A DNA stretch of 64,000 nt from Pleurocapsales cyanobacterium LEGE 10410. Its GTDB lineage: Bacteria > Cyanobacteriota > Cyanobacteriia > Cyanobacteriales > Xenococcaceae. Shown piece after piece: positions 1 through 64,000 of this stretch. The stretch lies in NCBI GenBank assembly GCA_015207195.1, contig JADEXJ010000002.1, positions 1 to 64,000 on the forward strand, given 5' to 3'. Every line of letters begins with the position of its first letter. Position 1 is the first letter of the stretch. The notes beneath the pieces are model-generated. The model made no database searches. It was given only the letters and a program-made list of their open reading frames with translations, and was not told where the DNA came from. The position numbers were made by a program, and so were the translations under genes.

Positions 1-129
1 AGTGCGGTCTTGGGGGTTTCCCCCATGAGCAACTGGCGGTACGCTACAGGAGATTTGCCCTCTTGGGCGGTTGGGGCAACCCTGCTGTCTAACGGCGAAT
101 CGTTGAATGTAGAACCTCTAGATTCTTAA
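1..129 (+). pseudogene. Possible 3' end of an IS200/IS605-type tnpB, cut by the window edge
   Basis: Frame 1 is open from the first base to a TAA at 127-129 (42 codons). The peptide ends in VGATLLSNGESLNVEPLDS. I recognise no catalytic motif. The call rests on position: the stop is followed within 7 nt by a hairpin and an AGGATGTCAA-like end, the arrangement seen at right ends of IS200/IS605-type elements, where tnpB runs almost to the tip. Whether the gene is whole upstream cannot be seen. It may simply be non-coding repeat DNA. Confidence 0.4.
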
Positions 130-165
130 GGGAATCCCGCGTCGGAGACGCTGGGAGGATGTCAA
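130..165 (+). mobile_element. Putative right-end hairpin of an IS200/IS605-type element
   Basis: CCC (136-138) plus GCGTC (139-143), a GGA loop, then GACGC (147-151) and GGG (153-155) with one bulged T form a subterminal hairpin. AGGATGTCAA (156-165) follows. Single-stranded IS200/IS605 transposases recognise such hairpins. The putative tip overlaps the TCA that is the stop codon of the minus-strand EAL gene at 162, so an insertion may have supplied the last residues or the stop of that protein. Confidence 0.45.
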
Positions 166-2708
166 TCTTGCTCCCTTTGAGCTTCCCATCGAGTGTTTTG
201 AACCAACAATTCGGTGGCATCTTTTGCTGATAGTGGTTTGGCAAAGAAATAACCCTGACCATATTCACAGTTAAAATCCTGTAAAATTTTTCTTTCCTGT
301 TCGGTTTCAATTCCCTCGGCAATCACGTCCATACCTAGTCTATGAGCCAAGATAATTATAATGTTGACAATCTCTGTGTTTTTATCTCCCTGACTCATAT
401 TGCTAACAAAAGAACGATCTACCTTTAGGGTGTCAGTGGGAAAACGATGTAGATAATTAAAGGAAGAAAATCCCGTACCAAAATCGTCCATGCTAATTTT
501 GATGTTCAATTCTTTGAGCTGGTTTAGCAGAACAATCGTATCTTCCACATTATCCATAACCATACTCTCAGTAATCTCTAATTTGAGATTTGTCGGCTCT
601 AATTGAGTGACAATCAAAGCCTCCTGAATTTGAGCGATCAAATCGGGTTGAGCAAACTGCCTGCTAGAAAGATTGACGCTCATCATTACTGATTCTGCTT
701 GGAGATATTTTTCTCGCCATTGCTGCATTTGACGGCAAGCTGCTTCTAAAATCCATTTTCCCATAGGCACAATCAAGCCCGTTTCCTCTGCGATGGGAAT
801 AAAAGCACCAGGAGAAACAAAACCCCGACTTGGCGATCGCCAACGTACCAAGGCTTCAAATCCATTTAAGCTCCCTGTTGTTAGTGAAATAATTGGCTGA
901 TAATAAAGCTCAAATTCTTGATTAGCAATAGCTTGGTTCAAATCTGCTTCTAGTTGCAAACGCTCTAAAGCTTGTTCGTGGGTTTTTGTCGCAAATACTT
1001 TATGCTGACTTTTGCCCGATGCTTTTGCTTGATACATTGCCGTATGGGAAGCCTGTAATAGTTCTTCAGACTGAAAATTTTCGTGGAGTCGATTAAAAAC
1101 CAAACCAATGCTGGCAGAAGTAAAAATTTCTTGTTCGCTAAGTTTAAAAGGAACAGCTAATTCTCGCTCTAATTTATTGGCTACTTGAATTGCTTCTACA
1201 GTATCTTCATTAGTTTTAAAGGCGATCGCAAATTCATCTGCCCCTACTCTGGCAAGAATCGCCTTGGAATTCAACTGTTCTTGCAAACGTTGCGCGGTAG
1301 CTATCAAAATGCGATCGCCAGCCTGATAACCCAAGCCATCATTAATCAATTTAAACCGCTCCAAATCGAGGTAAATCACAGCAACAAATCCATTAGATTT
1401 AAATCGCCTTTGCTTGAGTTCTTTTAACCGTTTAATAAACAAACTACGGTTGGGTAGTCCTGTTAAGGAGTCATAAAATAAATTGTAGAGTGCCTGATAA
1501 CCCAAGACGCTAGCAGTAGCAATAGCCAGAGCCATAGCAGCAGGAACAAAAGGAATCCAGCCAGCAGCAGCAAAAGTCACAAAACAAATTGTCCACAGAC
1601 CGCCGATACTACCTATCACCGCAATGATAATCGATAGGGGATGTCTTAGTCTCCAGGCGATCGCTGATGCCAACAATGACCAAATCCAAATCCACAATAC
1701 CTCACTCCCCTCAGACCAAAACCAAAATAATGGCGCATCATCTAGTACAACGCTCAAAATTTGACTTACCATCTGTGCATGAACTATGACTCCTGGCATA
1801 GAACCTTTAGCACCTTTATAGGGAGTTGAATAGATATCTTTAACGCTTGGTGCGCTCGTCCCAATTAGAACAATTTTATCTTTAATTAAATCGGGTGAAA
1901 CATCTCCCGCCAACACCTCTGAGAGGGTGACTCTATGGGCAATATTCGGAGAACGATAATTGATTAAGACTTGCCAGCCAGCAGTTTCTCTCGGTTCTAT
2001 TTGATAGCCCCCAGAGTTTGCCTTAAGATCGGGAAATATTGCCGATCCAATCTGCAAAGAATCATCATGAACTTGAAATTCCAGGTTATAATCTTCCAAA
2101 TATTTCAGACTCAAACGTAAAGCGAAAGAATACATTTCTTGAGTTTCTTCTTCCCCAAACTGAAGATACATAAGATTGCGACGCAATATATTATCTTCGA
2201 CATCTATAACTACATCATTAAAGCCAATTTGTTCCTGTTTGACTCCTGGAGGTGCAGATAAACTATTATCTCCAGTTCCAATCAGTTGAATTACAGTCAC
2301 ATTGTCTTTTTGCAGTTCTTTTCGGAGTGCTTCGGTTCCTGGAGGATATGCCACTTCACGATAAAGATCGAACCCGATCGCTTTAGGCTGATGCTGCTGT
2401 AATTTTTTTAGCAGTTGGGCTATTACATTGTCGGTAATTGGATAACTATTGTATTGCTCGATATCTTTGTCAGTAATTTCTACTACTAATATTCTCGGAT
2501 CGACTTCGTTTTTGTTATGCAGATTGACCATCCAATCGTAGGTCAGTAATTCTAGGGCTTGCAAACCTCCCAAACGTCTGACACCTAATACTATACCAGT
2601 GATAAAAACGGTTATTAATAGCAAAGATGATATATAACTACCCAGCCAGCTATTTGCTTTGTCGCAACTTACACGTTTATTAGTTAATTTTTTAATAATA
2701 GATTTCAT
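162..2708 (-). CDS. CHASE2-GGDEF-EAL membrane protein, probable cyclic-di-GMP phosphodiesterase
   Basis: 848 residues. The order is an N-terminal membrane helix (about 25-45), an extracytoplasmic CHASE2 sensor domain (about 48-320), a block of three hydrophobic helices (about 335-410), GGDEF (about 414-580) and EAL (about 595-835). The GGDEF signature reads GADEF, with the second glycine lost, so cyclase activity is doubtful. The EAL domain keeps its catalytic landmarks: FEALVRW, LEITES, DDFGTGFSS, KVDRSF and IAEGIE. It therefore most likely hydrolyses cyclic-di-GMP in response to a periplasmic signal. The gene stands alone, and its stop codon lies in the putative IS right end. Family assignment is secure; the ligand is unknown. 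Confidence 0.93.
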   Translation of the reverse strand: MKSIIKKLTNKRVSCDKANSWLGSYISSLLLITVFITGIVLGVRRLGGLQALELLTYDWMVNLHNKNEVDPRILVVEITDKDIEQYNSYPITDNVIAQLLKKLQQHQPKAIGFDLYREVAYPPGTEALRKELQKDNVTVIQLIGTGDNSLSAPPGVKQEQIGFNDVVIDVEDNILRRNLMYLQFGEEETQEMYSFALRLSLKYLEDYNLEFQVHDDSLQIGSAIFPDLKANSGGYQIEPRETAGWQVLINYRSPNIAHRVTLSEVLAGDVSPDLIKDKIVLIGTSAPSVKDIYSTPYKGAKGSMPGVIVHAQMVSQILSVVLDDAPLFWFWSEGSEVLWIWIWSLLASAIAWRLRHPLSIIIAVIGSIGGLWTICFVTFAAAGWIPFVPAAMALAIATASVLGYQALYNLFYDSLTGLPNRSLFIKRLKELKQRRFKSNGFVAVIYLDLERFKLINDGLGYQAGDRILIATAQRLQEQLNSKAILARVGADEFAIAFKTNEDTVEAIQVANKLERELAVPFKLSEQEIFTSASIGLVFNRLHENFQSEELLQASHTAMYQAKASGKSQHKVFATKTHEQALERLQLEADLNQAIANQEFELYYQPIISLTTGSLNGFEALVRWRSPSRGFVSPGAFIPIAEETGLIVPMGKWILEAACRQMQQWREKYLQAESVMMSVNLSSRQFAQPDLIAQIQEALIVTQLEPTNLKLEITESMVMDNVEDTIVLLNQLKELNIKISMDDFGTGFSSFNYLHRFPTDTLKVDRSFVSNMSQGDKNTEIVNIIIILAHRLGMDVIAEGIETEQERKILQDFNCEYGQGYFFAKPLSAKDATELLVQNTRWEAQREQD

Positions 2709-2925
2709 TGGACATAAATGTTGGTTAGGTTAGATAAATAAGAATCAAGCAATAATACTTAAAAATCTTTATGACTTAATATATTCTCAGTAAAAGCACT
2801 TAAATATTTACTGCAAACAATTAATGTTTAACTCAGTATAAATAAGATTAGCAAACCTGGACATTTAGCCTTAGACAATCTTATGATATTAATATATGTC
2901 ATGACTAATTTTTACTTGACAAGCA

Positions 2926-3702
2926 ATGTTAAATATAAAATTTATATCCAGCAAATCTTATAGTTTTTTTAGCTTAATAATCGTTTTAAATTTCGTCTTA
3001 TTAGGATTTGCAGATTCAGCTATAGCAAAACAAAAAAAAGGGACAAGTAAAGTTACCAATTCAAATTACGGACTACCAACTCACCGCCGAGACGGAGGAA
3101 GCAGAGGAAGCGGAAATAATTGTGTCGCCAATGCAGAACAACAAAATCTAGTTGCCCTAATTCCCGACCAAACTGTAGGTATTAGTTCTTCGGCTTCTCC
3201 ACAGCTATTTTTTTATGTGCCTGAAATCAATAGTCAAAAAACTCTAGAATTTGTCTTGCGTAACGAACAAGACGAGCTATTATACGAAGCTGATTTAACT
3301 ACCGAAGGTAAAGGTATTATCAGCATAGAAGTTCCCGATAGCACACGCTCAAATTCATCAACGGGCGATCGCAACTATCATTGGTATCTGTCGATAATTT
3401 GCGACCAGCAACAGCGTTCTCGCGACATTGTTGTTGAGGGCTGGGTGCGCCAAAAAGCGATCGATCTGGCAACTTCACAACAGTTAGATTCGGCTGGTAT
3501 TGTTGAAAAAGCCGAAATCTACAGCAATTTGGGTTTTTGGTACGACGCTCTATCCGTATTGGCACAAAATGAAGCCTTGATCGCCGAACAGCCGATGGTT
3601 CGAGAAAAATGGACTGAACTGCTTAAGTCGGTAGGCTTGCAAGAATTAGCTTCCGAATCCTTTATTGAAACTAAACCAATAAAAAATTCTGCTAGTTTCT
3701 AA
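2926..3702 (+). CDS. DUF928 family secreted protein
   Basis: 258 residues. The start is followed by a signal peptide (hydrophobic stretch about residues 14-30, probable cleavage after DSAIA near residue 34). The mature part has the cyanobacterial DUF928 pattern: a glycine-rich RRDGGSRGSG segment, a Cys near residue 66, ALIPDQTVGIS and FFYVPEI. The family is common in cyanobacteria and has no established biochemical role. The gene stands alone, with AT-rich DNA upstream and a strong terminator downstream at 3845-3890. It is probably periplasmic or exported. Confidence 0.85.
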   Translation: MLNIKFISSKSYSFFSLIIVLNFVLLGFADSAIAKQKKGTSKVTNSNYGLPTHRRDGGSRGSGNNCVANAEQQNLVALIPDQTVGISSSASPQLFFYVPEINSQKTLEFVLRNEQDELLYEADLTTEGKGIISIEVPDSTRSNSSTGDRNYHWYLSIICDQQQRSRDIVVEGWVRQKAIDLATSQQLDSAGIVEKAEIYSNLGFWYDALSVLAQNEALIAEQPMVREKWTELLKSVGLQELASESFIETKPIKNSASF

Positions 3703-3844
3703 AAGGCTAATAGCTGCAACTTCCTAACACCAATTCAATAACTACAAAAAAGTTAAAAAGCAAAGTGGTTAGACTAACTATTAAACAAAAATCGCTCCAG
3801 TAACGACAACTGTTTATCCAATATCTCAATAGCTGTAATTAAAC

Positions 3845-3890
3845 AAAGCTGAGATCGCCAAATTATTTATAGTTTGTGTCTCGGCTTTTT
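3845..3890 (+). terminator. Rho-independent-type terminator after the DUF928 gene
   Basis: AAAGCTGAGA (3845-3854) pairs with TCTCGGCTTT (3879-3888), a 10-bp stem with one G-U pair, and the T-run continues to 3890. It lies between convergent genes and could serve both. Confidence 0.65.
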
Positions 3891-3969
3891 CGTTAGCACA
3901 ATTTTATTGAATCTTGTTCGACAGAGCGAAAATTCTTGTTTAAAACCCCAAGCAAAATTCATGGCTGTT

Positions 3970-4710
3970 TCATGCTAGTAACGAACGCCAAAGAAACTTT
4001 GGTAAAGACAGCATTCGTCGCCAACGCCAGGGTTCTTGATAAAGACGATAAGACCACTCTAAATTGTTGTTTCTCAACCATTCTGGCGCACGGGCTTTAT
4101 TTCCTGCCCAAATATCCAAACTGCCACCTACGCCAATCCAGATAGAATTGGGACACAAAGCGCGATTTTCTTTGATCCATAGTTCTTGTCGGGGTACTCC
4201 GATCCCCACAAAAATAACTTGGGGTTGTTTAATCTTAAGAGTTTCTTTCCATTCCGCTTCCGCCTTTCCAGAAACATATCCATCCTGAGTCAGAATCGAT
4301 AGCTGGGGAAATTTATCCTGCCAAGATTGAGCAGCCTGTTCGGCAGTTCCAGGAGTACCGCCAAAAAAGCACAAAGTATTAGGAGAAGAAGATTTACCAA
4401 TTTGCTCAATTAAAGATGCAGCTAACTCAATACCAGGACAACGTTGATGTTTCAGACCTCGCAGACGCATATAGATAATAATACCTGCACCATCAGGAAT
4501 AACCAAGTCCGCTGTCTTTATAGTTTGGTTTAAGGCTTTGTCTTCTTGTGCCATCATGCTCATCTCGGCATTTAAAGTTACAACATGAGTCCCCATACTC
4601 TGATGCAGCCTCGCTAATAGCCAATTCTTATAGTTATTAAGAAGATGAACGTGAAGACTGAGAATGGGGAAAGTTGGTGGTGAAGACAAATTACTATTGG
4701 TAGACAACAT
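3970..4710 (-). CDS. WecG/TagA/CpsF family glycosyltransferase
   Basis: 246 residues, the usual size for the family. It contains the signature stretch DLVIPDGAGI followed by an RCPGIEL-type motif, FFGGTPG, and VGIGVPRQE with a Trp-rich C-terminus. Members transfer N-acetylmannosamine-type sugars from UDP donors onto lipid-linked acceptors in cell-surface polysaccharide synthesis, at the cytoplasmic face of the membrane. No other polysaccharide gene is adjacent, so the acceptor cannot be guessed. The family is clear; the donor sugar is not. Confidence 0.88.
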   Translation of the reverse strand: MLSTNSNLSSPPTFPILSLHVHLLNNYKNWLLARLHQSMGTHVVTLNAEMSMMAQEDKALNQTIKTADLVIPDGAGIIIYMRLRGLKHQRCPGIELAASLIEQIGKSSSPNTLCFFGGTPGTAEQAAQSWQDKFPQLSILTQDGYVSGKAEAEWKETLKIKQPQVIFVGIGVPRQELWIKENRALCPNSIWIGVGGSLDIWAGNKARAPEWLRNNNLEWSYRLYQEPWRWRRMLSLPKFLWRSLLA

Positions 4711-4837
4711 GATCTTTTGCTCAGTTAATAAAAACTTGTGTCAATCTTAGCTTGAGTAGGTGCAACCCTAAAAGCGAAACATACCGCTAGGCTAAATCTT
4801 TGATAAGCACAAAATTAAAACTCAAGATACTCTCAAT

Positions 4838-5164
4838 TTAGCCAAGTTTGACTGCCGTTCCCGTGGCAGTGATCAACAGTAGTACGCCTTTATCGTCAAC
4901 GTTGATTGTACCCGTATCTATTTCAATCCCAATGACGGCATCTGCATTCAATTTTTGGGCGCGCTGCATCAGCTCATCAATAGCTTTCTGCTGTCCTTTT
5001 TCAAATACCCTTTCGTAGCTTCCAGTACGTCCACCAATAGTATCTCTGATTCCCGCAAAAAAATCGCGTAAAACGTTAGTGCCATAAACTACCTCGGCAG
5101 TAACAACTCCCAGATAGGCTTCAATGGCTTGGTTTTGAATCGTGTCGGTTGTGGTGACTAACAT
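4838..5164 (-). CDS. YbjQ/UPF0145 family heavy-metal-binding-domain-like protein
   Basis: 108 residues, the full length of the small YbjQ family. Recognisable segments are EAYLGVVTAEVVYGTNVLRDFFAGIRD and RAQKLNADAVIGIEID, followed by a beta-rich tail ending TGTAVKL. YbjQ proteins form pentameric rings; despite the old heavy-metal-binding label their function is unproven. The gene stands alone on the minus strand between the glycosyltransferase and the coiled-coil gene. Confidence 0.88.
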   Translation of the reverse strand: MLVTTTDTIQNQAIEAYLGVVTAEVVYGTNVLRDFFAGIRDTIGGRTGSYERVFEKGQQKAIDELMQRAQKLNADAVIGIEIDTGTINVDDKGVLLLITATGTAVKLG

Positions 5165-5238
5165 CTATATTAATAGTAGGATGAGCTTAATTGATTTTCT
5201 GATGAGTATTATAGCTTTTGCGTAACGTCAGTTAATCA

Positions 5239-5898
5239 TTAGCCTTCAACTTTTCTGACTTTAAATTCTAGTAAGTTAACTTGCTGGCGCAGATCTTTGT
5301 TCTCAGTTTTTAAAACAGCAAGCTTTTTTTGCGCCCTACGAAAATGCCCTTTATAAGCCCCCAAACTTTTGTTACTCATTCCCAGTCTTTCGCGACGTTT
5401 TACTTCCCTAGCATACTGACGCTGTAGTTTTTTATATGCGGTTTGTAGTTCTTTTAAACCACCTTTACATTCAGACTTGAGCTTTTTTAGTTCGCGATCG
5501 CGGGTAGTAACCATCTTGTTTAAATATTCGATCTTGACTAGCATTTGCCGATCGAGATTGTTGGTTTTTGCCTGTTCGATTGCTCCTTGATAGCTCTGAT
5601 GAATCCAATCGTGTTGCGCCTTAAAAGCTCTTCTAGTAGCTTCATACTTGATTGTATTTAAAACCGCTTCTTTATAAATTCCTTTATGCTTTGCCTTGAT
5701 CTCAATTAGTAGCCTGTCGTAGTTTGTAGCATTGTGTCGCAGACTATCACAGTTAGCTTCGATATATTTAACGCGATCGCCCGTATTAGAGTCGATAATA
5801 TAAGCGGATGTACTCTCCCCTCGTGGGGGATGGCAGACAATCCGATCTTTCCAACTTTGAATTACTTCCTGTAGCGTCTGTTGGGTATTAATAATCAT
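5239..5898 (-). CDS. Uncharacterised coiled-coil protein (intact paralogue)
   Basis: 219 residues, no family recognised. The N-terminal 55 residues form a compact region with W-K-D-R-I-V-C-x-P-P-x-G-E, then a YI..NCDSLRH segment. A KEAVLNTIKYEATRRAF helix follows, and from about residue 110 to the end the protein is a Lys/Glu/Gln-rich predicted coiled coil. A second gene with the same architecture (6251-7060) lies 352 nt upstream on the same strand and carries an in-frame stop, so this may be the only working copy. It is basic overall. A role in binding or scaffolding is only a guess. Confidence 0.75.
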   Translation of the reverse strand: MIINTQQTLQEVIQSWKDRIVCHPPRGESTSAYIIDSNTGDRVKYIEANCDSLRHNATNYDRLLIEIKAKHKGIYKEAVLNTIKYEATRRAFKAQHDWIHQSYQGAIEQAKTNNLDRQMLVKIEYLNKMVTTRDRELKKLKSECKGGLKELQTAYKKLQRQYAREVKRRERLGMSNKSLGAYKGHFRRAQKKLAVLKTENKDLRQQVNLLEFKVRKVEG

Positions 5899-6250
5899 TT
5901 GCCTTGAGGTTACTAATAGTTGATAGTAATAAAACTGAGACTAATAAAAAAAAATATTCGGAGAACGGCAACTATAACTACTTATATAAGTAGCAAAATA
6001 TTTTTGTCATCTAAGTCACGTCAGTTTTAGCAAACAAACAAGAAAAACGCTACCGCGATCGCTTCAAAATTTTTCTCAGATATGCAAATCACCAATAATT
6101 AATCAGTCATCGAAAAAAGCTTGTTTTATCTCTACCAAGGCAAACAGCACTATCCTCAAAGAATTCTTTGGGATATGCCCCGAAGGTAGCCTCTTAACAT
6201 AGCTCCACGCCCCGTTCGTTTCTGCGCTCTATAAGCTATTTTCGACTTAA
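5899..6250. other. Gap between the two coiled-coil paralogues, with a 16-bp palindrome
   Basis: This 352-nt gap has no credible reading frame. CTACTTATATAAGTAG at 5978-5993 is a perfect palindrome about 80 nt upstream of the intact coiled-coil gene on the minus strand. It could be an operator or a hairpin in that gene's leader. Nothing else stands out. Confidence 0.4.
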
Positions 6251-7060
6251 TCAAACTCTAAGCATTTTGACTTTGTTACGAAGATTTAGATTTTCCTGCT
6301 TAACAAACTTGTTTTCGCACTGTAACAAATAAATCCTTTTTTGTGCTTTCTTAAATAAATTTTGGCAGGTTTGGATACTTTTATTTTTACTATCCATCTC
6401 TAATTTATTCGCCCGCTCTTGAATAAATTGAGCGATCAAATTTTTGTATTTAAGCTTTAACTCATGGAGTCCTTTATTCAACTCAGAATTAAGAGCATTG
6501 ATTTCGCGATCGCCTTGCTGTAACTGGCAATTTAATCTAGCAATTTCGCGATCTTTTTCGGCAATTTCTGCTTCTTTGTGCTTGAGTAAAGTTTCTGCCC
6601 TAATTACTGCCAGCTGTCCTTGATATTCGCTTTTCATGGTGGCTATTTCTTGCTTTTGTTCTTCAATGATTTGTTTGAGTCGCTTGATTTCCGTAGCTTG
6701 ATGTTCGGTGTCAAGCTTTTTTTGTTCGATTAATATTTGATAACTTTCTTGTATCCATTCGTGCTGTTTTCTAAAAGCTCGCCTAGTCGCCTCATATTTA
6801 ATTGTATTGAGAACTGCTTCTTTTAAATAACCGTAATATTTATGTTTGATTTTAATTAATAGTCAATTATAGTTAGTTGCCAAATGACGCAATTCATCAC
6901 AACTAGCATGAATGTAATTGATCGAATTATCACCCTGAGAATCGACCAAATAGGCATCATATCCTTCACCTTGAGGTGGAAAACAGATAATTTGATCTTT
7001 CCAAATTTGAATAATTTCTTGCAAGCTATTTTGTGGTCTGATAGGTTTAGACACATTCAT
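6251..7060 (-). pseudogene. Coiled-coil paralogue interrupted by one in-frame TGA
   Basis: From the ATG at 7060 the frame runs 65 codons to TGA (6863-6865), then continues in the same frame with no other stop to 6251; an ATG at 6637 begins the next long open stretch. With one residue in place of the stop the product would be 269 residues. Before the stop, WKDQIICFPPQGEGYDAYLV and CDELRHLATNYN match the intact paralogue at 5239-5898. After it, LLIKIKHK and KEAVLNTIKYEATRRAF also match, followed by a coiled coil. The paralogue has Arg at the stop position, so one base change explains it. It may be a fresh pseudogene, a sequencing error or readthrough. Only 28 nt separate it from the gene upstream. 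Confidence 0.75.
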
Positions 7061-7088
7061 GATAATAATCGATGTAATATAGTTTTAG

Positions 7089-7742
7089 TTAATCAATTGA
7101 GCTATATTTAAGCATTTCCCCAAGGTCGTTTTGTGCTAAATATTGTTCTAACCAAGCTCTTTTTAATAAGTCTAAGGTTGAGGCTTGGTTAGCTAAAGTA
7201 TATTCCCACTGCGCTCCTTTCCACCAGCTAATATAATTAGACAGATCGTTGTATGCTTCTTCTACTGCCGTTTCTCCTGTAAACTGATAATATTGCTGTT
7301 TTTTAATTGCAGTAATAAATTTTTGAACATCGAACTTGAACTTTTCAAATTCTTGAGAGTTTTTAGTCAAATTGTCGATTAGGGAAACGCATTGCGACCA
7401 GGAAGCCTTAGTACGAAAGTCGTATTGTTTGTGTTTAAAAATAGGAAAAGCCAATTTTAATTCTGCGAGATTGTCTACCTTACCCAAATCATAAGCTTTG
7501 GCTTTAATAATCCGCAAGAGAAATTGTTCGGGTTTGGTATAAATTTCTATACAAGAAATAAGATCTAAACGTTGGCGGTTTTTAATTAAAGCTAATCTTT
7601 CCAAGTCATTTTGAGATAATCCCAATTTTAAACAACGTCGATATTCTGCTGCCAAAACTGGTAAAGGAGAATTTAGTTTGACTTCAATCAATCCTGCAAT
7701 TTGATATTGCTTTAATCTTCGTTGTAGATCTACATATTTCAT
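7089..7742 (-). CDS. Uncharacterised 217-residue protein
   Basis: I do not recognise a family. The protein is rich in Leu, Lys, Gln and aromatic residues, with no signal peptide or membrane helix. The N-terminal half looks helical (YVDLQRRLKQYQIAGLIEVK, AAEYRRCLKLGLSQNDLERL). The C-terminal part has a Trp-containing segment (NYISWWKGAQWEYTLANQ). It lies 115 nt downstream of the J/TPR/WD40 gene and 28 nt upstream of the broken coiled-coil gene on the same strand, so the three may be co-transcribed. This context suggests a shared job but does not say which. Confidence 0.65.
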   Translation of the reverse strand: MKYVDLQRRLKQYQIAGLIEVKLNSPLPVLAAEYRRCLKLGLSQNDLERLALIKNRQRLDLISCIEIYTKPEQFLLRIIKAKAYDLGKVDNLAELKLAFPIFKHKQYDFRTKASWSQCVSLIDNLTKNSQEFEKFKFDVQKFITAIKKQQYYQFTGETAVEEAYNDLSNYISWWKGAQWEYTLANQASTLDLLKRAWLEQYLAQNDLGEMLKYSSID

Positions 7743-7857
7743 AGTTGCTCTGGTTAACTGAAATATAGCAAGGATATATGCGAAACTTCTGGTCAGAATT
7801 TATGGTAGAGAGTAACGATCGCAATCAGAAAACTAGCGGTTTTAGTTATTGTTTAAA

Positions 7858-9348
7858 TTAACCAACTGTTTGATATAAATTTTTGTTAGCTAAATAATTA
7901 CATTGCCAAAGTTTGATCGTGCGGTCGCTACTACCAGTAATCAAAGTTCGATTGTCAGAGGCGATCGCCATAGTATTGATTTTGGCAGCATGAGCTTCAA
8001 TACTAGCTACCTCTTCCCCTGTAGTAAGTTCCCAAAGTTTGATCGTTTGATCCCAGCTACTGCTAATTAAGGTTTGTCCATCGTTACTGAAAATTACGCT
8101 TGATACCCGATCTGAATGTCCTTCAAGAGTCTGAATCACTTTTCCTGTAGCTAAATCCCAGATATTTATCTGGCGGTTAAATCCTCCTGTAGCTAATAGT
8201 CTGCCATCGGGACTAAAGGCTAAAGATAATATTCCCGATTTATTATTAAGAGAGCGAATTACCTGCCCATTTTTAGCTCTAACTCTGATTTGTGGCTCTA
8301 AACCACCACTACAGAATAGTTGACCATTGGGACTAAAGGCTAAACAAGTTATTGCAGCAGAAAAGGAAATATTTTGAATTTCTCTGGCTTGATGAACATC
8401 CCATATTTTAAGAGAATTATCTGTACCGCAACTCAGCAAAGTTCGGTTATCGGGACTAATTGCTAAAGCAACAACTTTACTGAGATGACCGTTAAAATAT
8501 CCACCCAAAGTCCGAATTATTTTTTTCTCTCTCAAGTCCCAAAATTTAATGGTTTTATCTTTGCTACCGCTGATCAAAGTTTGACCACTAGGACTCATAA
8601 TCAAACAGGTGACTCGATCGGTATGACCTTGGAGTGTGCCAATTCTCTGACCTGAGTTTAACTGCCAGAGCTTAATCTCTTCATTACTGACACTAGCGAA
8701 GGTCTGGTTTTTACTGATAGCAATACGTTCAACGGATTGACGATCGGCTAAGATAGTGTGTTGATACTGTAATGGGCGACTAGTTTGTGTTTTGACTGTA
8801 GCTGAGGCAGTGTAGTGTGGAGCATTGTATGCTTGAGGCGTATATTGACGCTCATAAGATTTTTTAGTATTTTTTACTCTGATTTGATGAGCCTTTTTAA
8901 ATTCTGCATCTGCGCGAAGCTTATAACCTAACTTGGATAAAATAAACCCGCGGTACTGATATGCCTCTAAATAATCCGCATTTAATTTAATAGCTTGAGC
9001 AAAACTATTTAAAGCAGCTTCGTAATTTTCTTGCTCGGCATAAGTCACACCTTGTTGATAATAAGACTCAGGTGAATTTTGCTTTCTAGAAAATTTCGCT
9101 CTTTGAGGGGAACTAAGATCTTGCTCGACCTTTGCCTCAACTTTGTTTGCCAAATAAACTTTAATAGCTTCATAGGCTTGATTTATTTTTTTTATTTCAA
9201 TCTCAGCCTTAGCTTTCAATGTAGGATTATTAACATAGCGGTCTGGATGCCAAACCTTAGCCATATTGCGGTAAGCTTTTCTAGTTGCTTCAGGCGTAGC
9301 AGTATGCTTTATCCCCAGAATTGCATAGCATTGCAAGATATTTTTCAT
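7858..9348 (-). CDS. J-domain / TPR / WD40-repeat fusion protein
   Basis: 496 residues. Residues 1-66 are a J domain with the HPD motif intact (KVWHPDRYVNN), able in principle to stimulate an Hsp70. Residues about 90-150 hold a TPR pair (SYYQQGVTYAEQENYEAALNSF and the following repeat). From about 195 to the end there are roughly seven WD40 repeats with typical endings (IKFWDLR, LKIWDVH, INIWDLA, IKLWELT, IKLWQC), enough for one complete propeller. The protein lacks the G/F and zinc regions of a true DnaJ, so it is probably a specialised co-chaperone scaffold whose propeller recruits clients. It heads a minus-strand gene group. No membrane segment is present. Confidence 0.88.
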   Translation of the reverse strand: MKNILQCYAILGIKHTATPEATRKAYRNMAKVWHPDRYVNNPTLKAKAEIEIKKINQAYEAIKVYLANKVEAKVEQDLSSPQRAKFSRKQNSPESYYQQGVTYAEQENYEAALNSFAQAIKLNADYLEAYQYRGFILSKLGYKLRADAEFKKAHQIRVKNTKKSYERQYTPQAYNAPHYTASATVKTQTSRPLQYQHTILADRQSVERIAISKNQTFASVSNEEIKLWQLNSGQRIGTLQGHTDRVTCLIMSPSGQTLISGSKDKTIKFWDLREKKIIRTLGGYFNGHLSKVVALAISPDNRTLLSCGTDNSLKIWDVHQAREIQNISFSAAITCLAFSPNGQLFCSGGLEPQIRVRAKNGQVIRSLNNKSGILSLAFSPDGRLLATGGFNRQINIWDLATGKVIQTLEGHSDRVSSVIFSNDGQTLISSSWDQTIKLWELTTGEEVASIEAHAAKINTMAIASDNRTLITGSSDRTIKLWQCNYLANKNLYQTVG

Positions 9349-9565
9349 ATTTTAAAATTCTGGTTTTTACTCTCATCCTTGAGCTTAATCGTAATTTAGA
9401 TTTTTGACTGCGATCGTTGTCATACATACGCTGGTCTTGCTTTATATTACAAAAAACTGAAGCCCGAATCGTTCCGCTCGCCAGTTAAGAATTGTTTATA
9501 GTTTCAGGCAATCGGGTAAAATAACTAGTGACAATAATTTAAAAAATCTTAAAAGGAGATCTTAA

Positions 9566-9661
9566 ATGGGTGGCGCGATCGCTTTTTTATTAATTATGGG
9601 TTTGTATACGGGGATTGCTTTAGGACTATACTTCGGTCTACGCAAATTTAAAATTATTTAA
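9566..9661 (+). CDS. petL: Cytochrome b6f complex subunit PetL-like peptide
   Basis: A 31-codon frame starting at ATG 9566, with AAGGAG at 9553-9558 as a well-spaced ribosome site and a terminator straight after it. The peptide is one hydrophobic helix followed by a short basic tail (GLYTGIALGLYFGLRKFKII), as in cyanobacterial PetL, which sits at the edge of the cytochrome b6f dimer in the thylakoid membrane and helps stability. Length, helix position and the FGLR-K-I ending all fit. Other tiny photosystem or b6f subunits are possible but fit less well. Single-gene transcription unit. Confidence 0.72.
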   Translation: MGGAIAFLLIMGLYTGIALGLYFGLRKFKII

Positions 9662-9685
9662 TCGGTTATCAGCCGAAACCTCAGT

Positions 9686-9713
9686 AGCATCGTCAATTAC
9701 GACGGTGCTTTTT
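9686..9713 (+). terminator. Terminator of the petL-like gene
   Basis: AGCATCGTC (9686-9694) pairs with GACGGTGCT (9701-9709), with one G-U pair and a 6-nt loop, followed by a T-run to 9713. Confidence 0.75.
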
Positions 9714-10011
9714 ATTTGGCAATTAGATCACAAATAATATTTCAAAAGTCAAAAGAATCAAGTACCAATAGCTATTCTTAATTTTTAGTCTATAATCTCC
9801 ACCTCTCAATCGGTGTACTAAGCAAACCTCAGATCTCGTTTTTCTATAATTAATTTGGTAAGCTGTGGATTTGCTAGAACCATTTAATTAAAGTTTGGAT
9901 GAAATTCTGTGATATAAACGGCACAATAAACATAATGCACTTAAATTATCAGCAAAAGCAATTTCACGCCAAGTTTTCTAGAAAGAATAATTAAATTAGA
10001 GGTAAATTAGA
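9714..10011. other. AT-rich gap upstream of the DUF1868 gene
   Basis: No credible frame or RNA gene is seen. The only functional signal is AGAGG at 9998-10002, a ribosome site 9 nt before the TTG start at 10012. Confidence 0.4.
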
Positions 10012-10788
10012 TTGGACGAATCATATCAAGACTATATCAACCGAGTTGCAAGATTAACATTGCCTAGTGCCTGTGCAATGCAATTGCAAAGTATTCAACA
10101 TTCCCCCAAGTTTGCTGATGGTAAACCAACCTCGTTTCCTGGTTACAGTGTAATTACACCACTTGCGGGGGAAGATACAGCTAATGATAATTTTTACCGT
10201 CAAATAGAGACTTTACAACGACAAATATCTCAACAGCTGGGAGCAGACTTTTTTATTCCCCTACCACCAGCAAGCTTTCATTTCACCCTAGCAGATTTAA
10301 TCTGGGATGAGAGTTATCGTCAAGCAGTGGCAGCCAACCCGAAATTTGACGAAGAATTACGACAACAAGTTGCAGCTAGTTTTCAACAGTATCATGCTGA
10401 ATCTAGTAACCAATCTCTTGCTTGGCAATTATGGGGACTTGTCACTAGACCAAGGGCAATTATGGCTTGTTTGGTACCAAAAGACCAAGAAAGCTATCAG
10501 TCAGTAGTAAAGTTAAGACGTGCGCTTTATCAAAATGCAGGATTAATTGGATTGGGAATCGAGCAACAATACGATCTAACAGCTCATATTACTCTAGGAT
10601 ATTTTAATAATATACCCGACAGTCTAAATCGCGATCGCCTTTGTATTGTACTGTCGCAAATCAACGATCGCCTGGTTGAAAGCGAACTACCAGAATTTAT
10701 TATCCAACAAGCGCAGCTGCGTAAGTTTGAAAATATGACTCAATACGATCGGGAAGCTGATTGGGCGGTAGTGGAATTTGGCGGGTAG
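10012..10788 (+). CDS. DUF1868 / 2H-phosphoesterase-like protein
   Basis: 258 residues, starting at TTG 10012 with AGAGG 9 nt upstream; no closer ATG fits the conserved N-terminus. The two His-x-Thr signature motifs of the 2H phosphoesterase fold are present: HFTLAD near residue 92 and HITLGY near residue 193. DUF1868 members resemble RNA-ligase/cyclic phosphodiesterase proteins acting on cyclic phosphates, but their substrates are unknown. The protein is soluble. A heptamer-like repeat follows, and cobH starts 46 nt after the stop; linkage between the two is not evident. Confidence 0.75.
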   Translation: MDESYQDYINRVARLTLPSACAMQLQSIQHSPKFADGKPTSFPGYSVITPLAGEDTANDNFYRQIETLQRQISQQLGADFFIPLPPASFHFTLADLIWDESYRQAVAANPKFDEELRQQVAASFQQYHAESSNQSLAWQLWGLVTRPRAIMACLVPKDQESYQSVVKLRRALYQNAGLIGLGIEQQYDLTAHITLGYFNNIPDSLNRDRLCIVLSQINDRLVESELPEFIIQQAQLRKFENMTQYDREADWAVVEFGG

Positions 10789-10797
10789 TACTGCTAT

Positions 10798-10834
10798 GGG
10801 AAAGTAATAAGTAATAGGTAATAAGTAATAAGTA
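10798..10834. repeat. TAATAAG/TAATAGG heptamer tandem repeat before cobH
   Basis: About five tandem variants of AGTAATA with A/G changes end immediately before the TTG start of cobH. Short tandem heptamers of this kind recur through the window. Confidence 0.7.
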
Positions 10835-11443
10835 TTGAACGAGCTAAACCATCCGATTGTCGAGCAAAGCTTTGCAATTATCGATCGCGAAGTAGGAGAA
10901 CACAATCTCAATCCTCAAGAATATGCGATCGCCCGACGGGTAATTCATGCCACGGCGGATTTTGACTATCTCAGGCTACTGCGCTTTAGTCCTGGGGCGA
11001 TCGACTCTGGTATTGCTAGCCTCAAACAAGGAATACCTATCGTAACCGACGTGACGATGGTAAAACAAGGCATTCGCAATTTAGTTGCCAAAACTTTTAA
11101 TAACCCAATTATTAGTGCGGTGGAACAGGCACAGATAGCCGAACCAGGAAAAACCCGTACGGAAACAGGCATACTTAGATGTTGGTCGCGATATCCCCAG
11201 GCTATTTATGTCATCGGCAATGCACCTACCGCGCTTTTGGCACTTTCTCAGCAGCTATCTAATTCTACAGCTACGCCAGGACTAGTTATCGGTGTTCCCG
11301 TGGGCTTTGTTTCCGTAGTTGAATCCAAACAAGCCCTAGCTAAGTTAGACGTACCGCAAATCTCGATCAAAGGCAGAAAAGGCGGTTCTCCCGCAGCAGC
11401 ATCGATCTTGAATGCGCTTTTGGTTTTGGCAGCACAGACGTAG
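10835..11443 (+). CDS. cobH: Precorrin-8X / cobalt-precorrin-8 methylmutase
   Basis: 202 residues, matching CobH/CbiC, which moves the C-11 methyl group to C-12 to make hydrogenobyrinate or cobyrinate in corrin synthesis. Visible are the catalytic-His segment ARRVIHATADFDY, TDVTMVKQGI, RTETGILRCW and the glycine-rich GVPVGFVSVVESK near the C-terminus. The start is a TTG placed directly after a heptamer repeat, with no Shine-Dalgarno sequence, so initiation may be weak or unusual. No other cobalamin gene is adjacent. Confidence 0.92.
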   Translation: MNELNHPIVEQSFAIIDREVGEHNLNPQEYAIARRVIHATADFDYLRLLRFSPGAIDSGIASLKQGIPIVTDVTMVKQGIRNLVAKTFNNPIISAVEQAQIAEPGKTRTETGILRCWSRYPQAIYVIGNAPTALLALSQQLSNSTATPGLVIGVPVGFVSVVESKQALAKLDVPQISIKGRKGGSPAAASILNALLVLAAQT

Positions 11444-11660
11444 AATACCAGTAACAATCAAAATAATGCGACAAAACTTCCTGGTTAGTGAGGGATATAT
11501 TAGAAGTTTTGATAAGTAAGGATTCTTACTCAGTAGCGCGATCGCTAAAATTGGCAGGATCATAGATAATGAATTGAAATTCTTTAGAAGAATAATGCAA
11601 CTCGCAAAATGTGGGTTCTATTATATCTAACAGAGAACTGGGCAGCACAAACTATAGGCT

Positions 11661-11680
11661 ATCTGTGTTCATCTGTGGAC
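11661..11680 (+). repeat. Dispersed ATCTGTG-type repeat, copy 1 (partial)
   Basis: ATCTGTGTTCATCTGTGGAC lies in the 279-nt gap between the convergent cobH and glcF genes. It matches the 3' two thirds of fuller copies at 17861, 37409, 59247 and, inverted, 62774. Confidence 0.75.
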
Positions 11681-11722
11681 TTTATCAATACCTAGCCAGA
11701 GATAGCCGTACAATCCAGAAGA

Positions 11723-13024
11723 CTAAATCTGCTTCCCTTGAATAGAATAATCTAATAACTCTACAGGATGGAATATTGTGACATCCGAACCTTTCAACTC
11801 AAGATGTTTTTTAATCTGTAAAGAACAGCCAGGATTTGGTGAAGCGATCGCGTTTGCACCAGTATTAATTAAATTGTTCGCTTTTTGTCTGCCCAGTTCG
11901 TCGGCGGTTTCTGGCTGCAACATATTATAAATTCCCGCACTACCACAGCATAAGCTGGCATCCATCGGTTCGCGCAGTTTAACCCCTGGGATTTTTCTCA
12001 GCAGTTGACGGGGTTGTAGGCTGATTTTCTGTCCGTGTAATAGATGACAGGCATCCTGATAAACCAGAGTCAATTCTGCCGATGATAGAGGATGCAGTTC
12101 GGCGGTTAAGTCAATCCCAGCTAGAAATTCCTGAACATCTTTGACTTTGCTGGCAAATTCTTCGGCTTTTTGTTTATATTCGGGGTCATCAGCTAAAATA
12201 TGACCGTATTCTTTAAGAGTATGTCCACAACCAGCAGCGTTGATGATAATTGCATCCAAATCTTTATCGATAAAGCTGTCAATCATCTGTCTGGCTAAAG
12301 CCTGTGCCTGCGCCTCTTGTCCTTGATGGGCGGGTAAAGCAGCACAACAGCCCTGAGTGGGGGGAATTACAACTTCACAACCATTAGCAGTCAACACCCT
12401 AGCTGTAGCTTCGTTGACGGGAGAAAAGAACAATCGTTGTACGCAGCCGAGAATCATCCCCACCCGATAGCGTTTTTCGCCCTGGGCAGGTATGACTTGG
12501 GGTAAATTATTCTGGGGTGCTAAAGACGTAATTGACGGTAAGATTGCCTCCATCGCTGCCAAGCGAGGCGCGAATTTCTTTAGTATGCCTATATTTCTGA
12601 CTAGCTGTTGTAAGCCAGATTTCTGATACAGCCAGAGGGGAGGCAGTAAAATACGCAAACGGTTGGGATAGGGGAACAGATTAAAGATTAAAGCCCTAAT
12701 CGAGCGATCCGCCAAACTGCGGGGTTGATTTCTTTCAATTTGAGGGCGAGTTGCAGCAATCAATTGGTCATATTGCACTCCAGACGGACAGGTAGTCACA
12801 CAGGCGAGACAGCCCAAACAGGAATCGAAATGCTGAGAGGTTGTCGTATCTATAGTTGCCTCATCCTTGTTAATGGCATCCATCAAATAAATTCTGCCTC
12901 TAGGAGAATCCATTTCCTTACCAATGACTCGATAGCTGGGACAGGTAGCAAGACAGAACCCACAATGAACGCAGGCATCTATTAATTCTTGCTTGGGTGG
13001 GTTTTTAGCATCAAAATTAGTCAT
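11723..13024 (-). CDS. glcF: Glycolate oxidase iron-sulfur subunit
   Basis: 433 residues. The N-terminus has two 4Fe-4S ferredoxin motifs (CVHCGFCLATCPSY and CLGCLACVTTCPSG). Two cysteine-rich CCG domains follow, ending in GCCAALPAHQG and DASLCCGSAGIYNM. This is the GlcF architecture: it passes electrons from glycolate oxidation, which in cyanobacteria is part of 2-phosphoglycolate salvage. glcE lies 122 nt upstream on the same strand, so the two are probably one unit. No glcD is in the window. Confidence 0.93.
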   Translation of the reverse strand: MTNFDAKNPPKQELIDACVHCGFCLATCPSYRVIGKEMDSPRGRIYLMDAINKDEATIDTTTSQHFDSCLGCLACVTTCPSGVQYDQLIAATRPQIERNQPRSLADRSIRALIFNLFPYPNRLRILLPPLWLYQKSGLQQLVRNIGILKKFAPRLAAMEAILPSITSLAPQNNLPQVIPAQGEKRYRVGMILGCVQRLFFSPVNEATARVLTANGCEVVIPPTQGCCAALPAHQGQEAQAQALARQMIDSFIDKDLDAIIINAAGCGHTLKEYGHILADDPEYKQKAEEFASKVKDVQEFLAGIDLTAELHPLSSAELTLVYQDACHLLHGQKISLQPRQLLRKIPGVKLREPMDASLCCGSAGIYNMLQPETADELGRQKANNLINTGANAIASPNPGCSLQIKKHLELKGSDVTIFHPVELLDYSIQGKQI

Positions 13025-13146
13025 TTTATAAGTTGCTCTGTATTATATTGAGGAATTATCGATGATCTAGCTAAAAGCTAATATCTAAAAGCTAATAGCT
13101 CTTGTTTATTAAAAAATTGGATTTATTTTGAGTTGGTTCTTATCTA

Positions 13147-14466
13147 CTAGACTAAAAAGCGACCTGGATTTAGGATGTTTTGTGGATCGAACTGATTTTT
13201 AATCGCCTGCATGGTTTTGAGGGCGTTACCCGAATATCCCCAAATATCGGTTTGCTTGAGTGCTTTGGGCGCATCGAGAATAGTCAGAAAGCCTTGGTTT
13301 TGCTGACAAAACGATCGCAGCTGTGAAATAACTCGCTCATCGGCACTATCTAGCTGTAGTTGTCCGATACCACTACTTGCATGAATTCTAACGGTAACAT
13401 TGCCCTCGATAATTTGTTTTAATTGTAGAAAATTTACGGCAGCTTTGGGAGCAATTCCTATCTTGCAGGTAACGGCGGAATTGGAACTGGGCAGGCTGGT
13501 TATGACAGATAATTTATGCCCTAGTTCGGTTTCGGCATCATCTCGATAAACTTTTTCAGTTAAATTTAACTCTTTAGCGATCGCCATGACTCGTTCTTGT
13601 TGTTGTTCGATGCTTTCGGGAATAGTCTGCCAGCGTATGATTAAGCCCAGATCTTCACCTAATTCTAGTTGTCGAACTACCGAAGCCGAGAGTAAATCTA
13701 TGGCAGTGGGTGTTAAACCCGAATTGCGTATCGTTTGTACGACTTGTGCAATTTGCGTGGCTTTTCCTCTCAATAATAGAGTCTGAGAAGTGGCAGGTAG
13801 GGGAAAAGTTTTAAATGTAAGTTGGGTAATAATGCCTAACGTACCGTAAGCACCCGTAAATAATTTCATTAGGTCATAACCCGCCACGTTTTTGACTACC
13901 CTGCCTCCTGCTTTGGCAATCTTGCCATCGGCGCGAACAAAGGATATTCCTAGTAGCAAATCTCTAACGCCACCGTAACGCTGTCGCCAGCTTCCCGTAT
14001 CGGCGGTGGCAACAATTCCCCCCAAAGTAGCAGTTTCAGGATAACTAGGATCGACTGGTAAAAATTGATTCTGCGATCGCAACAGGGTTTGCAAGTCGGC
14101 TAACTTCATTCCCGCTTCTACAGTTACCGTCAAGTCTCCTACCGCGTGTTCGATTAGGCGATCGCATTTTTGCAGGCTAATTACCAACTGAATGTTGCTA
14201 CTCAATCCACCCCAAGTTAATTTACTGCCATTACCGCAAATTAGAATGCGCCATTGCTGTAGGGCTGCTTGTTGGACGATCTCTGCCAAAGTATCTATCG
14301 TTGGAGGAAACAATAGATATGGCTTGCTATCTCCTACTATTGTCCGTTCTATCTTGTTCTGCCAGTAGATATCGGCATCTTTTAGTTCGACTACTGTATT
14401 AGGATCGATAATCGATTTTAGTTGAGTGGCGATCGCAGTTGTCATATTGGCGAAATTAGACGGCAT
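13147..14466 (-). CDS. glcE: Glycolate oxidase FAD-binding subunit, GlcE-like
   Basis: 439 residues. A PCMH-type FAD domain occupies about residues 45-230 (CGNGSKLTWGG, DPSYPETATLGGIVATADTG, GGRVVKNVAGYDLMKLFTG, YGTLGIITQLTFK). A C-terminal cap ends NPGRF. It is longer than the E. coli GlcE but lacks the extra features of GlcD. With GlcF and a GlcD encoded elsewhere it would form glycolate dehydrogenase. The pairing with glcF supports the call; specificity for D-lactate cannot be excluded. Confidence 0.88.
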   Translation of the reverse strand: MPSNFANMTTAIATQLKSIIDPNTVVELKDADIYWQNKIERTIVGDSKPYLLFPPTIDTLAEIVQQAALQQWRILICGNGSKLTWGGLSSNIQLVISLQKCDRLIEHAVGDLTVTVEAGMKLADLQTLLRSQNQFLPVDPSYPETATLGGIVATADTGSWRQRYGGVRDLLLGISFVRADGKIAKAGGRVVKNVAGYDLMKLFTGAYGTLGIITQLTFKTFPLPATSQTLLLRGKATQIAQVVQTIRNSGLTPTAIDLLSASVVRQLELGEDLGLIIRWQTIPESIEQQQERVMAIAKELNLTEKVYRDDAETELGHKLSVITSLPSSNSAVTCKIGIAPKAAVNFLQLKQIIEGNVTVRIHASSGIGQLQLDSADERVISQLRSFCQQNQGFLTILDAPKALKQTDIWGYSGNALKTMQAIKNQFDPQNILNPGRFLV

Positions 14467-14520
14467 ATGATGTCTAATTATTGTCGCACTTTATGGAAAC
14501 CCTTGAGATTGGGTTAACTT

Positions 14521-14596
14521 ATGACCGCGGAATGCGGTCACCGCAGGCACCGTCGTTTTATTTATCCTCGAATGGGGACGGCGGTGTAACGGTGAC
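14521..14596. repeat. Compound inverted repeat between the fructosamine kinase-like gene and glcE
   Basis: Nested palindromes fill the gap: GACCGC/GCGGTC (14523-14528/14534-14539), then GTCACCG/CGGTGAC (14537-14543/14590-14596) enclosing a GCACCGTCG/ACGGCGGTG pairing. The outer arm ends one base before the kinase stop codon. It could act as a terminator or processing site for the upstream gene. Confidence 0.65.
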
Positions 14597-15457
14597 TTAG
14601 ATTAGCTGCCCGATGATTCTTTTGGCTTGACTGGCATATCCCCCACCAAAGAGGTTGAAATGATTCAAGACGTGATAGAGATTATAGATACTTTTGCGTT
14701 GTTGATAACCCCTATCTAATTGCCAGGCTTCGTTATAACCACGATAAAAAGCAGCAGGAAAACCGCCGAACAGTTCTGTCATGGCAAGATCGGTTTCGCG
14801 ATCGCCATAATAGGTAGCAGGGTCGATAATTACGGGAGAACCATCAGCAGCGATGGCAGCATTACCCGACCAGAGATCGCCATGAACTAAAGACGCTTCA
14901 GGCTGCCTATCTGTCAGTCTATCTCTAACTGCACCGACTACTTTATTGGTATCGGCAAAACCTCCCCCACGACGTTTAGCTAACTTTAGCTGATAACCGA
15001 TGCGATGTTCGGCAAAAAAATCAGCCCAGTTATCCGTCCAGGTGTTGATTTGGGGAGTAGAACCAATCGTGTTATTGCGTTCCCAGCCAAAGCGATCTCT
15101 TGTTCCCTCGCGGTGCATTGCTGCCAATTGATGACCCATTTGAGTCCAACTGCGATCGTTTCCCCGTCCTAAATCGATCCATTGCAGGACAATATAACTA
15201 GAATTAGCTGCCGTTCCCCAACAGATTGGTTGCGGTACGGTAATTGTCTGGGTAGCATACATTTGCTTCAAGCCTAAAGCCTCGGCTGCAAACATTTCTA
15301 CCTGGGAAGCCTGATTGAGCTTGACGAAATATTTTGTATTATTACCGCTTATCTTATAGCCTTGATTGATACAGCCACCGCTAACCGATCTCGTATCGGC
15401 GATCGCAAAATCTTTTTCTGTTGCTTGAATAATCGCTTGAGTAATCTCTGTCCACAT
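14597..15457 (-). CDS. Fructosamine-3-kinase family protein
   Basis: 286 residues, the full family length. Kinase-fold landmarks are SVSGGCINQGYKI (nucleotide loop), YFVKLN (Lys), LVHGDLWSGN (catalytic loop) and IIDPATYYGDRETDLAM (metal loop). Members phosphorylate fructosamine- or ribulosamine-type adducts on glycated proteins so that they decompose, a protein-repair function. It is the first gene of a minus-strand run before glcE and is separated from it by a compound hairpin. Confidence 0.9.
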   Translation of the reverse strand: MWTEITQAIIQATEKDFAIADTRSVSGGCINQGYKISGNNTKYFVKLNQASQVEMFAAEALGLKQMYATQTITVPQPICWGTAANSSYIVLQWIDLGRGNDRSWTQMGHQLAAMHREGTRDRFGWERNNTIGSTPQINTWTDNWADFFAEHRIGYQLKLAKRRGGGFADTNKVVGAVRDRLTDRQPEASLVHGDLWSGNAAIAADGSPVIIDPATYYGDRETDLAMTELFGGFPAAFYRGYNEAWQLDRGYQQRKSIYNLYHVLNHFNLFGGGYASQAKRIIGQLI

Positions 15458-15661
15458 CGATCTAAGATTAAATTTAAATAAATACTAGCGAATTAATCGC
15501 TAAAAACTAGTTGATAGGCGATCGCCAATGGTATAAAGTTTTTATCATACAGGCTCTAGTCTCTATTTTCTGTCAGCCCTTAATGTATTTATTTAATCTG
15601 CTATTAAATATAAAATTTTAGGATTAAACAACCATAAAAACAGTCTAAATCTAACTTCTAT

Positions 15662-16534
15662 ATGCCTGCCCAGCCTTCTCCTGATGAAATACTGCAAACT
15701 TTACTGCCACATTTAAGAGTAGCTGCGGGTTATGCACGACAGATTCAATCCAAAATCACTTCTTTACCAGCTAAAGATTCGGGAAGCAATATCTTAGCAG
15801 CAGCCTTAACCGATGCCGATCTTTCGATCCAGACCTTGGTAGAGGTAGCCTTGCTAGGAACTTACCCTAATCTGGCTTTTCATGGTGAAGAATACGAGCA
15901 ATCTCGCAATACTAAATATTTTTCTGCTACTGAATTAGACACCAACAATTATTTAATTACCTTAGACCCGATTGACGGCACTAAATACTATTTAGATGGT
16001 CATGACAATTATCAAATCATCTTGAGCATTCTCCATGAAGATAGTTATGAAGCGGTAATTGCCATATCTCCCGCTCAACACTGTTATTACTACACAATAA
16101 AAGATCGGGGAGTATATCGAGGAAGTTTAGATCAAGACTTAAAGGATTGTACCCCCTTGCAAATATGTAATCCTCAGCCAGCAATACTTTTGGGTTGGGG
16201 CATGGCACACTTAAAACCTGCGTTACCAGATAAATACAAAGTAATTGATATCGAAAATTGTTATTCCTCTTCAATCCAGTTTCCCAACTATAATGGTATA
16301 TTTTCAGGAGATCTAATTGGCTGGATTACCAAAAGAGGTAAGTTTATCGATAGCGCAGCCCTAGCTTTTATGGCACGAGAAAATGGCTGTAGGGTAACGG
16401 GGTTAGATGGTTTACCTCTGCCTCCTTTATCTGCCTGCAAAGATTATAGTTATGATGGCGCAATTGTAGCGAACACCCCAGAACTACATCAAGATTTGTT
16501 AGCAGCCTGTCAAGAATTTGCTGGAAGTATTTGA
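15662..16534 (+). CDS. Inositol monophosphatase / bisphosphate nucleotidase superfamily protein
   Basis: 290 residues. The first metal motif is clear: HGEE (about 78-81) and DPIDGTKYYLDG (about 103-114). The second motif, normally WDxAAG, reads FIDSAALAF and is divergent, with Trp replaced by Ile and the Gly lost. It probably remains a Mg-dependent phosphatase, acting on a sugar phosphate, inositol phosphate or 3'-phosphoadenosine phosphate, but the substrate cannot be read from sequence. The gene is followed after 33 nt by the Yellow/MRJP-like gene on the same strand. Confidence 0.78.
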   Translation: MPAQPSPDEILQTLLPHLRVAAGYARQIQSKITSLPAKDSGSNILAAALTDADLSIQTLVEVALLGTYPNLAFHGEEYEQSRNTKYFSATELDTNNYLITLDPIDGTKYYLDGHDNYQIILSILHEDSYEAVIAISPAQHCYYYTIKDRGVYRGSLDQDLKDCTPLQICNPQPAILLGWGMAHLKPALPDKYKVIDIENCYSSSIQFPNYNGIFSGDLIGWITKRGKFIDSAALAFMARENGCRVTGLDGLPLPPLSACKDYSYDGAIVANTPELHQDLLAACQEFAGSI

Positions 16535-16567
16535 TAATATTCGCTTACAGATCAACCATTACTTAAT

Positions 16568-17713
16568 ATGAGCAGCTTTAGTCGAATTTTGCGTCGGCAC
16601 TTGGGACTTTTTTTCTATGGTTTGCTATCTATAGCAACTATAGCAATTTGGTCATCCCTAAATGTTCATTATCCTGCGATCGCCCAACCAGAAGATCTAG
16701 AAATAGTCGCCGAATTTTCTGCCGAACATCCTCCAGGTAATCTTGCCATTACACCTGAAGGCAGACTAATTATGAGTCAGCATCAATTTTACGGCGCGCC
16801 TTTACGGGTAGTAGAAGTATTAGAAGATGGCAGCGTGATTCCTTTTCCCAATCAAGCGTGGAGTAGTAAACCGAATGAAAATGGCGTGGGTTTACATACG
16901 GTTTTGGGACTTCGTTCTGACCAAGAGGGTATTGTTTGGCTGCTCGATCGCAGTGCAGGAGAGGGAGAACCAGGTAAGCTGGTTGGCTGGGATACAGAAA
17001 ATGACGAACTAGATCGCGTGATCTATCTCCCACGACCAATTATTGCCGATAGTCCTTTTTTGAACGACCTGGCTGTCGATTTAGAGCATAATGCGATTTA
17101 CATTACCGATACTGCCAGTGGTGATGATTCAGCTTTGATCGTCGTCGATCTCTATACAGGGTTTTCTCGCAGAGTATTAGAGGGAGATGTTTCAACTCGT
17201 CCCGAAAATATTCCGCTGATAGTAGACGAGCGCGTAATTAATGTGGGAGGAGAACCAGCTAGAATCGGTGTGAATCCAATCACCATCGATCCAGATAACC
17301 AATGGGTTTACTACGGACCGATGAGTGGCAGATCTTTATATCGCATCGCTACCGAAGACCTATTAGATGAATCTCTTGGTGCTGAAGAACTATCGAGTCG
17401 AGTAGAACGCTATGGCGACAAGCCAATCTGTGATGGTATTACCATAGACGGTGCGGGCAACGTTTATCTTACCTCCATTACCGATAATGCGATTGGAGTG
17501 GTAGATGAGACGGGTGAATATCGAACTCTATACCAAGATGATGAGTTGTTAAGTTGGACTGATGGCATGGCATTCAGTCCCGATAATTACGTTTATGTCA
17601 CCGTCAGCCAACTGCAAAATTCTCCACCACTCAACAACGGAGAAAATGACTTTCAACCGCCATTCTATCTTGTTAGATTTCCCGCTTTGGCTTCTGGAGA
17701 AGTAGGTAGGTAA
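16568..17713 (+). CDS. Yellow / major royal jelly protein-like secreted beta-propeller
   Basis: 381 residues. An N-terminal hydrophobic segment (about 13-30) and an AIAQPE cleavage-like site near residue 39 suggest export. The rest is the MRJP/Yellow propeller (PPGNLAITPEGRLIMSQHQF, ENGVGLHTVLGLRSD, FLNDLAVDLEHNAIYITD, IDPDNQWVYYGPM, CDGITIDGAGNVYLTS). Bacterial relatives are annotated only by fold. It sits 33 nt after the phosphatase gene, so the two may be co-expressed. Function unknown. Confidence 0.82.
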   Translation: MSSFSRILRRHLGLFFYGLLSIATIAIWSSLNVHYPAIAQPEDLEIVAEFSAEHPPGNLAITPEGRLIMSQHQFYGAPLRVVEVLEDGSVIPFPNQAWSSKPNENGVGLHTVLGLRSDQEGIVWLLDRSAGEGEPGKLVGWDTENDELDRVIYLPRPIIADSPFLNDLAVDLEHNAIYITDTASGDDSALIVVDLYTGFSRRVLEGDVSTRPENIPLIVDERVINVGGEPARIGVNPITIDPDNQWVYYGPMSGRSLYRIATEDLLDESLGAEELSSRVERYGDKPICDGITIDGAGNVYLTSITDNAIGVVDETGEYRTLYQDDELLSWTDGMAFSPDNYVYVTVSQLQNSPPLNNGENDFQPPFYLVRFPALASGEVGR

Positions 17714-17860
17714 TATAGTCTTTCTATTTCGGATAAATAGCTGAAGACAGATATTGCGATCTTACGCTCTACAACAATAGTGCAATAAATTGAGAACGCA
17801 GGTAAATCCCTATCTAAAGCTCATCAAAAAGCCTAGAACTAGATGGTCAGCAAACCAACC

Positions 17861-17890
17861 ATCTGCGTTTATCTGTGTTTATCTGTGGAC
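17861..17890 (+). repeat. Dispersed ATCTGTG-type repeat, copy 2
   Basis: Three decamer-like units starting ATCTGCGTTT, then ATCTGTGTTT, then ATCTGTGGAC lie between convergent genes. The flank (CAAACCAACC before, TTATCTAATC after) also resembles that of copy 4 at 59247, so the full repeat unit is longer than 30 bp. Confidence 0.8.
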
Positions 17891-17931
17891 TTATCTAATC
17901 TCTATTCTTGTCCTGTACTTAGATAAAAACA

Positions 17932-18708
17932 TCAATTTTTACGCTGACTTACTATTAATTCAGCCAGTTCACAAAACCCTTCACTCTCGAATTTAGATGT
18001 CACATAAGCGGGTAAATACTTCAGGCGATCGCGATATTCCATCACGTTAGCTACACCTACAGACAGCGGAAATTCATCTTGGTTAAATAGAGATTCATCA
18101 TTAGGACTGTCGCCAACGGTAATAAATTCTTGTGGTTTAAGGTGGGGAAAATGCTGGGAGATAATTTTGTTCAGACCATGAGCTTTATCTTGATACGTCG
18201 GTTTGATATGACACTGAATTGTACTGTAAGTAAAGCCGTAACCTTCAGACTGACAGACAAAATCGATCTGTTCTAATTCAGTCGGACTTAAATTGTTTAC
18301 CTCAAATGTCCAATCAGTAAGCCGAAAGCGATTATCCGATGATGCTGTTAACTGCGGAAACTTGGTTTGAAGTAGACCGAATACTCGCCTTAACTGCTGA
18401 CGATGTTGTTCGATATTTCCCAAGCTAATCAAATTTGGTTGAGCATCATGATTCCAATAAAGTAAGCCACCGTTTTCGGCAACTGCTCCAACTATAGGTA
18501 AATAAGTGGCGATCGCCTGAACCCACCCAGCAGATCTTCCAGTAGTAACCAGAACATCTATTCCTACATCAGACAGTCTAGTTAAAATTTCTAATAACCT
18601 AGAATCAAATTTCGACCCTTGGGTGAGCGTACCATCCATATCTGTAGCGATTAAGCGGATATTTTTCCAGGGATATTGAGCGATTGGCTGAAGAGATGCT
18701 CGATTCAT
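17932..18708 (-). CDS. HAD-IIB (Cof-type) sugar-phosphate phosphatase
   Basis: 258 residues with all four HAD motifs: DMDGTLTQG (I, about 19-27), VTTGRSAG (II), a Lys in KAHGLNKII (III) and GDSPNDESLF (IV). A type-IIB cap lies between II and III. AVAENGGLLYW is typical of Cof-like proteins and of sucrose- or mannosyl-3-phosphoglycerate-phosphatase relatives. It would dephosphorylate a small sugar phosphate in the cytoplasm. It lies 41 nt downstream of lipB on the same strand; a functional link is not obvious. Confidence 0.82.
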   Translation of the reverse strand: MNRASLQPIAQYPWKNIRLIATDMDGTLTQGSKFDSRLLEILTRLSDVGIDVLVTTGRSAGWVQAIATYLPIVGAVAENGGLLYWNHDAQPNLISLGNIEQHRQQLRRVFGLLQTKFPQLTASSDNRFRLTDWTFEVNNLSPTELEQIDFVCQSEGYGFTYSTIQCHIKPTYQDKAHGLNKIISQHFPHLKPQEFITVGDSPNDESLFNQDEFPLSVGVANVMEYRDRLKYLPAYVTSKFESEGFCELAELIVSQRKN

Positions 18709-18749
18709 TGGTAGTATCTCAAATAAAGATTAATAAATAATAGTCTTCA

Positions 18750-19424
18750 CTATTTAACTCGATCTATGTCTGCCAGTTCAACCAGTTCGACTTGAAAAAC
18801 TTCAGCAAAAACCTTTGCCAGATCGGTTCGCACTCTGTCCACCGTAATATCGGGAACAAATTCTTTTAAACTTCCTACTGGCTTATCGGCAATACCACAG
18901 GGGACGATGCGTTGAAATCCACTCATGTCGGGACAAACGTTGAGCGCAAAACCGTGCATGGTAATCCAACGACGAACCTTAATGCCAATCGCTGCAATTT
19001 TCTTGCCTGCTAACCAAACTCCCGTAAGTTCGGGGATGCGATAGGCTTGTAGTCCATAATTGGCAACGGTATTAATGATGACACTCTCTAACTGTCTGAG
19101 ATACCAATGTAAATCTTGCTGATAGTAGCGCAAATTAATAATTGGATATCCTACTAACTGGTCGGGACAGTGATAGGTAACCTCGCCACCTCTTTCAGTA
19201 CGATGAATCTCAAAATTACTCGTTTGTGGATCGAACTTTAAGAAATTTTCTGTCGAACCAGTTCCCAAAGTATATACAGGAGGATGTTCCAATAAAATTA
19301 GAACATCATTTAGTTCGGGATTGTCAATTCTTTGGGCTACTAGCGATCGCTGATACTCCCAAGCCTCACTATACTTGACTATTTTTTGATTATCTAATAC
19401 ACAATATCTTTTACTCTGTAGCAT
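18750..19424 (-). CDS. lipB: Octanoyl-[ACP]:protein N-octanoyltransferase
   Basis: 224 residues. It transfers octanoate from acyl carrier protein onto lipoyl domains, the first step of protein lipoylation. LipB signatures are [18 protein letters not shown], the [14 protein letters not shown] segment with the catalytic Lys, [10 protein letters not shown], and RIVPCGI with the catalytic Cys. Length fits the family. The gene lies divergent from the hpf leader. Confidence 0.95.
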
Positions 19425-19915
19425 ATTGCTAGCCTAGTTTAATAAATGTCAAACAATGTAACAGAACATAAAAATTACGCATTTTTTGATGTTTTCTAGG
19501 ATACAAAGTGTTAATGTTAAAGCTATAAAGCTATTAAAGAAACGGCATTACTAGAGGAAATTGTCAGGAATAAACCAAGCTGCAAACTATCTTTATAGAC
19601 TGAAATCAAAATCAGTAGGTTGTAAATTAATATAAGTCAAATTTCAACCCAATAATCTAATTAATTTTTGGCAATTGCTCAGCAGGTATTCTAAGTTAGG
19701 TTCAATTGATAGTAGAAAATATAGCTAAAGATGATACTCAAAAATACCTGATAGAAAATACATTATTAGATCAAAAAAGTAACAAACGCTACTTATTATA
19801 ACTAATAAGAGTGAGCTTTTTTAGGTTGAACGATTTATATATCCCACCATAGCTTCGCAGCAGGGTTCTATACATTTTTATTGGCTTTTGTACTGTATAT
19901 TACGGAGTAGCGAAT
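19425..19915 (+). promoter_or_regulatory. Long leader/intergenic region upstream of the hpf/lrtA-type gene
   Basis: The 491-nt gap holds no credible frame. The gene's ribosome site is GGAG in ATTACGGAGTAGC just before 19916. In the cyanobacterium Synechococcus PCC 7002 the orthologous lrtA mRNA has a long 5' untranslated region that controls its light-dependent stability; an equivalent leader here is an inference from gap length and orthology. A short hairpin-capable stretch (AGTA-ACAAACGC-TACT) lies near 19780-19795. Confidence 0.45.
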
Positions 19916-20527
19916 ATGAAGCTTTTGATCCAAGGAAACAACATTGCAGTCACAGAATCAATTCATGATTATGTCGAACAGAAACTGAACAAGGCAGTCA
20001 AGCATTTTCAGAATATAACTGGGAAGGTGGATGTTCATTTGTCTGTAGCTCGCAACTCACGGATCGAAAGAAAACATAAGGCGGAAGTTACGGTATTTGC
20101 CAACGGTACGGTAATTCGCGCTCAAGAAGGCAGCGAAAATCTCTATGCAAGTATCGATATGGTTGCAGACAAGATTGCGCGTCAGCTACGCAAATACAAA
20201 GAAAAGCACCTCTCGAAAAATTCCCATGCTCAAATACGCCAAGAAGTAGCAGAAGACAGCGAAAGCCCGATTGAAGTTACCGAACTAAATAGCGATCGCA
20301 CTCCTCAATTACCCGCAGAGGTAGTCAGAAGCAAATACTTTACTATGCCACCAATGACGGTTCAAGAAGCCTTAGAACAGCTTCAGCTAGTAGACCATGA
20401 TTTTTATATGTTCCTCAATAGCGAAACTAATGAAATCAACGTTATTTATATTCGCAACCATGGTGGCTATGGAGTAATTCAACCTCGTTCGGATGGCAAT
20501 GCTCGTCCAGGTAATTACCCCCATTAA
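19916..20527 (+). CDS. hpf: Ribosome hibernation promoting factor, long form
   Basis: 203 residues. It has an N-terminal S30AE/YfiA-type domain (about 1-95: [20 protein letters not shown], basic patch [16 protein letters not shown]). A charged linker and a C-terminal dimerisation domain follow (about 140-195: [45 protein letters not shown]). Long HPF dimerises 70S ribosomes into inactive 100S particles in dark or stationary conditions. This is the cyanobacterial LrtA orthologue. A clear ribosome site precedes it and a strong terminator follows. Confidence 0.95.
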
Positions 20528-20563
20528 GAAGCACAGACATTTGACTTGAATTTAAGACCCAAA

Positions 20564-20610
20564 GTGAGAAATACCGCTAGTTAATCTCAGTATTTCTCAC
20601 CTAGTTTTTT
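20564..20610. terminator. Strong bidirectional-type terminator after hpf
   Basis: GTGAGAAATAC (20564-20574) pairs perfectly with GTATTTCTCAC (20590-20600), 11 bp, followed by CTAG and a T-run (20605-20610). It separates hpf from the convergent pilus operon. Confidence 0.88.
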
Positions 20611-20622
20611 GTAGTTCGGTTT

Positions 20623-21201
20623 TTAATCGAAATCCGATACCATTTCACCAATCTCTGACTCTTCAGAAATATTTAGAGACTGTAAGACAAAGGGAAAACC
20701 TGCACCAGTCAAGCCTTGTTTGATGCGATCGCTCGTGCCTTGAAAAACCACAAATAGCGGGCTAATTTCCTCTGCTGCTTCGCTAATCATGTGCTGTTCA
20801 TTGGGTGGCATCAACCATTCATAGTCTCGATCCAGATAAACTTGAGTTTTACGCCAGCGCTCGATTAGGTCGGAAAAATCTTCTTCGGGACGATGGATAA
20901 AAACAATAATTTCCGTACCCAGCTTTATTTTCCACTCTGGGTCGCACATCAAAATTTCCAGGTCGCAGGGGAGAGAAGTGGCAACACGAGGTGTTTTGGC
21001 TTGCAAAGGATTACTTGAGGTTAATTCTGGTTGGCGGATGCGGACTACAGGAAGGGGAATAGTAATCAAACTTTGTTCTGGTCTGCGAATACTAGGTAGT
21101 GCTTCGAGGTAAGGGCGATACTGCTTGAGTAAAGCGATCGCCCCGCTACGAGTACTGTATTCTGCCAACAAAGTCTCATAGTCAGATTTTTTAACAGACA
21201 T
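20623..21201 (-). CDS. Hypothetical protein, last gene of the pilB-pilT-pilC run
   Basis: 192 residues, family not recognised. No signal peptide or membrane helix. It begins VKKSDYETLLAEYSTRSGAI and has a proline-rich middle (about residues 42-75). An acidic C-terminal half contains EIIVFIHRPEEDFSDLIERW and ends EIGEMVSDFD. It starts 23 nt after the pilC stop on the same strand, which suggests a link to the pilus motor operon. A cytoplasmic regulator or partner of the pilus is only a guess. Confidence 0.65.
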   Translation of the reverse strand: MSVKKSDYETLLAEYSTRSGAIALLKQYRPYLEALPSIRRPEQSLITIPLPVVRIRQPELTSSNPLQAKTPRVATSLPCDLEILMCDPEWKIKLGTEIIVFIHRPEEDFSDLIERWRKTQVYLDRDYEWLMPPNEQHMISEAAEEISPLFVVFQGTSDRIKQGLTGAGFPFVLQSLNISEESEIGEMVSDFD

Positions 21202-21224
21202 AGTGTGGTAATAGCTCTAAAAAA

Positions 21225-22439
21225 TCAAGCTAACTGATCGAAGATCGAGAACATTGGCAGATACATCGAAAGCAGGATTGTACCGACCATCAAAGCAATA
21301 CCTACCATCATAATCGGCTCGATCATACTAGTAAGAGCTTTAACCGCTTGTTCTACCTCATCTTCATAAAAGTCGGCGACTTTCTCCATCATGCCGTCTA
21401 ATTCACCTGTTTCTTCACCAATACTAATCATTTGAATTGATAGAGGTGGAAAAACATTTTCTTTTTGAATTGCCAGAGAAATCATTCCTCCCTGTTGAAT
21501 GTCTTTTTTAGCTGCCTGCACTGCATTGACAATTACCTGATTACCGATGGTGTCACAGACAATATCAAAACACTGCAATACGGGAACCCCAGAACGAGTT
21601 AAAGTCCCAAAGATTCGACAAAAACGAGCGACAGCAATTTTTTCATTCAAGTCGCCAAATAACGGCACCTTAAGCATTAATCCGTCTATTTGTAAGCGTC
21701 CTGCGGTAGTTTTATAGTAGGTGCGAACCAAAAAGCTGACCACCACAAACACGACCACGGGAATCAGTACTTTCCAACTACGAAGAATGTCGCTAATTAT
21801 CAGCATCGTTCTGGTCAGCAGGGGTAATTCTGCCCCCAACGATTCAAAAATTCCGCCGAAAACAGGAATCAAGAAAATAGTCATTCCTAAAAAGGCAATT
21901 ACAGCAAAAATACCCACCGTGACGGGATAAGCCATGGCTGATTTGATTTGGTTTTGTAACCTTGCCATGTCTTCAAGAAGTTTGGAAAGTCGCATCAACA
22001 CTTCATCCAATACCCCACCAGCTTCACCAGCTTCCACCATCGAAACATACAGATTATTAAAACATTCGGGATGGTCTTTCATCGCCTCAGATAAACTAGT
22101 TCCCTGCTGCACTTCGGCACTGATAGCCAGCAGAGATTTTTTTAGTTTGGGGTTGGGTGCTTGATCCGACAGAATACCTAGGGCGCGAATAATGGCTACC
22201 CCTGCGTTTACCATTACGGAAAACTGACGCGAAAAAACCGCTTTGTCTTTTACGGTTACTTTGGCTAAAGCTAGCTCTAGCTGGGAAAGATCGATTTCAA
22301 AACTAGATTTGTTAACTTTACCAACGGCAACGTATCTATTCTTTAATACTAGACGAGCTTGTTCGGGAGAAGCAGCTTCGATCTTTTCTTTGAATACTTT
22401 ACCTGAATGATCTTTAACTTTTGCGACGTAGATAGACAT
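21225..22439 (-). CDS. pilC: Type IV pilus inner-membrane platform protein
   Basis: 404 residues with two T2SF repeats. The first is near 70-190 (FSRQFSVMVNAGVAIIRALG, FNNLYVSMVEAGEAGGVLDEVL) and the second near 270-390 (FCRIFGTLTRSGVPVLQCFD, MISIGEETGELDGMMEKVADFYE). The membrane helices are at about 170-190, 220-240 and 375-400. PilC sits under the pilus and couples the PilB and PilT ATPases to pilin insertion and removal. It lies 53 nt after pilT in the same operon. Confidence 0.95.
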   Translation of the reverse strand: MSIYVAKVKDHSGKVFKEKIEAASPEQARLVLKNRYVAVGKVNKSSFEIDLSQLELALAKVTVKDKAVFSRQFSVMVNAGVAIIRALGILSDQAPNPKLKKSLLAISAEVQQGTSLSEAMKDHPECFNNLYVSMVEAGEAGGVLDEVLMRLSKLLEDMARLQNQIKSAMAYPVTVGIFAVIAFLGMTIFLIPVFGGIFESLGAELPLLTRTMLIISDILRSWKVLIPVVVFVVVSFLVRTYYKTTAGRLQIDGLMLKVPLFGDLNEKIAVARFCRIFGTLTRSGVPVLQCFDIVCDTIGNQVIVNAVQAAKKDIQQGGMISLAIQKENVFPPLSIQMISIGEETGELDGMMEKVADFYEDEVEQAVKALTSMIEPIMMVGIALMVGTILLSMYLPMFSIFDQLA

Positions 22440-22492
22440 AGATAAAACTAATAACTAGGTTGCTAATAAGAAATAGTTAAGTTAAATAGCGA

Positions 22493-23620
22493 TTAACGAC
22501 GTTTGACATTGGTTTTTGACTTAGGATTAGTCATCATGCCCATGCCAGCAGCAGCTCCTGCAAGGCGCTGTAGTTCATCTGGTCTGGCACTTTTGGCAAT
22601 TCCTTCTTCTAAACTGACGATGCCTTTTTTGACCAAATTGGCTAGAGCTTGCTCCATAGTCTGCATATCCATCTTCGCCCCCGTTTGAATTGCCGAATAT
22701 ACTTGAGCTGCTTTACCTTCACGAATCAAGTTGGCGATCGCAGGATTGACAATCATGATTTCCTGCGCCATGACACGCCCAAATTCTCCTGGCTTAGGAT
22801 TTTTCTTTTTCACTAGGGTTTGACTAAACACAGCAATTAGGGAGTTGGACAACATGGCTCTGATTTGTGCCTGTTGACCTGCGGGGAAAACGTCGATCAT
22901 CCGATCTACCGTTCCCGAAGCGGAATTGGTGTGCAGCGTACCAAAAACCAAGTGTCCCGTTTCTGCTGCGGATATTGCCAAAGAAATTGTTTCCAAATCC
23001 CGCATCTCCCCTACCAGAATGATGTCTGGATCTTCCCGTAGGGCAGCTTTAAGGGCATTGGCAAAACTTTTGGTATCCTCGCCTTTTTGTCGTTGATGGA
23101 ATAGGCTTTTAACGTTGTCAAAGACATATTCAATTGGGTCTTCTACAGTTAAAATATGCTCGCCTCTTGTACGGTTAATTAAGTCCAACATGGCTGCTAG
23201 GGTGGTAGTTTTACCCGAACCCGTCGGTCCCGTAACCAAAACCAGCCCCCGTGGTCTTTCGGTAATTCTTCTAACTACATCGGGCAAACCTAGCTGATCG
23301 AAATTGGGAATTTTTGAGGACAATGCCCGCAAACAAGCTGCATAACATCCTCGCTCTTTGTAAACATTGACCCGAAAACGTGCCAGACCCTTGACCCCAT
23401 AAGAACAATCTAATTCCCAGTGCTGCTCTAGTTCCTTTCTTTGGTTATTGTTGAGCATACTAAAAATCAATCTTTGGCACTCTTGGGGACTCAGAGCATC
23501 TCCAATAGGGGTCAATTTCCCGCTGATCCGAAAATATACTGGTGCGCCAGCCTGGACGTGCATATCCGAGCCACCCATTTCCACCAACTGTTCCATCAAA
23601 TCTTCAATCATTAAATCCAT
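22493..23620 (-). CDS. pilT: Type IV pilus retraction ATPase
   Basis: 375 residues. Visible motifs are Walker A GPTGSGKTTTLAAMLD, the Asp box EDPIEYVF, Walker B DPDIILVGEMRD, and the His box GHLVFGTLHTNSASGTVDR. The N-terminal PAS-like domain begins MIEDLMEQLVEMGGSDMHVQ. PilT depolymerises pili to power twitching motility and DNA uptake. GGAGG lies just upstream of the start. The gene is between pilB and pilC, the usual cyanobacterial order. Confidence 0.96.
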   Translation of the reverse strand: MDLMIEDLMEQLVEMGGSDMHVQAGAPVYFRISGKLTPIGDALSPQECQRLIFSMLNNNQRKELEQHWELDCSYGVKGLARFRVNVYKERGCYAACLRALSSKIPNFDQLGLPDVVRRITERPRGLVLVTGPTGSGKTTTLAAMLDLINRTRGEHILTVEDPIEYVFDNVKSLFHQRQKGEDTKSFANALKAALREDPDIILVGEMRDLETISLAISAAETGHLVFGTLHTNSASGTVDRMIDVFPAGQQAQIRAMLSNSLIAVFSQTLVKKKNPKPGEFGRVMAQEIMIVNPAIANLIREGKAAQVYSAIQTGAKMDMQTMEQALANLVKKGIVSLEEGIAKSARPDELQRLAGAAAGMGMMTNPKSKTNVKRR

Positions 23621-23680
23621 AATTTCCTCCGATCTTTTAAAATTTCTTAAATTACCGAGCTATATTTACTAGAACTTGCA

Positions 23681-25684
23681 TCAACTAAAACGGGGAGTCA
23701 TGCAGTAGGGACAATCCAACCATTCAGGCTGTAGCTCTGCACTACAGGTGCGACAGGTCAGACCGCTTTTTCGCTTGGCTTTTAACTCCGCTTCCAAACC
23801 AGAGTCGGTAAAGGTTACCCGCTCTACTTCCTCTAGGGTGGTGTGACCTTCTTTTACAAGATCCAAGCTGTATGCCAAGATGGTAATCATGCCTTCTTCC
23901 ACCGCAACTTCTTTGATGCGATCGGTATTAGCTCCCTCGTTGATTAGAGACTGGAGTTTTTCTGAGTTACGCATTACCTCGTAAACCCCAACCCGTCCTT
24001 TGTAGCCCACGCCGTTACATTTGGGGCAAAGGCTACCGTTGGCTTTGGCTTGAGAAATTTGTTCCGCATCCAATTTATTGGCTTTGTAAAAAACGATTTC
24101 CTCTTCTGCCGAAGCCGACAAACCAAATCTGGATAATTCTTCGTGGGTAGGATTGTATGCTACGCGACACTCACCACAGACTCGACGCATTAGCCTTTGT
24201 GCCAACACGCCAACCAAAGCTCCAGAAATCATAAATGGTTCGACACCCATTTCATCCAAACGAGCGATCGCACCTGCTGCGTCGTTGGTGTGTAAGGTAG
24301 TTAATACCAGGTGTCCTGTTAGTGCTGCTTCAATAGCGGTCTTAGCGGTTTCCGAGTCTCTAGTCTCACCCACTAGAATTACATCGGGATCTTGCCGTAG
24401 AAAAGCTCGCAGAATTGAGGCAAAGTTCATGCCTTTTTCACGAATCACCTGTACTTGGGTAATGCCGTCTAAAGAATATTCAATCGGGTCTTCGGCGGTA
24501 CTAATGTTAATATCAGGACTGTTTCGTTCTGCTAATACCGAATAGAGACTAGTAGATTTACCAGAACCAGTGGGTCCAGTGACTAGGATTAAGCCAAAGG
24601 GACGTTTTGCCATGTCCCTAACCACCTCTAAGGTCGCTTCGTGGGAGATCAGTTTGTCTAGACCTAATTGAGTAGCTGAATTATCGAGAATTCGCAGTAC
24701 GACCTTTTCTCCGTAGCGACTGGGTAAGGTATTAACCCGAAAATCCACCTTTCGTCCCTGGAACATACGGCGAATCTTACCATCCTGGGGCAGTCTTTTT
24801 TCGGCAATATCAAGATCTGCCATGATCTTAAACCGAGCCACCACAGCAGGAATGATCTTTTTGGGCATCGGATCGAAAGGCTGCTGCAAAACCCCGTCTT
24901 TGCGATAGCGAATCTTTAAGCTTTCTTCTTGGGGTTCGACGTGTATATCGGAAACTCCGTCCTGCAAAGCTTTGGCTAAAATTTTATTAACCAGGGTAAT
25001 AATTGGTGCTGCCTGAGCTTCGTTAGCTGCTCCTAGATCGTCGGCTACCTCATCGTCTGTTTCTTCTAAATTAAAATCGAAATTGTCTAATTCTAAAGTA
25101 ACGTCAACATTGACTTCTTTTTTCTTGGCAGTTTCTTGTTTGACCTGTTCGTCCAAGAAGCGGTCGATCAGCTGTTGATAGTCAGATTGAGTAATGACCT
25201 GTCGCTCAACGCCAATTCCCTTCGGTCTGAGAATGCGATTGAGGTCGTCTTGCGCCTCCAAATTCTCAGGCTCTACCATCGCCACGACTAAGATCGGTTT
25301 TTCGGCTTCTTTTCTTTGTAGAGGAATCAGTCGATAACGACGACAAATATCTAGAGGAATCAAAGAATTAATCAATTCCCCCATCTGATTATCATTTAGG
25401 CGGTCTGCTTCTAATTCGGGGTCTACTGACTCTACGCCATAAAGAACCTTAAGCTCAAATAGATGATGTTTTTTATACTGTCGTAATAAGTCTGGCGGTA
25501 GCTGTTTCCCTGTAGCCGATTCGATGACATCTACTAAGGAGCGTCCTGTTTTACGGCTCTCTGCCAGAGCTTTTTGCATTTTGTCGCCATCAATAAAGCC
25601 CTTTTGTACCAACTGATTACCAAAAGGAGATAAATTATTACGTAGGGCGATCGCCCGCGTTCTTTTAGAAGAAGAATAAGCCAT
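23681..25684 (-). CDS. pilB: Type IV pilus extension ATPase
   Basis: 667 residues. An N-terminal MshEN/GspE-N region (about 10-190) contains RRYRLIPLQRKE and PILVVAMVEPEN. The ATPase core follows, with Walker A GPTGSGKSTSLYSVL, Asp box EDPIEYSLDGI, Walker B DPDVILVGETRDSETA and His box TLHTNDAAGA. A tetracysteine site (CGEC, CPKC) is followed by an extra C-terminal zinc-ribbon-like tail (CRTCSAELQPEWLDCPYC). It powers pilin assembly. First gene of the minus-strand operon; the start sits in a divergent gap facing grpE. Confidence 0.96.
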   Translation of the reverse strand: MAYSSSKRTRAIALRNNLSPFGNQLVQKGFIDGDKMQKALAESRKTGRSLVDVIESATGKQLPPDLLRQYKKHHLFELKVLYGVESVDPELEADRLNDNQMGELINSLIPLDICRRYRLIPLQRKEAEKPILVVAMVEPENLEAQDDLNRILRPKGIGVERQVITQSDYQQLIDRFLDEQVKQETAKKKEVNVDVTLELDNFDFNLEETDDEVADDLGAANEAQAAPIITLVNKILAKALQDGVSDIHVEPQEESLKIRYRKDGVLQQPFDPMPKKIIPAVVARFKIMADLDIAEKRLPQDGKIRRMFQGRKVDFRVNTLPSRYGEKVVLRILDNSATQLGLDKLISHEATLEVVRDMAKRPFGLILVTGPTGSGKSTSLYSVLAERNSPDINISTAEDPIEYSLDGITQVQVIREKGMNFASILRAFLRQDPDVILVGETRDSETAKTAIEAALTGHLVLTTLHTNDAAGAIARLDEMGVEPFMISGALVGVLAQRLMRRVCGECRVAYNPTHEELSRFGLSASAEEEIVFYKANKLDAEQISQAKANGSLCPKCNGVGYKGRVGVYEVMRNSEKLQSLINEGANTDRIKEVAVEEGMITILAYSLDLVKEGHTTLEEVERVTFTDSGLEAELKAKRKSGLTCRTCSAELQPEWLDCPYCMTPRFS

Positions 25685-26034
25685 AAAATAGTAAAAATAT
25701 CTCGGTCACGTTATTTAGTGTTCCCCAAAGTCTCGGCAAAATTGCAACCGAGTCAGACGAAACATGACTTTTTGTTCGGGCTGTTTCAGCTTCTCTTTTC
25801 AAATTCAGCAGTTCCATCAAGTGCGCCATTGAATTGGCACTCTTTGCTCAATTGAACAAAAAAAATATCTTATGATGACTTTAAAAGGTGTCTATTAATC
25901 AGATTTGCACCGCGATCGCTTGGTAATCCATCAGACTGCTAAGACGACAAAGCTGGGCTGAATCTTAAAAAACTGTCAATTCCCTGGCTGAATGCAATAT
26001 CCTATATTTTGTATACGGAGAGATAAACGTTCCT
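25685..26034. other. Divergent regulatory gap between pilB and grpE
   Basis: This 350-nt stretch must hold the promoters of both the pilus and the chaperone operon. I see no complete CIRCE element. The only symmetrical feature near the expected position is an imperfect GTGC...GCAC around 25826-25846. No gene is present. Confidence 0.4.
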
Positions 26035-26751
26035 ATGACTCAAGAGCAGAAACAACCAGAAACCATTTCCGAAAACCCTGAAGTAATCATTGTTGATAAC
26101 TCGACGAACACCAGCGATTCTGCCCCAGAATCCACCGAAGAGCCAACGCAATCTGTAGAAGCTAACCTCGAAAGCGATCATGTAACATCCAATGAGAATG
26201 AAGAGATTTTCGCTGCTTTTCAACAAGAAAACGCCAATTTAAAAAATCTTTTGGATGAAAAAACCCAGCAGCTTGAGCTTTCCAAAGTTCAGTATACTCG
26301 TTTGGCAGCAGATTTCGAGAATTTTCGCCGTAGAACCGTCAAAGAAAAAGAAAATTTAGAATTACAGGCTAGAAAAAATATAATTAGCGAACTATTGCCA
26401 GTAGTTGACAATTTTGAGCGAGCTAGAACCCAGCTCAAACCAGAGACCGATGGAGAAAAAGCCATTCACTCAAGCTATCAAGGAGTTTACAAAACTTTAG
26501 TCGAATGTCTTAAAAAACTAGGGGTATCGGCAATGCGTCCAGAAGGACAAGAGTTCGATCCTAATTTTCACGAAGCAATGTTGCGCGAACCAACCGATGA
26601 ATATCCAGAAGGAACTGTGATCGAACAACTAATGCGGGGATATGTTTTGGGAGATGTTATTTTGCGTCATGCCATGGTTAAAGTTGCTGTTCCTCAAGAA
26701 CCTGTGATAACTTCGGAAGAGAAAAAGACAGAAAACGAAGAAGACGATTAA
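26035..26751 (+). CDS. grpE: Nucleotide exchange factor GrpE
   Basis: 238 residues. An acidic, disordered N-terminus (about 1-60) leads into a long coiled coil (about 65-135, [33 protein letters not shown]). The C-terminal beta domain ends with the conserved [20 protein letters not shown] and [17 protein letters not shown]. GrpE releases ADP from DnaK. It is followed by dnaK after 143 nt, so the heat-shock genes are probably coordinated. Confidence 0.96.
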
Positions 26752-26804
26752 ACAATCCTGTATTTCCCAGCTTAGTTAGGATTAGCCAGGAATTGTTGAC
26801 TAGT

Positions 26805-26824
26805 TCGGCATTTTACGATGCCGA
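26805..26824 (+). other. Hairpin in the grpE-dnaK gap
   Basis: TCGGCAT and ATGCCGA form a 7-bp stem with a 6-nt loop. There is no T-run, so it is not a simple terminator. It may be an attenuating or processing hairpin between grpE and dnaK, or an operator. Confidence 0.4.
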
Positions 26825-26894
26825 TTAGCACTTCAAGTTTTCCTGTCAACTTCTTTGTAATTTGTAGATAGATGAGAGTTACCGCCTAAGCACT

Positions 26895-28883
26895 ATGGCA
26901 AAAGTTATCGGTATTGATCTGGGAACTACCAACAGTTGTGTGGCTGTGCTTGAAGGGGGCAAGCCTGTAGTGATTGCCAACTCAGAAGGTGCGCGGACAA
27001 CTCCAAGTATGGTGGCATTTGCTAAAGGTGATACTCGTTTAGTAGGTCAATTAGCCAAAAGACAATCAGTTACCAATGCCCAAAACACCATTCACAGCAT
27101 TAAACGTTTTATCGGTCGTCGCTGGGAAGACACAGAAGAAGAGCGTTCTCGAACTCCATACAAGTGTGTTCCAGGTCGGGATAATACTGTTGATGTTCAG
27201 ATCAAGAATCGCAAGTATACTCCCCAAGAGATTTCTGCGATGATTTTGCAGAAGCTCAAAGCAGATGCCGAAAGCTTTTTAGGCGAACCCGTTACTGAAG
27301 TAGTTATTACCGTTCCTGCATATTTTACTGATGCTCAAAGACAGGCAACAAAAGATGCTGGAACTATTGCAGGACTAGAAGTATTACGCATCGTCAATGA
27401 ACCTACTGCTGCTGCGCTGGCTTATGGTTTGGACAAGCAGGATCGAGAAGAAAATATTTTAGTCTTCGACTTGGGGGGCGGTACTTTTGATGTTTCCATC
27501 CTGCAACTAGGAAATGGCGTTTTTGAGGTCAAAGCGACAGCAGGCAACAATCATCTCGGTGGAGATGACTTCGATAACGTTGTTGTTCGTTGGATGATCA
27601 AAACTTTCTACGCTCAGGAAGAAATCGACCTCAGAACCGATAAAATGGCATTACAACGAATGCGGGAAGCAGCAGAAAAAGCCAAGATCGAGCTTTCTGT
27701 TGCACAGACAACTTCAATTAACCTGCCATTTATTACTGCCGATGAAACTGGTCCTAAACATATTGAACTGGAATTGAGTCGAGCTAAGTTTGAAGAACTT
27801 TCTAAGGCTCTGATCCAAAAGACCTTAGAGCCTGTCAAGCAGGCTTTAAAAGATTCAGGTTTACAGCCCAAGGAAATAGACCGCATAATTTTGGTTGGTG
27901 GCTCAACACGTATCCCTGCCGTTCAAACGGCGATTCAGACTATTTTTGAGGGAATGCAAATCGATCGCTCGGTTAATCCCGATGAAGCGGTGGCTGCGGG
28001 AGCAGCTATCCAAGCAGGAGTATTGGGTGGTGAAGTGGAAGATGTTTTGCTATTAGATATCACCCCTTTATCTTTGGGTATTGAAACTTTGGGAGAAGTA
28101 TTTACCAAGATTATTGAAAAAAATACTACCGTACCAACTAGCAAATCACAAATTTTTTCTACTGCTGCCGATGGTCAAACCAGTGTGGAAATTCATGCTC
28201 TTCAAGGAGAAAGAGCGATGGCAAAAGACAATAAAAGCCTAGGTAAATTTCTATTAACAGGAATTCCCGTAGCTCCCAGAGGAATGCCCCAGATAGAAGT
28301 CTCATTTGAAATTGATGTCAACGGAATTTTACAAGTTTCGGCTCAGGATAAAGGTACTGGCAAACAGCAGAGTATTACTATTAGCAATACTGGAGGCTTG
28401 AGTTCTAGTGAAGTTGAGCAAATGCGCCAGGAAGCTGATAATTATGCGGAGCAGGATCGTCGTAATATTGAACTAGTTAAGCTGAAAAACCAAGCTGAAA
28501 ATCTGATTTATAACTACGATTCCACTCTGAGCGAACAAGGCGATTTAATTCGTGAGGAACAAAAGGCAAAAGTTGCTCGAATTAAAGAAGAATTCAACAT
28601 CGCCTGTAATAATCCTCATACCAGTATGAAAGAAATTGAGGATATTTCAGAAAAGCTGCATCAAACTCTACTAGAAATAGGTACAGAAGTATATCAACAA
28701 AAAAATGCTGATTCAGATGAATCTTTTATGTTTGATGAGAGCGATCTAACCAATGCCCAAACTGAAATAGATCCAGCTGGTAACAACAGTATTAAAGCGG
28801 TGGTTAGCGTATCCAACGATGCCAAAGTTGAAGGTGGAACTGAATTTGGTTTTGATGACGCGGATTACGAATCAGTTGATTAG
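26895..28883 (+). CDS. dnaK: Hsp70 chaperone DnaK
   Basis: 662 residues. The ATPase domain starts [18 protein letters not shown], with [33 protein letters not shown] and [13 protein letters not shown]. The substrate-binding domain follows ([19 protein letters not shown]) and then a lid with an acidic C-terminus (about 600-662). Grouping with grpE and dnaJ points to the main housekeeping and stress DnaK of the cell. Cyanobacteria usually carry several dnaK genes, so the paralogue number is not assigned. dnaJ follows after 140 nt. Confidence 0.97.
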
Positions 28884-29023
28884 ACAGATTATGAGCAATA
28901 TTTAAGTAAGCTCCGCAGGGCAAAATTTAAAATAATTAATTCTTAGTAGTATCCGTACTATATTTTTACTAGATGATTTTGCTAAAGTACAATCAACAAA
29001 CCGTAGGAAAAAATTGAGATTTT

Positions 29024-30160
29024 ATGGCAGGGGACTACTATCAAATCCTGGGTGTATCCCGCGATGTAGATAAAGATGAACTAAAGCGGGCTTACCGCCG
29101 TCTGGCTCGTAAATATCATCCCGATGTCAACAAAGAAGCGGGAGCAGAGGAAAAATTTAAAGAAATCAACCGTGCTTACGAAGTTCTTTCTGAACCAGAA
29201 ACTCGCGCCCGTTACGATCGCTTTGGCGAGGCTGGCGTAGGCGGTGCAGCAGGAGCATCAGGATTCGACTATGGTGACATGGGCGGTTTTGCCGATATCT
29301 TTGAAACCATATTTAGCGGATTTGGCGGTGGTGTCGGTACGGGAGCAGGTCAAACTCGTCGTCGCAGCGGACCCGTTAGAGGAGACGATTTACGGTTAGA
29401 CTTGAGGCTCGATTTTCGCGAAGCAGTTTTTGGTGGTGAGAAGCAAATAAAAATTCCCCATCTAGAATCTTGTGACACCTGTAATGGTACGGGAGCCAAG
29501 CCAGGCACGGGAGTTAAAACCTGTACAACCTGTAACGGGGTGGGTCAGGTAAAACGGGCGACTCGTACTCCTTTTGGTAGCTTTGCTCAGGTGTCAGCCT
29601 GTACTACCTGTAACGGTACGGGACAGGTGATTGAAGAAAAATGCGGTACCTGTCATGGAGCAGGTCGCAAGCAGGAAACTAAAAAGCTAAAAATTACTAT
29701 TCCTCCTGGAGTAGATAATGGTACTCGTCTTAGAGTTTCTAGTGAAGGGGACGCGGGAATTCGTGGCGGTACGCCTGGGGACTTGTACGTATACTTGTTT
29801 GTTGAATCTGATAAAGAATTTGTTCGCGAAGGAATTAATATCAAATCAGAAATTGGCGTTAGTTACTTACAAGCAATTTTGGGCTGTAGTTTGAAGGTTA
29901 ACACGGTCGATGGTAAGGAAGAACTGGTGATTCCTCCAGGAACTCAACCAAACACGGTGCTGACTTTGGAAAACAAGGGTGTACCCAGATTGGGTAATCC
30001 TGTAAGCAGAGGCAATCATCTGATCACGGTCAAGATAAATATTCCGACTAAGATTAACTCTGAGGAAAAAGAATTATTAGAAAAGCTAGCTGCCGTCAGA
30101 GGAGAAAATACAGGGAAAGGTAATAAAGAAGGATTCTTGGGAGGTCTGTTTCACAAATGA
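29024..30160 (+). CDS. dnaJ: Hsp40 co-chaperone DnaJ
   Basis: 378 residues, type I DnaJ. It has a J domain with KYHPDVNKE (HPD intact) and a Gly/Phe-rich region (about 75-120). Four zinc-finger repeats follow ([32 protein letters not shown]), then the C-terminal client-binding domains. It stimulates DnaK. Its stop overlaps the start of the TusA-like gene by 4 nt (ATGA), so the genes are translationally coupled. Confidence 0.97.
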
Positions 30161-30435
30161 ACCCTGACTCTTTAAAAGGTACGGATAATTCTACCTCAGA
30201 CCGTGCTGATGCCCATCTAGATTTAAGAGGTACCCCCTGCCCAATTAATTTTGTCCGCACTAAGCTACGCCTACAGCAAATGTCTCCTGATTCTTTATTA
30301 GAAGTGTGGCTGGATCCTGGTGAACCGATTGAGCAAGTTCCCGATAGCTTAAAGATGGAAGGCTATCAGATAGAAGCTTTAGAACAGCATCAGGACTTCT
30401 TTTCTTTATTAGTTCGTCGCCCTGCATCATTGTGA
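30157..30435 (+). CDS. TusA/SirA-like sulfurtransferase-fold protein
   Basis: 92 residues with the two-layer TusA fold signature [20 protein letters not shown]. The motif is CPxN rather than the classic CPxP; the putative sulfur-carrying Cys is kept. TusA proteins relay sulfur for tRNA thiolation or cofactor synthesis, but this variant could act differently. It overlaps dnaJ by 4 nt upstream and rsgA by 4 nt downstream, so all three are probably made together. Confidence 0.85.
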
Positions 30436-31571
30436 GCGATTGGGAGATGAGCGAAGAAGATTTAAACAACGATCGCTCGATCTGGGGGACTGTAGTTGCA
30501 GTTCAAGCCAACTTTTATCAGGTTAAGCTGGAAAGCACGACGACCCATAAATTCGGTACACCAAGTTCGCTCGATAATTTTGAACGGGCTAAATTTCTGC
30601 TTTGTACTCGTCGTACTCGTCTGAAAAAAATCGGACAAAGAGTGATGGTGGGCGATCGCGTTTTGGTAGTCGAACCAGATTGGCAAGATGATAGAGGGGC
30701 AATTGCGGAAGTTTTACCTCGCGCTACAGAGTTAGAGCGTCCTCCCGTAGCTAATGCAGAGCGAATTTTATTGGTATTTGCGGTAGAAGAACCTACCTTA
30801 GATCCCTGGCAACTGAGCCGTTTTTTAGTTAAGGCAGAATCTGCTGCCCTAGAACTCTGTTTGTGTCTGAACAAGTGCGATTTAATTACAGCAGCTCAAC
30901 GGCAGCAGTGGCAGCAACGCCTGGAGCAATGGGGTTATCGAGCAAGCTATATTAGCGTAGAACAACGCTCAGGTATCGACGAGCTGTTACAGCGTCTTGA
31001 AGGGAAAATTAGCGTAGTAGCAGGACCTAGTGGAGTTGGGAAGTCTAGCTTGATCGATGCCTTAATCCCCTCAATTAGCTTACGAGTAGCCGAAGTATCG
31101 GGTAAGCTACAGCGGGGTCGCCATACCACCCGTCACGTGGAATTATTTGAGCTGCCTGGGGGAGGATTGCTAGCGGATAGCCCAGGGTTTAACCAGCCCA
31201 ATTTAGATTTTGTGCCTGCGGAACTAGCGCAATATTTTCCCGAAGCCAGAGCGAGATTAAAAACGAGTAGCTGTCAGTTTAGCGACTGTCTGCATCGAGA
31301 TGAGCCAAACTGTGTCGTCCGAGGAGACTGGGAAAGATACGAACATTATCTCGATTTTCTAGATCGGGCGATCGCTTATCAAGAAGCATTACAACAACAG
31401 CCAGACCAAGAAGATCAGGTCAAACTAATGGTTAAGCGATCGGGAAAGAGTCAATACGAGCCTAAGCTACAAACTAAAAAGTATCGCCGTATTTCTCGTA
31501 AAACCAGACAACAAAATCTTCAGGATATTTATGATAGACAATTGGAAGAAGAAGCTGAAGATCTGCTGTAA
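30432..31571 (+). CDS. rsgA: Ribosome small-subunit-dependent GTPase A
   Basis: 379 residues. An OB-fold N-terminus (GTVVAVQANFYQVKLES) is followed by a circularly permuted GTPase: LNKCDL (G4) precedes GPSGVGKSSLIDAL (G1), RHTTRH and DSPGFNQ (G3). A zinc knuckle has CQFSDCLHRDEPNC. The basic C-terminus extends past the usual end. RsgA checks late maturation of the 30S subunit. I keep the GTG start at 30432, which overlaps the previous stop (GTGA); an ATG at 30447 is an alternative. Confidence 0.94.
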   Translation: MSDWEMSEEDLNNDRSIWGTVVAVQANFYQVKLESTTTHKFGTPSSLDNFERAKFLLCTRRTRLKKIGQRVMVGDRVLVVEPDWQDDRGAIAEVLPRATELERPPVANAERILLVFAVEEPTLDPWQLSRFLVKAESAALELCLCLNKCDLITAAQRQQWQQRLEQWGYRASYISVEQRSGIDELLQRLEGKISVVAGPSGVGKSSLIDALIPSISLRVAEVSGKLQRGRHTTRHVELFELPGGGLLADSPGFNQPNLDFVPAELAQYFPEARARLKTSSCQFSDCLHRDEPNCVVRGDWERYEHYLDFLDRAIAYQEALQQQPDQEDQVKLMVKRSGKSQYEPKLQTKKYRRISRKTRQQNLQDIYDRQLEEEAEDLL

Positions 31572-31887
31572 CGTGAGTTCGGAGTTCGTAGGAGAGCGTA
31601 GCGACGCTAGTAGTTAGTTCTTATATGAAATATGAAATAGAAGAAAAAATGCTATACATCAAAAACTCAGGCGTAAAAAAAACAACTTTTCAGATGTCCT
31701 CTTAAAGCTCTTCAAATTAGCTATATAAAATGTTTACAAACTTTACAATTTTATGGGTAAAAACAACAGATATAGCTGAGATTTAAGGCTCAAAAACATA
31801 AAATTTATAATGAAACTTAGGATAGATGTTTTATCTCTAAGCAATCAATATTATATTTGATATTAACTACAAGAAGGTTGCGCCAAG
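31572..31887. other. Gap with a GGAG-AGCGTAGCGACGCT repeat; otherwise empty
   Basis: At 31585-31620 a repeat contains AGCGT-AGCG-ACGCT, a perfect hairpin, followed by TAGTAGTTAG. A near copy is at 55720-55760. The rest is AT-rich without a frame, and ends with AGAAGG, the ribosome site for the gene at 31888. Confidence 0.55.
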
Positions 31888-32520
31888 ATGAATCAGCAGC
31901 AAAAAACATCTAAATCTAAACTATCGCTGATTTGCGGAATCATTGGCATCTTTGGCTGCTTTAGCGCGATCGTCACAGATATAATTGGTATTATCTTGGT
32001 AGAAGATCACAATCCTATTAGTGAAACGATTAGCGCACTAGCTATTAAAAAACATGCTTGGGTTCAAGACACTGGACTAGACCTATTCGCAGCTGCAATG
32101 TTGGCTTGTGCAATTGGACTTTACGCTTGGAATTTGGGTAAAACCAGATGGAAAATAGGTGCTGTTTGTTTAGGGTTGCTTGGTATCGATGTTATTTTAA
32201 TTGCCGAGCATAACCAGTACGCAGGTAGAGAAGGAGTAGGAGCTTCAATTCACATCCAGTGTGTCTATGCTTTAGCCATACTATTTGCAGCTCTCACCCT
32301 ACTATTAAGCTTCGGATTGCGTAAAGTCGGTCGCAGCTGGTATCGCTACAGTATAGGAACTTCCATTGTTTGGACAGTCCTCTCACCAATCTTCTTTTTT
32401 GTCCCCACGAATATTGATGGTGCATACGAACGCTTTATTTCCCTAATTATGATTGCTTGGGTTGCTGCTATATCCTGGCTGTTAATCAAAAAAGGACAAG
32501 GGAGATTATCTAGAGCGTGA
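31888..32520 (+). CDS. DUF998 family membrane protein
   Basis: 210 residues, with about six hydrophobic helices spread over the whole length. The DUF998 hallmark is seen in the first loop, DHNPISETISALAIKKHAWVQD, where family members have a conserved D...ISETISALA-type stretch. Function unknown; the fold is an integral membrane domain. It is followed after 28 nt by the metallophosphoesterase gene, so the two are likely co-transcribed. AGAAGG gives a good ribosome site. Confidence 0.82.
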   Translation: MNQQQKTSKSKLSLICGIIGIFGCFSAIVTDIIGIILVEDHNPISETISALAIKKHAWVQDTGLDLFAAAMLACAIGLYAWNLGKTRWKIGAVCLGLLGIDVILIAEHNQYAGREGVGASIHIQCVYALAILFAALTLLLSFGLRKVGRSWYRYSIGTSIVWTVLSPIFFFVPTNIDGAYERFISLIMIAWVAAISWLLIKKGQGRLSRA

Positions 32521-32548
32521 TTATATATTCTATTTAACTTTTTAAATC

Positions 32549-33442
32549 ATGAAAAATACTTCTCAAACGTTAAAATATCTAAGCTTCGGATTCTTAGGCA
32601 TATTAGGTTTGCTAGTAATCTGGAGTTTTATCGAACCCCGTATGCTTAACACAGAAAACGAAACCGCTACAATTCCCAATCTTCCTCCCTCCTGGGAAGG
32701 TAAACGAGTCGCTCAACTTTCAGACTTTCAGATCGGTTTATGGGGCGATAATCGCGGTACTGCTCGTCGCGGTGTTGCCGAGTTAATTGAAGCTCAACCC
32801 GACATAGCATTAATTAGTGGAGACTTTATTTACCATCCAGGCGAAAATATCAAGCCAGAAATTGAAACCGCCGTGGATATAGTTCGTCCCCTAGTCGAAG
32901 CGGGTATTCCTACTTATGCAGTGTTGGGTAACCACGACTACGGCATGAGTAGCAAGACTGCACAACCGAAGGTAGAAATAGCTGAGCGTTTGGCAACGGC
33001 TTTGGAAGATGCTGGAATAGAAGTGTTGCAAAATGAAGCAGTTCAACTACCAGGCAGTAACGAACCACTATACCTAGTCGGAGTAGATTCGCTCTGGGCA
33101 AATCGGGATAACGTGAACGAAGCTCTGAGCGCAGTACCTAATAATCTCCCCAGGATTACAATGATGCACAATCCAGACACCTTCGAGCAATTCCCTTCCA
33201 GTACTGCCCCTTTAGCAATGGCAGGACATACTCACGGAGGACAGGTACGCTTGCCTGGTACACCTCAATGGTCGTGGTTGGCATTTACCCAGAAAGATGA
33301 GGTAGTTGCCGATGGTTGGGCAAAAGGTTATGGCGAATCTGGTAATCAACTTTATGTAAACGTGGGTATTGGGATGAGCATCGTGCCAATACGTCTATTC
33401 TGTCCCCCAGAATTGACCTTGTTTACTCTTCAGGCAGAATAA
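32549..33442 (+). CDS. Membrane-anchored metallophosphoesterase (YkuE-like)
   Basis: 297 residues. One N-terminal membrane helix (about 9-27) precedes a calcineurin-like phosphoesterase with all metal motifs: LSDFQIG, ISGDFIYH, LGNHDYG, MHNPDTF and GHTHGGQV. Relatives such as YkuE are Tat-exported or membrane-tethered and act on phosphate esters outside the cytoplasm. It follows the DUF998 gene by 28 nt. Substrate unknown. Confidence 0.9.
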   Translation: MKNTSQTLKYLSFGFLGILGLLVIWSFIEPRMLNTENETATIPNLPPSWEGKRVAQLSDFQIGLWGDNRGTARRGVAELIEAQPDIALISGDFIYHPGENIKPEIETAVDIVRPLVEAGIPTYAVLGNHDYGMSSKTAQPKVEIAERLATALEDAGIEVLQNEAVQLPGSNEPLYLVGVDSLWANRDNVNEALSAVPNNLPRITMMHNPDTFEQFPSSTAPLAMAGHTHGGQVRLPGTPQWSWLAFTQKDEVVADGWAKGYGESGNQLYVNVGIGMSIVPIRLFCPPELTLFTLQAE

Positions 33443-33509
33443 GCAGCTTAAAAGTTTGGAGTTCGGAGTTACAGTAATTCTTGTTGACTTCCATTTAGTA
33501 ATTTTGTAT

Positions 33510-33560
33510 CAATAGAGCGAATCACTTTTTACTTCCTACTCCTACTTCCTACTTCTCAAA
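33510..33560. repeat. CTACTTC heptamer tandem repeat
   Basis: Tandem CTACTTC/CTACTCC units in the gap between convergent genes. Same family as the repeats at 50102 and 53084. Confidence 0.65.
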
Positions 33561-33627
33561 AAAATCGCCTGGTTGCTATTGGGAATGACTACAGCAGTTA
33601 AAAGTACCTGCCTTGATATAACAACAT

Positions 33628-34950
<1,323 letters not shown>

Positions 34951-36366
34951 CTACGCCCCAATTTCTAAAGCGAGAAAGACAAACCGTAATAAAAATATTG
35001 CTGCTAAAATCCAAACGGTGAGGTCGGTTTCGTGTGCCTTTCCTTGGATAGCTTTTAATATAGGGTAGCTAATAAAGCCAACTGCTAATCCTTCGGCGAT
35101 AGAGAAACTTAGAGGTATAAATAAAATAGTTAAAAAAGAAGGTATTGACTCAGCAGGATCGTTCCAATCAATTTCGGTAATGCTGCCTGCCATCAAAACT
35201 CCGACGATTAATAATACGGGTGCGGTGGCAAACGGGGGAATGGCTGAAAGCAAGGGAGTAAAAAAGATCGCCAAAGCAAACAAAATTGCCGTAACTACCG
35301 CAGTAAAACCGCTTCTTCCTCCCTCAGAGACTCCCGCAGCCGACTCGATATAGGTGGCGACGGTAGATGTTCCTAAAGCTGCCCCAGCAGTAGTCCCAAC
35401 GGCATCTGCCATAAATGCTTTCTCCGCATGGGGTAATTCTCCTTGATCATCGACAAAACCTGCTTTAACTCCTACCCCTGTGAGAGTTCCTACTGTATCA
35501 AAAGTATCGACAAACAGAAAGACAAAAATTACTGCGAGTAAATTCCAGAAATTGTTATTCAAAACCTGTCCCAACCCGACAAAAGCCTGTCCCGCAATAT
35601 TGACGGGAAAAGCAGGAAAGCCGATAATACCTTGGGGCCAGGGGGCAATACCCAAGATCCAGCCTAATAAGGCAGTGGCAAAAATGCCGATGAGTAAGGC
35701 ACCTTTGATTCTTCTGGCAACAAAGGCAGCGGTAATTAAGATTCCCGCGATCGCCATTAGGGTATTAGGATCGGCTAAATTACCTAAAGTCGTGGTGTTA
35801 GTCTCGCTAGTGACGATGATTCCCGAATTATTAGTGAGAGCAATATAGGCAATAAACAAGCCAATCCCCGCAGCAGTAGCGTGTTTTAGACAGTCGGGAA
35901 TGGCAGATACAATACGGCTACGAATTTTGGAAAGAGACATGGCAATAAAGATTAGTCCCTCAATAAATACCGCTGCTAAGGCTACTCGCCAGTCAATGCC
36001 CAACCCCAATACGACAGAAAAAGCAAAATAAGCATTAATGCCCATGCCTGGGGCGAGGGCAAAAGGATACTTGGCATATAGTCCCATAATTACAGTAGCA
36101 ATAGCCGAGGAAATAGCCGTAGCAAATACTAACTCGCCGAATAAATCCCCCGACTCCTGTAAAAAGATGGCGTTGGAAAGAATATCGGGATTAACTGCCA
36201 AAATATACGCCATGGTCGCAAAAGTCGTAACTCCTGCCAGAACTTCGGTACGAAAATTAGTCCCCAATTCCTCAAAATTAAAAAATCCAGCAATACCGCC
36301 TGGGTTTTGCGATGAATCGAGTTCTGATTTGGCTTCAGTCGGAGTTGATGATGATTTCCGACTCAT
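34951..36366 (-). CDS. NCS2 family purine permease (AzgA/GhxP type)
   Basis: 471 residues with about 12-13 hydrophobic helices. Landmarks are LAGVTTFATMAYILAVNP (first helix), PGMGINAYFAFSVVLG, VDTFDTVGTLTGVG and GTTAGAALGTSTVATYIESA, typical of the AzgA-like branch that imports adenine, guanine or hypoxanthine with protons. It lies upstream of adenine deaminase on the same strand and divergent from xanthine dehydrogenase genes, fitting purine uptake feeding both. Confidence 0.92.
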   Translation of the reverse strand: MSRKSSSTPTEAKSELDSSQNPGGIAGFFNFEELGTNFRTEVLAGVTTFATMAYILAVNPDILSNAIFLQESGDLFGELVFATAISSAIATVIMGLYAKYPFALAPGMGINAYFAFSVVLGLGIDWRVALAAVFIEGLIFIAMSLSKIRSRIVSAIPDCLKHATAAGIGLFIAYIALTNNSGIIVTSETNTTTLGNLADPNTLMAIAGILITAAFVARRIKGALLIGIFATALLGWILGIAPWPQGIIGFPAFPVNIAGQAFVGLGQVLNNNFWNLLAVIFVFLFVDTFDTVGTLTGVGVKAGFVDDQGELPHAEKAFMADAVGTTAGAALGTSTVATYIESAAGVSEGGRSGFTAVVTAILFALAIFFTPLLSAIPPFATAPVLLIVGVLMAGSITEIDWNDPAESIPSFLTILFIPLSFSIAEGLAVGFISYPILKAIQGKAHETDLTVWILAAIFLLRFVFLALEIGA

Positions 36367-36436
36367 AATAAATACCTCTTGTTTAATAGTTAATTTGTTT
36401 AAACTATCGGCAATAAAATATTAATTCTGAATCGTG

Positions 36437-36449
36437 GTATACAGTATAC
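36437..36449. promoter_or_regulatory. Candidate operator in the permease/xdh divergent gap
   Basis: GTATAC-A-GTATAC is a symmetrical element in the 136-nt gap between the divergent purine permease and xanthine dehydrogenase genes. TATACT at 36445-36450 could be a -10 element. Symmetry and position suggest a regulator site; which protein would bind is unknown. Confidence 0.4.
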
Positions 36450-36502
36450 TCAAGATTTTCATAGCAAGATGAGTTGTTAGACCTGATGAGAGTCGCCTAT
36501 TT

Positions 36503-37342
36503 ATGGATTTGTATAGCGTTAAAACCTATCTGCGACCAAAATCGTTGAGAGAAGTACAAAATTGGCAAACCGACTGGAATTGGCTGGCAGGCGGAACCTG
36601 GATTTTTAACGAAGTTCAGCCTCAGGTGAGAACCCTGGTAGATATGCAACGGCTTAACTGGTCGGAAATAGAAGTCAACTCAGGGGGTTTATCTATTGGG
36701 GCAACCTGTATTCAAAACGAGCTGCTGGACTTTTCTTTTCCCGAAGCTTGGACGGCAACAAACGCATTAAAAGATGCAGTGCGAGAACTAGCCTCGTTCA
36801 AATTATCTCATGCTGCGACTGTTGGGGGGAATCTCTGCTTGGCGTTGAGTGCCAGCACTTTTGCCCCTGTGATGGTTGCGTTGAATGCTCAATATGAAAT
36901 TTGGCAACCAAACGGTGAGGCTTATGCCGTAGATGCAGTTGATTTTCAGACCGCACCACAACAGACTATTTTGCAGCCTGGGGAAGTATTACGCAGAATA
37001 AAGATTCCCATCGGTCATTTGGCACAGTGGCAAACGAGCTTTAAACGCATGGCAGTGTGTACCGCAGGATATGCGATCGCGATCGTCGTAACAGCCTATC
37101 ATCCTCAAACCCAACAGGTAAGATTTGGCATTGGCGGTAGCGTCAAGTCACCGCGTTTAATTGAATTTGATAGCGTACCAACCTCCGAGCAAATCGGAGG
37201 GGTGATTCACGAACTGCCCCTAAATATATACATTGACAACGAAAGAGGTGGCGCAGCCTATCGCCAACACCTGACCCAGGTATTAATGCAGCGTGGTATT
37301 GCCGAATTAACCGCAGGAATTGACGGAAAACGCCGATATTAA
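36503..37342 (+). CDS. Xanthine dehydrogenase family FAD-binding subunit
   Basis: 279 residues, the size of separate FAD (medium, CoxM-like) subunits. It has the FAD-binding LAGGTWIFNEVQ (AGGT-type loop), SIGATCIQNELL and the second FAD loop LSHAATVGGNLCLALSAS, with a CO_deh_flav_C region from about residue 180. It would pass electrons from the molybdenum/iron-sulfur chain to NAD or another acceptor. It directly precedes the fused Fe-S/Mo subunit. Confidence 0.9.
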   Translation: MDLYSVKTYLRPKSLREVQNWQTDWNWLAGGTWIFNEVQPQVRTLVDMQRLNWSEIEVNSGGLSIGATCIQNELLDFSFPEAWTATNALKDAVRELASFKLSHAATVGGNLCLALSASTFAPVMVALNAQYEIWQPNGEAYAVDAVDFQTAPQQTILQPGEVLRRIKIPIGHLAQWQTSFKRMAVCTAGYAIAIVVTAYHPQTQQVRFGIGGSVKSPRLIEFDSVPTSEQIGGVIHELPLNIYIDNERGGAAYRQHLTQVLMQRGIAELTAGIDGKRRY

Positions 37343-37408
37343 CCGTATTCCCGATCGATTTATTTTGATAACCAACCCCCGACCAAAACAGATCGATTGT
37401 CAGAACTT

Positions 37409-37438
37409 ATCTGCGTTTATCCGTGTTCATCTGTGGAC
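37409..37438 (+). repeat. Dispersed ATCTGTG-type repeat, copy 3, inside the xdh operon
   Basis: ATCTGCGTTT, ATCCGTGTTC and ATCTGTGGAC units in the 144-nt gap between the FAD-subunit and Mo-subunit genes. Confidence 0.8.
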
Positions 37439-37486
37439 AATGTTCGATCCAATCGCCTACACAAAAAGCCTTTTGATATCTAAACC

Positions 37487-40198
37487 ATGCCAGATTCACT
37501 AAATTTTCAGGTTAACAACCAAAACCACAATACCAAATGCGATTCAGGAACTAGCTTATTAAGTTTACTTCGCTCGCTAGGATATGCGGGAGTGCATCGC
37601 GTCTGCGAGTCGGGAGATTGCGGTGGCTGTACGGTATGGCTGGACGATCAGCCAATCCATAGCTGTATTTATCCTGCGATGCGAGTAGATAGCCACCAGA
37701 TAACTACCATCGAAGGATTAGAGAATGGCGGTTTATCTCCGATGCAGCAAGCTTTTCTAGATAAGCAGGGTTTTCAGTGCGGTTACTGTACACCTGGAAT
37801 GATTATGACTGCAAGTTCGCTGGAATATGAATCAGAAGCCCAATTAAAGGCGGAATTGGAAGGTAATCTCTGTCGCTGTACGGGCTATGAAGCAATTATC
37901 GATAGCGTTCTCGAATGCGGTAAAGATAGTTCAGTTAAATCTATAACTGCCAAACAGGGACAGGTAGGACGAGACGTTCCCAAACAAGATGGTCCAAATC
38001 TAGTTACGGGTAAGCCAGTATACACTGCCGATTGGTCGCCCCCAGGTTTATTACATCTTAAAGTATTGCGATCGCCCCATGCCCATGCTCGTATTCGCCG
38101 TATTGATACTAGCAAAGCAGAAGCATTAGAAGGTGTAGAGGCAGTTTTTACCCATAAAGACATTACCCGCAAAGCTTATAGTACCGCAGGACATGGCGCA
38201 CCAGTCCCCGATCCTCTGGATCATTATTTATTAGATCATAAAGTACGGTTTATTGGCGATCGCACCGCAGCAGTAGTAGCAGAAACAGAAGCGATCGCAG
38301 CAAAAGCTTGTGAACTAATCGAGGTCGATTATGAGATTTTACCCCAGGCGATCGACCCTATAGAAGCAATGCAGGGGAAAACGATAATTCACGACGAACC
38401 AGAATCGAGCCAGATACACGATGCAGCACATAACATTGCGGGGGAGGTAGTTTTAAACAAAGGCGACTTAGAAGCGGGATTTGCCCAAGCAGATTTAATC
38501 ATCGAGAATACCTACATCTTACCTGCGGTGCAGCACGTCCATTTAGAACCCCACGTCAGTATTAGCTGGTTTGATGACGAAGGTACATTAGTCGTGCGTT
38601 CTAGTACCCAAGTACCATTTCACTGCCAGAGATTGCTATCGGAACTATTCGACATTCCCAAAGAAAAGATTCGGGTATACAAACCTCAGCTTGGGGGTGG
38701 TTTTGGCAACAAACAGGAAATATTAACCGAAGATTTGTGTGTTTTAGCGACATTAAAAACTGGTAAACCCGTACAGTGGCGATTTACCAGAGAAGAAGAA
38801 TTTACTGCTACCAATAGCCGTCACGCGATGAACATCAGACTCAAAACGGGAGTGAAGCAGGATGGTACGATTACCGCCCAAGAAATGGAGGCGATTTCCA
38901 ATACGGGGGCTTATGGCAATCATGGAGAAACGGTAACTTTCTTAACTGGTTGTTTTCCCTTGGGCTTATATCGCTGTGCCAACCAATCTTATAAAGGAAC
39001 AGTAGTCTACACCAATACCATGCCTGCGGGGGCGTTTCGGGGTTATGGGGCGACTCAAGGTACGTTTGCCATGGAATCCCAACTGGATGAAATTGCCCAC
39101 AAGTTAAATATCGACCCGATAAAATTGCGTCAGCATAACCTAATTACTGCCGAGGATGAAATCTTAATTGGTAGAGAAGAACATTTTCATATTATTGGCA
39201 GCTATGCCCTCGATGAATGTATCGAGAAAGTTACCCAGGCGTTAAACTACGATTCGGTAAAACAGCCTGAAGAAAAACATCTCAAGCGCGGTGTAGGTTT
39301 TGCTGCCACGATGCAGGCTAGTGGTTTGGCAAAGATTCATCTAGCCAGCGTGAAAATATCCTTGCTACCCGACGGACGATACGAACTGCGAACTGGTTCG
39401 GTTGATGTGGGTACGGGTTCAGATACCTCCCTGCGTCAGATAGCAGCCCAGGTTTTAGGCACGACGGTAGAAAAGATCGAGATTTTTACCGCCGATACTC
39501 ACAATACACCTTTTGATGCGGGTTCTTATGCCTCCGCGACGGCATTCATTACGGGACAGGCGGTAAATTTAGCTGCCCGAAAACTGCGATCGCTCCTCTT
39601 AAAAACCGCCTCGCAAACGATCGAAGCTGACGCAGAAAAATTAGAATTAGAAGAAACTAGAGTATCTAGCCCATCTGCCAGCATAACTCTCCAGCAATTA
39701 GCACAAACTGCAACCGAACCGTTATCAGTAGAACTAGAACATACCAGCGATCGCGCTTCTTTAACTTTTGCTTTTATGGGTGCGGAGGTAGAAGTAGATA
39801 CCGAAACGGGCAGAATTACCGTGTTGCGATGTGCAGAGGCGATCGATATCGGTACTGCTATTAATCCTCGGATCTGTCGGGGACAGGCTACGGGAGGGCT
39901 GGTAATGGGTTTAGGATATGCCCTCAACGAAGAACTGCGCTTTGACGAACAAGGTAAAATACTCAATCCCAGCTTGCGTACCTATCGCATTCCTGCTGCT
40001 ACCGATGTTCCGCCAATGGAAATATTCTTAATCGAACAAGCCGATCCCTATGGTCCTTTTGGGGCAAAAGGTATTGGTGAAATTGGCACTAACTGCGCTG
40101 CGCCAGCGATCGCTAATGCAGTTGCCAATGCTACGGGGGTTAGATTACGTCAGCTACCGATGATTCCCGAACGAGTTTGGCAAGCAATAAACAATTAA
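37487..40198 (+). CDS. Xanthine dehydrogenase-type molybdenum hydroxylase, 2Fe-2S and Mo domains fused
   Basis: 903 residues. Residues 1-150 carry both 2Fe-2S clusters (CESGDCGGC and CGYCTPGM ... GNLCRCTGYE). The remainder is the molybdopterin catalytic chain (about 165-903): GKPVYTADW, GGGFGNKQE, AGAFRGYGATQG and the catalytic-Glu loop GAKGIGEIGTN. The CoxL-type AYRCSFR loop of CO dehydrogenase is absent. Standalone small and large subunits are more usual; here they are one chain with the FAD subunit separate. The neighbouring purine genes make hypoxanthine/xanthine the likely substrate, but another purine-like heterocycle is possible. Confidence 0.88.
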   Translation: MPDSLNFQVNNQNHNTKCDSGTSLLSLLRSLGYAGVHRVCESGDCGGCTVWLDDQPIHSCIYPAMRVDSHQITTIEGLENGGLSPMQQAFLDKQGFQCGYCTPGMIMTASSLEYESEAQLKAELEGNLCRCTGYEAIIDSVLECGKDSSVKSITAKQGQVGRDVPKQDGPNLVTGKPVYTADWSPPGLLHLKVLRSPHAHARIRRIDTSKAEALEGVEAVFTHKDITRKAYSTAGHGAPVPDPLDHYLLDHKVRFIGDRTAAVVAETEAIAAKACELIEVDYEILPQAIDPIEAMQGKTIIHDEPESSQIHDAAHNIAGEVVLNKGDLEAGFAQADLIIENTYILPAVQHVHLEPHVSISWFDDEGTLVVRSSTQVPFHCQRLLSELFDIPKEKIRVYKPQLGGGFGNKQEILTEDLCVLATLKTGKPVQWRFTREEEFTATNSRHAMNIRLKTGVKQDGTITAQEMEAISNTGAYGNHGETVTFLTGCFPLGLYRCANQSYKGTVVYTNTMPAGAFRGYGATQGTFAMESQLDEIAHKLNIDPIKLRQHNLITAEDEILIGREEHFHIIGSYALDECIEKVTQALNYDSVKQPEEKHLKRGVGFAATMQASGLAKIHLASVKISLLPDGRYELRTGSVDVGTGSDTSLRQIAAQVLGTTVEKIEIFTADTHNTPFDAGSYASATAFITGQAVNLAARKLRSLLLKTASQTIEADAEKLELEETRVSSPSASITLQQLAQTATEPLSVELEHTSDRASLTFAFMGAEVEVDTETGRITVLRCAEAIDIGTAINPRICRGQATGGLVMGLGYALNEELRFDEQGKILNPSLRTYRIPAATDVPPMEIFLIEQADPYGPFGAKGIGEIGTNCAAPAIANAVANATGVRLRQLPMIPERVWQAINN

Positions 40199-40374
40199 CA
40201 ATTGACAATGAGCGACCGTAACTGCGATCGCAGCCAGAACAGAATCGGAGGGTGGACAAGGAATTAGATTATGGACTTCATCGATAACTTTTGTGCCCAC
40301 CACCAGAAAAGAATCTTCTAAAAAATTGAAGTTGTGATGCGGATACGGGCAACAAAATTTATGAACAATCAACC

Positions 40375-41442
40375 ATGAACGATCGCACTTTCTATCAACA
40401 ACTAAAATGCTATCTAAAATCGAACCCAGTAGTCTTGGCTACTATCGTCGAGGTAGTTGGTTCTGCACCAAGAGAAGTGGCAGCAAAGATGGCTGTTTTT
40501 CAGGATAAGACCACAATTGGCACTATTGGCGGTGGTGCGGGGGAAGGCAAAGTAATTCAGCAAGCATCAATCGTATTAAAGACGGGAAAAAAGCAGCTGA
40601 TAGAAATCGATCTGACTGGTGCGCCAGGAAAAGATATTCAAGGAGTTTGTGGCGGAAAAGTGCGGGTATGGTTAGAAAGATGGTCGGGCGAAGGCGCGAT
40701 CGCTTTGGTAGAACAAATTTTAGAATTGTTGAAGATCGGACAATCTGCCAATTTGGTCGTACCTTTTGCCGAAAACGCTCAACCCTATCTGACATGCGAG
40801 CCTTTACCTCATTCAGAGTATAGAAGATTCGCCAAGAACTCTTCCCAATTTATCGAAACAATTCAAGCACCACCTACCCTACTTATTATCGGTGGTGGTC
40901 ATGTTGCCGTGGCTTTGTCGCAAATTGCCAGCTTTGCAGGATTTCAAATCGCCGTACAGGACGATCGCCCTGAATTTATTACCCCCCAAAGATTTCCTCA
41001 AGCGATGTTTTTATTTGATTCACTCGATGAGACTTTAGATAGCCTGGCTACCCACTCACAAATTTATCTCGCGTTAGTTACCAGAGGTTATGCTCAAGAT
41101 CTGGCAGCACTCCAGGCTATCTTACAAAGTTCTTTGACCTATCAATATCTTGGTGCGATTGGCAGTCAGAAACGGATTAAGATGATTCGACAAGCCTTAC
41201 AACAGCAGGGACTCTCTTTAGAATTATCAAATTTTTATGCCCCTATTGGGTTGGATATTGGCGCGCTTACTCCCGAAGAAATTGCCGTCAGTATCTGTGG
41301 AGAACTAATCAAAGTGCGTCGTGGCGGTACGGGCTTATCACTTTGCGAACGGATGCAACATTCGCAAACACCTTTAAAGATTCATTTGCCAAAAATTGAT
41401 AGCGAGAGACCAAAAATAAGTAAGGTAACGAGTAATGAATGA
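40375..41442 (+). CDS. XdhC/CoxI family molybdenum-cofactor maturation protein
   Basis: 355 residues. The N-terminal XdhC_CoxI segment (PVVLATIVEVVGSAPREVAAKMAV, GTIGGGAGEGKVI) is followed by a Rossmann-like C-terminal domain (LLIIGGGHVAVALSQIASFAG, IQVDDRPEF-type acidic turn, YLGAIGSQKRIK). XdhC binds the Mo cofactor, supports its sulfuration and inserts it into xanthine dehydrogenase. It lies after the enzyme genes, as expected, and overlaps the next gene by 8 nt. Confidence 0.92.
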   Translation: MNDRTFYQQLKCYLKSNPVVLATIVEVVGSAPREVAAKMAVFQDKTTIGTIGGGAGEGKVIQQASIVLKTGKKQLIEIDLTGAPGKDIQGVCGGKVRVWLERWSGEGAIALVEQILELLKIGQSANLVVPFAENAQPYLTCEPLPHSEYRRFAKNSSQFIETIQAPPTLLIIGGGHVAVALSQIASFAGFQIAVQDDRPEFITPQRFPQAMFLFDSLDETLDSLATHSQIYLALVTRGYAQDLAALQAILQSSLTYQYLGAIGSQKRIKMIRQALQQQGLSLELSNFYAPIGLDIGALTPEEIAVSICGELIKVRRGGTGLSLCERMQHSQTPLKIHLPKIDSERPKISKVTSNE

Positions 41443-42046
41443 TGTCAAACTCAAAACTCAAAATTTTGCTTTAATCTTAGCAGCAGGACGTTCTACCCGT
41501 ATGGGAACCTGTAAAACCGCTTTACCCTGGAGTAACGGTCAAACCTTACTACGTTATCAGGCAGAACAATTTTTGCAGGCTAACATTACCCCAATTGTCG
41601 TGTTGGGTTCTCATAATGCCCATCGCCGAGCTGATTGTCCCCCTGGTAGCCGAGTTGTAATTAATCATCAAGGCGATCGCGGTAAAACTGGCTCGATCTT
41701 AACTGGCTTAAAGCTGATACCCCAATCTTGTTCTACAATTACTGTTTCCGCTGTCGATCAGCCTCGTCCTGCATCTATTTATCAAACTTTACTTCAAACT
41801 TATTACCAAAAAAAGCCTTTAATCGTAGCACCCTGTTATCGAGGTAAATTAGGTCATCCCTTATTGTTTTCCGCCCGACTTTTACCTTTGCTGAAAGATA
41901 TTCAAGAATCAAGCTTGGGTTTACGTAAAATTGTGCGCCAGTTTTATGCTGAGATAAAACAAGTTGAATTTACCACTGCACGAGTGTTAAGCGATCTTAA
42001 TAATGAAGAAAGCTATCATAAAGCACGATGCAGCTTTGGAAAATGA
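41435..42046 (+). CDS. MobA/MocA-like molybdenum cofactor nucleotidyltransferase
   Basis: 203 residues. The nucleotide-binding signature LILAAGRSTRMGTCKTALPW is at the N-terminus, with SAVDQPRP as the metal-binding Asp loop. MocA attaches CMP to the Mo cofactor used by xanthine-dehydrogenase-type enzymes. The 8-nt overlap with the XdhC gene indicates coupled expression. GMP transfer (MobA) is less likely in this context but cannot be excluded by motif alone. Confidence 0.86.
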   Translation: MNDVKLKTQNFALILAAGRSTRMGTCKTALPWSNGQTLLRYQAEQFLQANITPIVVLGSHNAHRRADCPPGSRVVINHQGDRGKTGSILTGLKLIPQSCSTITVSAVDQPRPASIYQTLLQTYYQKKPLIVAPCYRGKLGHPLLFSARLLPLLKDIQESSLGLRKIVRQFYAEIKQVEFTTARVLSDLNNEESYHKARCSFGK

Positions 42047-42160
42047 AGGAGATCTCTTGCAGAATAACTGTGTAGATCTAAGTTTGGTTACACGAGAACT
42101 ATAAAAACGAGATTCGGTAATATTGAACACATAATTGTGAGCCTGATTCTGACAATCTAA

Positions 42161-42173
42161 AACCTATTAGGTT
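42161..42173. promoter_or_regulatory. Palindrome upstream of the ABC importer genes
   Basis: AACCTA-T-TAGGTT is a perfect palindrome 24 nt before the ATG of the ABC ATPase gene, in a 151-nt gap. It may be an operator for the importer and hydrolase run. GAGG at 42187-42190 is the ribosome site. Confidence 0.4.
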
Positions 42174-42197
42174 ACAGCTATCGATCGAGGTATTTTA

Positions 42198-43742
42198 ATG
42201 GAGGCGATGACTGCCAACAACCAGACCCCTACTAAAGTGCTTCCAGCATTAGAGGCAGTCAACATGTCTAAGCGGTTTGGTAGTTTGGTCGCCCTCGATC
42301 GCGTCAATTTAACAATTAAGCCAGGAACCGTCCATGCTTTATTAGGGGAAAACGGCGCGGGTAAAAGCACTTTGGTTAAGTGCATTATGGGTTTTTATCA
42401 GCCTACTGAGGGAGAAGTAGTTATTGACGGGCGATCGCGTCAAATCGATAGTCCCCGTGATGCTCATAAGTATGGCGTTGGTATGGTTTATCAACACTTT
42501 ACTTCTGTGCCTGCCATGACCGTAGCGGAAAACTTAGTGCTTTCCCGTTACGACAACACTAAACTGATTAACTGGAAACGAGAGTCGGAACATTTGAGCG
42601 AGTTTATGGCAGCCTCACCATTTAAAGTGCCGTTAGATGTTCCTGTCGCTCAATTAGCTGCGGGACAAAAGCAAAAACTAGAAATTCTCAAGCAAATTTA
42701 TCTCCAGAGTCGCATTTTGATTTTAGATGAACCTACTTCCGTGTTAACTCCCCAAGAAGCAGACGAGGTATTGGGTTTATTGCGAGAAGAAGTAACTGCT
42801 GGCAATTTGAGTATATTACTGATTAGTCATAAATTCCGAGAAGTAATGGCTTTTTGCGATGAAGTTACCGTATTGCGTAAGGGAAAGTTGGCGGGAACTG
42901 GCTTGGTTAAAGATTTAAATATCTCTGACTTGGCAGAAATGATGATGGGAGAACAGCGGGAGTTGGAACAGATTGAAAAAACAGCAACTTCTACAGATAA
43001 AACAGTTTTAGAAATAAAAAATATTTGTGCCAACCAGGATAATGGGCTACCAGCAGTCAAAGGCTTAAATCTCAAGGTAAACAGTGGTGAGATTGTCGGA
43101 ATTGCGGGAATATCGGGAAACGGGCAAAAAGAATTGGTAGAAGTACTGTCAGGTCAGCGTTCTGCCACCTCTGGATCAATATTAGTTAATGGTGAAACCT
43201 ATCGGGCGACTCGTGAAGAAATGTTTCGTCATCAGGTGTTTTCCCTACCAGAAGAACCACTACACAACGCCTGCGCCCCCAATATGAGCGTCGCCGAAAA
43301 TATGGCACTGCGAACCTTCGATCGCCCGCCTCAATCTCAACGAGGGTTCTTAAATTTGACAGCGATTCGTCAAGCTGCCAAAAGTTTAATCCAAACCTTT
43401 TCCGTGCATACTCCTTCCCCAGAGACTCCCATAGCCAATCTTTCAGGAGGAAATATTCAACGTGCAGTATTAGCTAGAGAATTATCTTCCGATAAAACCC
43501 AGTTATTGATTGCAGCCAATCCCTGCTTTGGTTTAGATTTTGGTGCGGTCGATTTTATTCATCGCTCGATTATTGAAGCCAGAAACCGAGGGGTAGCCGT
43601 ACTGCTGGTTAGTGAAGACTTAGACGAACTGCTAAAGCTAGGCGATCGCATTTTTGCCATTAGTGAAGGAAAACTGGTTTATGAAAGTACTACTGCCGAG
43701 GCAGACATCAATACTATCGGTCAGCGTATGGCGGGACATTAG
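42198..43742 (+). CDS. Nucleoside/purine-type ABC transporter ATPase, two fused nucleotide-binding domains
   Basis: 514 residues. The first domain has Walker A GENGAGKST, signature LAAGQKQKLE and Walker B ILDEPTS. The second has a degenerate Walker A (GISGNGQKE), signature LSGGNIQRA and IAANPCFGLD in place of a classic Walker B. This tandem layout is that of the simple-sugar/BMP nucleoside importers (NupA/YufO type). The ATG at 42198 has GAGG 7 nt upstream and is preferred over the ATG at 42207. The genes downstream supply the binding protein and two permeases. Confidence 0.92.
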   Translation: MEAMTANNQTPTKVLPALEAVNMSKRFGSLVALDRVNLTIKPGTVHALLGENGAGKSTLVKCIMGFYQPTEGEVVIDGRSRQIDSPRDAHKYGVGMVYQHFTSVPAMTVAENLVLSRYDNTKLINWKRESEHLSEFMAASPFKVPLDVPVAQLAAGQKQKLEILKQIYLQSRILILDEPTSVLTPQEADEVLGLLREEVTAGNLSILLISHKFREVMAFCDEVTVLRKGKLAGTGLVKDLNISDLAEMMMGEQRELEQIEKTATSTDKTVLEIKNICANQDNGLPAVKGLNLKVNSGEIVGIAGISGNGQKELVEVLSGQRSATSGSILVNGETYRATREEMFRHQVFSLPEEPLHNACAPNMSVAENMALRTFDRPPQSQRGFLNLTAIRQAAKSLIQTFSVHTPSPETPIANLSGGNIQRAVLARELSSDKTQLLIAANPCFGLDFGAVDFIHRSIIEARNRGVAVLLVSEDLDELLKLGDRIFAISEGKLVYESTTAEADINTIGQRMAGH

Positions 43743-43748
43743 GTTTAA

Positions 43749-43776
43749 GTAGAGACGTTCCATGGAACGTCTCTAC
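43749..43776. repeat. 28-bp perfect palindrome, dispersed repeat family
   Basis: The left arm GTAGAGACGTTCCA is followed by its exact reverse complement. A degraded copy is at 53047-53075. The hairpin may act as a terminator or mRNA-stability element after the ATPase gene, but it lacks a T-run. Confidence 0.85.
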
Positions 43777-43814
43777 AGAAGTCTCTACAGAAGTAAAAAG
43801 TAACAAATTAAGCG

Positions 43815-44531
43815 ATGGTCTCGATTCCAGCCCAACCCTACGATTATGAATTACCCAGCCTCGATCGCGTGGCGTTAGTAATTATTGATATGCAGCGAGA
43901 TTTTTTAGAATCTGGGGGGTTTGGGGAAGTATTGGGTAATGAGATCGGTCAGCTTCGGCAGATCGTACCGACTGTCAGGCAGATCTTGGATACATTTCGC
44001 GATCGCGGTTTATCAATCTTCCATACTCTAGAAGGACACCAAAGCGATCTATCCGACTGTCCCCCATCGAAGTTAAAGCGGGGCAAGAGTCAGTTAAAAA
44101 TAGGCGATCTGGGTAAGATGGGACGAATCTTGATTTTGGGCGAACCAGGTAACGAGATTATTCCCGAATTACAGCCCTTACCCAATGAAGTAGTTATTCC
44201 CAAGCCAGGCAAGGGGGCTTTTTATCAAACCAATTTGCGATCGTGTTTACAACAGCAGGGAATAACTCACCTAATCTTTACTGGAGTTACTACTGAAGTT
44301 TGTGTCCAGACAACCATGCGCGAAGCAAACGATCGCGGTTATGAATGTTTGTTGGTTGAAGATGCCACCGCCAGTTATTTTCCCAAATTTAAACAATCTA
44401 CCCTAGAGATGATTCGCGCCCAGGGGGGAATCGTGGGCTGGACGACAACCAGCAACCAGATTATCCAAGCTTTATCGCTTGATAGAGATTTGGAAGGCAA
44501 AATAACAACTAACAACAGAGCAAGTGTCTAA
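43815..44531 (+). CDS. Cysteine hydrolase (isochorismatase-like), biuret/triuret hydrolase type
   Basis: 238 residues. The Asp-Lys-Cys triad is placed at Asp25 ([10 protein letters not shown]), Lys130 ([11 protein letters not shown]) and Cys163 ([11 protein letters not shown]). The HTLEGH and [11 protein letters not shown] segments are shared with the second hydrolase at 50144, which looks like a true biuret hydrolase. Divergence between the two suggests a related but different ureide, for example triuret. It lies between the ABC ATPase gene and the binding-protein gene, so its substrate is probably the imported compound. Cytoplasmic; no signal peptide. Confidence 0.82.
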
Positions 44532-44547
44532 TAATGGAGCAATCAGA

Positions 44548-45708
44548 ATGACCGAGAAACTAAAACTATCCCGTCGTCAGATCGTTAGAGGTATCTTAGC
44601 TACCACAGCCTTTGGTCTAACCTCAAAATTTGGTACTGGATGCAGCAGCCAATCGGGGACGGGGCAAACCTCAGAAGATGAACCGCTGGTTGTCGGCTTT
44701 ATCTATGTCGGTCCTAAAGATGATTTTGGCTACAATCAATCCCACGCTGAAGGGGCAGCAGCAGTTGCCGAACTAACTGGCTTTAAAGTGATCGAACAGG
44801 CTAACGTTCCTGAAACCCAAGCCGTACAGGAGACAATGCGGGAAATGATCGAAATAGACGGGGCAAAGGTACTATTTCCGACCTCCTTTGGTTACTTCGA
44901 CCCCCATATTCTCGAAATAGCTGAAGAATTTCCCGACGTACAGTTTTTCCATGCTGGGGGACTTTATGAAGAGGGAATGCCAGCCAATGTCGGCAGTTAC
45001 TTTGGTTATATCGATGAGGCGCAGTATCTGGCAGGAATTGTTGCTGCCCACAACACAAAGACGGGAAAATTGGGATTTGTGGCTGCCAAGCCAATTCCTC
45101 AGGTCTTACGCAACATCAATGGCTACACTTTGGGAGCAAAAAGCATCAACCCTGAGATTACTACCCAAGTGGTGTTTACGGGAGATTGGGCTGCCCCCGT
45201 AAAAGAGGCAGAAGCAGTTAACAGCATGGTCAATCAAGGAGCCGATGTAATTACCTGCCATGTCGATAGTCCCAAAGTAGTCATCGAAACCGCGAGTAAA
45301 CGAGGTGTTTTCTGTACGGGCTATCATACCGATCAGTCGGCATTAGCTCCTGAAGCCTATCTAACTGGGGCAGAGTGGGACTGGAAAAGTATTTACACTC
45401 AGTATGCCAATTGGGTCAAAGAAGGTAAGTCCCTAATGAATGGAGACATTCCCCATATCGTCCGAGGCGGACTTGCAGAAAACTTCTGGGAGCTATCTCC
45501 TTATGGTCCAGCAGTCAGTGAAGCAGCAAAAGCAGACGCAGAAGCTATCAAAGAAAAGTTTGCCGATGCCTCAATGGTGATTTATTCAGGAGAACTTAAG
45601 GATAATGAAGGGCAAGTCATTCTTTCCGATGGCGAAGCTTACGAACAACAGGCGATCGAGCTTGAGACAACAGATTGGTTAGTAGACGGGGTGCAAGGTA
45701 GTGTTTGA
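44548..45708 (+). CDS. BMP/PnrA-type ABC substrate-binding protein with twin-arginine signal
   Basis: 386 residues from the ATG at 44548, which has GGAG 8 nt upstream; a GTG at 44524 would overlap the previous gene but lacks a ribosome site. The N-terminus has SRRQIVRG, a twin-arginine motif, then a hydrophobic stretch and FGTGCSS, a weak lipobox. The mature part is the BMP fold (VVGFIYVGPKDDFGYNQSHA, FFHAGGLYEEGMPANVGSYFG, YLAGIVAAHNTKTGKLGFV). PnrA/BMP proteins bind purine nucleosides or related molecules. Confidence 0.9.
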   Translation: MTEKLKLSRRQIVRGILATTAFGLTSKFGTGCSSQSGTGQTSEDEPLVVGFIYVGPKDDFGYNQSHAEGAAAVAELTGFKVIEQANVPETQAVQETMREMIEIDGAKVLFPTSFGYFDPHILEIAEEFPDVQFFHAGGLYEEGMPANVGSYFGYIDEAQYLAGIVAAHNTKTGKLGFVAAKPIPQVLRNINGYTLGAKSINPEITTQVVFTGDWAAPVKEAEAVNSMVNQGADVITCHVDSPKVVIETASKRGVFCTGYHTDQSALAPEAYLTGAEWDWKSIYTQYANWVKEGKSLMNGDIPHIVRGGLAENFWELSPYGPAVSEAAKADAEAIKEKFADASMVIYSGELKDNEGQVILSDGEAYEQQAIELETTDWLVDGVQGSV

Positions 45709-45713
45709 AAGAA

Positions 45714-45781
45714 AGTAGGGAGTAGTGAGTAGTGAGTAGTGAGTAGTGAGTAGTGAGTAGTGAGTAGGGAGTAGGGAGTAA
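45714..45781. repeat. GTAGTGA heptamer tandem repeat ending at the permease start
   Basis: About nine tandem GTAGTGA/GTAGGGA units fill the whole gap between the binding-protein stop and the ATG at 45782, with no other leader sequence. Confidence 0.9.
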
Positions 45782-46879
45782 ATGTTCTTGACTGCGATCG
45801 ATAGATATAGTTGGCGTAAGAGTTTGGAGGCAATTTGTATTCCCGTAGGTGCGGTTTTGGTAGCACTGATTATTTTCGGGGTCTTCTGTGCGGTGGTGGG
45901 GGCAAATCCATTTGGGGTTTACGGTTCGATTTACAAGGCAGCTTTTGGTGGGTGGAGTGCTTGGCAAAGAACTTTTATCCAGGCTTCACCTCTAATGCTG
46001 AGTGCTTTGTGTACCGTCCTTCCCGCCCGTCTGGGTTTGGTAATTATTGGCAATGAAGGGGCATTAGTTATGGGAGGATTGGGTGCGATCGCAGTAGGGC
46101 TTTCTTTAGGTGAATCTTTACCTCCTCTGCTAGTTCAAATCGGTATGGCAATGGGGGGAATGCTGTTTGGCGGAATCTGGATTGCGATCGCAGGTGCTTT
46201 ACGTCATTATCGAGCGGTGAACGAAACTATCAGCAGTTTGCTGTTGAACTACATTGCGATCGCCTTCCTCAATCATTTAGTAGGAGGACCGATGCGCGAT
46301 CCGAGTTCTCTGAACAAGCCTTCAACGTTTCCCATTGCCGAAATTAACCGCTTGGGGGATATCCCTGGGACGCGGATTCACTATGGCTTACTCTATGGGC
46401 TAATTGCCTGTATCGTGGCATATATCTTAATTCAGCGCACCACCTTTGGCTTTGCTGCCCGTACTGCGGGTGGAAATGTTCGTGCAGCACAGATAGCAGG
46501 ACTACCAGTGGGTAAATTAACTATAATTATCTGTTTTTTGGCAGGTTCTTGTGCGGGTTTGGCTGGCATGGTAGAGGTGGCAGCAGTTCACGGTGTTGCC
46601 AATGAATCCCTGAACGTCGGCTACGGCTATGGCGGGATTCTCGTGGCGTTTGTGGCTCGTCATAATCCTCTAGCATCCGCGTTAGTAGCAACTCTGCTGG
46701 GTGGCATTCTGGCTAGCGGTGGTATTCTCCAGCGATCGCACGATCTTCCCGATGCAACAGTTTTAGTTTTCCAAGGTTTAGTTTTTTTAATGGTGCTATA
46801 TAGCGATTCTCTTTATGGGCGTTTTGCCTTCTTTCAGGAACGAGAAACACTTCCTAGCAATCTTTCTCCCATTGAATAG
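45782..46879 (+). CDS. ABC transporter permease, nucleoside/BMP type (first)
   Basis: 365 residues, with about ten hydrophobic segments. It is a BPD_transp_2 permease: FIQASPLMLSALCTVLPARLGL, the IGNEGALVMGGLGAI loop and AARTAGGNVRAAQIAGLPVGK facing the ATPase. It pairs with the permease at 46925. The ATG directly follows a heptamer repeat, with no ordinary Shine-Dalgarno sequence. Confidence 0.92.
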   Translation: MFLTAIDRYSWRKSLEAICIPVGAVLVALIIFGVFCAVVGANPFGVYGSIYKAAFGGWSAWQRTFIQASPLMLSALCTVLPARLGLVIIGNEGALVMGGLGAIAVGLSLGESLPPLLVQIGMAMGGMLFGGIWIAIAGALRHYRAVNETISSLLLNYIAIAFLNHLVGGPMRDPSSLNKPSTFPIAEINRLGDIPGTRIHYGLLYGLIACIVAYILIQRTTFGFAARTAGGNVRAAQIAGLPVGKLTIIICFLAGSCAGLAGMVEVAAVHGVANESLNVGYGYGGILVAFVARHNPLASALVATLLGGILASGGILQRSHDLPDATVLVFQGLVFLMVLYSDSLYGRFAFFQERETLPSNLSPIE

Positions 46880-46886
46880 TAAATAG

Positions 46887-46915
46887 CAACAACTAACAAC
46901 TAACAACTAACGACT
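46887..46915. repeat. ACTAACA heptamer tandem repeat
   Basis: AACAACTAACAACTAACA-type units lie in the 45-nt gap between the two permease genes. Confidence 0.8.
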
Positions 46916-46924
46916 AAAAAACAA

Positions 46925-47848
46925 ATGGCACAAGCATTGGGTTGGTGGGGAGTACCACTAGGAATTATCGCAGGAACATTTAGAGGTAGCGTTCCCTTTT
47001 TGTTCGTCAGTTTGGGTGAATGCCTGACCGAAAAGAGTGGCAAAATTAACCTGGGTTTGGAAGGGACTTTGCTAACTGGGGCAATGAGTTCCTATGCTAT
47101 TTCTTACCTGACGGGTTCCCCCTGGTTGGGGGTAATAGGTGCGGGACTGGCAGGAATGGCTTTAGGGGCAATTCACGGCTGGCTTTCCCAACAACCGAGA
47201 GTTAATGATGTGGCAGTGGGCATTGCCATGATTATCTTTGGTAGTGGGGTAGCTTTTTTCTTGGGCAAACCTTTTATCAAACCTTCAGCCCCTCAACTTC
47301 CGACGATTGACTTGGGCAACTGGAGTAACCTGACTCAAGTACAAGCAGCACTAAAAATTAGTCCGTTATTCATTTTAGGCATGGCGATCGCTTTTTTGAT
47401 GCAGTGGTTTTTCAAATCTACTCGCTGGGGACTGTACGTTCGTGCCGTAGGAGATAATCCCGATGCTGCTAGGGCAATGGGTATTTCAGTATTCAAAGTC
47501 AGAATGGTGAGTATCATCGTCGGCAGTTTTTTAGCAGGAATCGGCGGTGCTGCCCTGTCTCTTTACTATCCTGGCGTTTGGACGGAGAGAATTTCTAGCG
47601 GTCAAGGATTGATCGCCGTAGCACTGGTAATCTTTGCTCGCTGGAATCCAATTCAGTGTCTTTATGCTTCGCTTTTGTTTGGCGGTGCGCGATCTTTAGG
47701 ACCCGCCCTGCAATCGGTAGGAATCGACTGGGGTTACTATCTCTTCAATGCCGTTCCTTATGTCTTAACCCTAGCAATTATGATTATTACCTGTTCTCCC
47801 AAACGCAGGTTGACTGGCGCACCAGGAGCATTGGGTACGGATAAATGA
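46925..47848 (+). CDS. ABC transporter permease, nucleoside/BMP type (second)
   Basis: 307 residues, about eight to nine hydrophobic segments. BPD_transp_2 signatures are FVSLGECLTEKSGKINLGLEG, VNDVAVGIAMIIFGSGVAFF, YVRAVGDNPDAARAMGISV and GAALSLYYPGVW. The C-terminus ends in a short basic cytoplasmic tail. It completes the ATPase / binding protein / two-permease importer. The last gene before the inverted toxin-antitoxin-like pair. Confidence 0.92.
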   Translation: MAQALGWWGVPLGIIAGTFRGSVPFLFVSLGECLTEKSGKINLGLEGTLLTGAMSSYAISYLTGSPWLGVIGAGLAGMALGAIHGWLSQQPRVNDVAVGIAMIIFGSGVAFFLGKPFIKPSAPQLPTIDLGNWSNLTQVQAALKISPLFILGMAIAFLMQWFFKSTRWGLYVRAVGDNPDAARAMGISVFKVRMVSIIVGSFLAGIGGAALSLYYPGVWTERISSGQGLIAVALVIFARWNPIQCLYASLLFGGARSLGPALQSVGIDWGYYLFNAVPYVLTLAIMIITCSPKRRLTGAPGALGTDK

Positions 47849-47893
47849 GTAGTATGAGAGCGATCGCCATACACGAATCAAATAACAAAAAAT

Positions 47894-48253
47894 TCAAACA
47901 GGCGATCTTCTTATTCGATGTCCATTAAACTCAACTACTACAAACGCTTTGGATAAATCTTGTTCGGAATAAGTTTCTAAAACTCTTACAAGTTCTTTGT
48001 GAACCGCATTTGAGTTAGTAGGTAACATTCTCAGATAAATTACCCCCGTACCCAAGGATTTGACAAAAACCAAATTTCCATAATCTCTATCCCGTGTAAT
48101 CAAGATTCTATTATGCTCCTGAGCTACTCTAAGTATTTCTGCATCACTAGCTTGAGCGAGATCTAAATCGGCAACACGAACAAAATTGTAACCATGTTTG
48201 TTTAAAAACTTAATAGTAGTACCATAAACATCTTGGTCGAGTAAAAATTTCAC
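47894..48253 (-). CDS. DUF5615 PIN-like protein, putative toxin
   Basis: 119 residues. It starts MKFLLDQDVYGTTIKFLNKHG and has SDAEILRVAQEHNRILITRDRDYGNLVF, the acidic PIN-like pattern (Asp near residues 6, 37 and 55-57) of DUF5615. These are predicted RNases that pair with DUF433 proteins. The DUF433 gene ends 2 nt upstream on the same strand, the normal arrangement. Toxicity is not shown. Confidence 0.85.
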   Translation of the reverse strand: MKFLLDQDVYGTTIKFLNKHGYNFVRVADLDLAQASDAEILRVAQEHNRILITRDRDYGNLVFVKSLGTGVIYLRMLPTNSNAVHKELVRVLETYSEQDLSKAFVVVEFNGHRIRRSPV

Positions 48254-48255
48254 GG

Positions 48256-48480
48256 TTAAGCAGATACGAGATCGATATCTTCAGCAGCAACTAAAGCAAT
48301 GACATATTGAATACAAGCTTTGATATCTTCAATTTCTAGATCTGGATAGTAATCCTGAATAATCGTTTCAAAGGATAATCCTCCTTCTAGCAGTTCTAAA
48401 ATGCTTTGTACGGTAATGCGTGTCCCTGCTATGCAAGGCTTACCAAAATGAATTTGAGAGTTTACAGAAATTCTGTCCAT
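48256..48480 (-). CDS. DUF433 protein, putative antitoxin
   Basis: 74 residues covering a whole DUF433 domain: INSQIHFGKPCIAGTRITV-type start (here SQIHFGKPCIAGTRITVQSI) followed by a helical ELLEGGLSFETIIQDYYPDL segment. DUF433 is a winged-helix-like domain of VapB45-type antitoxins. It precedes the DUF5615 gene by 2 nt and would neutralise and regulate it. The pair is inverted relative to the surrounding operon, which suggests later insertion. Confidence 0.85.
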   Translation of the reverse strand: MDRISVNSQIHFGKPCIAGTRITVQSILELLEGGLSFETIIQDYYPDLEIEDIKACIQYVIALVAAEDIDLVSA

Positions 48481-48673
48481 AAAGCAATAGCAAATTTTGT
48501 CGGTTCATTTTAATTTTAAGTCAACAGCAAATCGCGATCGCACTATTTTTTAATGGTTTATGAGCATTGCACTGCGATCGCGCCACCATACATGAACAGC
48601 AAATCGCTGTCAAAATAGCTCATGGCTTACCAAATCGATCCATAACCTCACGGTAAACTGAGTCCCAAAGTTC

Positions 48674-48698
48674 TTCAACTAACGACTAACAACTAACT
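48674..48698. repeat. ACTAACA/ACTAACG heptamer repeat ending at the formamidase start
   Basis: CAACTAACGACTAACAACTA directly abuts the ATG at 48699. There is no separate Shine-Dalgarno sequence. Confidence 0.8.
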
Positions 48699-49718
48699 AT
48701 GAGTGGACTTGGTGGCTTAAATAAATCCCCTGCTGGGGTCGTCCTCGGTATGTTACAGCTTCAGTTACCCAACGTGGTAACACCCGACGATTTGGCAGCA
48801 CAAACTCAAACAATCTGCGATCTGGTCGGTAAAGCCCGACGCAATATGCCTACGATGGATTTAGTGGTGTTTCCCGAATATGCCCTGCACGGCTTATCGA
48901 TGGATACCAATCCAGAAATTATGTGTCGCTTAGATGGTGCAGAAGTAGCAGCTTTTAGCGCAGCCTGTCGAGAGCATCAAATTTGGGGCTGCTTTTCGAT
49001 TATGGAATACAATCCCGATGGCAATCCTTACAACAGCGGGATTATTATTGACGATCGCGGGGAATTAAAGCTTTACTATCGCAAACTCCATCCTTGGGTG
49101 CCTGTCGAACCTTGGGAACCAGGTAATCTCGGTATTCCTGTCTGTGAAGGACCAAACGGCAGCAAGCTCGCTCTAATTATCTGTCACGATGGGATGTTTC
49201 CCGAAATGGCGCGAGAATGTGCCTACAAGGGAGCAGAAATCATGATTCGTACCGCAGGCTATACTGCACCAATTCGCCACTCCTGGCGCATTACTAACCA
49301 AGCTAATGCCTTTTGCAATTTGATGTACACGGCTTCGGTATGTATGTGCGGGACGGATGGAACTTTTGACTCCATGGGAGAAGGGTCAATTATTAACTTT
49401 GACGGGACTCCTTTGGTTACGGGTAGCGATCGCCCTAACGAAATTATCACCGCCGAAGTACGTCCCGATTTGGTGCGAGAAGCACGCCAGCACTGGGCAG
49501 TAGAAAACAATATCTATCAGTTCGGTCATCGCGGTTATGTAGCGGTCAAAGGCGGTGCTAAAGACTGTCCCTATACCTATATGCAAGATTTAGTTAATGG
49601 CAACTATCGCTTACCTTGGGAAGACGAGGTAATTCATACAGACGGTACATCCTGCGGTTTTGAAGCACCTACTAGAGAATATCAAGAATTGCCTGTTTCT
49701 ACTTCAGTCGAGTCATGA
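48699..49718 (+). CDS. amiF: Formamidase-type nitrilase-superfamily amidohydrolase
   Basis: 339 residues, close to Helicobacter AmiF in length and layout. The triad is Glu60 (VFPEYALHG), Lys129 (YYRKLHPW) and Cys162 (LIICHDGMFPEMA). The SIMEYNPDGNPYN, EPWEPGNLGIPVCEGP and LENNIYNLGHRGYVA-like segments follow the formamidase subgroup rather than aliphatic amidase. The expected reaction is formamide to formate plus ammonia; in this locus the natural substrate could be another small amide or ureide. Its stop overlaps the next start by 4 nt. Confidence 0.87.
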   Translation: MSGLGGLNKSPAGVVLGMLQLQLPNVVTPDDLAAQTQTICDLVGKARRNMPTMDLVVFPEYALHGLSMDTNPEIMCRLDGAEVAAFSAACREHQIWGCFSIMEYNPDGNPYNSGIIIDDRGELKLYYRKLHPWVPVEPWEPGNLGIPVCEGPNGSKLALIICHDGMFPEMARECAYKGAEIMIRTAGYTAPIRHSWRITNQANAFCNLMYTASVCMCGTDGTFDSMGEGSIINFDGTPLVTGSDRPNEIITAEVRPDLVREARQHWAVENNIYQFGHRGYVAVKGGAKDCPYTYMQDLVNGNYRLPWEDEVIHTDGTSCGFEAPTREYQELPVSTSVES

Positions 49719-50098
49719 GCGGTCTTGAGCTAGCCGTCAACGGGACTTTAATGCGAGGGTTGGAACTCAACAATAATCTTTTGGAAGTAGGAGCAACTTT
49801 TGTCCGCGAAGCACAGACAGAACCAACCTATCGATTGTTTTCTATCAACGATATTCATCCAGCAATGATGCGGGTGAAGGAAGGAGGAAAGGCGATCGCC
49901 GTTGAAGTTTGGGCAGTCCCTCCCGCTGGCTTGGCTAAAATTCTTTTGCAAGAACCTCCAGGCTTATGTATTGGTAAAGTACGGCTCGCTGACGGATCGG
50001 AAGTTCTCGGCGTTGTCGGCGAAGCGATTTGTTGCCAAAGCGGTAAAGAAATTACTCAGTATGGCGGTTGGCGAAATTATATCACTAATAAAAGTTAG
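49715..50098 (+). CDS. Free-standing allophanate-hydrolase C-terminal-type domain
   Basis: 127 residues covering only the C-terminal domain of AtzF/allophanate hydrolase: LELAVNGTLMRGLELNNNLL, YRLFSINDIHPAMMRV, AIAVEVWAVPPAGLAKIL and VLGVVGEAICCQ, ending with TQYGGWRNYI. In the full enzyme an amidase domain removes ammonia from allophanate and this domain decarboxylates the product. No amidase-signature partner is in the window. The 4-nt overlap with the formamidase gene (ATGA) suggests that the two proteins work together. Confidence 0.82.
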   Translation: MSGLELAVNGTLMRGLELNNNLLEVGATFVREAQTEPTYRLFSINDIHPAMMRVKEGGKAIAVEVWAVPPAGLAKILLQEPPGLCIGKVRLADGSEVLGVVGEAICCQSGKEITQYGGWRNYITNKS

Positions 50099-50101
50099 AC
50101 C

Positions 50102-50140
50102 ACTTCCTACTTCCTACTTCCTACTCCCTACTTCCTACTT
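50102..50140. repeat. CTACTTC heptamer tandem repeat before the biuret hydrolase gene
   Basis: Five to six CTACTTC/CTACTCC units fill the gap between the allophanate-type domain gene and the ATG at 50144. Confidence 0.85.
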
Positions 50141-50143
50141 AAT

Positions 50144-50833
50144 ATGTTCATCTCTGCCGATCCCTACCCCTACCCTTATAACGGAGATTTGCGACCCGAA
50201 AACACGGTGTTGCTAATTATCGATATGCAAACTGATTTCTGTGGTATTGGGGGTTATGTCGATAAAATGGGCTACGATTTATCTCTGACTCGTGCGCCGA
50301 TCGCGCCAATTGCCAAAGTATTAACGGTCATGCGAGACAAAGGCTTTCATATCATGCACACCCGTGAGGGACATCGAAGGGATCTGGCAGATCTGCCAGC
50401 CAACAAACGCTGGCGTAGTCGTCAAATCGGCGCGGGTATTGGCGATCCTGGACCCTGTGGCAAAATTTTAGTTCGGGGCGAACCTGGATGGGAAATTATT
50501 CCCGAACTTGCCCCTCTTCGGGGAGAAACCATTATCGATAAGCCAGGCAAAGGCTCGTTTTATGCCACCGACTTAGACCTTATTTTAAAAGGTAAGGGCA
50601 TTCAAAATATTATTCTTACTGGAATTACTACCGATGTTTGCGTCCACACTACCATGCGAGATGCTAACGATCGCGGTTATGAATGTTTGCTGCTGTCTGA
50701 CTGTACGGGGGCAACGGATTATGATAATTATTTGGCAGCCTTAAAGATGATAAAAATGCAGGGCGGTGTTTTTGGTACGGTAGGAGATTCTCAGGCATTG
50801 ATTGAGGCGATCGAGACTATGGACAAAGACTAA
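50144..50833 (+). CDS. biuH: Biuret hydrolase (isochorismatase-like cysteine hydrolase)
   Basis: 229 residues. The triad is Asp27 ([10 protein letters not shown]), Lys133 ([11 protein letters not shown]) and Cys166 ([11 protein letters not shown]), each nine residues earlier than in Rhizobium BiuH, so the spacing is identical. Long conserved segments include [48 protein letters not shown] and [20 protein letters not shown]. The expected reaction is biuret to allophanate plus ammonia. The allophanate-type domain is encoded just upstream, which fits the pathway. Confidence 0.88.
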
Positions 50834-51128
50834 CTAATATTAGCTACTGTTTAAAATAAAATTTCAAGTTTGCTTTGGCATAAGTCTAAATATAAAACAA
50901 TTTGAAAATAAACAGCGCAAAGTTTTTTTGCCAACCCGAAACTCTTGACATATTTGGTCATAATAAGCTGACAAAATTGTTTTGATTGTTCACCAGAAAA
51001 GCTTATTTATCGTCAAAATAATTAATTTTGTTATCAAATCTCTAAATAAAAAACGGTAAATTAAAATACATTTTTTCTTAAATAATAATGTTAAATTCCG
51101 TTCTAATATTTAGTGGTGTGCGGTAAAA

Positions 51129-53036
51129 ATGCGGTTGAATAAAGCGGTTGAATTGTTTTGCTTTAATAGTAAAAAAACAACAAAAACATATGGAAATCTT
51201 AGTTTAATATTTACTAGTAATTTGATTTGTTTGCTGTGGGGAACATCAGTAATAGCGTCAGAAATTGATGAAGAACAAAGTAAGAGCCAAATAGCCTCGC
51301 CAGCATCTAATGAATTAAATCAAATCACCGAAGTCAATCAGATTAAAAACGGTACCGCAGAAGTTAGCAACGATTTCTCTTCCAGACCAGAAACCCCTGA
51401 CGCGATGGAACAGATAACCAACGTCAAACAATTGAGAGATGTCGCTCCTACAGACTGGGCTTACGAAGCTTTACGCTCTTTAGTAGAACGCTATGGCTGT
51501 ATCGCGGGTTACCCTGATCAAACCTATCGGGGTAGTCAAGCTTTGACTCGCTATGAATTTGCTGCGGGTTTAAATTCTTGTCTCAATCAGATAGAGCGAT
51601 TAATTGCTGCTTCAGAAACGGTTCCAGGCAAAGATCTAAATACAATACGCCGACTGAATGAAGAGTTCGCAGCAGAACTGGCAGCTATTGAAGGTAGGAC
51701 AGATAGCTTAGAAGAGCGAGTGGCTATCTTGGAAGACAACCAATTTTCCACTACCACCAAGCTTAATGGTTTGGTCTGGTTTAACTTAACAGGTGCTGCT
51801 GCTGATGGCGATGTTCTGGTAGAAACTAGTAATCTTGATGTCCCTTCGGTCATTAGACCACCTGGAAGAGATCCTGTGACGGGCGAACCAACAGTACTAG
51901 AGGTAACTGACGATCCTGAAATTACCTTCAGCGATCTAGTTTGGCTGACTTTTGAAACTTCTTTTACAGGTCAAGATATCTTAACTACCAGGCTCGCGGT
52001 AGGGAACGGCGACTCACCTGCTAACGTTTTTGCTTCTGCTGGTACTTACAATACTTTTGGCATACCTTTTACCGATCAAACCGCAGGGGTACAGGGACAA
52101 GGCAACAGTGAAGTTGTAGTTCATGAGTTTGCTTATAACTTTCCCGTAGGCGACAACTTCCGATTTGTGGTCGGACCTCAGATTAACTGGTATCGCTATT
52201 TCGACCAAAACGCCTATACTTTCTTTCTAACTGGGGCGAGTAGTTTTAATTCGATTGGCAGCAGCTTGTCAAATGCGATCGATCGCGGTTCTGGTGCCGT
52301 GATTTCCTGGGATATTAGCGACAAATTTAAGTTGAACGTCGGTTATTTGGGTGAATCGACTGAATTCTTGCCCAGTCCACCTTTTAATACTGCTAGCGAC
52401 CCCGAAGAAGGATTGTTCGGTGGAACCAATACCAGTACCGCAGAACTTACTTACTCCCCGACTGATACGGTCAATGCCAGACTGATGTACAACTATACTC
52501 ATCTCAGTTCCGATGTAGGTGTAGTAGACGGTATAATCGGCGGGGTTACTGGAGAACCACTACAAAACGGACTGGCAGACGCGGGACCAGGTAGAGGGCT
52601 AGATATAGATCCTACCGATGGAGGTTTGAATGATTCTTTCTCTCATACTCTAGGATTTAATTTCGATTGGGCGATCGCTGATAAGTTTGGTATTTTTGCT
52701 CGCTACACCTATGCCAGTATCACCCTACAGCCAATAGATGACACGGTAAATGTTCAGTCGATCCAGGCTGGTTTAGCTTTCCCTGATGTCGGTAAAGAAG
52801 GGGCGTTGGGAGTCTTTTCTTTTCTAGTTCCCTTTGACGTTATCAGTGGTGAAGAATTTTTAGTAGCAGGGGTGGGAGATGGCGGTACACAGTATGAGTT
52901 TGAAGCAAGTTACTACTATCCCGTCAATGACAATATTGCCCTCGTTCCTGCTTTTTATCTAATTAGCAATCCCAACAACTTTGAAGAAAACCCCAACATT
53001 TACGTGGGTAATCTCCGAATGCAGTTTAGTTTTTAA
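51129..53036 (+). CDS. SLH-domain outer-membrane porin
   Basis: 635 residues. A signal-like hydrophobic segment (about 22-42) is followed by an SLH domain (about 96-150, VKQLRDVAPTDWAYEALRSL, GYPDQTYRGSQALTRYEFA). A coiled-coil stretch (about 175-205, EERVAILEDNQ) leads to a beta-barrel of the cyanobacterial OprB/SomA type that ends in the terminal Phe of NLRMQFSF. It anchors to the cell wall through SLH and forms a pore in the outer membrane. Its place between biuH and the nucleoside hydrolase suggests that it admits their substrates. The 295 nt before it are AT-rich and otherwise empty. Confidence 0.9.
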   Translation: MRLNKAVELFCFNSKKTTKTYGNLSLIFTSNLICLLWGTSVIASEIDEEQSKSQIASPASNELNQITEVNQIKNGTAEVSNDFSSRPETPDAMEQITNVKQLRDVAPTDWAYEALRSLVERYGCIAGYPDQTYRGSQALTRYEFAAGLNSCLNQIERLIAASETVPGKDLNTIRRLNEEFAAELAAIEGRTDSLEERVAILEDNQFSTTTKLNGLVWFNLTGAAADGDVLVETSNLDVPSVIRPPGRDPVTGEPTVLEVTDDPEITFSDLVWLTFETSFTGQDILTTRLAVGNGDSPANVFASAGTYNTFGIPFTDQTAGVQGQGNSEVVVHEFAYNFPVGDNFRFVVGPQINWYRYFDQNAYTFFLTGASSFNSIGSSLSNAIDRGSGAVISWDISDKFKLNVGYLGESTEFLPSPPFNTASDPEEGLFGGTNTSTAELTYSPTDTVNARLMYNYTHLSSDVGVVDGIIGGVTGEPLQNGLADAGPGRGLDIDPTDGGLNDSFSHTLGFNFDWAIADKFGIFARYTYASITLQPIDDTVNVQSIQAGLAFPDVGKEGALGVFSFLVPFDVISGEEFLVAGVGDGGTQYEFEASYYYPVNDNIALVPAFYLISNPNNFEENPNIYVGNLRMQFSF

Positions 53037-53046
53037 ACTTACTCCT

Positions 53047-53075
53047 GTACAGACGTTCCATGGAACGTCCTCTAC
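53047..53075. repeat. Degraded copy of the 28-bp palindrome family
   Basis: The core ACGTTCCATGGAACGT is exact. The outer arms differ from the copy at 43749-43776 by a few bases. It follows the porin stop. Confidence 0.75.
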
Positions 53076-53083
53076 TGGCTTCA

Positions 53084-53140
53084 TACTCCCTACTCCCTAC
53101 TCCCTACTTACTACTTACTACTTACTACTCCCTACTTATT
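53084..53140. repeat. CTACTCC/CTACTTA heptamer tandem repeat ending at the nucleoside hydrolase start
   Basis: About eight tandem units run up to the ATG at 53141. An upstream frame through the repeat gives only a Leu/Tyr/Ser/Thr-rich leader and is not taken as coding. Confidence 0.88.
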
Positions 53141-54298
53141 ATGACCACCACCAACTCCACTCCTCTGATTATCGATGACGACGGTAGCCAAGACGGAATG
53201 ACGGCAATAGCGTATATGCTGGCAAATTCCAAGTTTGACGTTGAAGCCATTACCATATCCAACGGTATTGCCCGCCCCGAAATCTTTGATGACAACTTGC
53301 TACGAATGCTTGACCGCCTAGATGATTTGGATATTCCCGTTGGCGTAGGGCGATCGACTCCTTTGGCAGGAGACAACGAATTTCCCGACTTTATTCGCGA
53401 TGCTTCCGATACGTTTTGGTCGCCATATATATCTTTACCAGAAGAAGTTCCAGACGTTGAAACGGAAAATGCAGTAGATCTAATTATCGAAACGGTTAAA
53501 GACTCCCCCGAACCAGTAGCTATCCTAGCCACAGGACCTTTGACCAATATCGCCGAAGCCTTACGCCGTGACCCCAGCATTATTGACAATATAGAAGTAG
53601 TGCAGATCATGGGTGGGGCAGTATTCACCGAAGGCAACTTGCCCGTACTTCCCGATCCTCCTTTTTCTACCAATACTGCTGCTGAGTTTAATATTTGGAT
53701 CGACCCCGTAGCAGCACAAGAAGTATTTGATGCAGGAGAAGAGGGATTGAAAATTCAGCTTACCCCCCTGGATGCTACTAATGAAATTGAATTCGATCGC
53801 GAGGATTACCAAGCTTGGTTAGATACGGGTACGCCCGAAAGCGTCATTGCTGCGGAATTCTTAGACTATGCCCTGGAGGTAATTCAAAGCGATAATGACC
53901 CCAATCCAGTTTGGGACTTGGTGGCTGCGATTAACCTTAGCGAACCAGAGTTTTCGCCAGAAACATCGTTACACATTGATGTCGATACTGAATCAGCCCC
54001 AGGAGACACTCAAGGAGAAACCGAACCCGTTCCCGACTTACCGCCAAACGTTCTAGTGTCTCTCAATCCTAGTTTCGATAATCTAGATTTCGATAGCGAT
54101 CGCGTCTTCTCTTATTATGACTCTGTAATTCAAACCGCAGCAAGCAGGCAAGATAGGTATGGTCGTTCGGAAATAAAATATTTAAGTACTGTTAACATTG
54201 CCGAACTACAAACACAAAGCGATCGCCTGGCTAGAGATTATCGACAATTAGACACTAAAATTCAGCAAGCAAATTGGAACACCGAGTTAGTAGAATAA
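53141..54298 (+). CDS. Nucleoside hydrolase family protein
   Basis: 385 residues from ATG 53141. The Asp cluster, usually DxDPGxDD, is DDDGSQDG here: the first and third calcium/ribose Asp positions are kept and the last is Gly. Other landmarks are present: GPLTNIAEALR, QIMGGAVF, AEFNIWIDPVAA and a WDLVAA segment for the C-terminal Asp. Family members split nucleosides into base and ribose. The gene is the likely source of bases for adenine deaminase and xanthine dehydrogenase in this locus. The long C-terminal tail (about 300-385) is unusual. I take the start after the heptamer repeat, since the upstream frame is low-complexity. Confidence 0.84.
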   Translation: MTTTNSTPLIIDDDGSQDGMTAIAYMLANSKFDVEAITISNGIARPEIFDDNLLRMLDRLDDLDIPVGVGRSTPLAGDNEFPDFIRDASDTFWSPYISLPEEVPDVETENAVDLIIETVKDSPEPVAILATGPLTNIAEALRRDPSIIDNIEVVQIMGGAVFTEGNLPVLPDPPFSTNTAAEFNIWIDPVAAQEVFDAGEEGLKIQLTPLDATNEIEFDREDYQAWLDTGTPESVIAAEFLDYALEVIQSDNDPNPVWDLVAAINLSEPEFSPETSLHIDVDTESAPGDTQGETEPVPDLPPNVLVSLNPSFDNLDFDSDRVFSYYDSVIQTAASRQDRYGRSEIKYLSTVNIAELQTQSDRLARDYRQLDTKIQQANWNTELVE

Positions 54299-54315
54299 GC
54301 AAAGTTGGTAACTAA

Positions 54316-54443
54316 TACATAAGAGGCGGATGCAACCCGTCAACTGGGAAAGTTGAAAAAGATAGGTTTTTGATACCTATTTCTTTGGCGTAGGTAACGG
54401 GCAATACCTGATGGGTTCAAGTCCCTATGTACAATTCAAGTCC
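54316..54443 (+). ncRNA. Putative structured, tRNA-like RNA of unknown class
   Basis: Several complementary segments nest. TACATA (54316-54321) pairs with TATGTA (54426-54431). AACCCGTC (54334-54341) pairs with GATGGGTT (54410-54417). Inside are three hairpins: AACT/AGTT (54342-54345/54351-54354), ATAGGT/ACCTAT (54362-54367/54375-54380, 7-nt loop TTTTGAT) and AGGTA/TACCT (54392-54396/54405-54409). GGGTTCAAGTCCC resembles a tRNA T-arm, and the 7-nt loop resembles an anticodon loop, but the T-stem is too short and no acceptor with CCA fits. TTCAAGTCC is repeated at 54416 and 54435. It could be a degenerate tRNA, a leader element or a small RNA. Confidence 0.4.
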
Positions 54444-54736
54444 AGCAATGTAACAAAAGTAATGTGCATTGTTAATGTTACTACCATGTATCGATCTGTT
54501 GTCTTAGTGAGGGTGGGTTTGGGGATTTGATACTTTGTTGATTTTGATTATATCTACGCACGAAAAATTTAAAAACAAGCGTTGCTCTGATTAGGATAAT
54601 AAATAAGCGATTATTTCTAATTTGGGAAAGTAGAGCGATCGCATTTGTCTCCTGGTTAAATATAAGTTCTGTTGATAGCGATTTTTGCCAGCTCAAGCAT
54701 TTATATTTAATTTTTTTTGGTACTTTGGAGACAGAT

Positions 54737-55714
54737 ATGATGGGATCAACCAAAAAAATGTATACAGTTAGCCTAATCCGAGCCGAGACTTACGAACTAA
54801 AAGAATTGCGATCGCGCATCGAATATTTAATCGAACCCTTGGGGGGAATTCAATCACTCGTCAAACCAGGCGATCGCGTATTGCTCAAACCCAATTTGCT
54901 GACTGGGAGTCGTCCCACCAAAGAATGTATCACTCGTCCAGAAATAATATACTGTGTTGCTCAGTTAGTAAAAGAAGCAGGAGGTCAACCCTTTTTAGGA
55001 GACAGCCCCGCCTTTGGTAGCGCGAGGGGAGTGGCAAAGGCTAATGGCTATTTACCCTTATGCGAAGAATTGGATTTGCCCATCGTTGAATTCAAAGGTC
55101 AGCGTTATCAAACACAAAACGAGAACTTCCAGCATCTGAGACTATCAAAAGAAGCCATGGATGCCGATGTCGTAATTAATTTACCCAAGGTAAAGTCCCA
55201 TATGCAGTTGACCATGACTTTGGGGGTTAAAAACCTGTTTGGCTGTGTCCCTGGCAAAATGAAGGCATGGTGGCACATGGAAGCAGGGAAAGATGCCGAT
55301 CGCTTTGGCGAGATGATTGTCGAAACAGCTAAGGCGATCGCTCCCGATTTGACTATTATCGACGGTATTATCGGTCATCAAGGGAATGGTCCTAGCGGTG
55401 GCGAACCCAGAGATTTGGGAGTTTTAGGCGCATCTTGCGATGTTTTTGCCCTAGATCGCGCGGTGATCGATCTTCTCAATGTCGATCCTCAGACTGTTCC
55501 TACTTTGGTTGCTCAGTTTAAACAAGGATTGTGTACCGAACTTTCAGAAATTGAGTTTCCCTACTGTAGACCAGCCGATTTGCAGGTATCAGACTGGAAG
55601 TTACCCGATGCCCTAATGCCAATTGACTTTGGACTTCCCCGTGTCTTGCGATCGACCTTTAAGAATTTTTATATTCGCTTTATCAAAGAGCCGATGAAAA
55701 TTTATGGCAAGTGA
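54737..55714 (+). CDS. DUF362 family protein
   Basis: 325 residues from ATG 54737, which has GGAG 6 nt upstream; the TTG at 54725 is less likely. It carries the DUF362 core: VKPGDRVLLKPNLLTG, GDSPAFGSARGVAKANGY, VVINLPKVKSHMQLTMTLGVKN and GHQGNGPSGGEPRDLG. No ferredoxin cysteines are present, unlike some DUF362 proteins. Function is unknown. It follows the structured segment, which could be its leader. Confidence 0.86.
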   Translation: MMGSTKKMYTVSLIRAETYELKELRSRIEYLIEPLGGIQSLVKPGDRVLLKPNLLTGSRPTKECITRPEIIYCVAQLVKEAGGQPFLGDSPAFGSARGVAKANGYLPLCEELDLPIVEFKGQRYQTQNENFQHLRLSKEAMDADVVINLPKVKSHMQLTMTLGVKNLFGCVPGKMKAWWHMEAGKDADRFGEMIVETAKAIAPDLTIIDGIIGHQGNGPSGGEPRDLGVLGASCDVFALDRAVIDLLNVDPQTVPTLVAQFKQGLCTELSEIEFPYCRPADLQVSDWKLPDALMPIDFGLPRVLRSTFKNFYIRFIKEPMKIYGK

Positions 55715-55719
55715 GTTCG

Positions 55720-55760
55720 GAATTAGTAAGGAGCGTAGCGACGTTAGTAGTTAGTAGAAT
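55720..55760. repeat. GGAGCGTAGCGACG-type repeat, second copy
   Basis: GGAGCGTAGCGACGTTAGTAG closely matches the copy at 31585-31620 and also follows a gene stop. The TAGTAGTTAG tail is heptamer-like. Confidence 0.65.
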
Positions 55761-55959
55761 GACTAACTACTAACCACTAATAGATAACCTATACCAACGC
55801 CGATTTAGCATGAGACACATCGCCGTCAAAATATTCCTCGCTCGGACTATTGACTCGATAAAAAATCAAAGAGTTAATTAAGGAACGAATCGTAAATAGA
55901 GAAACTGCGCTAGCCTTCTTTTAGTGAAATAAGTAAATCTTTGGGGCAAGTTGAATACT

Positions 55960-57414
55960 ATGGCAAAAAGAACTTTTGGTGTAATTGGTTTAGCCGTCAT
56001 GGGGGAAAATCTCGCCCTCAACGTAGAAAGTCGTGGCTTTCCGATTGCCGTATATAACCGTACCGCTGCCAAAACTGAAAAATTTATGGAAACGCGGGCG
56101 CAGGACAAAGATATTAAAGCTGCTTATTCTCTAGAAGAGTTTGTTCAAACCTTAGAACGTCCTCGCAACATTCTGGTAATGGTTAAAGCAGGGAAACCCG
56201 TAGACGCAGTTATTGGGCAATTAAAACCTCTGTTGGACGAAGGAGATACCATTATTGATGGTGGAAACTCTCTCTATGAAGATACTGAAAGACGCACCAA
56301 AGATTTAGAGTCTTCGGGATTAGGTTTTGTCGGAATGGGTGTCAGTGGCGGAGAAGAAGGCGCACTCAATGGACCAAGTTTGATGCCTGGAGGGACAGAA
56401 TCTGGTTATCGTGACTTGGAACCAATCTTAACTAAAATTGCTGCCCAGGTAGATGATGGTCCTTGTGTTACCTATATTGGTCCTGGTGGTGCGGGTCACT
56501 ATGTCAAAATGGTACATAATGGCATCGAGTATGGTGATATGCAGTTAATTGCTGAAGCCTACGATCTGATGAAAAACACTTTAGGTTTGTCTGCCGACGA
56601 GCTAGAAAAAGTGTTTACCGAGTGGAATAAGACTGAAGAGCTAAATTCTTTCTTAATTGAAATCACTGCCGATATTTTTACTAATCTCGATCCTGAAACC
56701 AAAAAACCTTTGGTAGATTTTATTTTGGATGCAGCGGGGCAAAAAGGAACGGGACGCTGGACTGTAGTAAGTTCTCTAGAGTTGGGTGTACCAATTCCTA
56801 CCATGTATGCTGCGGTTAACGCTCGTGTAATGTCATCCTATAAAGAGGAACGGGTGGCAGCTTCTAAAGAAATTGAGGCTTCAGTAAGCAAATATGAGGG
56901 AGACAAGCAGGAATTTATCAATAAGGTTAGAGATGCTCTATACTGCTCTAAAATGTGTTCTTATGCTCAAGGAATGGCTCTGTTGAGTAAAGCATCGGCG
57001 GAATTTAACTTTAATCTCGATTTAGCAGAAATAGCGCGAATCTGGAAGGGAGGCTGTATTATTCGGGCTGGTTTCTTAGACAAGATCAAACAAGCCTTCA
57101 ATGACAACCCTAATCTTGCCAATCTACTATTAGCCCCCGAATTTAAGCAGTCAATTCTCGATCGCCAATCTGCCTGGCGCGAAGTCTTGGCAACCGCGAA
57201 CCAGCTGGGTATTGCAGTTCCTGCGTTTAGCTCTTCCTTAGACTATTTTGATAGCTATCGTCGTGCTAGTTTGCCTCAAAACCTAACTCAAGCACAAAGA
57301 GATTACTTTGGCGCACATACCTATGAAAGAGTCGATCGCCCTAGAGGTGAATTTGTTCATACAGAATGGACGAGAGTGGACGAGAAATCTTTACAGACAG
57401 GTAATACAGACTAA
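55960..57414 (+). CDS. gnd: 6-phosphogluconate dehydrogenase, decarboxylating
   Basis: 484 residues from ATG 55960; a TTG at 55951 is possible but less favoured. The NADP-binding start FGVIGLAVMGENLALNVESRG, FVGMGVSGGEEGALNGPSLMPGG, GHYVKMVHNGIEYGDMQLI and the C-terminal RDYFGAHTYERVDRP are diagnostic. It oxidises 6-phosphogluconate to ribulose 5-phosphate, giving NADPH in the oxidative pentose phosphate pathway. Single-gene unit with a strong terminator. Confidence 0.97.
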   Translation: MAKRTFGVIGLAVMGENLALNVESRGFPIAVYNRTAAKTEKFMETRAQDKDIKAAYSLEEFVQTLERPRNILVMVKAGKPVDAVIGQLKPLLDEGDTIIDGGNSLYEDTERRTKDLESSGLGFVGMGVSGGEEGALNGPSLMPGGTESGYRDLEPILTKIAAQVDDGPCVTYIGPGGAGHYVKMVHNGIEYGDMQLIAEAYDLMKNTLGLSADELEKVFTEWNKTEELNSFLIEITADIFTNLDPETKKPLVDFILDAAGQKGTGRWTVVSSLELGVPIPTMYAAVNARVMSSYKEERVAASKEIEASVSKYEGDKQEFINKVRDALYCSKMCSYAQGMALLSKASAEFNFNLDLAEIARIWKGGCIIRAGFLDKIKQAFNDNPNLANLLLAPEFKQSILDRQSAWREVLATANQLGIAVPAFSSSLDYFDSYRRASLPQNLTQAQRDYFGAHTYERVDRPRGEFVHTEWTRVDEKSLQTGNTD

Positions 57415-57451
57415 TCTACATAACCTCAGTAGTTTAAATTAAATCAGACTA

Positions 57452-57483
57452 GGGACATGGCAATTGTCATGTCCTATTTTTTT
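57452..57483 (+). terminator. Terminator of gnd
   Basis: GGACATG (57453-57459) and CATGTCC (57468-57474) flank a small CAATTG palindrome and are followed by a seven-T run (57477-57483). Confidence 0.88.
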
Positions 57484-57584
57484 GCGACAAAGTGCAGTAT
57501 TTGTTACAAATTCAAGTAAGCTAAATAATTATGCTGGTTTTATATCCGTACAAAGTTACGTTAGGACAGATTAGTTATCTGCTC

Positions 57585-57690
57585 AGAAGTAGTGAGTAGG
57601 AAGTAGTCCCTAAAGGGATACATAGCGAAGTGTATCCTTTAGGACTTCGCTATGAGTAGTGAGTAGGGGGTAGTGAGTAGTAATTTTTAA
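57585..57690. repeat. Composite repeat: heptamers around a CCCTAAAGGG hairpin
   Basis: GTAGTGA/GTAGGAA heptamers flank a hairpin made of TCCCTAAAGGGATACA and TGTATCCTTTAGGA. Similar hairpin arms are at 34735-34775 and 34918-34931. It lies between gnd and the GCS2-type gene. Confidence 0.75.
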
Positions 57691-57720
57691 GAATGTTCTA
57701 ACGCTAATACGTAACGCTAT

Positions 57721-59061
57721 ATGAAGGACAACAACTCTCGTCTGGGACTGGAACAAGAATTTTTTATTGTAGACACTGAAGGGTTTTTATCTCATCGTGC
57801 CGACGAATTTTTAGAAAATTGTTGGAACATCGCCCAAGCGAGCGATCGCCCCACTAACTGTTTTGCCCCCGAATTTGTTAAAAGCATTGTTGAGATTAAT
57901 ACCGTTCCCGTTAATAGTTTTGCCGAACTAACCACAGAATATCTCGACCTCTTAAAAATATTATTAAAAGTTGCTCGCCAGTTAGAACTACGGGTTTATC
58001 CTCTATCTACTTATCCGTTATACGCTACTCCCGTCATGCGGAATAAGCCTAATTATCACCTGCAAGTACGCACTGTGGGGGAGGGCAGATTCGACAATGC
58101 AGCCAAATGTACGGGGACGCATATTCACCTGGATTTACCTGACAACGTAGTTGATCGCCAGATCGGTATTGCCTATGATTCTTCTCCTGAAGCGAGAAAC
58201 AGGGTGTTAAATATATATAATTTAGCTACGGCATTTGATGCTGCGATAATTGCCCTATCTCGCGCCTGTCCTTTTTACGATGGAACAGTTGCAGGAAAAG
58301 CGATGCGGACAATTCACTATCGAGGAAGCAAGGAATTTAGTTGGCAGGGGGTTTATACCGAACTTCAATCTGTAGGCGGTTTGATGCCCTATGCTGAAAC
58401 TGTAGAAGACTTAATCCGACAGCTATTTCATCGCTATCATAGCTGGCTGCAAGCAATGGAACTGGCGGGGGTAGCCAGACAAATGTTTTTGGATTCTGGG
58501 GGTGAATTGTTGACTGCGGGATGGAATCCAATTCGACTGAATTCTATCGGTACGGTAGAACTGAGGGGGGCAGACAGTAACTATCCGCAGATTACTTTGG
58601 CACTTGTGGCATTGGTTTCTGAAGCTGCCAATCGAGTACGGCGCGAAAATATCACCGTTAGACCGAAAACGGGGGCAAAAACGTTTGAACTACAAGGGCA
58701 AGAGTTAAGCGTACCCGAATTCGACTATTTAAATAACGAGCTGCTATACGCTGCGGTTACAGAAGGCATACAAAATGCAGCAGTCAAAGACTATCTCGAT
58801 TCAATTTTAGAATTTAGCTGCCAAAATTGCCAAACCAACAAATATTTAACCGAATTTAAAACCAAATTAGGACAATACACCACTACCGAAACCCAATTGC
58901 TGAAAAAGTTTCCTACCACTACAGGCACGATCTCCCAAGAAAAAGGTCTGGCTTTAGTTCGGTACTGTTGCGATCGCCTGGAAGAAGAAGTAAATTATCT
59001 CAGTTCTCAGCAACCCGATAAAGAAGCTTTGATGACTAACTTGGATGAGGTGAACGAGTAG
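57721..59061 (+). CDS. GCS2-type glutamate-cysteine ligase / carboxylate-amine ligase
   Basis: 446 residues. GCS2 landmarks are LGLEQEFFIVD (metal-binding Glu pair), PEFVKSIVEINT, YPLYATPVMRNKPNYHLQVR and CTGTHIHLDLP. The C-terminal half has WNPIRLNSIGTVELRGADSN. Members make gamma-glutamylcysteine or join other carboxylates and amines. It is longer than the standard cyanobacterial GshA (about 380 residues), so it may be a paralogue. No glutathione synthetase is adjacent. Confidence 0.8.
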   Translation: MKDNNSRLGLEQEFFIVDTEGFLSHRADEFLENCWNIAQASDRPTNCFAPEFVKSIVEINTVPVNSFAELTTEYLDLLKILLKVARQLELRVYPLSTYPLYATPVMRNKPNYHLQVRTVGEGRFDNAAKCTGTHIHLDLPDNVVDRQIGIAYDSSPEARNRVLNIYNLATAFDAAIIALSRACPFYDGTVAGKAMRTIHYRGSKEFSWQGVYTELQSVGGLMPYAETVEDLIRQLFHRYHSWLQAMELAGVARQMFLDSGGELLTAGWNPIRLNSIGTVELRGADSNYPQITLALVALVSEAANRVRRENITVRPKTGAKTFELQGQELSVPEFDYLNNELLYAAVTEGIQNAAVKDYLDSILEFSCQNCQTNKYLTEFKTKLGQYTTTETQLLKKFPTTTGTISQEKGLALVRYCCDRLEEEVNYLSSQQPDKEALMTNLDEVNE

Positions 59062-59246
59062 AAGAATCGGCAATGATGTTTTTTAGACTTCCCTTGAATC
59101 TATTATTAAAATAATGCTTTAACTACAGCAATTACTAAATCCTACTGGACTGACACAGCTAAAATAGTGTAATAAACGAGCGGAAAAAACCAGGACTATC
59201 TGCTATATCTCAAAAACCCAATCACTTGTTGGTAAGCAAGCAAATC

Positions 59247-59276
59247 ATCTGCGTTCATCTGTGTTTATCTGCGGAC
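59247..59276 (+). repeat. Dispersed ATCTGTG-type repeat, copy 4
   Basis: ATCTGCGTTC, ATCTGTGTTT and ATCTGCGGAC units, with the same flanks as copy 2 (a GTAAGCAAGCAAATC-like lead and an ATCTAATCC tail). It lies just downstream of the GntR gene, between convergent genes. Confidence 0.8.
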
Positions 59277-59288
59277 AAATCTAATCCA

Positions 59289-60035
59289 TCAAATTAACCT
59301 TGACGCGCCACTACGCTGATTGACTGAATAACAAAAGCGATCGCCACGAGAAATTGACTCACCAAAAACCACGGGACGATTTTGATTAATATAAGCCGTG
59401 TGGCGATAAACTAGCAGAGGATGACCCAGAGGCACGTCTAAATATTCGCTCAGCTCTAGGCTGGCATTGGTGCATTCAATCACCGCTGCTACTCGTTCTA
59501 TTGCTATGTCGTTTCGTTCTAAGACAGGAAAAGTCATGTTTTGCTGTAACTCTGCTGCAAACTTTTCGGCAATGTCGGGCAGAATGTAGGTGATATCGAC
59601 ACATCCAGGTACGTTATCCGTCAGTAAAAGTTTCTTTTGTAGATAAGCAGTGGGGTTGTCGGGGGGTAGTTGCAGGATGTTTTGGACTTCTTCGGATACG
59701 GTAACGGGTTCAAAAGTGAGATTTTGAATTGATAGCTTAATCCCCTGTCGGGCTAAGTCTTCTTCGAGAAAGGTTAGCGGGTTAGATAGGGTATAGGTTA
59801 CTTTTCCTTTCTCGGCAACAAACGCCCCTTTTCCTTGGTGGGTAACGACTAAACCTTGTTTGACTAAATTGGCGATCGCTTTTCTAATCGTAATTCGGCT
59901 TACCTGAAACTCGGCGATTAACTCTCTCTCGCTGGGCAATTTCGCCCCTGGTAAGTAATCACCGTTAATAATTCGCTGGTGTATTTGTTCGGAAATATCT
60001 ACGTGAAGCGGTATTTGCTTGTGCTTGCTAGCCAA
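59289..60035 (-). CDS. GntR/HutC-subfamily transcriptional regulator (UTRA domain)
   Basis: 248 residues. The winged-helix DNA-binding domain occupies about residues 1-75 (PGAKLPSERELIAEFQVSRI, TIRKAIANLVKQGLVVTHQGKGAF). A UTRA effector domain follows (about 95-240, LSNPLTFLEEDLARQGIKLS, PLLVYRHTAYINQNRPVVFGES). Such proteins are usually repressors released by a small metabolite. A perfect CTTGT-N4-ACAAG palindrome lies in the divergent gap with the desaturase gene, so self- and neighbour-regulation is likely. The effector is unknown. Confidence 0.92.
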   Translation of the reverse strand: MASKHKQIPLHVDISEQIHQRIINGDYLPGAKLPSERELIAEFQVSRITIRKAIANLVKQGLVVTHQGKGAFVAEKGKVTYTLSNPLTFLEEDLARQGIKLSIQNLTFEPVTVSEEVQNILQLPPDNPTAYLQKKLLLTDNVPGCVDITYILPDIAEKFAAELQQNMTFPVLERNDIAIERVAAVIECTNASLELSEYLDVPLGHPLLVYRHTAYINQNRPVVFGESISRGDRFCYSVNQRSGASRLI

Positions 60036-60102
60036 ATTTATTCAATCGGTCATATTAGTTACTAATTTACTATAACAACTTGCTGCGATCGGGCTATAAT
60101 CA

Positions 60103-60118
60103 ACTTGTTATGACAAGT
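60103..60118. promoter_or_regulatory. Operator-like palindrome, probable GntR/HutC site
   Basis: ACTTGT-TATG-ACAAGT is a perfect 6-4-6 palindrome and matches the CTTGT-N4-ACAAG form of HutC operators. It begins 3 nt after TATAAT (60095-60100), a good -10 candidate for the desaturase gene, and ends 20 nt before its start. Binding there would block transcription. Confidence 0.65.
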
Positions 60119-60138
60119 GGTAACAGAGCAGTTAAATT

Positions 60139-61068
60139 ATGGTTAGTAAGATCGAAACTCAGTCCAAATCGCCAGTTAACAAGTCGAGACAAATTCTTAA
60201 GGCGCAGGAATTGAAAGCTTTGAACACTCGTTCTAATTGGCGAGGATTAATTCAACTAATAGGACACATCTGTGTAATAGGAGTGGGCGGTTATTTGTGG
60301 ACGATGGGGACAAACTGGTTTATCAAAATACCAGCTTTGATTATCTACGGGTTTAGTTTGGCTGCGATGTTTGCCACCCTACACGAATGTTGCCACCGCA
60401 CCGCATTTGCCAACAATCGTCTTAACGATCTGGTAGCTTGGTGGGCTGGAATATTATCTGGCTATAACAGTACTTTCTATCGTCGCTATCACAAATGGCA
60501 TCACCGCTATACGCAAATTGCAGGCAAAGATCCCGAATTAGAAGATCCCAAACCGAATAATCTTAGAGAGTATCTAATAGAGATAAGTGGCTTTAACTGG
60601 TGGATTGGTAAAGTTAAAACTTATTATCAGTTAGCAACAGGAAAGCTAGGAAATCGCCCTTATATCGACGCAGCTGCCAGGGGGGAAGTAATTAAATCAA
60701 TTCGTTTACAGCTTGCAGTATACGGAGGAGCGATCGCCCTTTCCCTCGCCGTCGGTCAACTCTGGTTTATCACCTACTGGTTACTGCCGTTGGCGGTGGG
60801 ACAACCAATTTTACGCTTGATTCTGCTTGCCGAACATACGGGCTGTAGTAACGACAACAACTTTTTAACTAATACTCGCACTACCCTAACCTGGTTTCCC
60901 ATCAAGTTTCTCATGTGGAATATGCCGTTTCACGCCGAACACCATCTTTATCCCTCAATTCCCTTTCACACCTTGCCCCAAGCCCATCAGCAATTAAACA
61001 CACACTTGGCGGTTATCGATCGCGGTTACGTCAACGTTAGTAAAAACATCGTCAAAAATATCCTGTAG
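60139..61068 (+). CDS. Membrane fatty-acid-desaturase-type di-iron protein
   Basis: 309 residues. The three His boxes of membrane desaturases and hydroxylases are clear: HECCH (about 84-88), HKWHH (about 110-114) and HAEHH (about 273-277). At least four hydrophobic helices are present. The ATG has no strong ribosome site. The substrate could be a fatty acid, carotenoid or other lipid-like molecule. It is divergent from the GntR regulator and shares its operator region, so it is probably controlled by it. Confidence 0.85.
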   Translation: MVSKIETQSKSPVNKSRQILKAQELKALNTRSNWRGLIQLIGHICVIGVGGYLWTMGTNWFIKIPALIIYGFSLAAMFATLHECCHRTAFANNRLNDLVAWWAGILSGYNSTFYRRYHKWHHRYTQIAGKDPELEDPKPNNLREYLIEISGFNWWIGKVKTYYQLATGKLGNRPYIDAAARGEVIKSIRLQLAVYGGAIALSLAVGQLWFITYWLLPLAVGQPILRLILLAEHTGCSNDNNFLTNTRTTLTWFPIKFLMWNMPFHAEHHLYPSIPFHTLPQAHQQLNTHLAVIDRGYVNVSKNIVKNIL

Positions 61069-61241
61069 GGGGGAATAGCCGTTCGCCCACAATTTACGAA
61101 CAACAATGCCCGACTAATACGCGATCTCCAATTGTCCCTGCAAATGTGGAGTATATTGCCCAAAGCAAAAATAGCAGATAAAACCTACGGAAGTTATAAG
61201 TAAATTATCGTACAAAGGTAATATCTCAATCTACGCCAATC

Positions 61242-61514
61242 TCAAAGCAATCTAGTAACCATTTCCCCAGTCTCTTTAGACGACACGAGAAGAATTATTT
61301 CAAATTCAGCCAAATCTTCCCAGCGTAAAATCCATTCCTGAAATAAACGAGGATCGTCACATTCCATCAGTTGAAAACAGCGATCCAAGTTAGCCGAAAC
61401 CCAGCTATCCAAATATTTCAAACCTTCGGGCATCATCCGCCCTTGCTGAGAAAAACGCTGATAAATATCTTTTGTTTTACCTGGTTTAAAATGTTCGACC
61501 ACCATAAATAACAT
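61242..61514 (-). CDS. DUF3303 family small protein
   Basis: 90 residues covering the whole domain: MLFMVVEHFKPGKTKDIYQR, GLKYLDSWVSANLDRCFQLM and WILRWEDLAEFEIILLVSS. The family has a ferredoxin-like fold with no known function. It lies alone, divergent from the MetX-like gene 54 nt away. Confidence 0.82.
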   Translation of the reverse strand: MLFMVVEHFKPGKTKDIYQRFSQQGRMMPEGLKYLDSWVSANLDRCFQLMECDDPRLFQEWILRWEDLAEFEIILLVSSKETGEMVTRLL

Positions 61515-61568
61515 TTTCTACTCTCCGATTGAAATTAAAGTTCTCGTTTTTTATTCAATTCCCGCAAC

Positions 61569-62585
61569 ATGAACGAAGCAGCCCAGCAATTTATTATTCA
61601 AGACTTTGCCTTACAGTGCGGAGCGATATTACCCGAAGTAAAGATAGTATATAAAACCTATGGAGAGTTAAAAAGCGATCGCTCTAACGTTATCTTGTAT
61701 CCCACTTCCTACGGGGCGCAACATCCAGATGTAGAATGGTTAATTAATCCTGAGAGTATTCTCGATCCGAGTCAGTATTTTGTTATTATTCCCAATATGC
61801 TGGGTAATGGCTTGTCTAGTTCCCCGAGTAATAACCAAGCCTGTAAATTAGCGGAATCTGGGTTTTACTTTACTCACCTAGACAATGTTCGCGCCCAAAA
61901 ACAACTGCTAGCAGAAGTATTCAGGATAGAAAAGCTGGCTTTAGTCTATGGTTGGTCGATGGGGGCGCAACAGGCTTACCATTGGGGGGCGTTATATCCC
62001 GATCGTGTCGAACGGATTGTTGCTTTGTGTGGTACTGCCAAAACTACCGACCACAATAAGATTTTCTTACAAAGTTTGCGAACCGCTCTTACCGCCGATC
62101 CAGCCTGGAATGGTCAGAGATTTGATGTTATACCCGATCGCGGTTTTACAGCTTTTGCCAGAATCTATGCAAGTTGGGCAGCATCTCAAGCCTACTATCG
62201 CCAGGGAATCTATTATCAGCTTGGCTACGAGTCGTTAGAAGATTATTTACTGCGGGGTTGGGAAGCCAATTATCGCAAGCGCGATCCGCATAACTTGTTA
62301 GCAGCGATCGATACATGGTTACATTGCGACGTGAGTGATAATCCTACTTACCAAGGAGATTATACTCAGGCACTCAAGTCAATTACCGCCAAAACTTTAG
62401 TCATGCCGTCTAAGACAGATTTATACTTTACTCCAGAAGACTGTCAGGCTGAAGCAGATTTGATTCCTTATGCCGAATATCTCCCCATTCCTTCCATTTG
62501 GGGACATCGGGCGGGAAATCCCTATCAAAACCCTGAAGACGAGATGTTTATTAGAAAAGCAGTAAGAGAATTATTGACTGCCTGA
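61569..62585 (+). CDS. MetX-like alpha/beta hydrolase
   Basis: 338 residues. It is related to homoserine O-acetyltransferase by fold. The nucleophile elbow is GWSMG (Ser130), with Asp in PSKTDLYF and His in WGHRAGNP near the C-terminus. The usual MetX markers for homoserine binding are not convincing, and no methionine gene is nearby, so a general acyl-transfer or hydrolase role is safer. The N-terminus (FALQCGAILPEVKIVYKTYG) is typical of this subgroup. Confidence 0.85.
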   Translation: MNEAAQQFIIQDFALQCGAILPEVKIVYKTYGELKSDRSNVILYPTSYGAQHPDVEWLINPESILDPSQYFVIIPNMLGNGLSSSPSNNQACKLAESGFYFTHLDNVRAQKQLLAEVFRIEKLALVYGWSMGAQQAYHWGALYPDRVERIVALCGTAKTTDHNKIFLQSLRTALTADPAWNGQRFDVIPDRGFTAFARIYASWAASQAYYRQGIYYQLGYESLEDYLLRGWEANYRKRDPHNLLAAIDTWLHCDVSDNPTYQGDYTQALKSITAKTLVMPSKTDLYFTPEDCQAEADLIPYAEYLPIPSIWGHRAGNPYQNPEDEMFIRKAVRELLTA

Positions 62586-62947
62586 TTAGCTGTTTTAATC
62601 TTATTTACTGATGTTACGCACTCATCGATCTATGATGACTGGGGAAAGGTTAAAGGTTAAAGGATCAATTAGTCTGTTTACATAGCTCATCGAAACCACC
62701 TATTTTCCGTTATGTTGCGTAAGGTCAGTTATTTATAACCCCATGGCTTCATCCTAATGATAATTAATATAACGTCCACAGATGAACACAGATAAACGCA
62801 GATAGATTAGTTGGTTTTTCTACAAATTGAATTTTACTCAATGTATTGATTAGCCGTGTAAAAGACTGTAAACGGAGCAATAGTTTTCTCTGAAGTTGTT
62901 AATATTGATAAAACTATTGACTAATCCCGAATAATAGTCTTGTAATT
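62586..62947. other. Gap with an inverted dispersed repeat
   Basis: 62774-62803 is copy 5 of the ATCTGTG-type repeat, in reverse orientation (GTCCACAGAT first). No gene is seen in the 362 nt; the convergent genes on both sides end here. Confidence 0.6.
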
Positions 62948-63724
62948 TCAAGCAATTTTTTCTTTAGGACTATTGCGCCACAACTGGGGAGACGTTCCAT
63001 GTAAGCGTTTAAATTGACGGATGAAATAGCCTGTATCTATATAGCCAGTTTTTTTGGCAATTTGAGTTACCGATTGTTCGGTATTTAATAATAGTTGTCG
63101 TGCCGTATCCATCCGACACTCAATGATCCATTGTTTTACGGTGCGCCCAGTTTTTTGACGGACTAAACAAGTTAAATAAGCAGGAGAATAGCCGAGGGCA
63201 GCAGCAACTTCTTTTAGTTCGAGTGGTTGATGATAGTTTGCTTCGATGAACTCAAAAACTTTGGCTATTCTACTACATCTAGGTACATTAACCTTGTCGA
63301 AAAACGATTGGGAATTAAAATCAGAATGATGATGGGCGTAACTTTTTTGTAATTCTTCTTTTCTTTTTAATCTGGTTGCAATTGCATTCAGCAAACGATC
63401 TACAGTACAGGGTTTAGTTAAATAATCTTCTGCGCCTAAATTCATGCCAAATCTTATATCGAACAGATCGACTTTTGCTGTTAAAAAGATAATGGGAATA
63501 GCAATAGTAGATAGCTGCTGACGCAAGCTTGAAAGCACTTCATAGCCATCAACTTCTGGCATCATAATGTCACAAACAATCAGATCGGGGTGGTATTTTT
63601 GGGCTAATTCTAACCCCGTTTTTCCATTGTCCGCTTCAATCGCTTTAAAACCTTCAAATTTTAAAGAATTGAGTAAAACTTTTCGTGTCTGTGCTTCATC
63701 TTCTATAACTAAAATTGTCTTCAT
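62948..63724 (-). CDS. Response regulator with AraC-type DNA-binding domain
   Basis: 258 residues. The receiver domain (about 1-120) has the acidic pair IEDE, phospho-acceptor Asp52 (VCDIMMPEVDG), FLTAK and YLTKP. The AraC-type helix-turn-helix pair follows (about 155-250, LKEVAAALGYSPAYLTCLVR, VTQIAKKTGYIDTGYFIRQF). A sensor-like gene starts divergently at 63870, so the two may form a two-component system. Target genes are unknown. Confidence 0.93.
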   Translation of the reverse strand: MKTILVIEDEAQTRKVLLNSLKFEGFKAIEADNGKTGLELAQKYHPDLIVCDIMMPEVDGYEVLSSLRQQLSTIAIPIIFLTAKVDLFDIRFGMNLGAEDYLTKPCTVDRLLNAIATRLKRKEELQKSYAHHHSDFNSQSFFDKVNVPRCSRIAKVFEFIEANYHQPLELKEVAAALGYSPAYLTCLVRQKTGRTVKQWIIECRMDTARQLLLNTEQSVTQIAKKTGYIDTGYFIRQFKRLHGTSPQLWRNSPKEKIA

Positions 63725-63869
63725 ATTTAGTTACGTTTTCTAAATTCAATTCAGCCTTATCATTTCTAATAAATACTCGAACGGTAATGGAAGTAGTAGC
63801 AAAAGATACAATTACTTCTGAACCTAAGCGAGCAACAAGCAGTGATTTTTTAACCAGCAATTTTTCAAC

Positions 63870-64000
63870 ATGAAACCCAAGCCAGATCGAACTGATATTG
63901 AATTAGCCAACCTGCGTCGCCAACATCAACTGATTCTTAATTCCGTAGGAGAAGGAATTTATGGTTTAGATTTACAGGGCAATGTTACCTTCGTAAATCC
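63870..64000 (+). CDS. PAS-domain sensor protein, 5' part only
   Basis: ATG 63870 opens a frame that runs off the window. The first 43 residues include LRRQHQLILNSVGEGIYGLD and LQGNVTFVN, the start of a PAS domain as in many histidine kinases. It is divergent from the AraC-type response regulator, which supports a sensor-kinase role, but the catalytic part is outside the window. Confidence 0.75.
   Translation, partial: MKPKPDRTDIELANLRRQHQLILNSVGEGIYGLDLQGNVTFVN

What the first reader, a model, noticed from the sequence alone, without database searches (positions are those of the whole stretch)
54316..54443. Compact tRNA-like or multi-branched RNA of no recognised class
An 8-bp closing stem (54334-54341 with 54410-54417) encloses three hairpins, and an outer 6-bp stem (54316-54321 with 54426-54431) can form. 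One hairpin has a 7-nt loop TTTTGAT with U and A at anticodon-loop positions, and GGGTTCAAGTCCC looks like a T-arm, but a proper cloverleaf cannot be drawn. It may be a decayed tRNA with a long variable region, a riboswitch-like leader of the DUF362 gene, or a small RNA of the nitrogen locus.
Basis: seen in the sequence. Interest (0 to 1): 0.6.

Follow-up and report, generated by a model that had tools for sequence, protein, structure and literature searches.

The report
Widespread structured RNA beside DIP1984 genes
A stretch first read as an odd tRNA-like sequence is one copy of a roughly 240-letter folded RNA, absent from the RNA family library we searched, that sits right after a gene of unknown function (DIP1984) in many kinds of bacteria, sometimes near RNA-repair genes.

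Summary
Window ~54298-54539 (+) holds one copy of a ~240-nt structured RNA family without an Rfam 15 entry. It begins at the stop codon of DIP1984 (DUF6847) coding sequence. A covariance model built here matches 79 of 80 named DIP1984 loci from cyanobacteria, Chloroflexi, Paenibacillus, Clostridia, Acidobacteria, Planctomycetes and others (31 of the 80 were training sequences). In 388 cyanobacterial genomes the RNA rings in 26 and the gene in 27, 25 shared. On 33 sequences 93.3% of paired cells are standard pairs, 36 of 40 pairs show double changes, covariation 0.553 against 0.235 shuffled. The fold has a long closing stem, two loop pseudoknots and an optional tRNA-like T hairpin. 29 of 80 loci carry RtcB, Pnkp, RlaP, band-7, NADAR or Ro60-like genes within ~5 kb. 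I propose a DIP1984-RNA ribonucleoprotein acting in RNA-damage responses, a Ro/Y-RNA analogue. The RNA class and its link to DIP1984 are shown; transcription, binding and function are inferred. In this genome only the last 60 codons of DIP1984 remain, fused to a nucleoside hydrolase.

The parts
54298..54539 (+). Whole structured RNA, from the 5' strand of closing stem P0 to its 3' strand; ends are inferred from base pairing, not from transcript data
   Evidence: Model R1 matches 54305-54517 at 157.9 bits (a training sequence); blastn to L003 and L004; P0
54298..54305 (+). P0, 5' strand AGCAAAGT, overlaps the last base of the stop codon
   Evidence: Pairs with ACTTTGTT (one G-U); P0 permutation test over 54 sequences 0 of 5000; positions
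54532..54539 (+). P0, 3' strand ACTTTGTT
54312..54324 (+). P1a, 5' strand (window copy has mismatches in the middle)
   Evidence: 10 + 2 covarying pairs in A3; window pairs listed
54495..54507 (+). P1a, 3' strand
54329..54333 (+). P1b, 5' strand GATGC, next to conserved internal loop GGCG
   Evidence: 5 of 5 pairs with double changes, 99.4% paired; positions
54488..54492 (+). P1b, 3' strand GTATC
54336..54338 (+). Pseudoknot A, 5' strand CCC, pairs with GGG 54346-54348 in the P3 loop
   Evidence: 3 of 3 pairs with double changes, 93.9% paired (positions)
54340..54356 (+). P3 hairpin TCAACT-GGGAA-AGTTGA, loop GGG in pseudoknot A
   Evidence: 6 of 6 pairs with double changes; positions
54362..54380 (+).
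   Evidence: Sequence; absent (gapped) in many relatives in alignment A3
54392..54409 (+). P4 hairpin AGGTA-ACGGGCAA-TACCT with the GGGC loop 54399-54402
   Evidence: 6 of 6 P4 pairs with double changes in A3; in A3 the window row is slipped by about one column at P4, so this hairpin is read from the sequence
54413..54425 (+). Optional T-arm-like hairpin P5 GGG-TTCAAGT-CCC
   Evidence: 3 of 4 pairs with double changes; motif in 47 of 77 relatives
54440..54443 (+). Pseudoknot B, 3' strand GTCC, pairs with loop GGGC 54399-54402 (one G-U)
   Evidence: 97.7% paired, but only 1 of 4 pairs has double changes and 1 never varies; loop and partner change together in L003, L051, L083, L112
54116..54295 (+). 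Coding sequence for the last 60 residues of DIP1984/DUF6847, fused in frame to a nucleoside hydrolase
   Evidence: 82% identical to L003 residues 93-152, no N-terminal part elsewhere in the window; PF20935 positions 82-141
53165..54052 (+). Inosine-uridine nucleoside hydrolase domain (PF01156) of ORF 53060-54298; not part of the RNA

Best explanation
The window carries one copy of a structured non-coding RNA family (~240 nt) that is the partner of the DIP1984 (DUF6847) protein. Shown: the RNA lies directly 3' of the DIP1984 gene on the same strand in many phyla, and it folds into a long closing stem (P0, P1a, P1b around a conserved internal loop) that encloses an H-type pseudoknotted hairpin, a hairpin whose GGGC loop pairs with a downstream GCCC, and an optional tRNA-like T hairpin. 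Inferred: gene and RNA are transcribed together; DIP1984, a small four-helix bundle, binds the RNA in a stable RNP; the RNP works in the response to damaged RNA, most likely tRNA, as a functional analogue of bacterial Ro60 with Y RNA, the optional tRNA-like hairpins serving as docking or mimicry elements. In this genome the RNA looks intact but DIP1984 is reduced to its C-terminal 60 residues, so the local system may be altered or decaying. My odds: RNA class tied to DIP1984 ~0.95; RNP with DIP1984 ~0.6; RNA-damage role ~0.35.
For: Covariation: 93.3% of cells paired, 36 of 40 pairs with double changes, score 0.553 vs 0.235 shuffled, 0 of 500, slid versions at most 0.123; 19 of the top 20 of 17,826 column pairs fall in the helices; P0 0 of 5000 permutations. 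Linkage: R1 in 79 of 80 DIP1984 loci, 48 of the 49 not used for training; 26 RNA genomes and 27 gene genomes of 388, 25 shared and adjacent. Context: 29 of 80 loci with RtcB, Pnkp, band-7, Ro60-like, RlaP or NADAR within ~5 kb (names); tRNA arrays of 9-21 genes in 6 of 11 loci.
Against: No transcript, binding or phenotype data. 51 of 80 loci show none of the named repair genes within the ~5 kb held, many positives are relatives (all 8 Pnkp loci are Paenibacillus), and no matched control loci were counted. TROVE (PF05731) is in 5 of 13 RNA-bearing and 3 of 10 other genomes tested, so no link to classical Ro60 is seen. DIP1984's fold matches only 3kdq, function unknown. The own genome has no full-length DIP1984, no TROVE and no Ro60-like protein.
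Confidence: 0.55

Rival explanations
1. It is a bacterial Y RNA proper (YrlA kind), bound by Ro60/Rsr through a conserved stem, with a tRNA-mimicking module.
For: A divergent Ro60-like gene lies within ~5 kb in 6 of 80 loci, identified by fold; RtcB in 12 of 80; a T-arm-like hairpin in 47 of 77.
Against: No YrlA or Y RNA match over the RNA in 15 sources at relaxed thresholds; Ro60-like gene absent near 74 of 80; PF05731 shows no link; the constant neighbour is DIP1984.
Confidence: 0.1
2. It is a cis-acting element: a 3'-UTR structure or riboswitch that controls DIP1984 (or the next gene) and has no life as a separate RNA.
For: Fixed place beside the DIP1984 stop codon (median 19.5 nt from the end of the gene match to the model start); P0 overlaps the stop codon (window).
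Against: Downstream genes differ between loci; the element is downstream of the gene it would control; in the window it persists although most of DIP1984 is gone.
Confidence: 0.15
3. DIP1984 and the RNA form an RNA-protein toxin-antitoxin or plasmid-maintenance pair, loosely like type III systems.
For: DIP1984 on 369 plasmid records, 340 of them Acinetobacter, and on phages; a pseudoknotted RNA encoded next to a small protein.
Against: The RNA is single and downstream in 79 loci, not upstream repeats as in type III (recalled); most loci found are not on plasmids by title; DIP1984's fold resembles no nuclease.
Confidence: 0.12
4. Decayed tRNA.
For: T-arm motif and a 7-nt anticodon-like loop.
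Against: No tRNA call; another fold is conserved over many phyla.
Confidence: 0.01

Closest known systems
Bacterial Y RNA / YrlA with Ro60 (Rsr) in rtcB operons
   Same: Long closing stem with internal loop, tRNA-like hairpin in many members, RtcB and Ro60-like genes near part of the loci
   Different: No Rfam YrlA or Y RNA match over the RNA; fixed partner gene is DIP1984, not Ro60; pseudoknots; longer
tRNA / tRNA-like domain of tmRNA
   Same: T-arm-like hairpin and, in some, an anticodon-like hairpin
   Different: No conserved acceptor stem found; T-arm optional; no tRNA or tmRNA call at the RNA
Other large structured bacterial RNAs in Rfam
   Same: Large, multi-helix, tied to particular genes
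   Different: No family reaches its gathering score in the window; at relaxed thresholds only VIS1 (15.6 bits, gathering 100) overlaps it, by chance in my view

Membership tests
tRNA | Cloverleaf recognised by a tRNA finder or Rfam tRNA model | tested here: not met
tRNA | Acceptor stem conserved in relatives | tested here: not met
Bacterial Y RNA / YrlA | Match to Rfam YrlA or Y RNA models | tested here: not met
   No match over the RNA in 15 sources; one weak YrlA match in L015 lies elsewhere in a tRNA array
Bacterial Y RNA / YrlA | Encoded beside a Ro60/TROVE gene | tested here: not met
   Ro60-like gene near 6 of 80 loci; PF05731 in 5 of 13 RNA-bearing genomes and 3 of 10 others, 8 of those 10 checked for the RNA by blastn only
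Bacterial Y RNA / YrlA | Binding by Ro60 | not testable with these tools
   needs protein and RNA
Bacterial Y RNA / YrlA | tRNA-like module | tested here: inconclusive
   T-arm motif in 47 of 77; no full cloverleaf
Leader or riboswitch of the downstream gene | Conserved downstream gene family | tested here: not met
   The largest non-DIP1984 cluster is in 12 of 80 loci, on both sides of the gene
Type III toxin-antitoxin | Tandem RNA repeats upstream of a toxin endoribonuclease (recalled) | tested here: not met
   One RNA per named locus, downstream (two copies only in L125); fold search gives only 3kdq
HEARO | Match to RF02033 | tested here: inconclusive
   No match in the own genome, but nothing rang in the control genomes either; no Rfam match over the RNA

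The most novel reading that the evidence does not exclude
DIP1984 and its RNA are an unrecognised ribonucleoprotein spread across bacteria (cyanobacteria, Chloroflexi, Bacillota, Acidobacteria, Actinomycetota, Pseudomonadota, plus plasmids and phages): a second kind of Ro/Y-RNA-like machine that senses or sorts damaged tRNA. The so-called septicolysin of Acinetobacter plasmids would be its protein half, not a toxin.
Probability: 0.35. Interest if true: 0.92.

Novelty: categorically new. Interest (0 to 1): 0.8.

Why it matters
A large structured RNA of this breadth with a fixed protein partner is rare, and this one matches none of the 4227 families of Rfam 15. It gives DIP1984, a conserved protein with a 2009 crystal structure and no function (3kdq), a likely partner, and ties part of the loci to RNA repair, so the function becomes testable. 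It may also correct a label: DIP1984 is on many Acinetobacter plasmids (340 of 369 matching plasmid records), and papers on such plasmids list 'septicolysin' genes. That these are the same gene is my inference; no sequence of a gene so labelled was compared.

Tried and rejected

Led nowhere: exact-pattern scans of the viral and genome collections (0 matches each); window DNA and a relative's RNA against plasmids and phages (no match); TROVE and Ro60-like protein in the own genome; a profile of the Ro60-like family against PDB sequences gave nothing, while single-sequence phmmer gave weak TROVE matches (E 0.005); intrinsic-terminator scan (3 of 77, shuffled 0.0); the paper search was too loose to say anything (5 of 21,094 listed).

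Weak points of my own counts: the anticodon-hairpin survey was flawed (its anchor also matched the 5' end), so only its T-arm count is used; that count covers 77 of 80 loci, those with the 3' anchor. The P4/partner listing covers 50 of 57 RNAs and picks a wrong hairpin in a number of rows; it is used only for the examples named. For alignment A3 I dropped 10 odd sequences (44 of 54 listed), then 13 more that mostly lack the T-arm, and added L048 and L054, giving 33; pair statistics lean towards that architecture. R1 was trained on these 33, window included. The helices were drawn by eye from the alignment before the scan, except column pair 24-220, which I added; no call records the drawing. 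The scan listed only pairs at least 75% complementary; one search has no such filter.

Full report
The letters quoted are present, but by energy the stretch folds no better than shuffles (z -1.06, 28 of 200 as good). ARAGORN finds no tRNA and no Rfam family reaches its gathering score in the window. At relaxed thresholds two weak matches appear near it, GcvB (17.5 bits, gathering 42, outside the RNA) and VIS1 (15.6 bits, gathering 100, overlapping its 3' part); I take both as chance.

RELATIVES. A search of 291 genomes of the order (own included) found the sequence in 2 others: L003, same genus, and L004, another family. In L003 and L004 it begins right after the stop codon of a gene of PF20935/DUF6847, NCBI name DIP1984. 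A pattern from its most conserved part, one mismatch allowed, hit 13 of 388 genomes of the class. 12 of those 13 loci carry DIP1984 coding sequence beside it; the thirteenth, L006, looks like a group II intron and its genome has no match to the later model.

THE FAMILY. Searching named genomes for DIP1984 gave 80 loci, the best 80 of 308. In 74 of 80 both end motifs of the RNA were found downstream of the gene. From 33 sequences (alignment A3) I drew helices. In a scan of 17,826 column pairs, all of the top 10 and 19 of the top 20 lie in them (one of the 19 was added to the helices after a first look). Pair counting gives 93.3% standard pairs, 36 of 40 pairs with double changes and a covariation score of 0.553 (shuffled 0.235, sd 0.010, 0 of 500; slid versions at most 0.123). 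The outermost stem P0, too variable to align, was tested by permutation over 54 sequences: own flanks score 1010.5, the best of 5000 shuffles 781.5. The window's own P0 is at the 0.906 quantile of cross-pairings, so for the window alone P0 is weak.

ANATOMY. P0 closes the RNA and in the window overlaps the stop codon. Next come a conserved GGTA motif and a long stem P1a-P1b split by a conserved internal loop. Inside P1 lie: ACCC, which pairs with the loop of hairpin P3 (pseudoknot A, 3 of 3 pairs with double changes); an optional anticodon-like hairpin; P4, whose GGGC loop pairs with GCCC further on (pseudoknot B; less varied, 1 of 4 pairs with double changes, but loop and partner change together in L003, L051, L083 and L112); an optional T-arm-like hairpin P5 (motif in 47 of 77); and a conserved 3' domain for which I found no convincing helix. 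Then follow GTGAGGGTGGG and GGGG.

DISTRIBUTION. Model R1 matches 79 of the 80 named loci on the strand of the gene. 78 of the 79 start 0 to 289 nt after the end of the gene match, median 19.5; L121, where the gene match is cut short, overlaps it. The exception is L052. 31 of the 80 were training sequences; of the other 49, 48 match, some weakly (L121 25.9 bits, L099 34.4). In 388 genomes of the class R1 rings in 26 and PF20935 passes its cut-off in 27, with 25 in common and next to each other. Of the two gene-only genomes one, G476, has a weak RNA (38.2 bits) and one, G006 (the contig of L052 by its length), has none. The RNA-only genome G544 has a poorly matching 5' part and no DIP1984; the letters upstream look transposase-like by eye. 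In nine annotated records chosen from plasmids and phages, R1 finds the RNA after DIP1984 in Mycobacterium branderi (89.5 bits), Paracoccus (89), Picosynechococcus (97.2), Streptomyces (71.2), an Enterococcus plasmid and an Enterococcus phage record (44.9 each, a compact form), Psychrobacter (25), and only weakly in Acinetobacter lwoffii and A. baumannii plasmids (15.4 and 14.4 bits, E 0.003 and 0.007). For the last two the further support is the core GCGAGTA / CCATGTACTGA with an 11-bp closing stem, and a different 13-bp stem (G-U pairs included) at the same place in Psychrobacter; I regard the Acinetobacter form as probable, not shown. A viral contig carries DIP1984 and two diverged copies of the RNA (39.3 and 20.8 bits, L125).

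NEIGHBOURS. Within the ~5 kb held on each side, 29 of 80 loci have one or more of RtcB (12), Pnkp-like (8), band-7 (7), a Ro60-like protein (6), RlaP, 'RNA repair pathway DNA polymerase beta family' (4), and NADAR (4) (names). 51 of 80 have none. Many positives come from related genomes (all 8 Pnkp loci are Paenibacillus), and I counted no matched control loci. The Ro60-like protein escapes Pfam's TROVE model; its AlphaFold model is poor (mean pLDDT 65.6), yet its five best PDB matches are all Ro60/Rsr chains (2nvo, 1yvp, 9l5y twice, 9nen; E 2e-8 to 3e-7, TM about 0.5). True TROVE (PF05731) shows no link: 5 of 13 RNA-bearing genomes and 3 of 10 others. Six of 11 cyanobacterial loci have 9 to 21 tRNA genes around the pair. 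In Anabaena such an array is silent until translation is stressed (PMC10272220, abstract and passages).

MECHANISM. Shown: conserved fold, fixed link to DIP1984, RNA-repair genes near part of the loci. Inferred: co-transcription, binding by DIP1984 (four-helix bundle, mean pLDDT 90.9; only 3kdq of unknown function matches at E below 0.001) and a role in handling damaged RNA. The nearest working analogue is Ro60 with Y RNA: Y RNA tethers Rsr to PNPase in Deinococcus, and YrlA has a tRNA-like domain (passages of PMC7790460); a ROT/TROVE protein with a tRNA-like partner is called a platform for RNA repair (passage of PMC7824862). By the tests made this RNA is not a member of that family.

THE WINDOW COPY. 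The RNA scores 157.9 bits (a training sequence) but P1a has several mismatches. The upstream ORF 53060-54298 is an inosine-uridine nucleoside hydrolase (PF01156) fused in frame to the last 60 residues of DIP1984, 82% identical to L003. PF20935 gives no other match in the genome. Whether the RNA still works there, or the fusion is an assembly fault in a 392-contig genome, is open.

LITERATURE. In the open library DIP1984 occurs in one paper, as the name of a hypothetical plasmid protein (PMC10889530, one passage), and DUF6847 in none. 'Septicolysin' occurs in 24 papers, of which I saw a listing of 20 and passages of PMC9240704. In the main text of PMC8632094, a survey for new bacterial RNAs, the words RtcB, Y RNA, Paenibacillus, Arthrospira and Chloroflexi do not occur (word search only). 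Burroughs and Aravind 2016 and Chen and others 2014 on RNA repair and bacterial Y RNAs are known to me by recall and were not read. Most subscription papers, preprints and supplements were not searched, so an earlier description elsewhere cannot be excluded.

Noticed in passing
window 53060-54298 (+): One ORF joins an inosine-uridine nucleoside hydrolase (PF01156) to the last 60 residues of DIP1984/DUF6847.
   Followed up: partly
L125 6002-6177 and 6803-6982 (viral contig): Two diverged copies of the RNA about 800 bases apart, downstream of a DIP1984 gene at 5001-5471.
   Followed up: no
L047 3122-4609 and relatives in L045, L046, L048, L049, L059; L018 6488-7993: A divergent Ro60-like protein family of cyanobacteria not caught by Pfam's TROVE model.
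   Followed up: partly
L150 3501-3962, L158 4001-4462 (Acinetobacter plasmids): DIP1984 genes on plasmids of the kind on which papers list 'septicolysin'; a weak RNA match follows each. Identity of the two names is inferred.
   Followed up: partly
L019, L022, L023, L025, L026, L027: DIP1984 and the RNA sit within or beside arrays of 9-21 tRNA genes.
   Followed up: partly
L146 1950-2400 (genome G544): An RNA copy with a poorly matching 5' part, no DIP1984 beside it and transposase-like letters upstream by eye.
   Followed up: no
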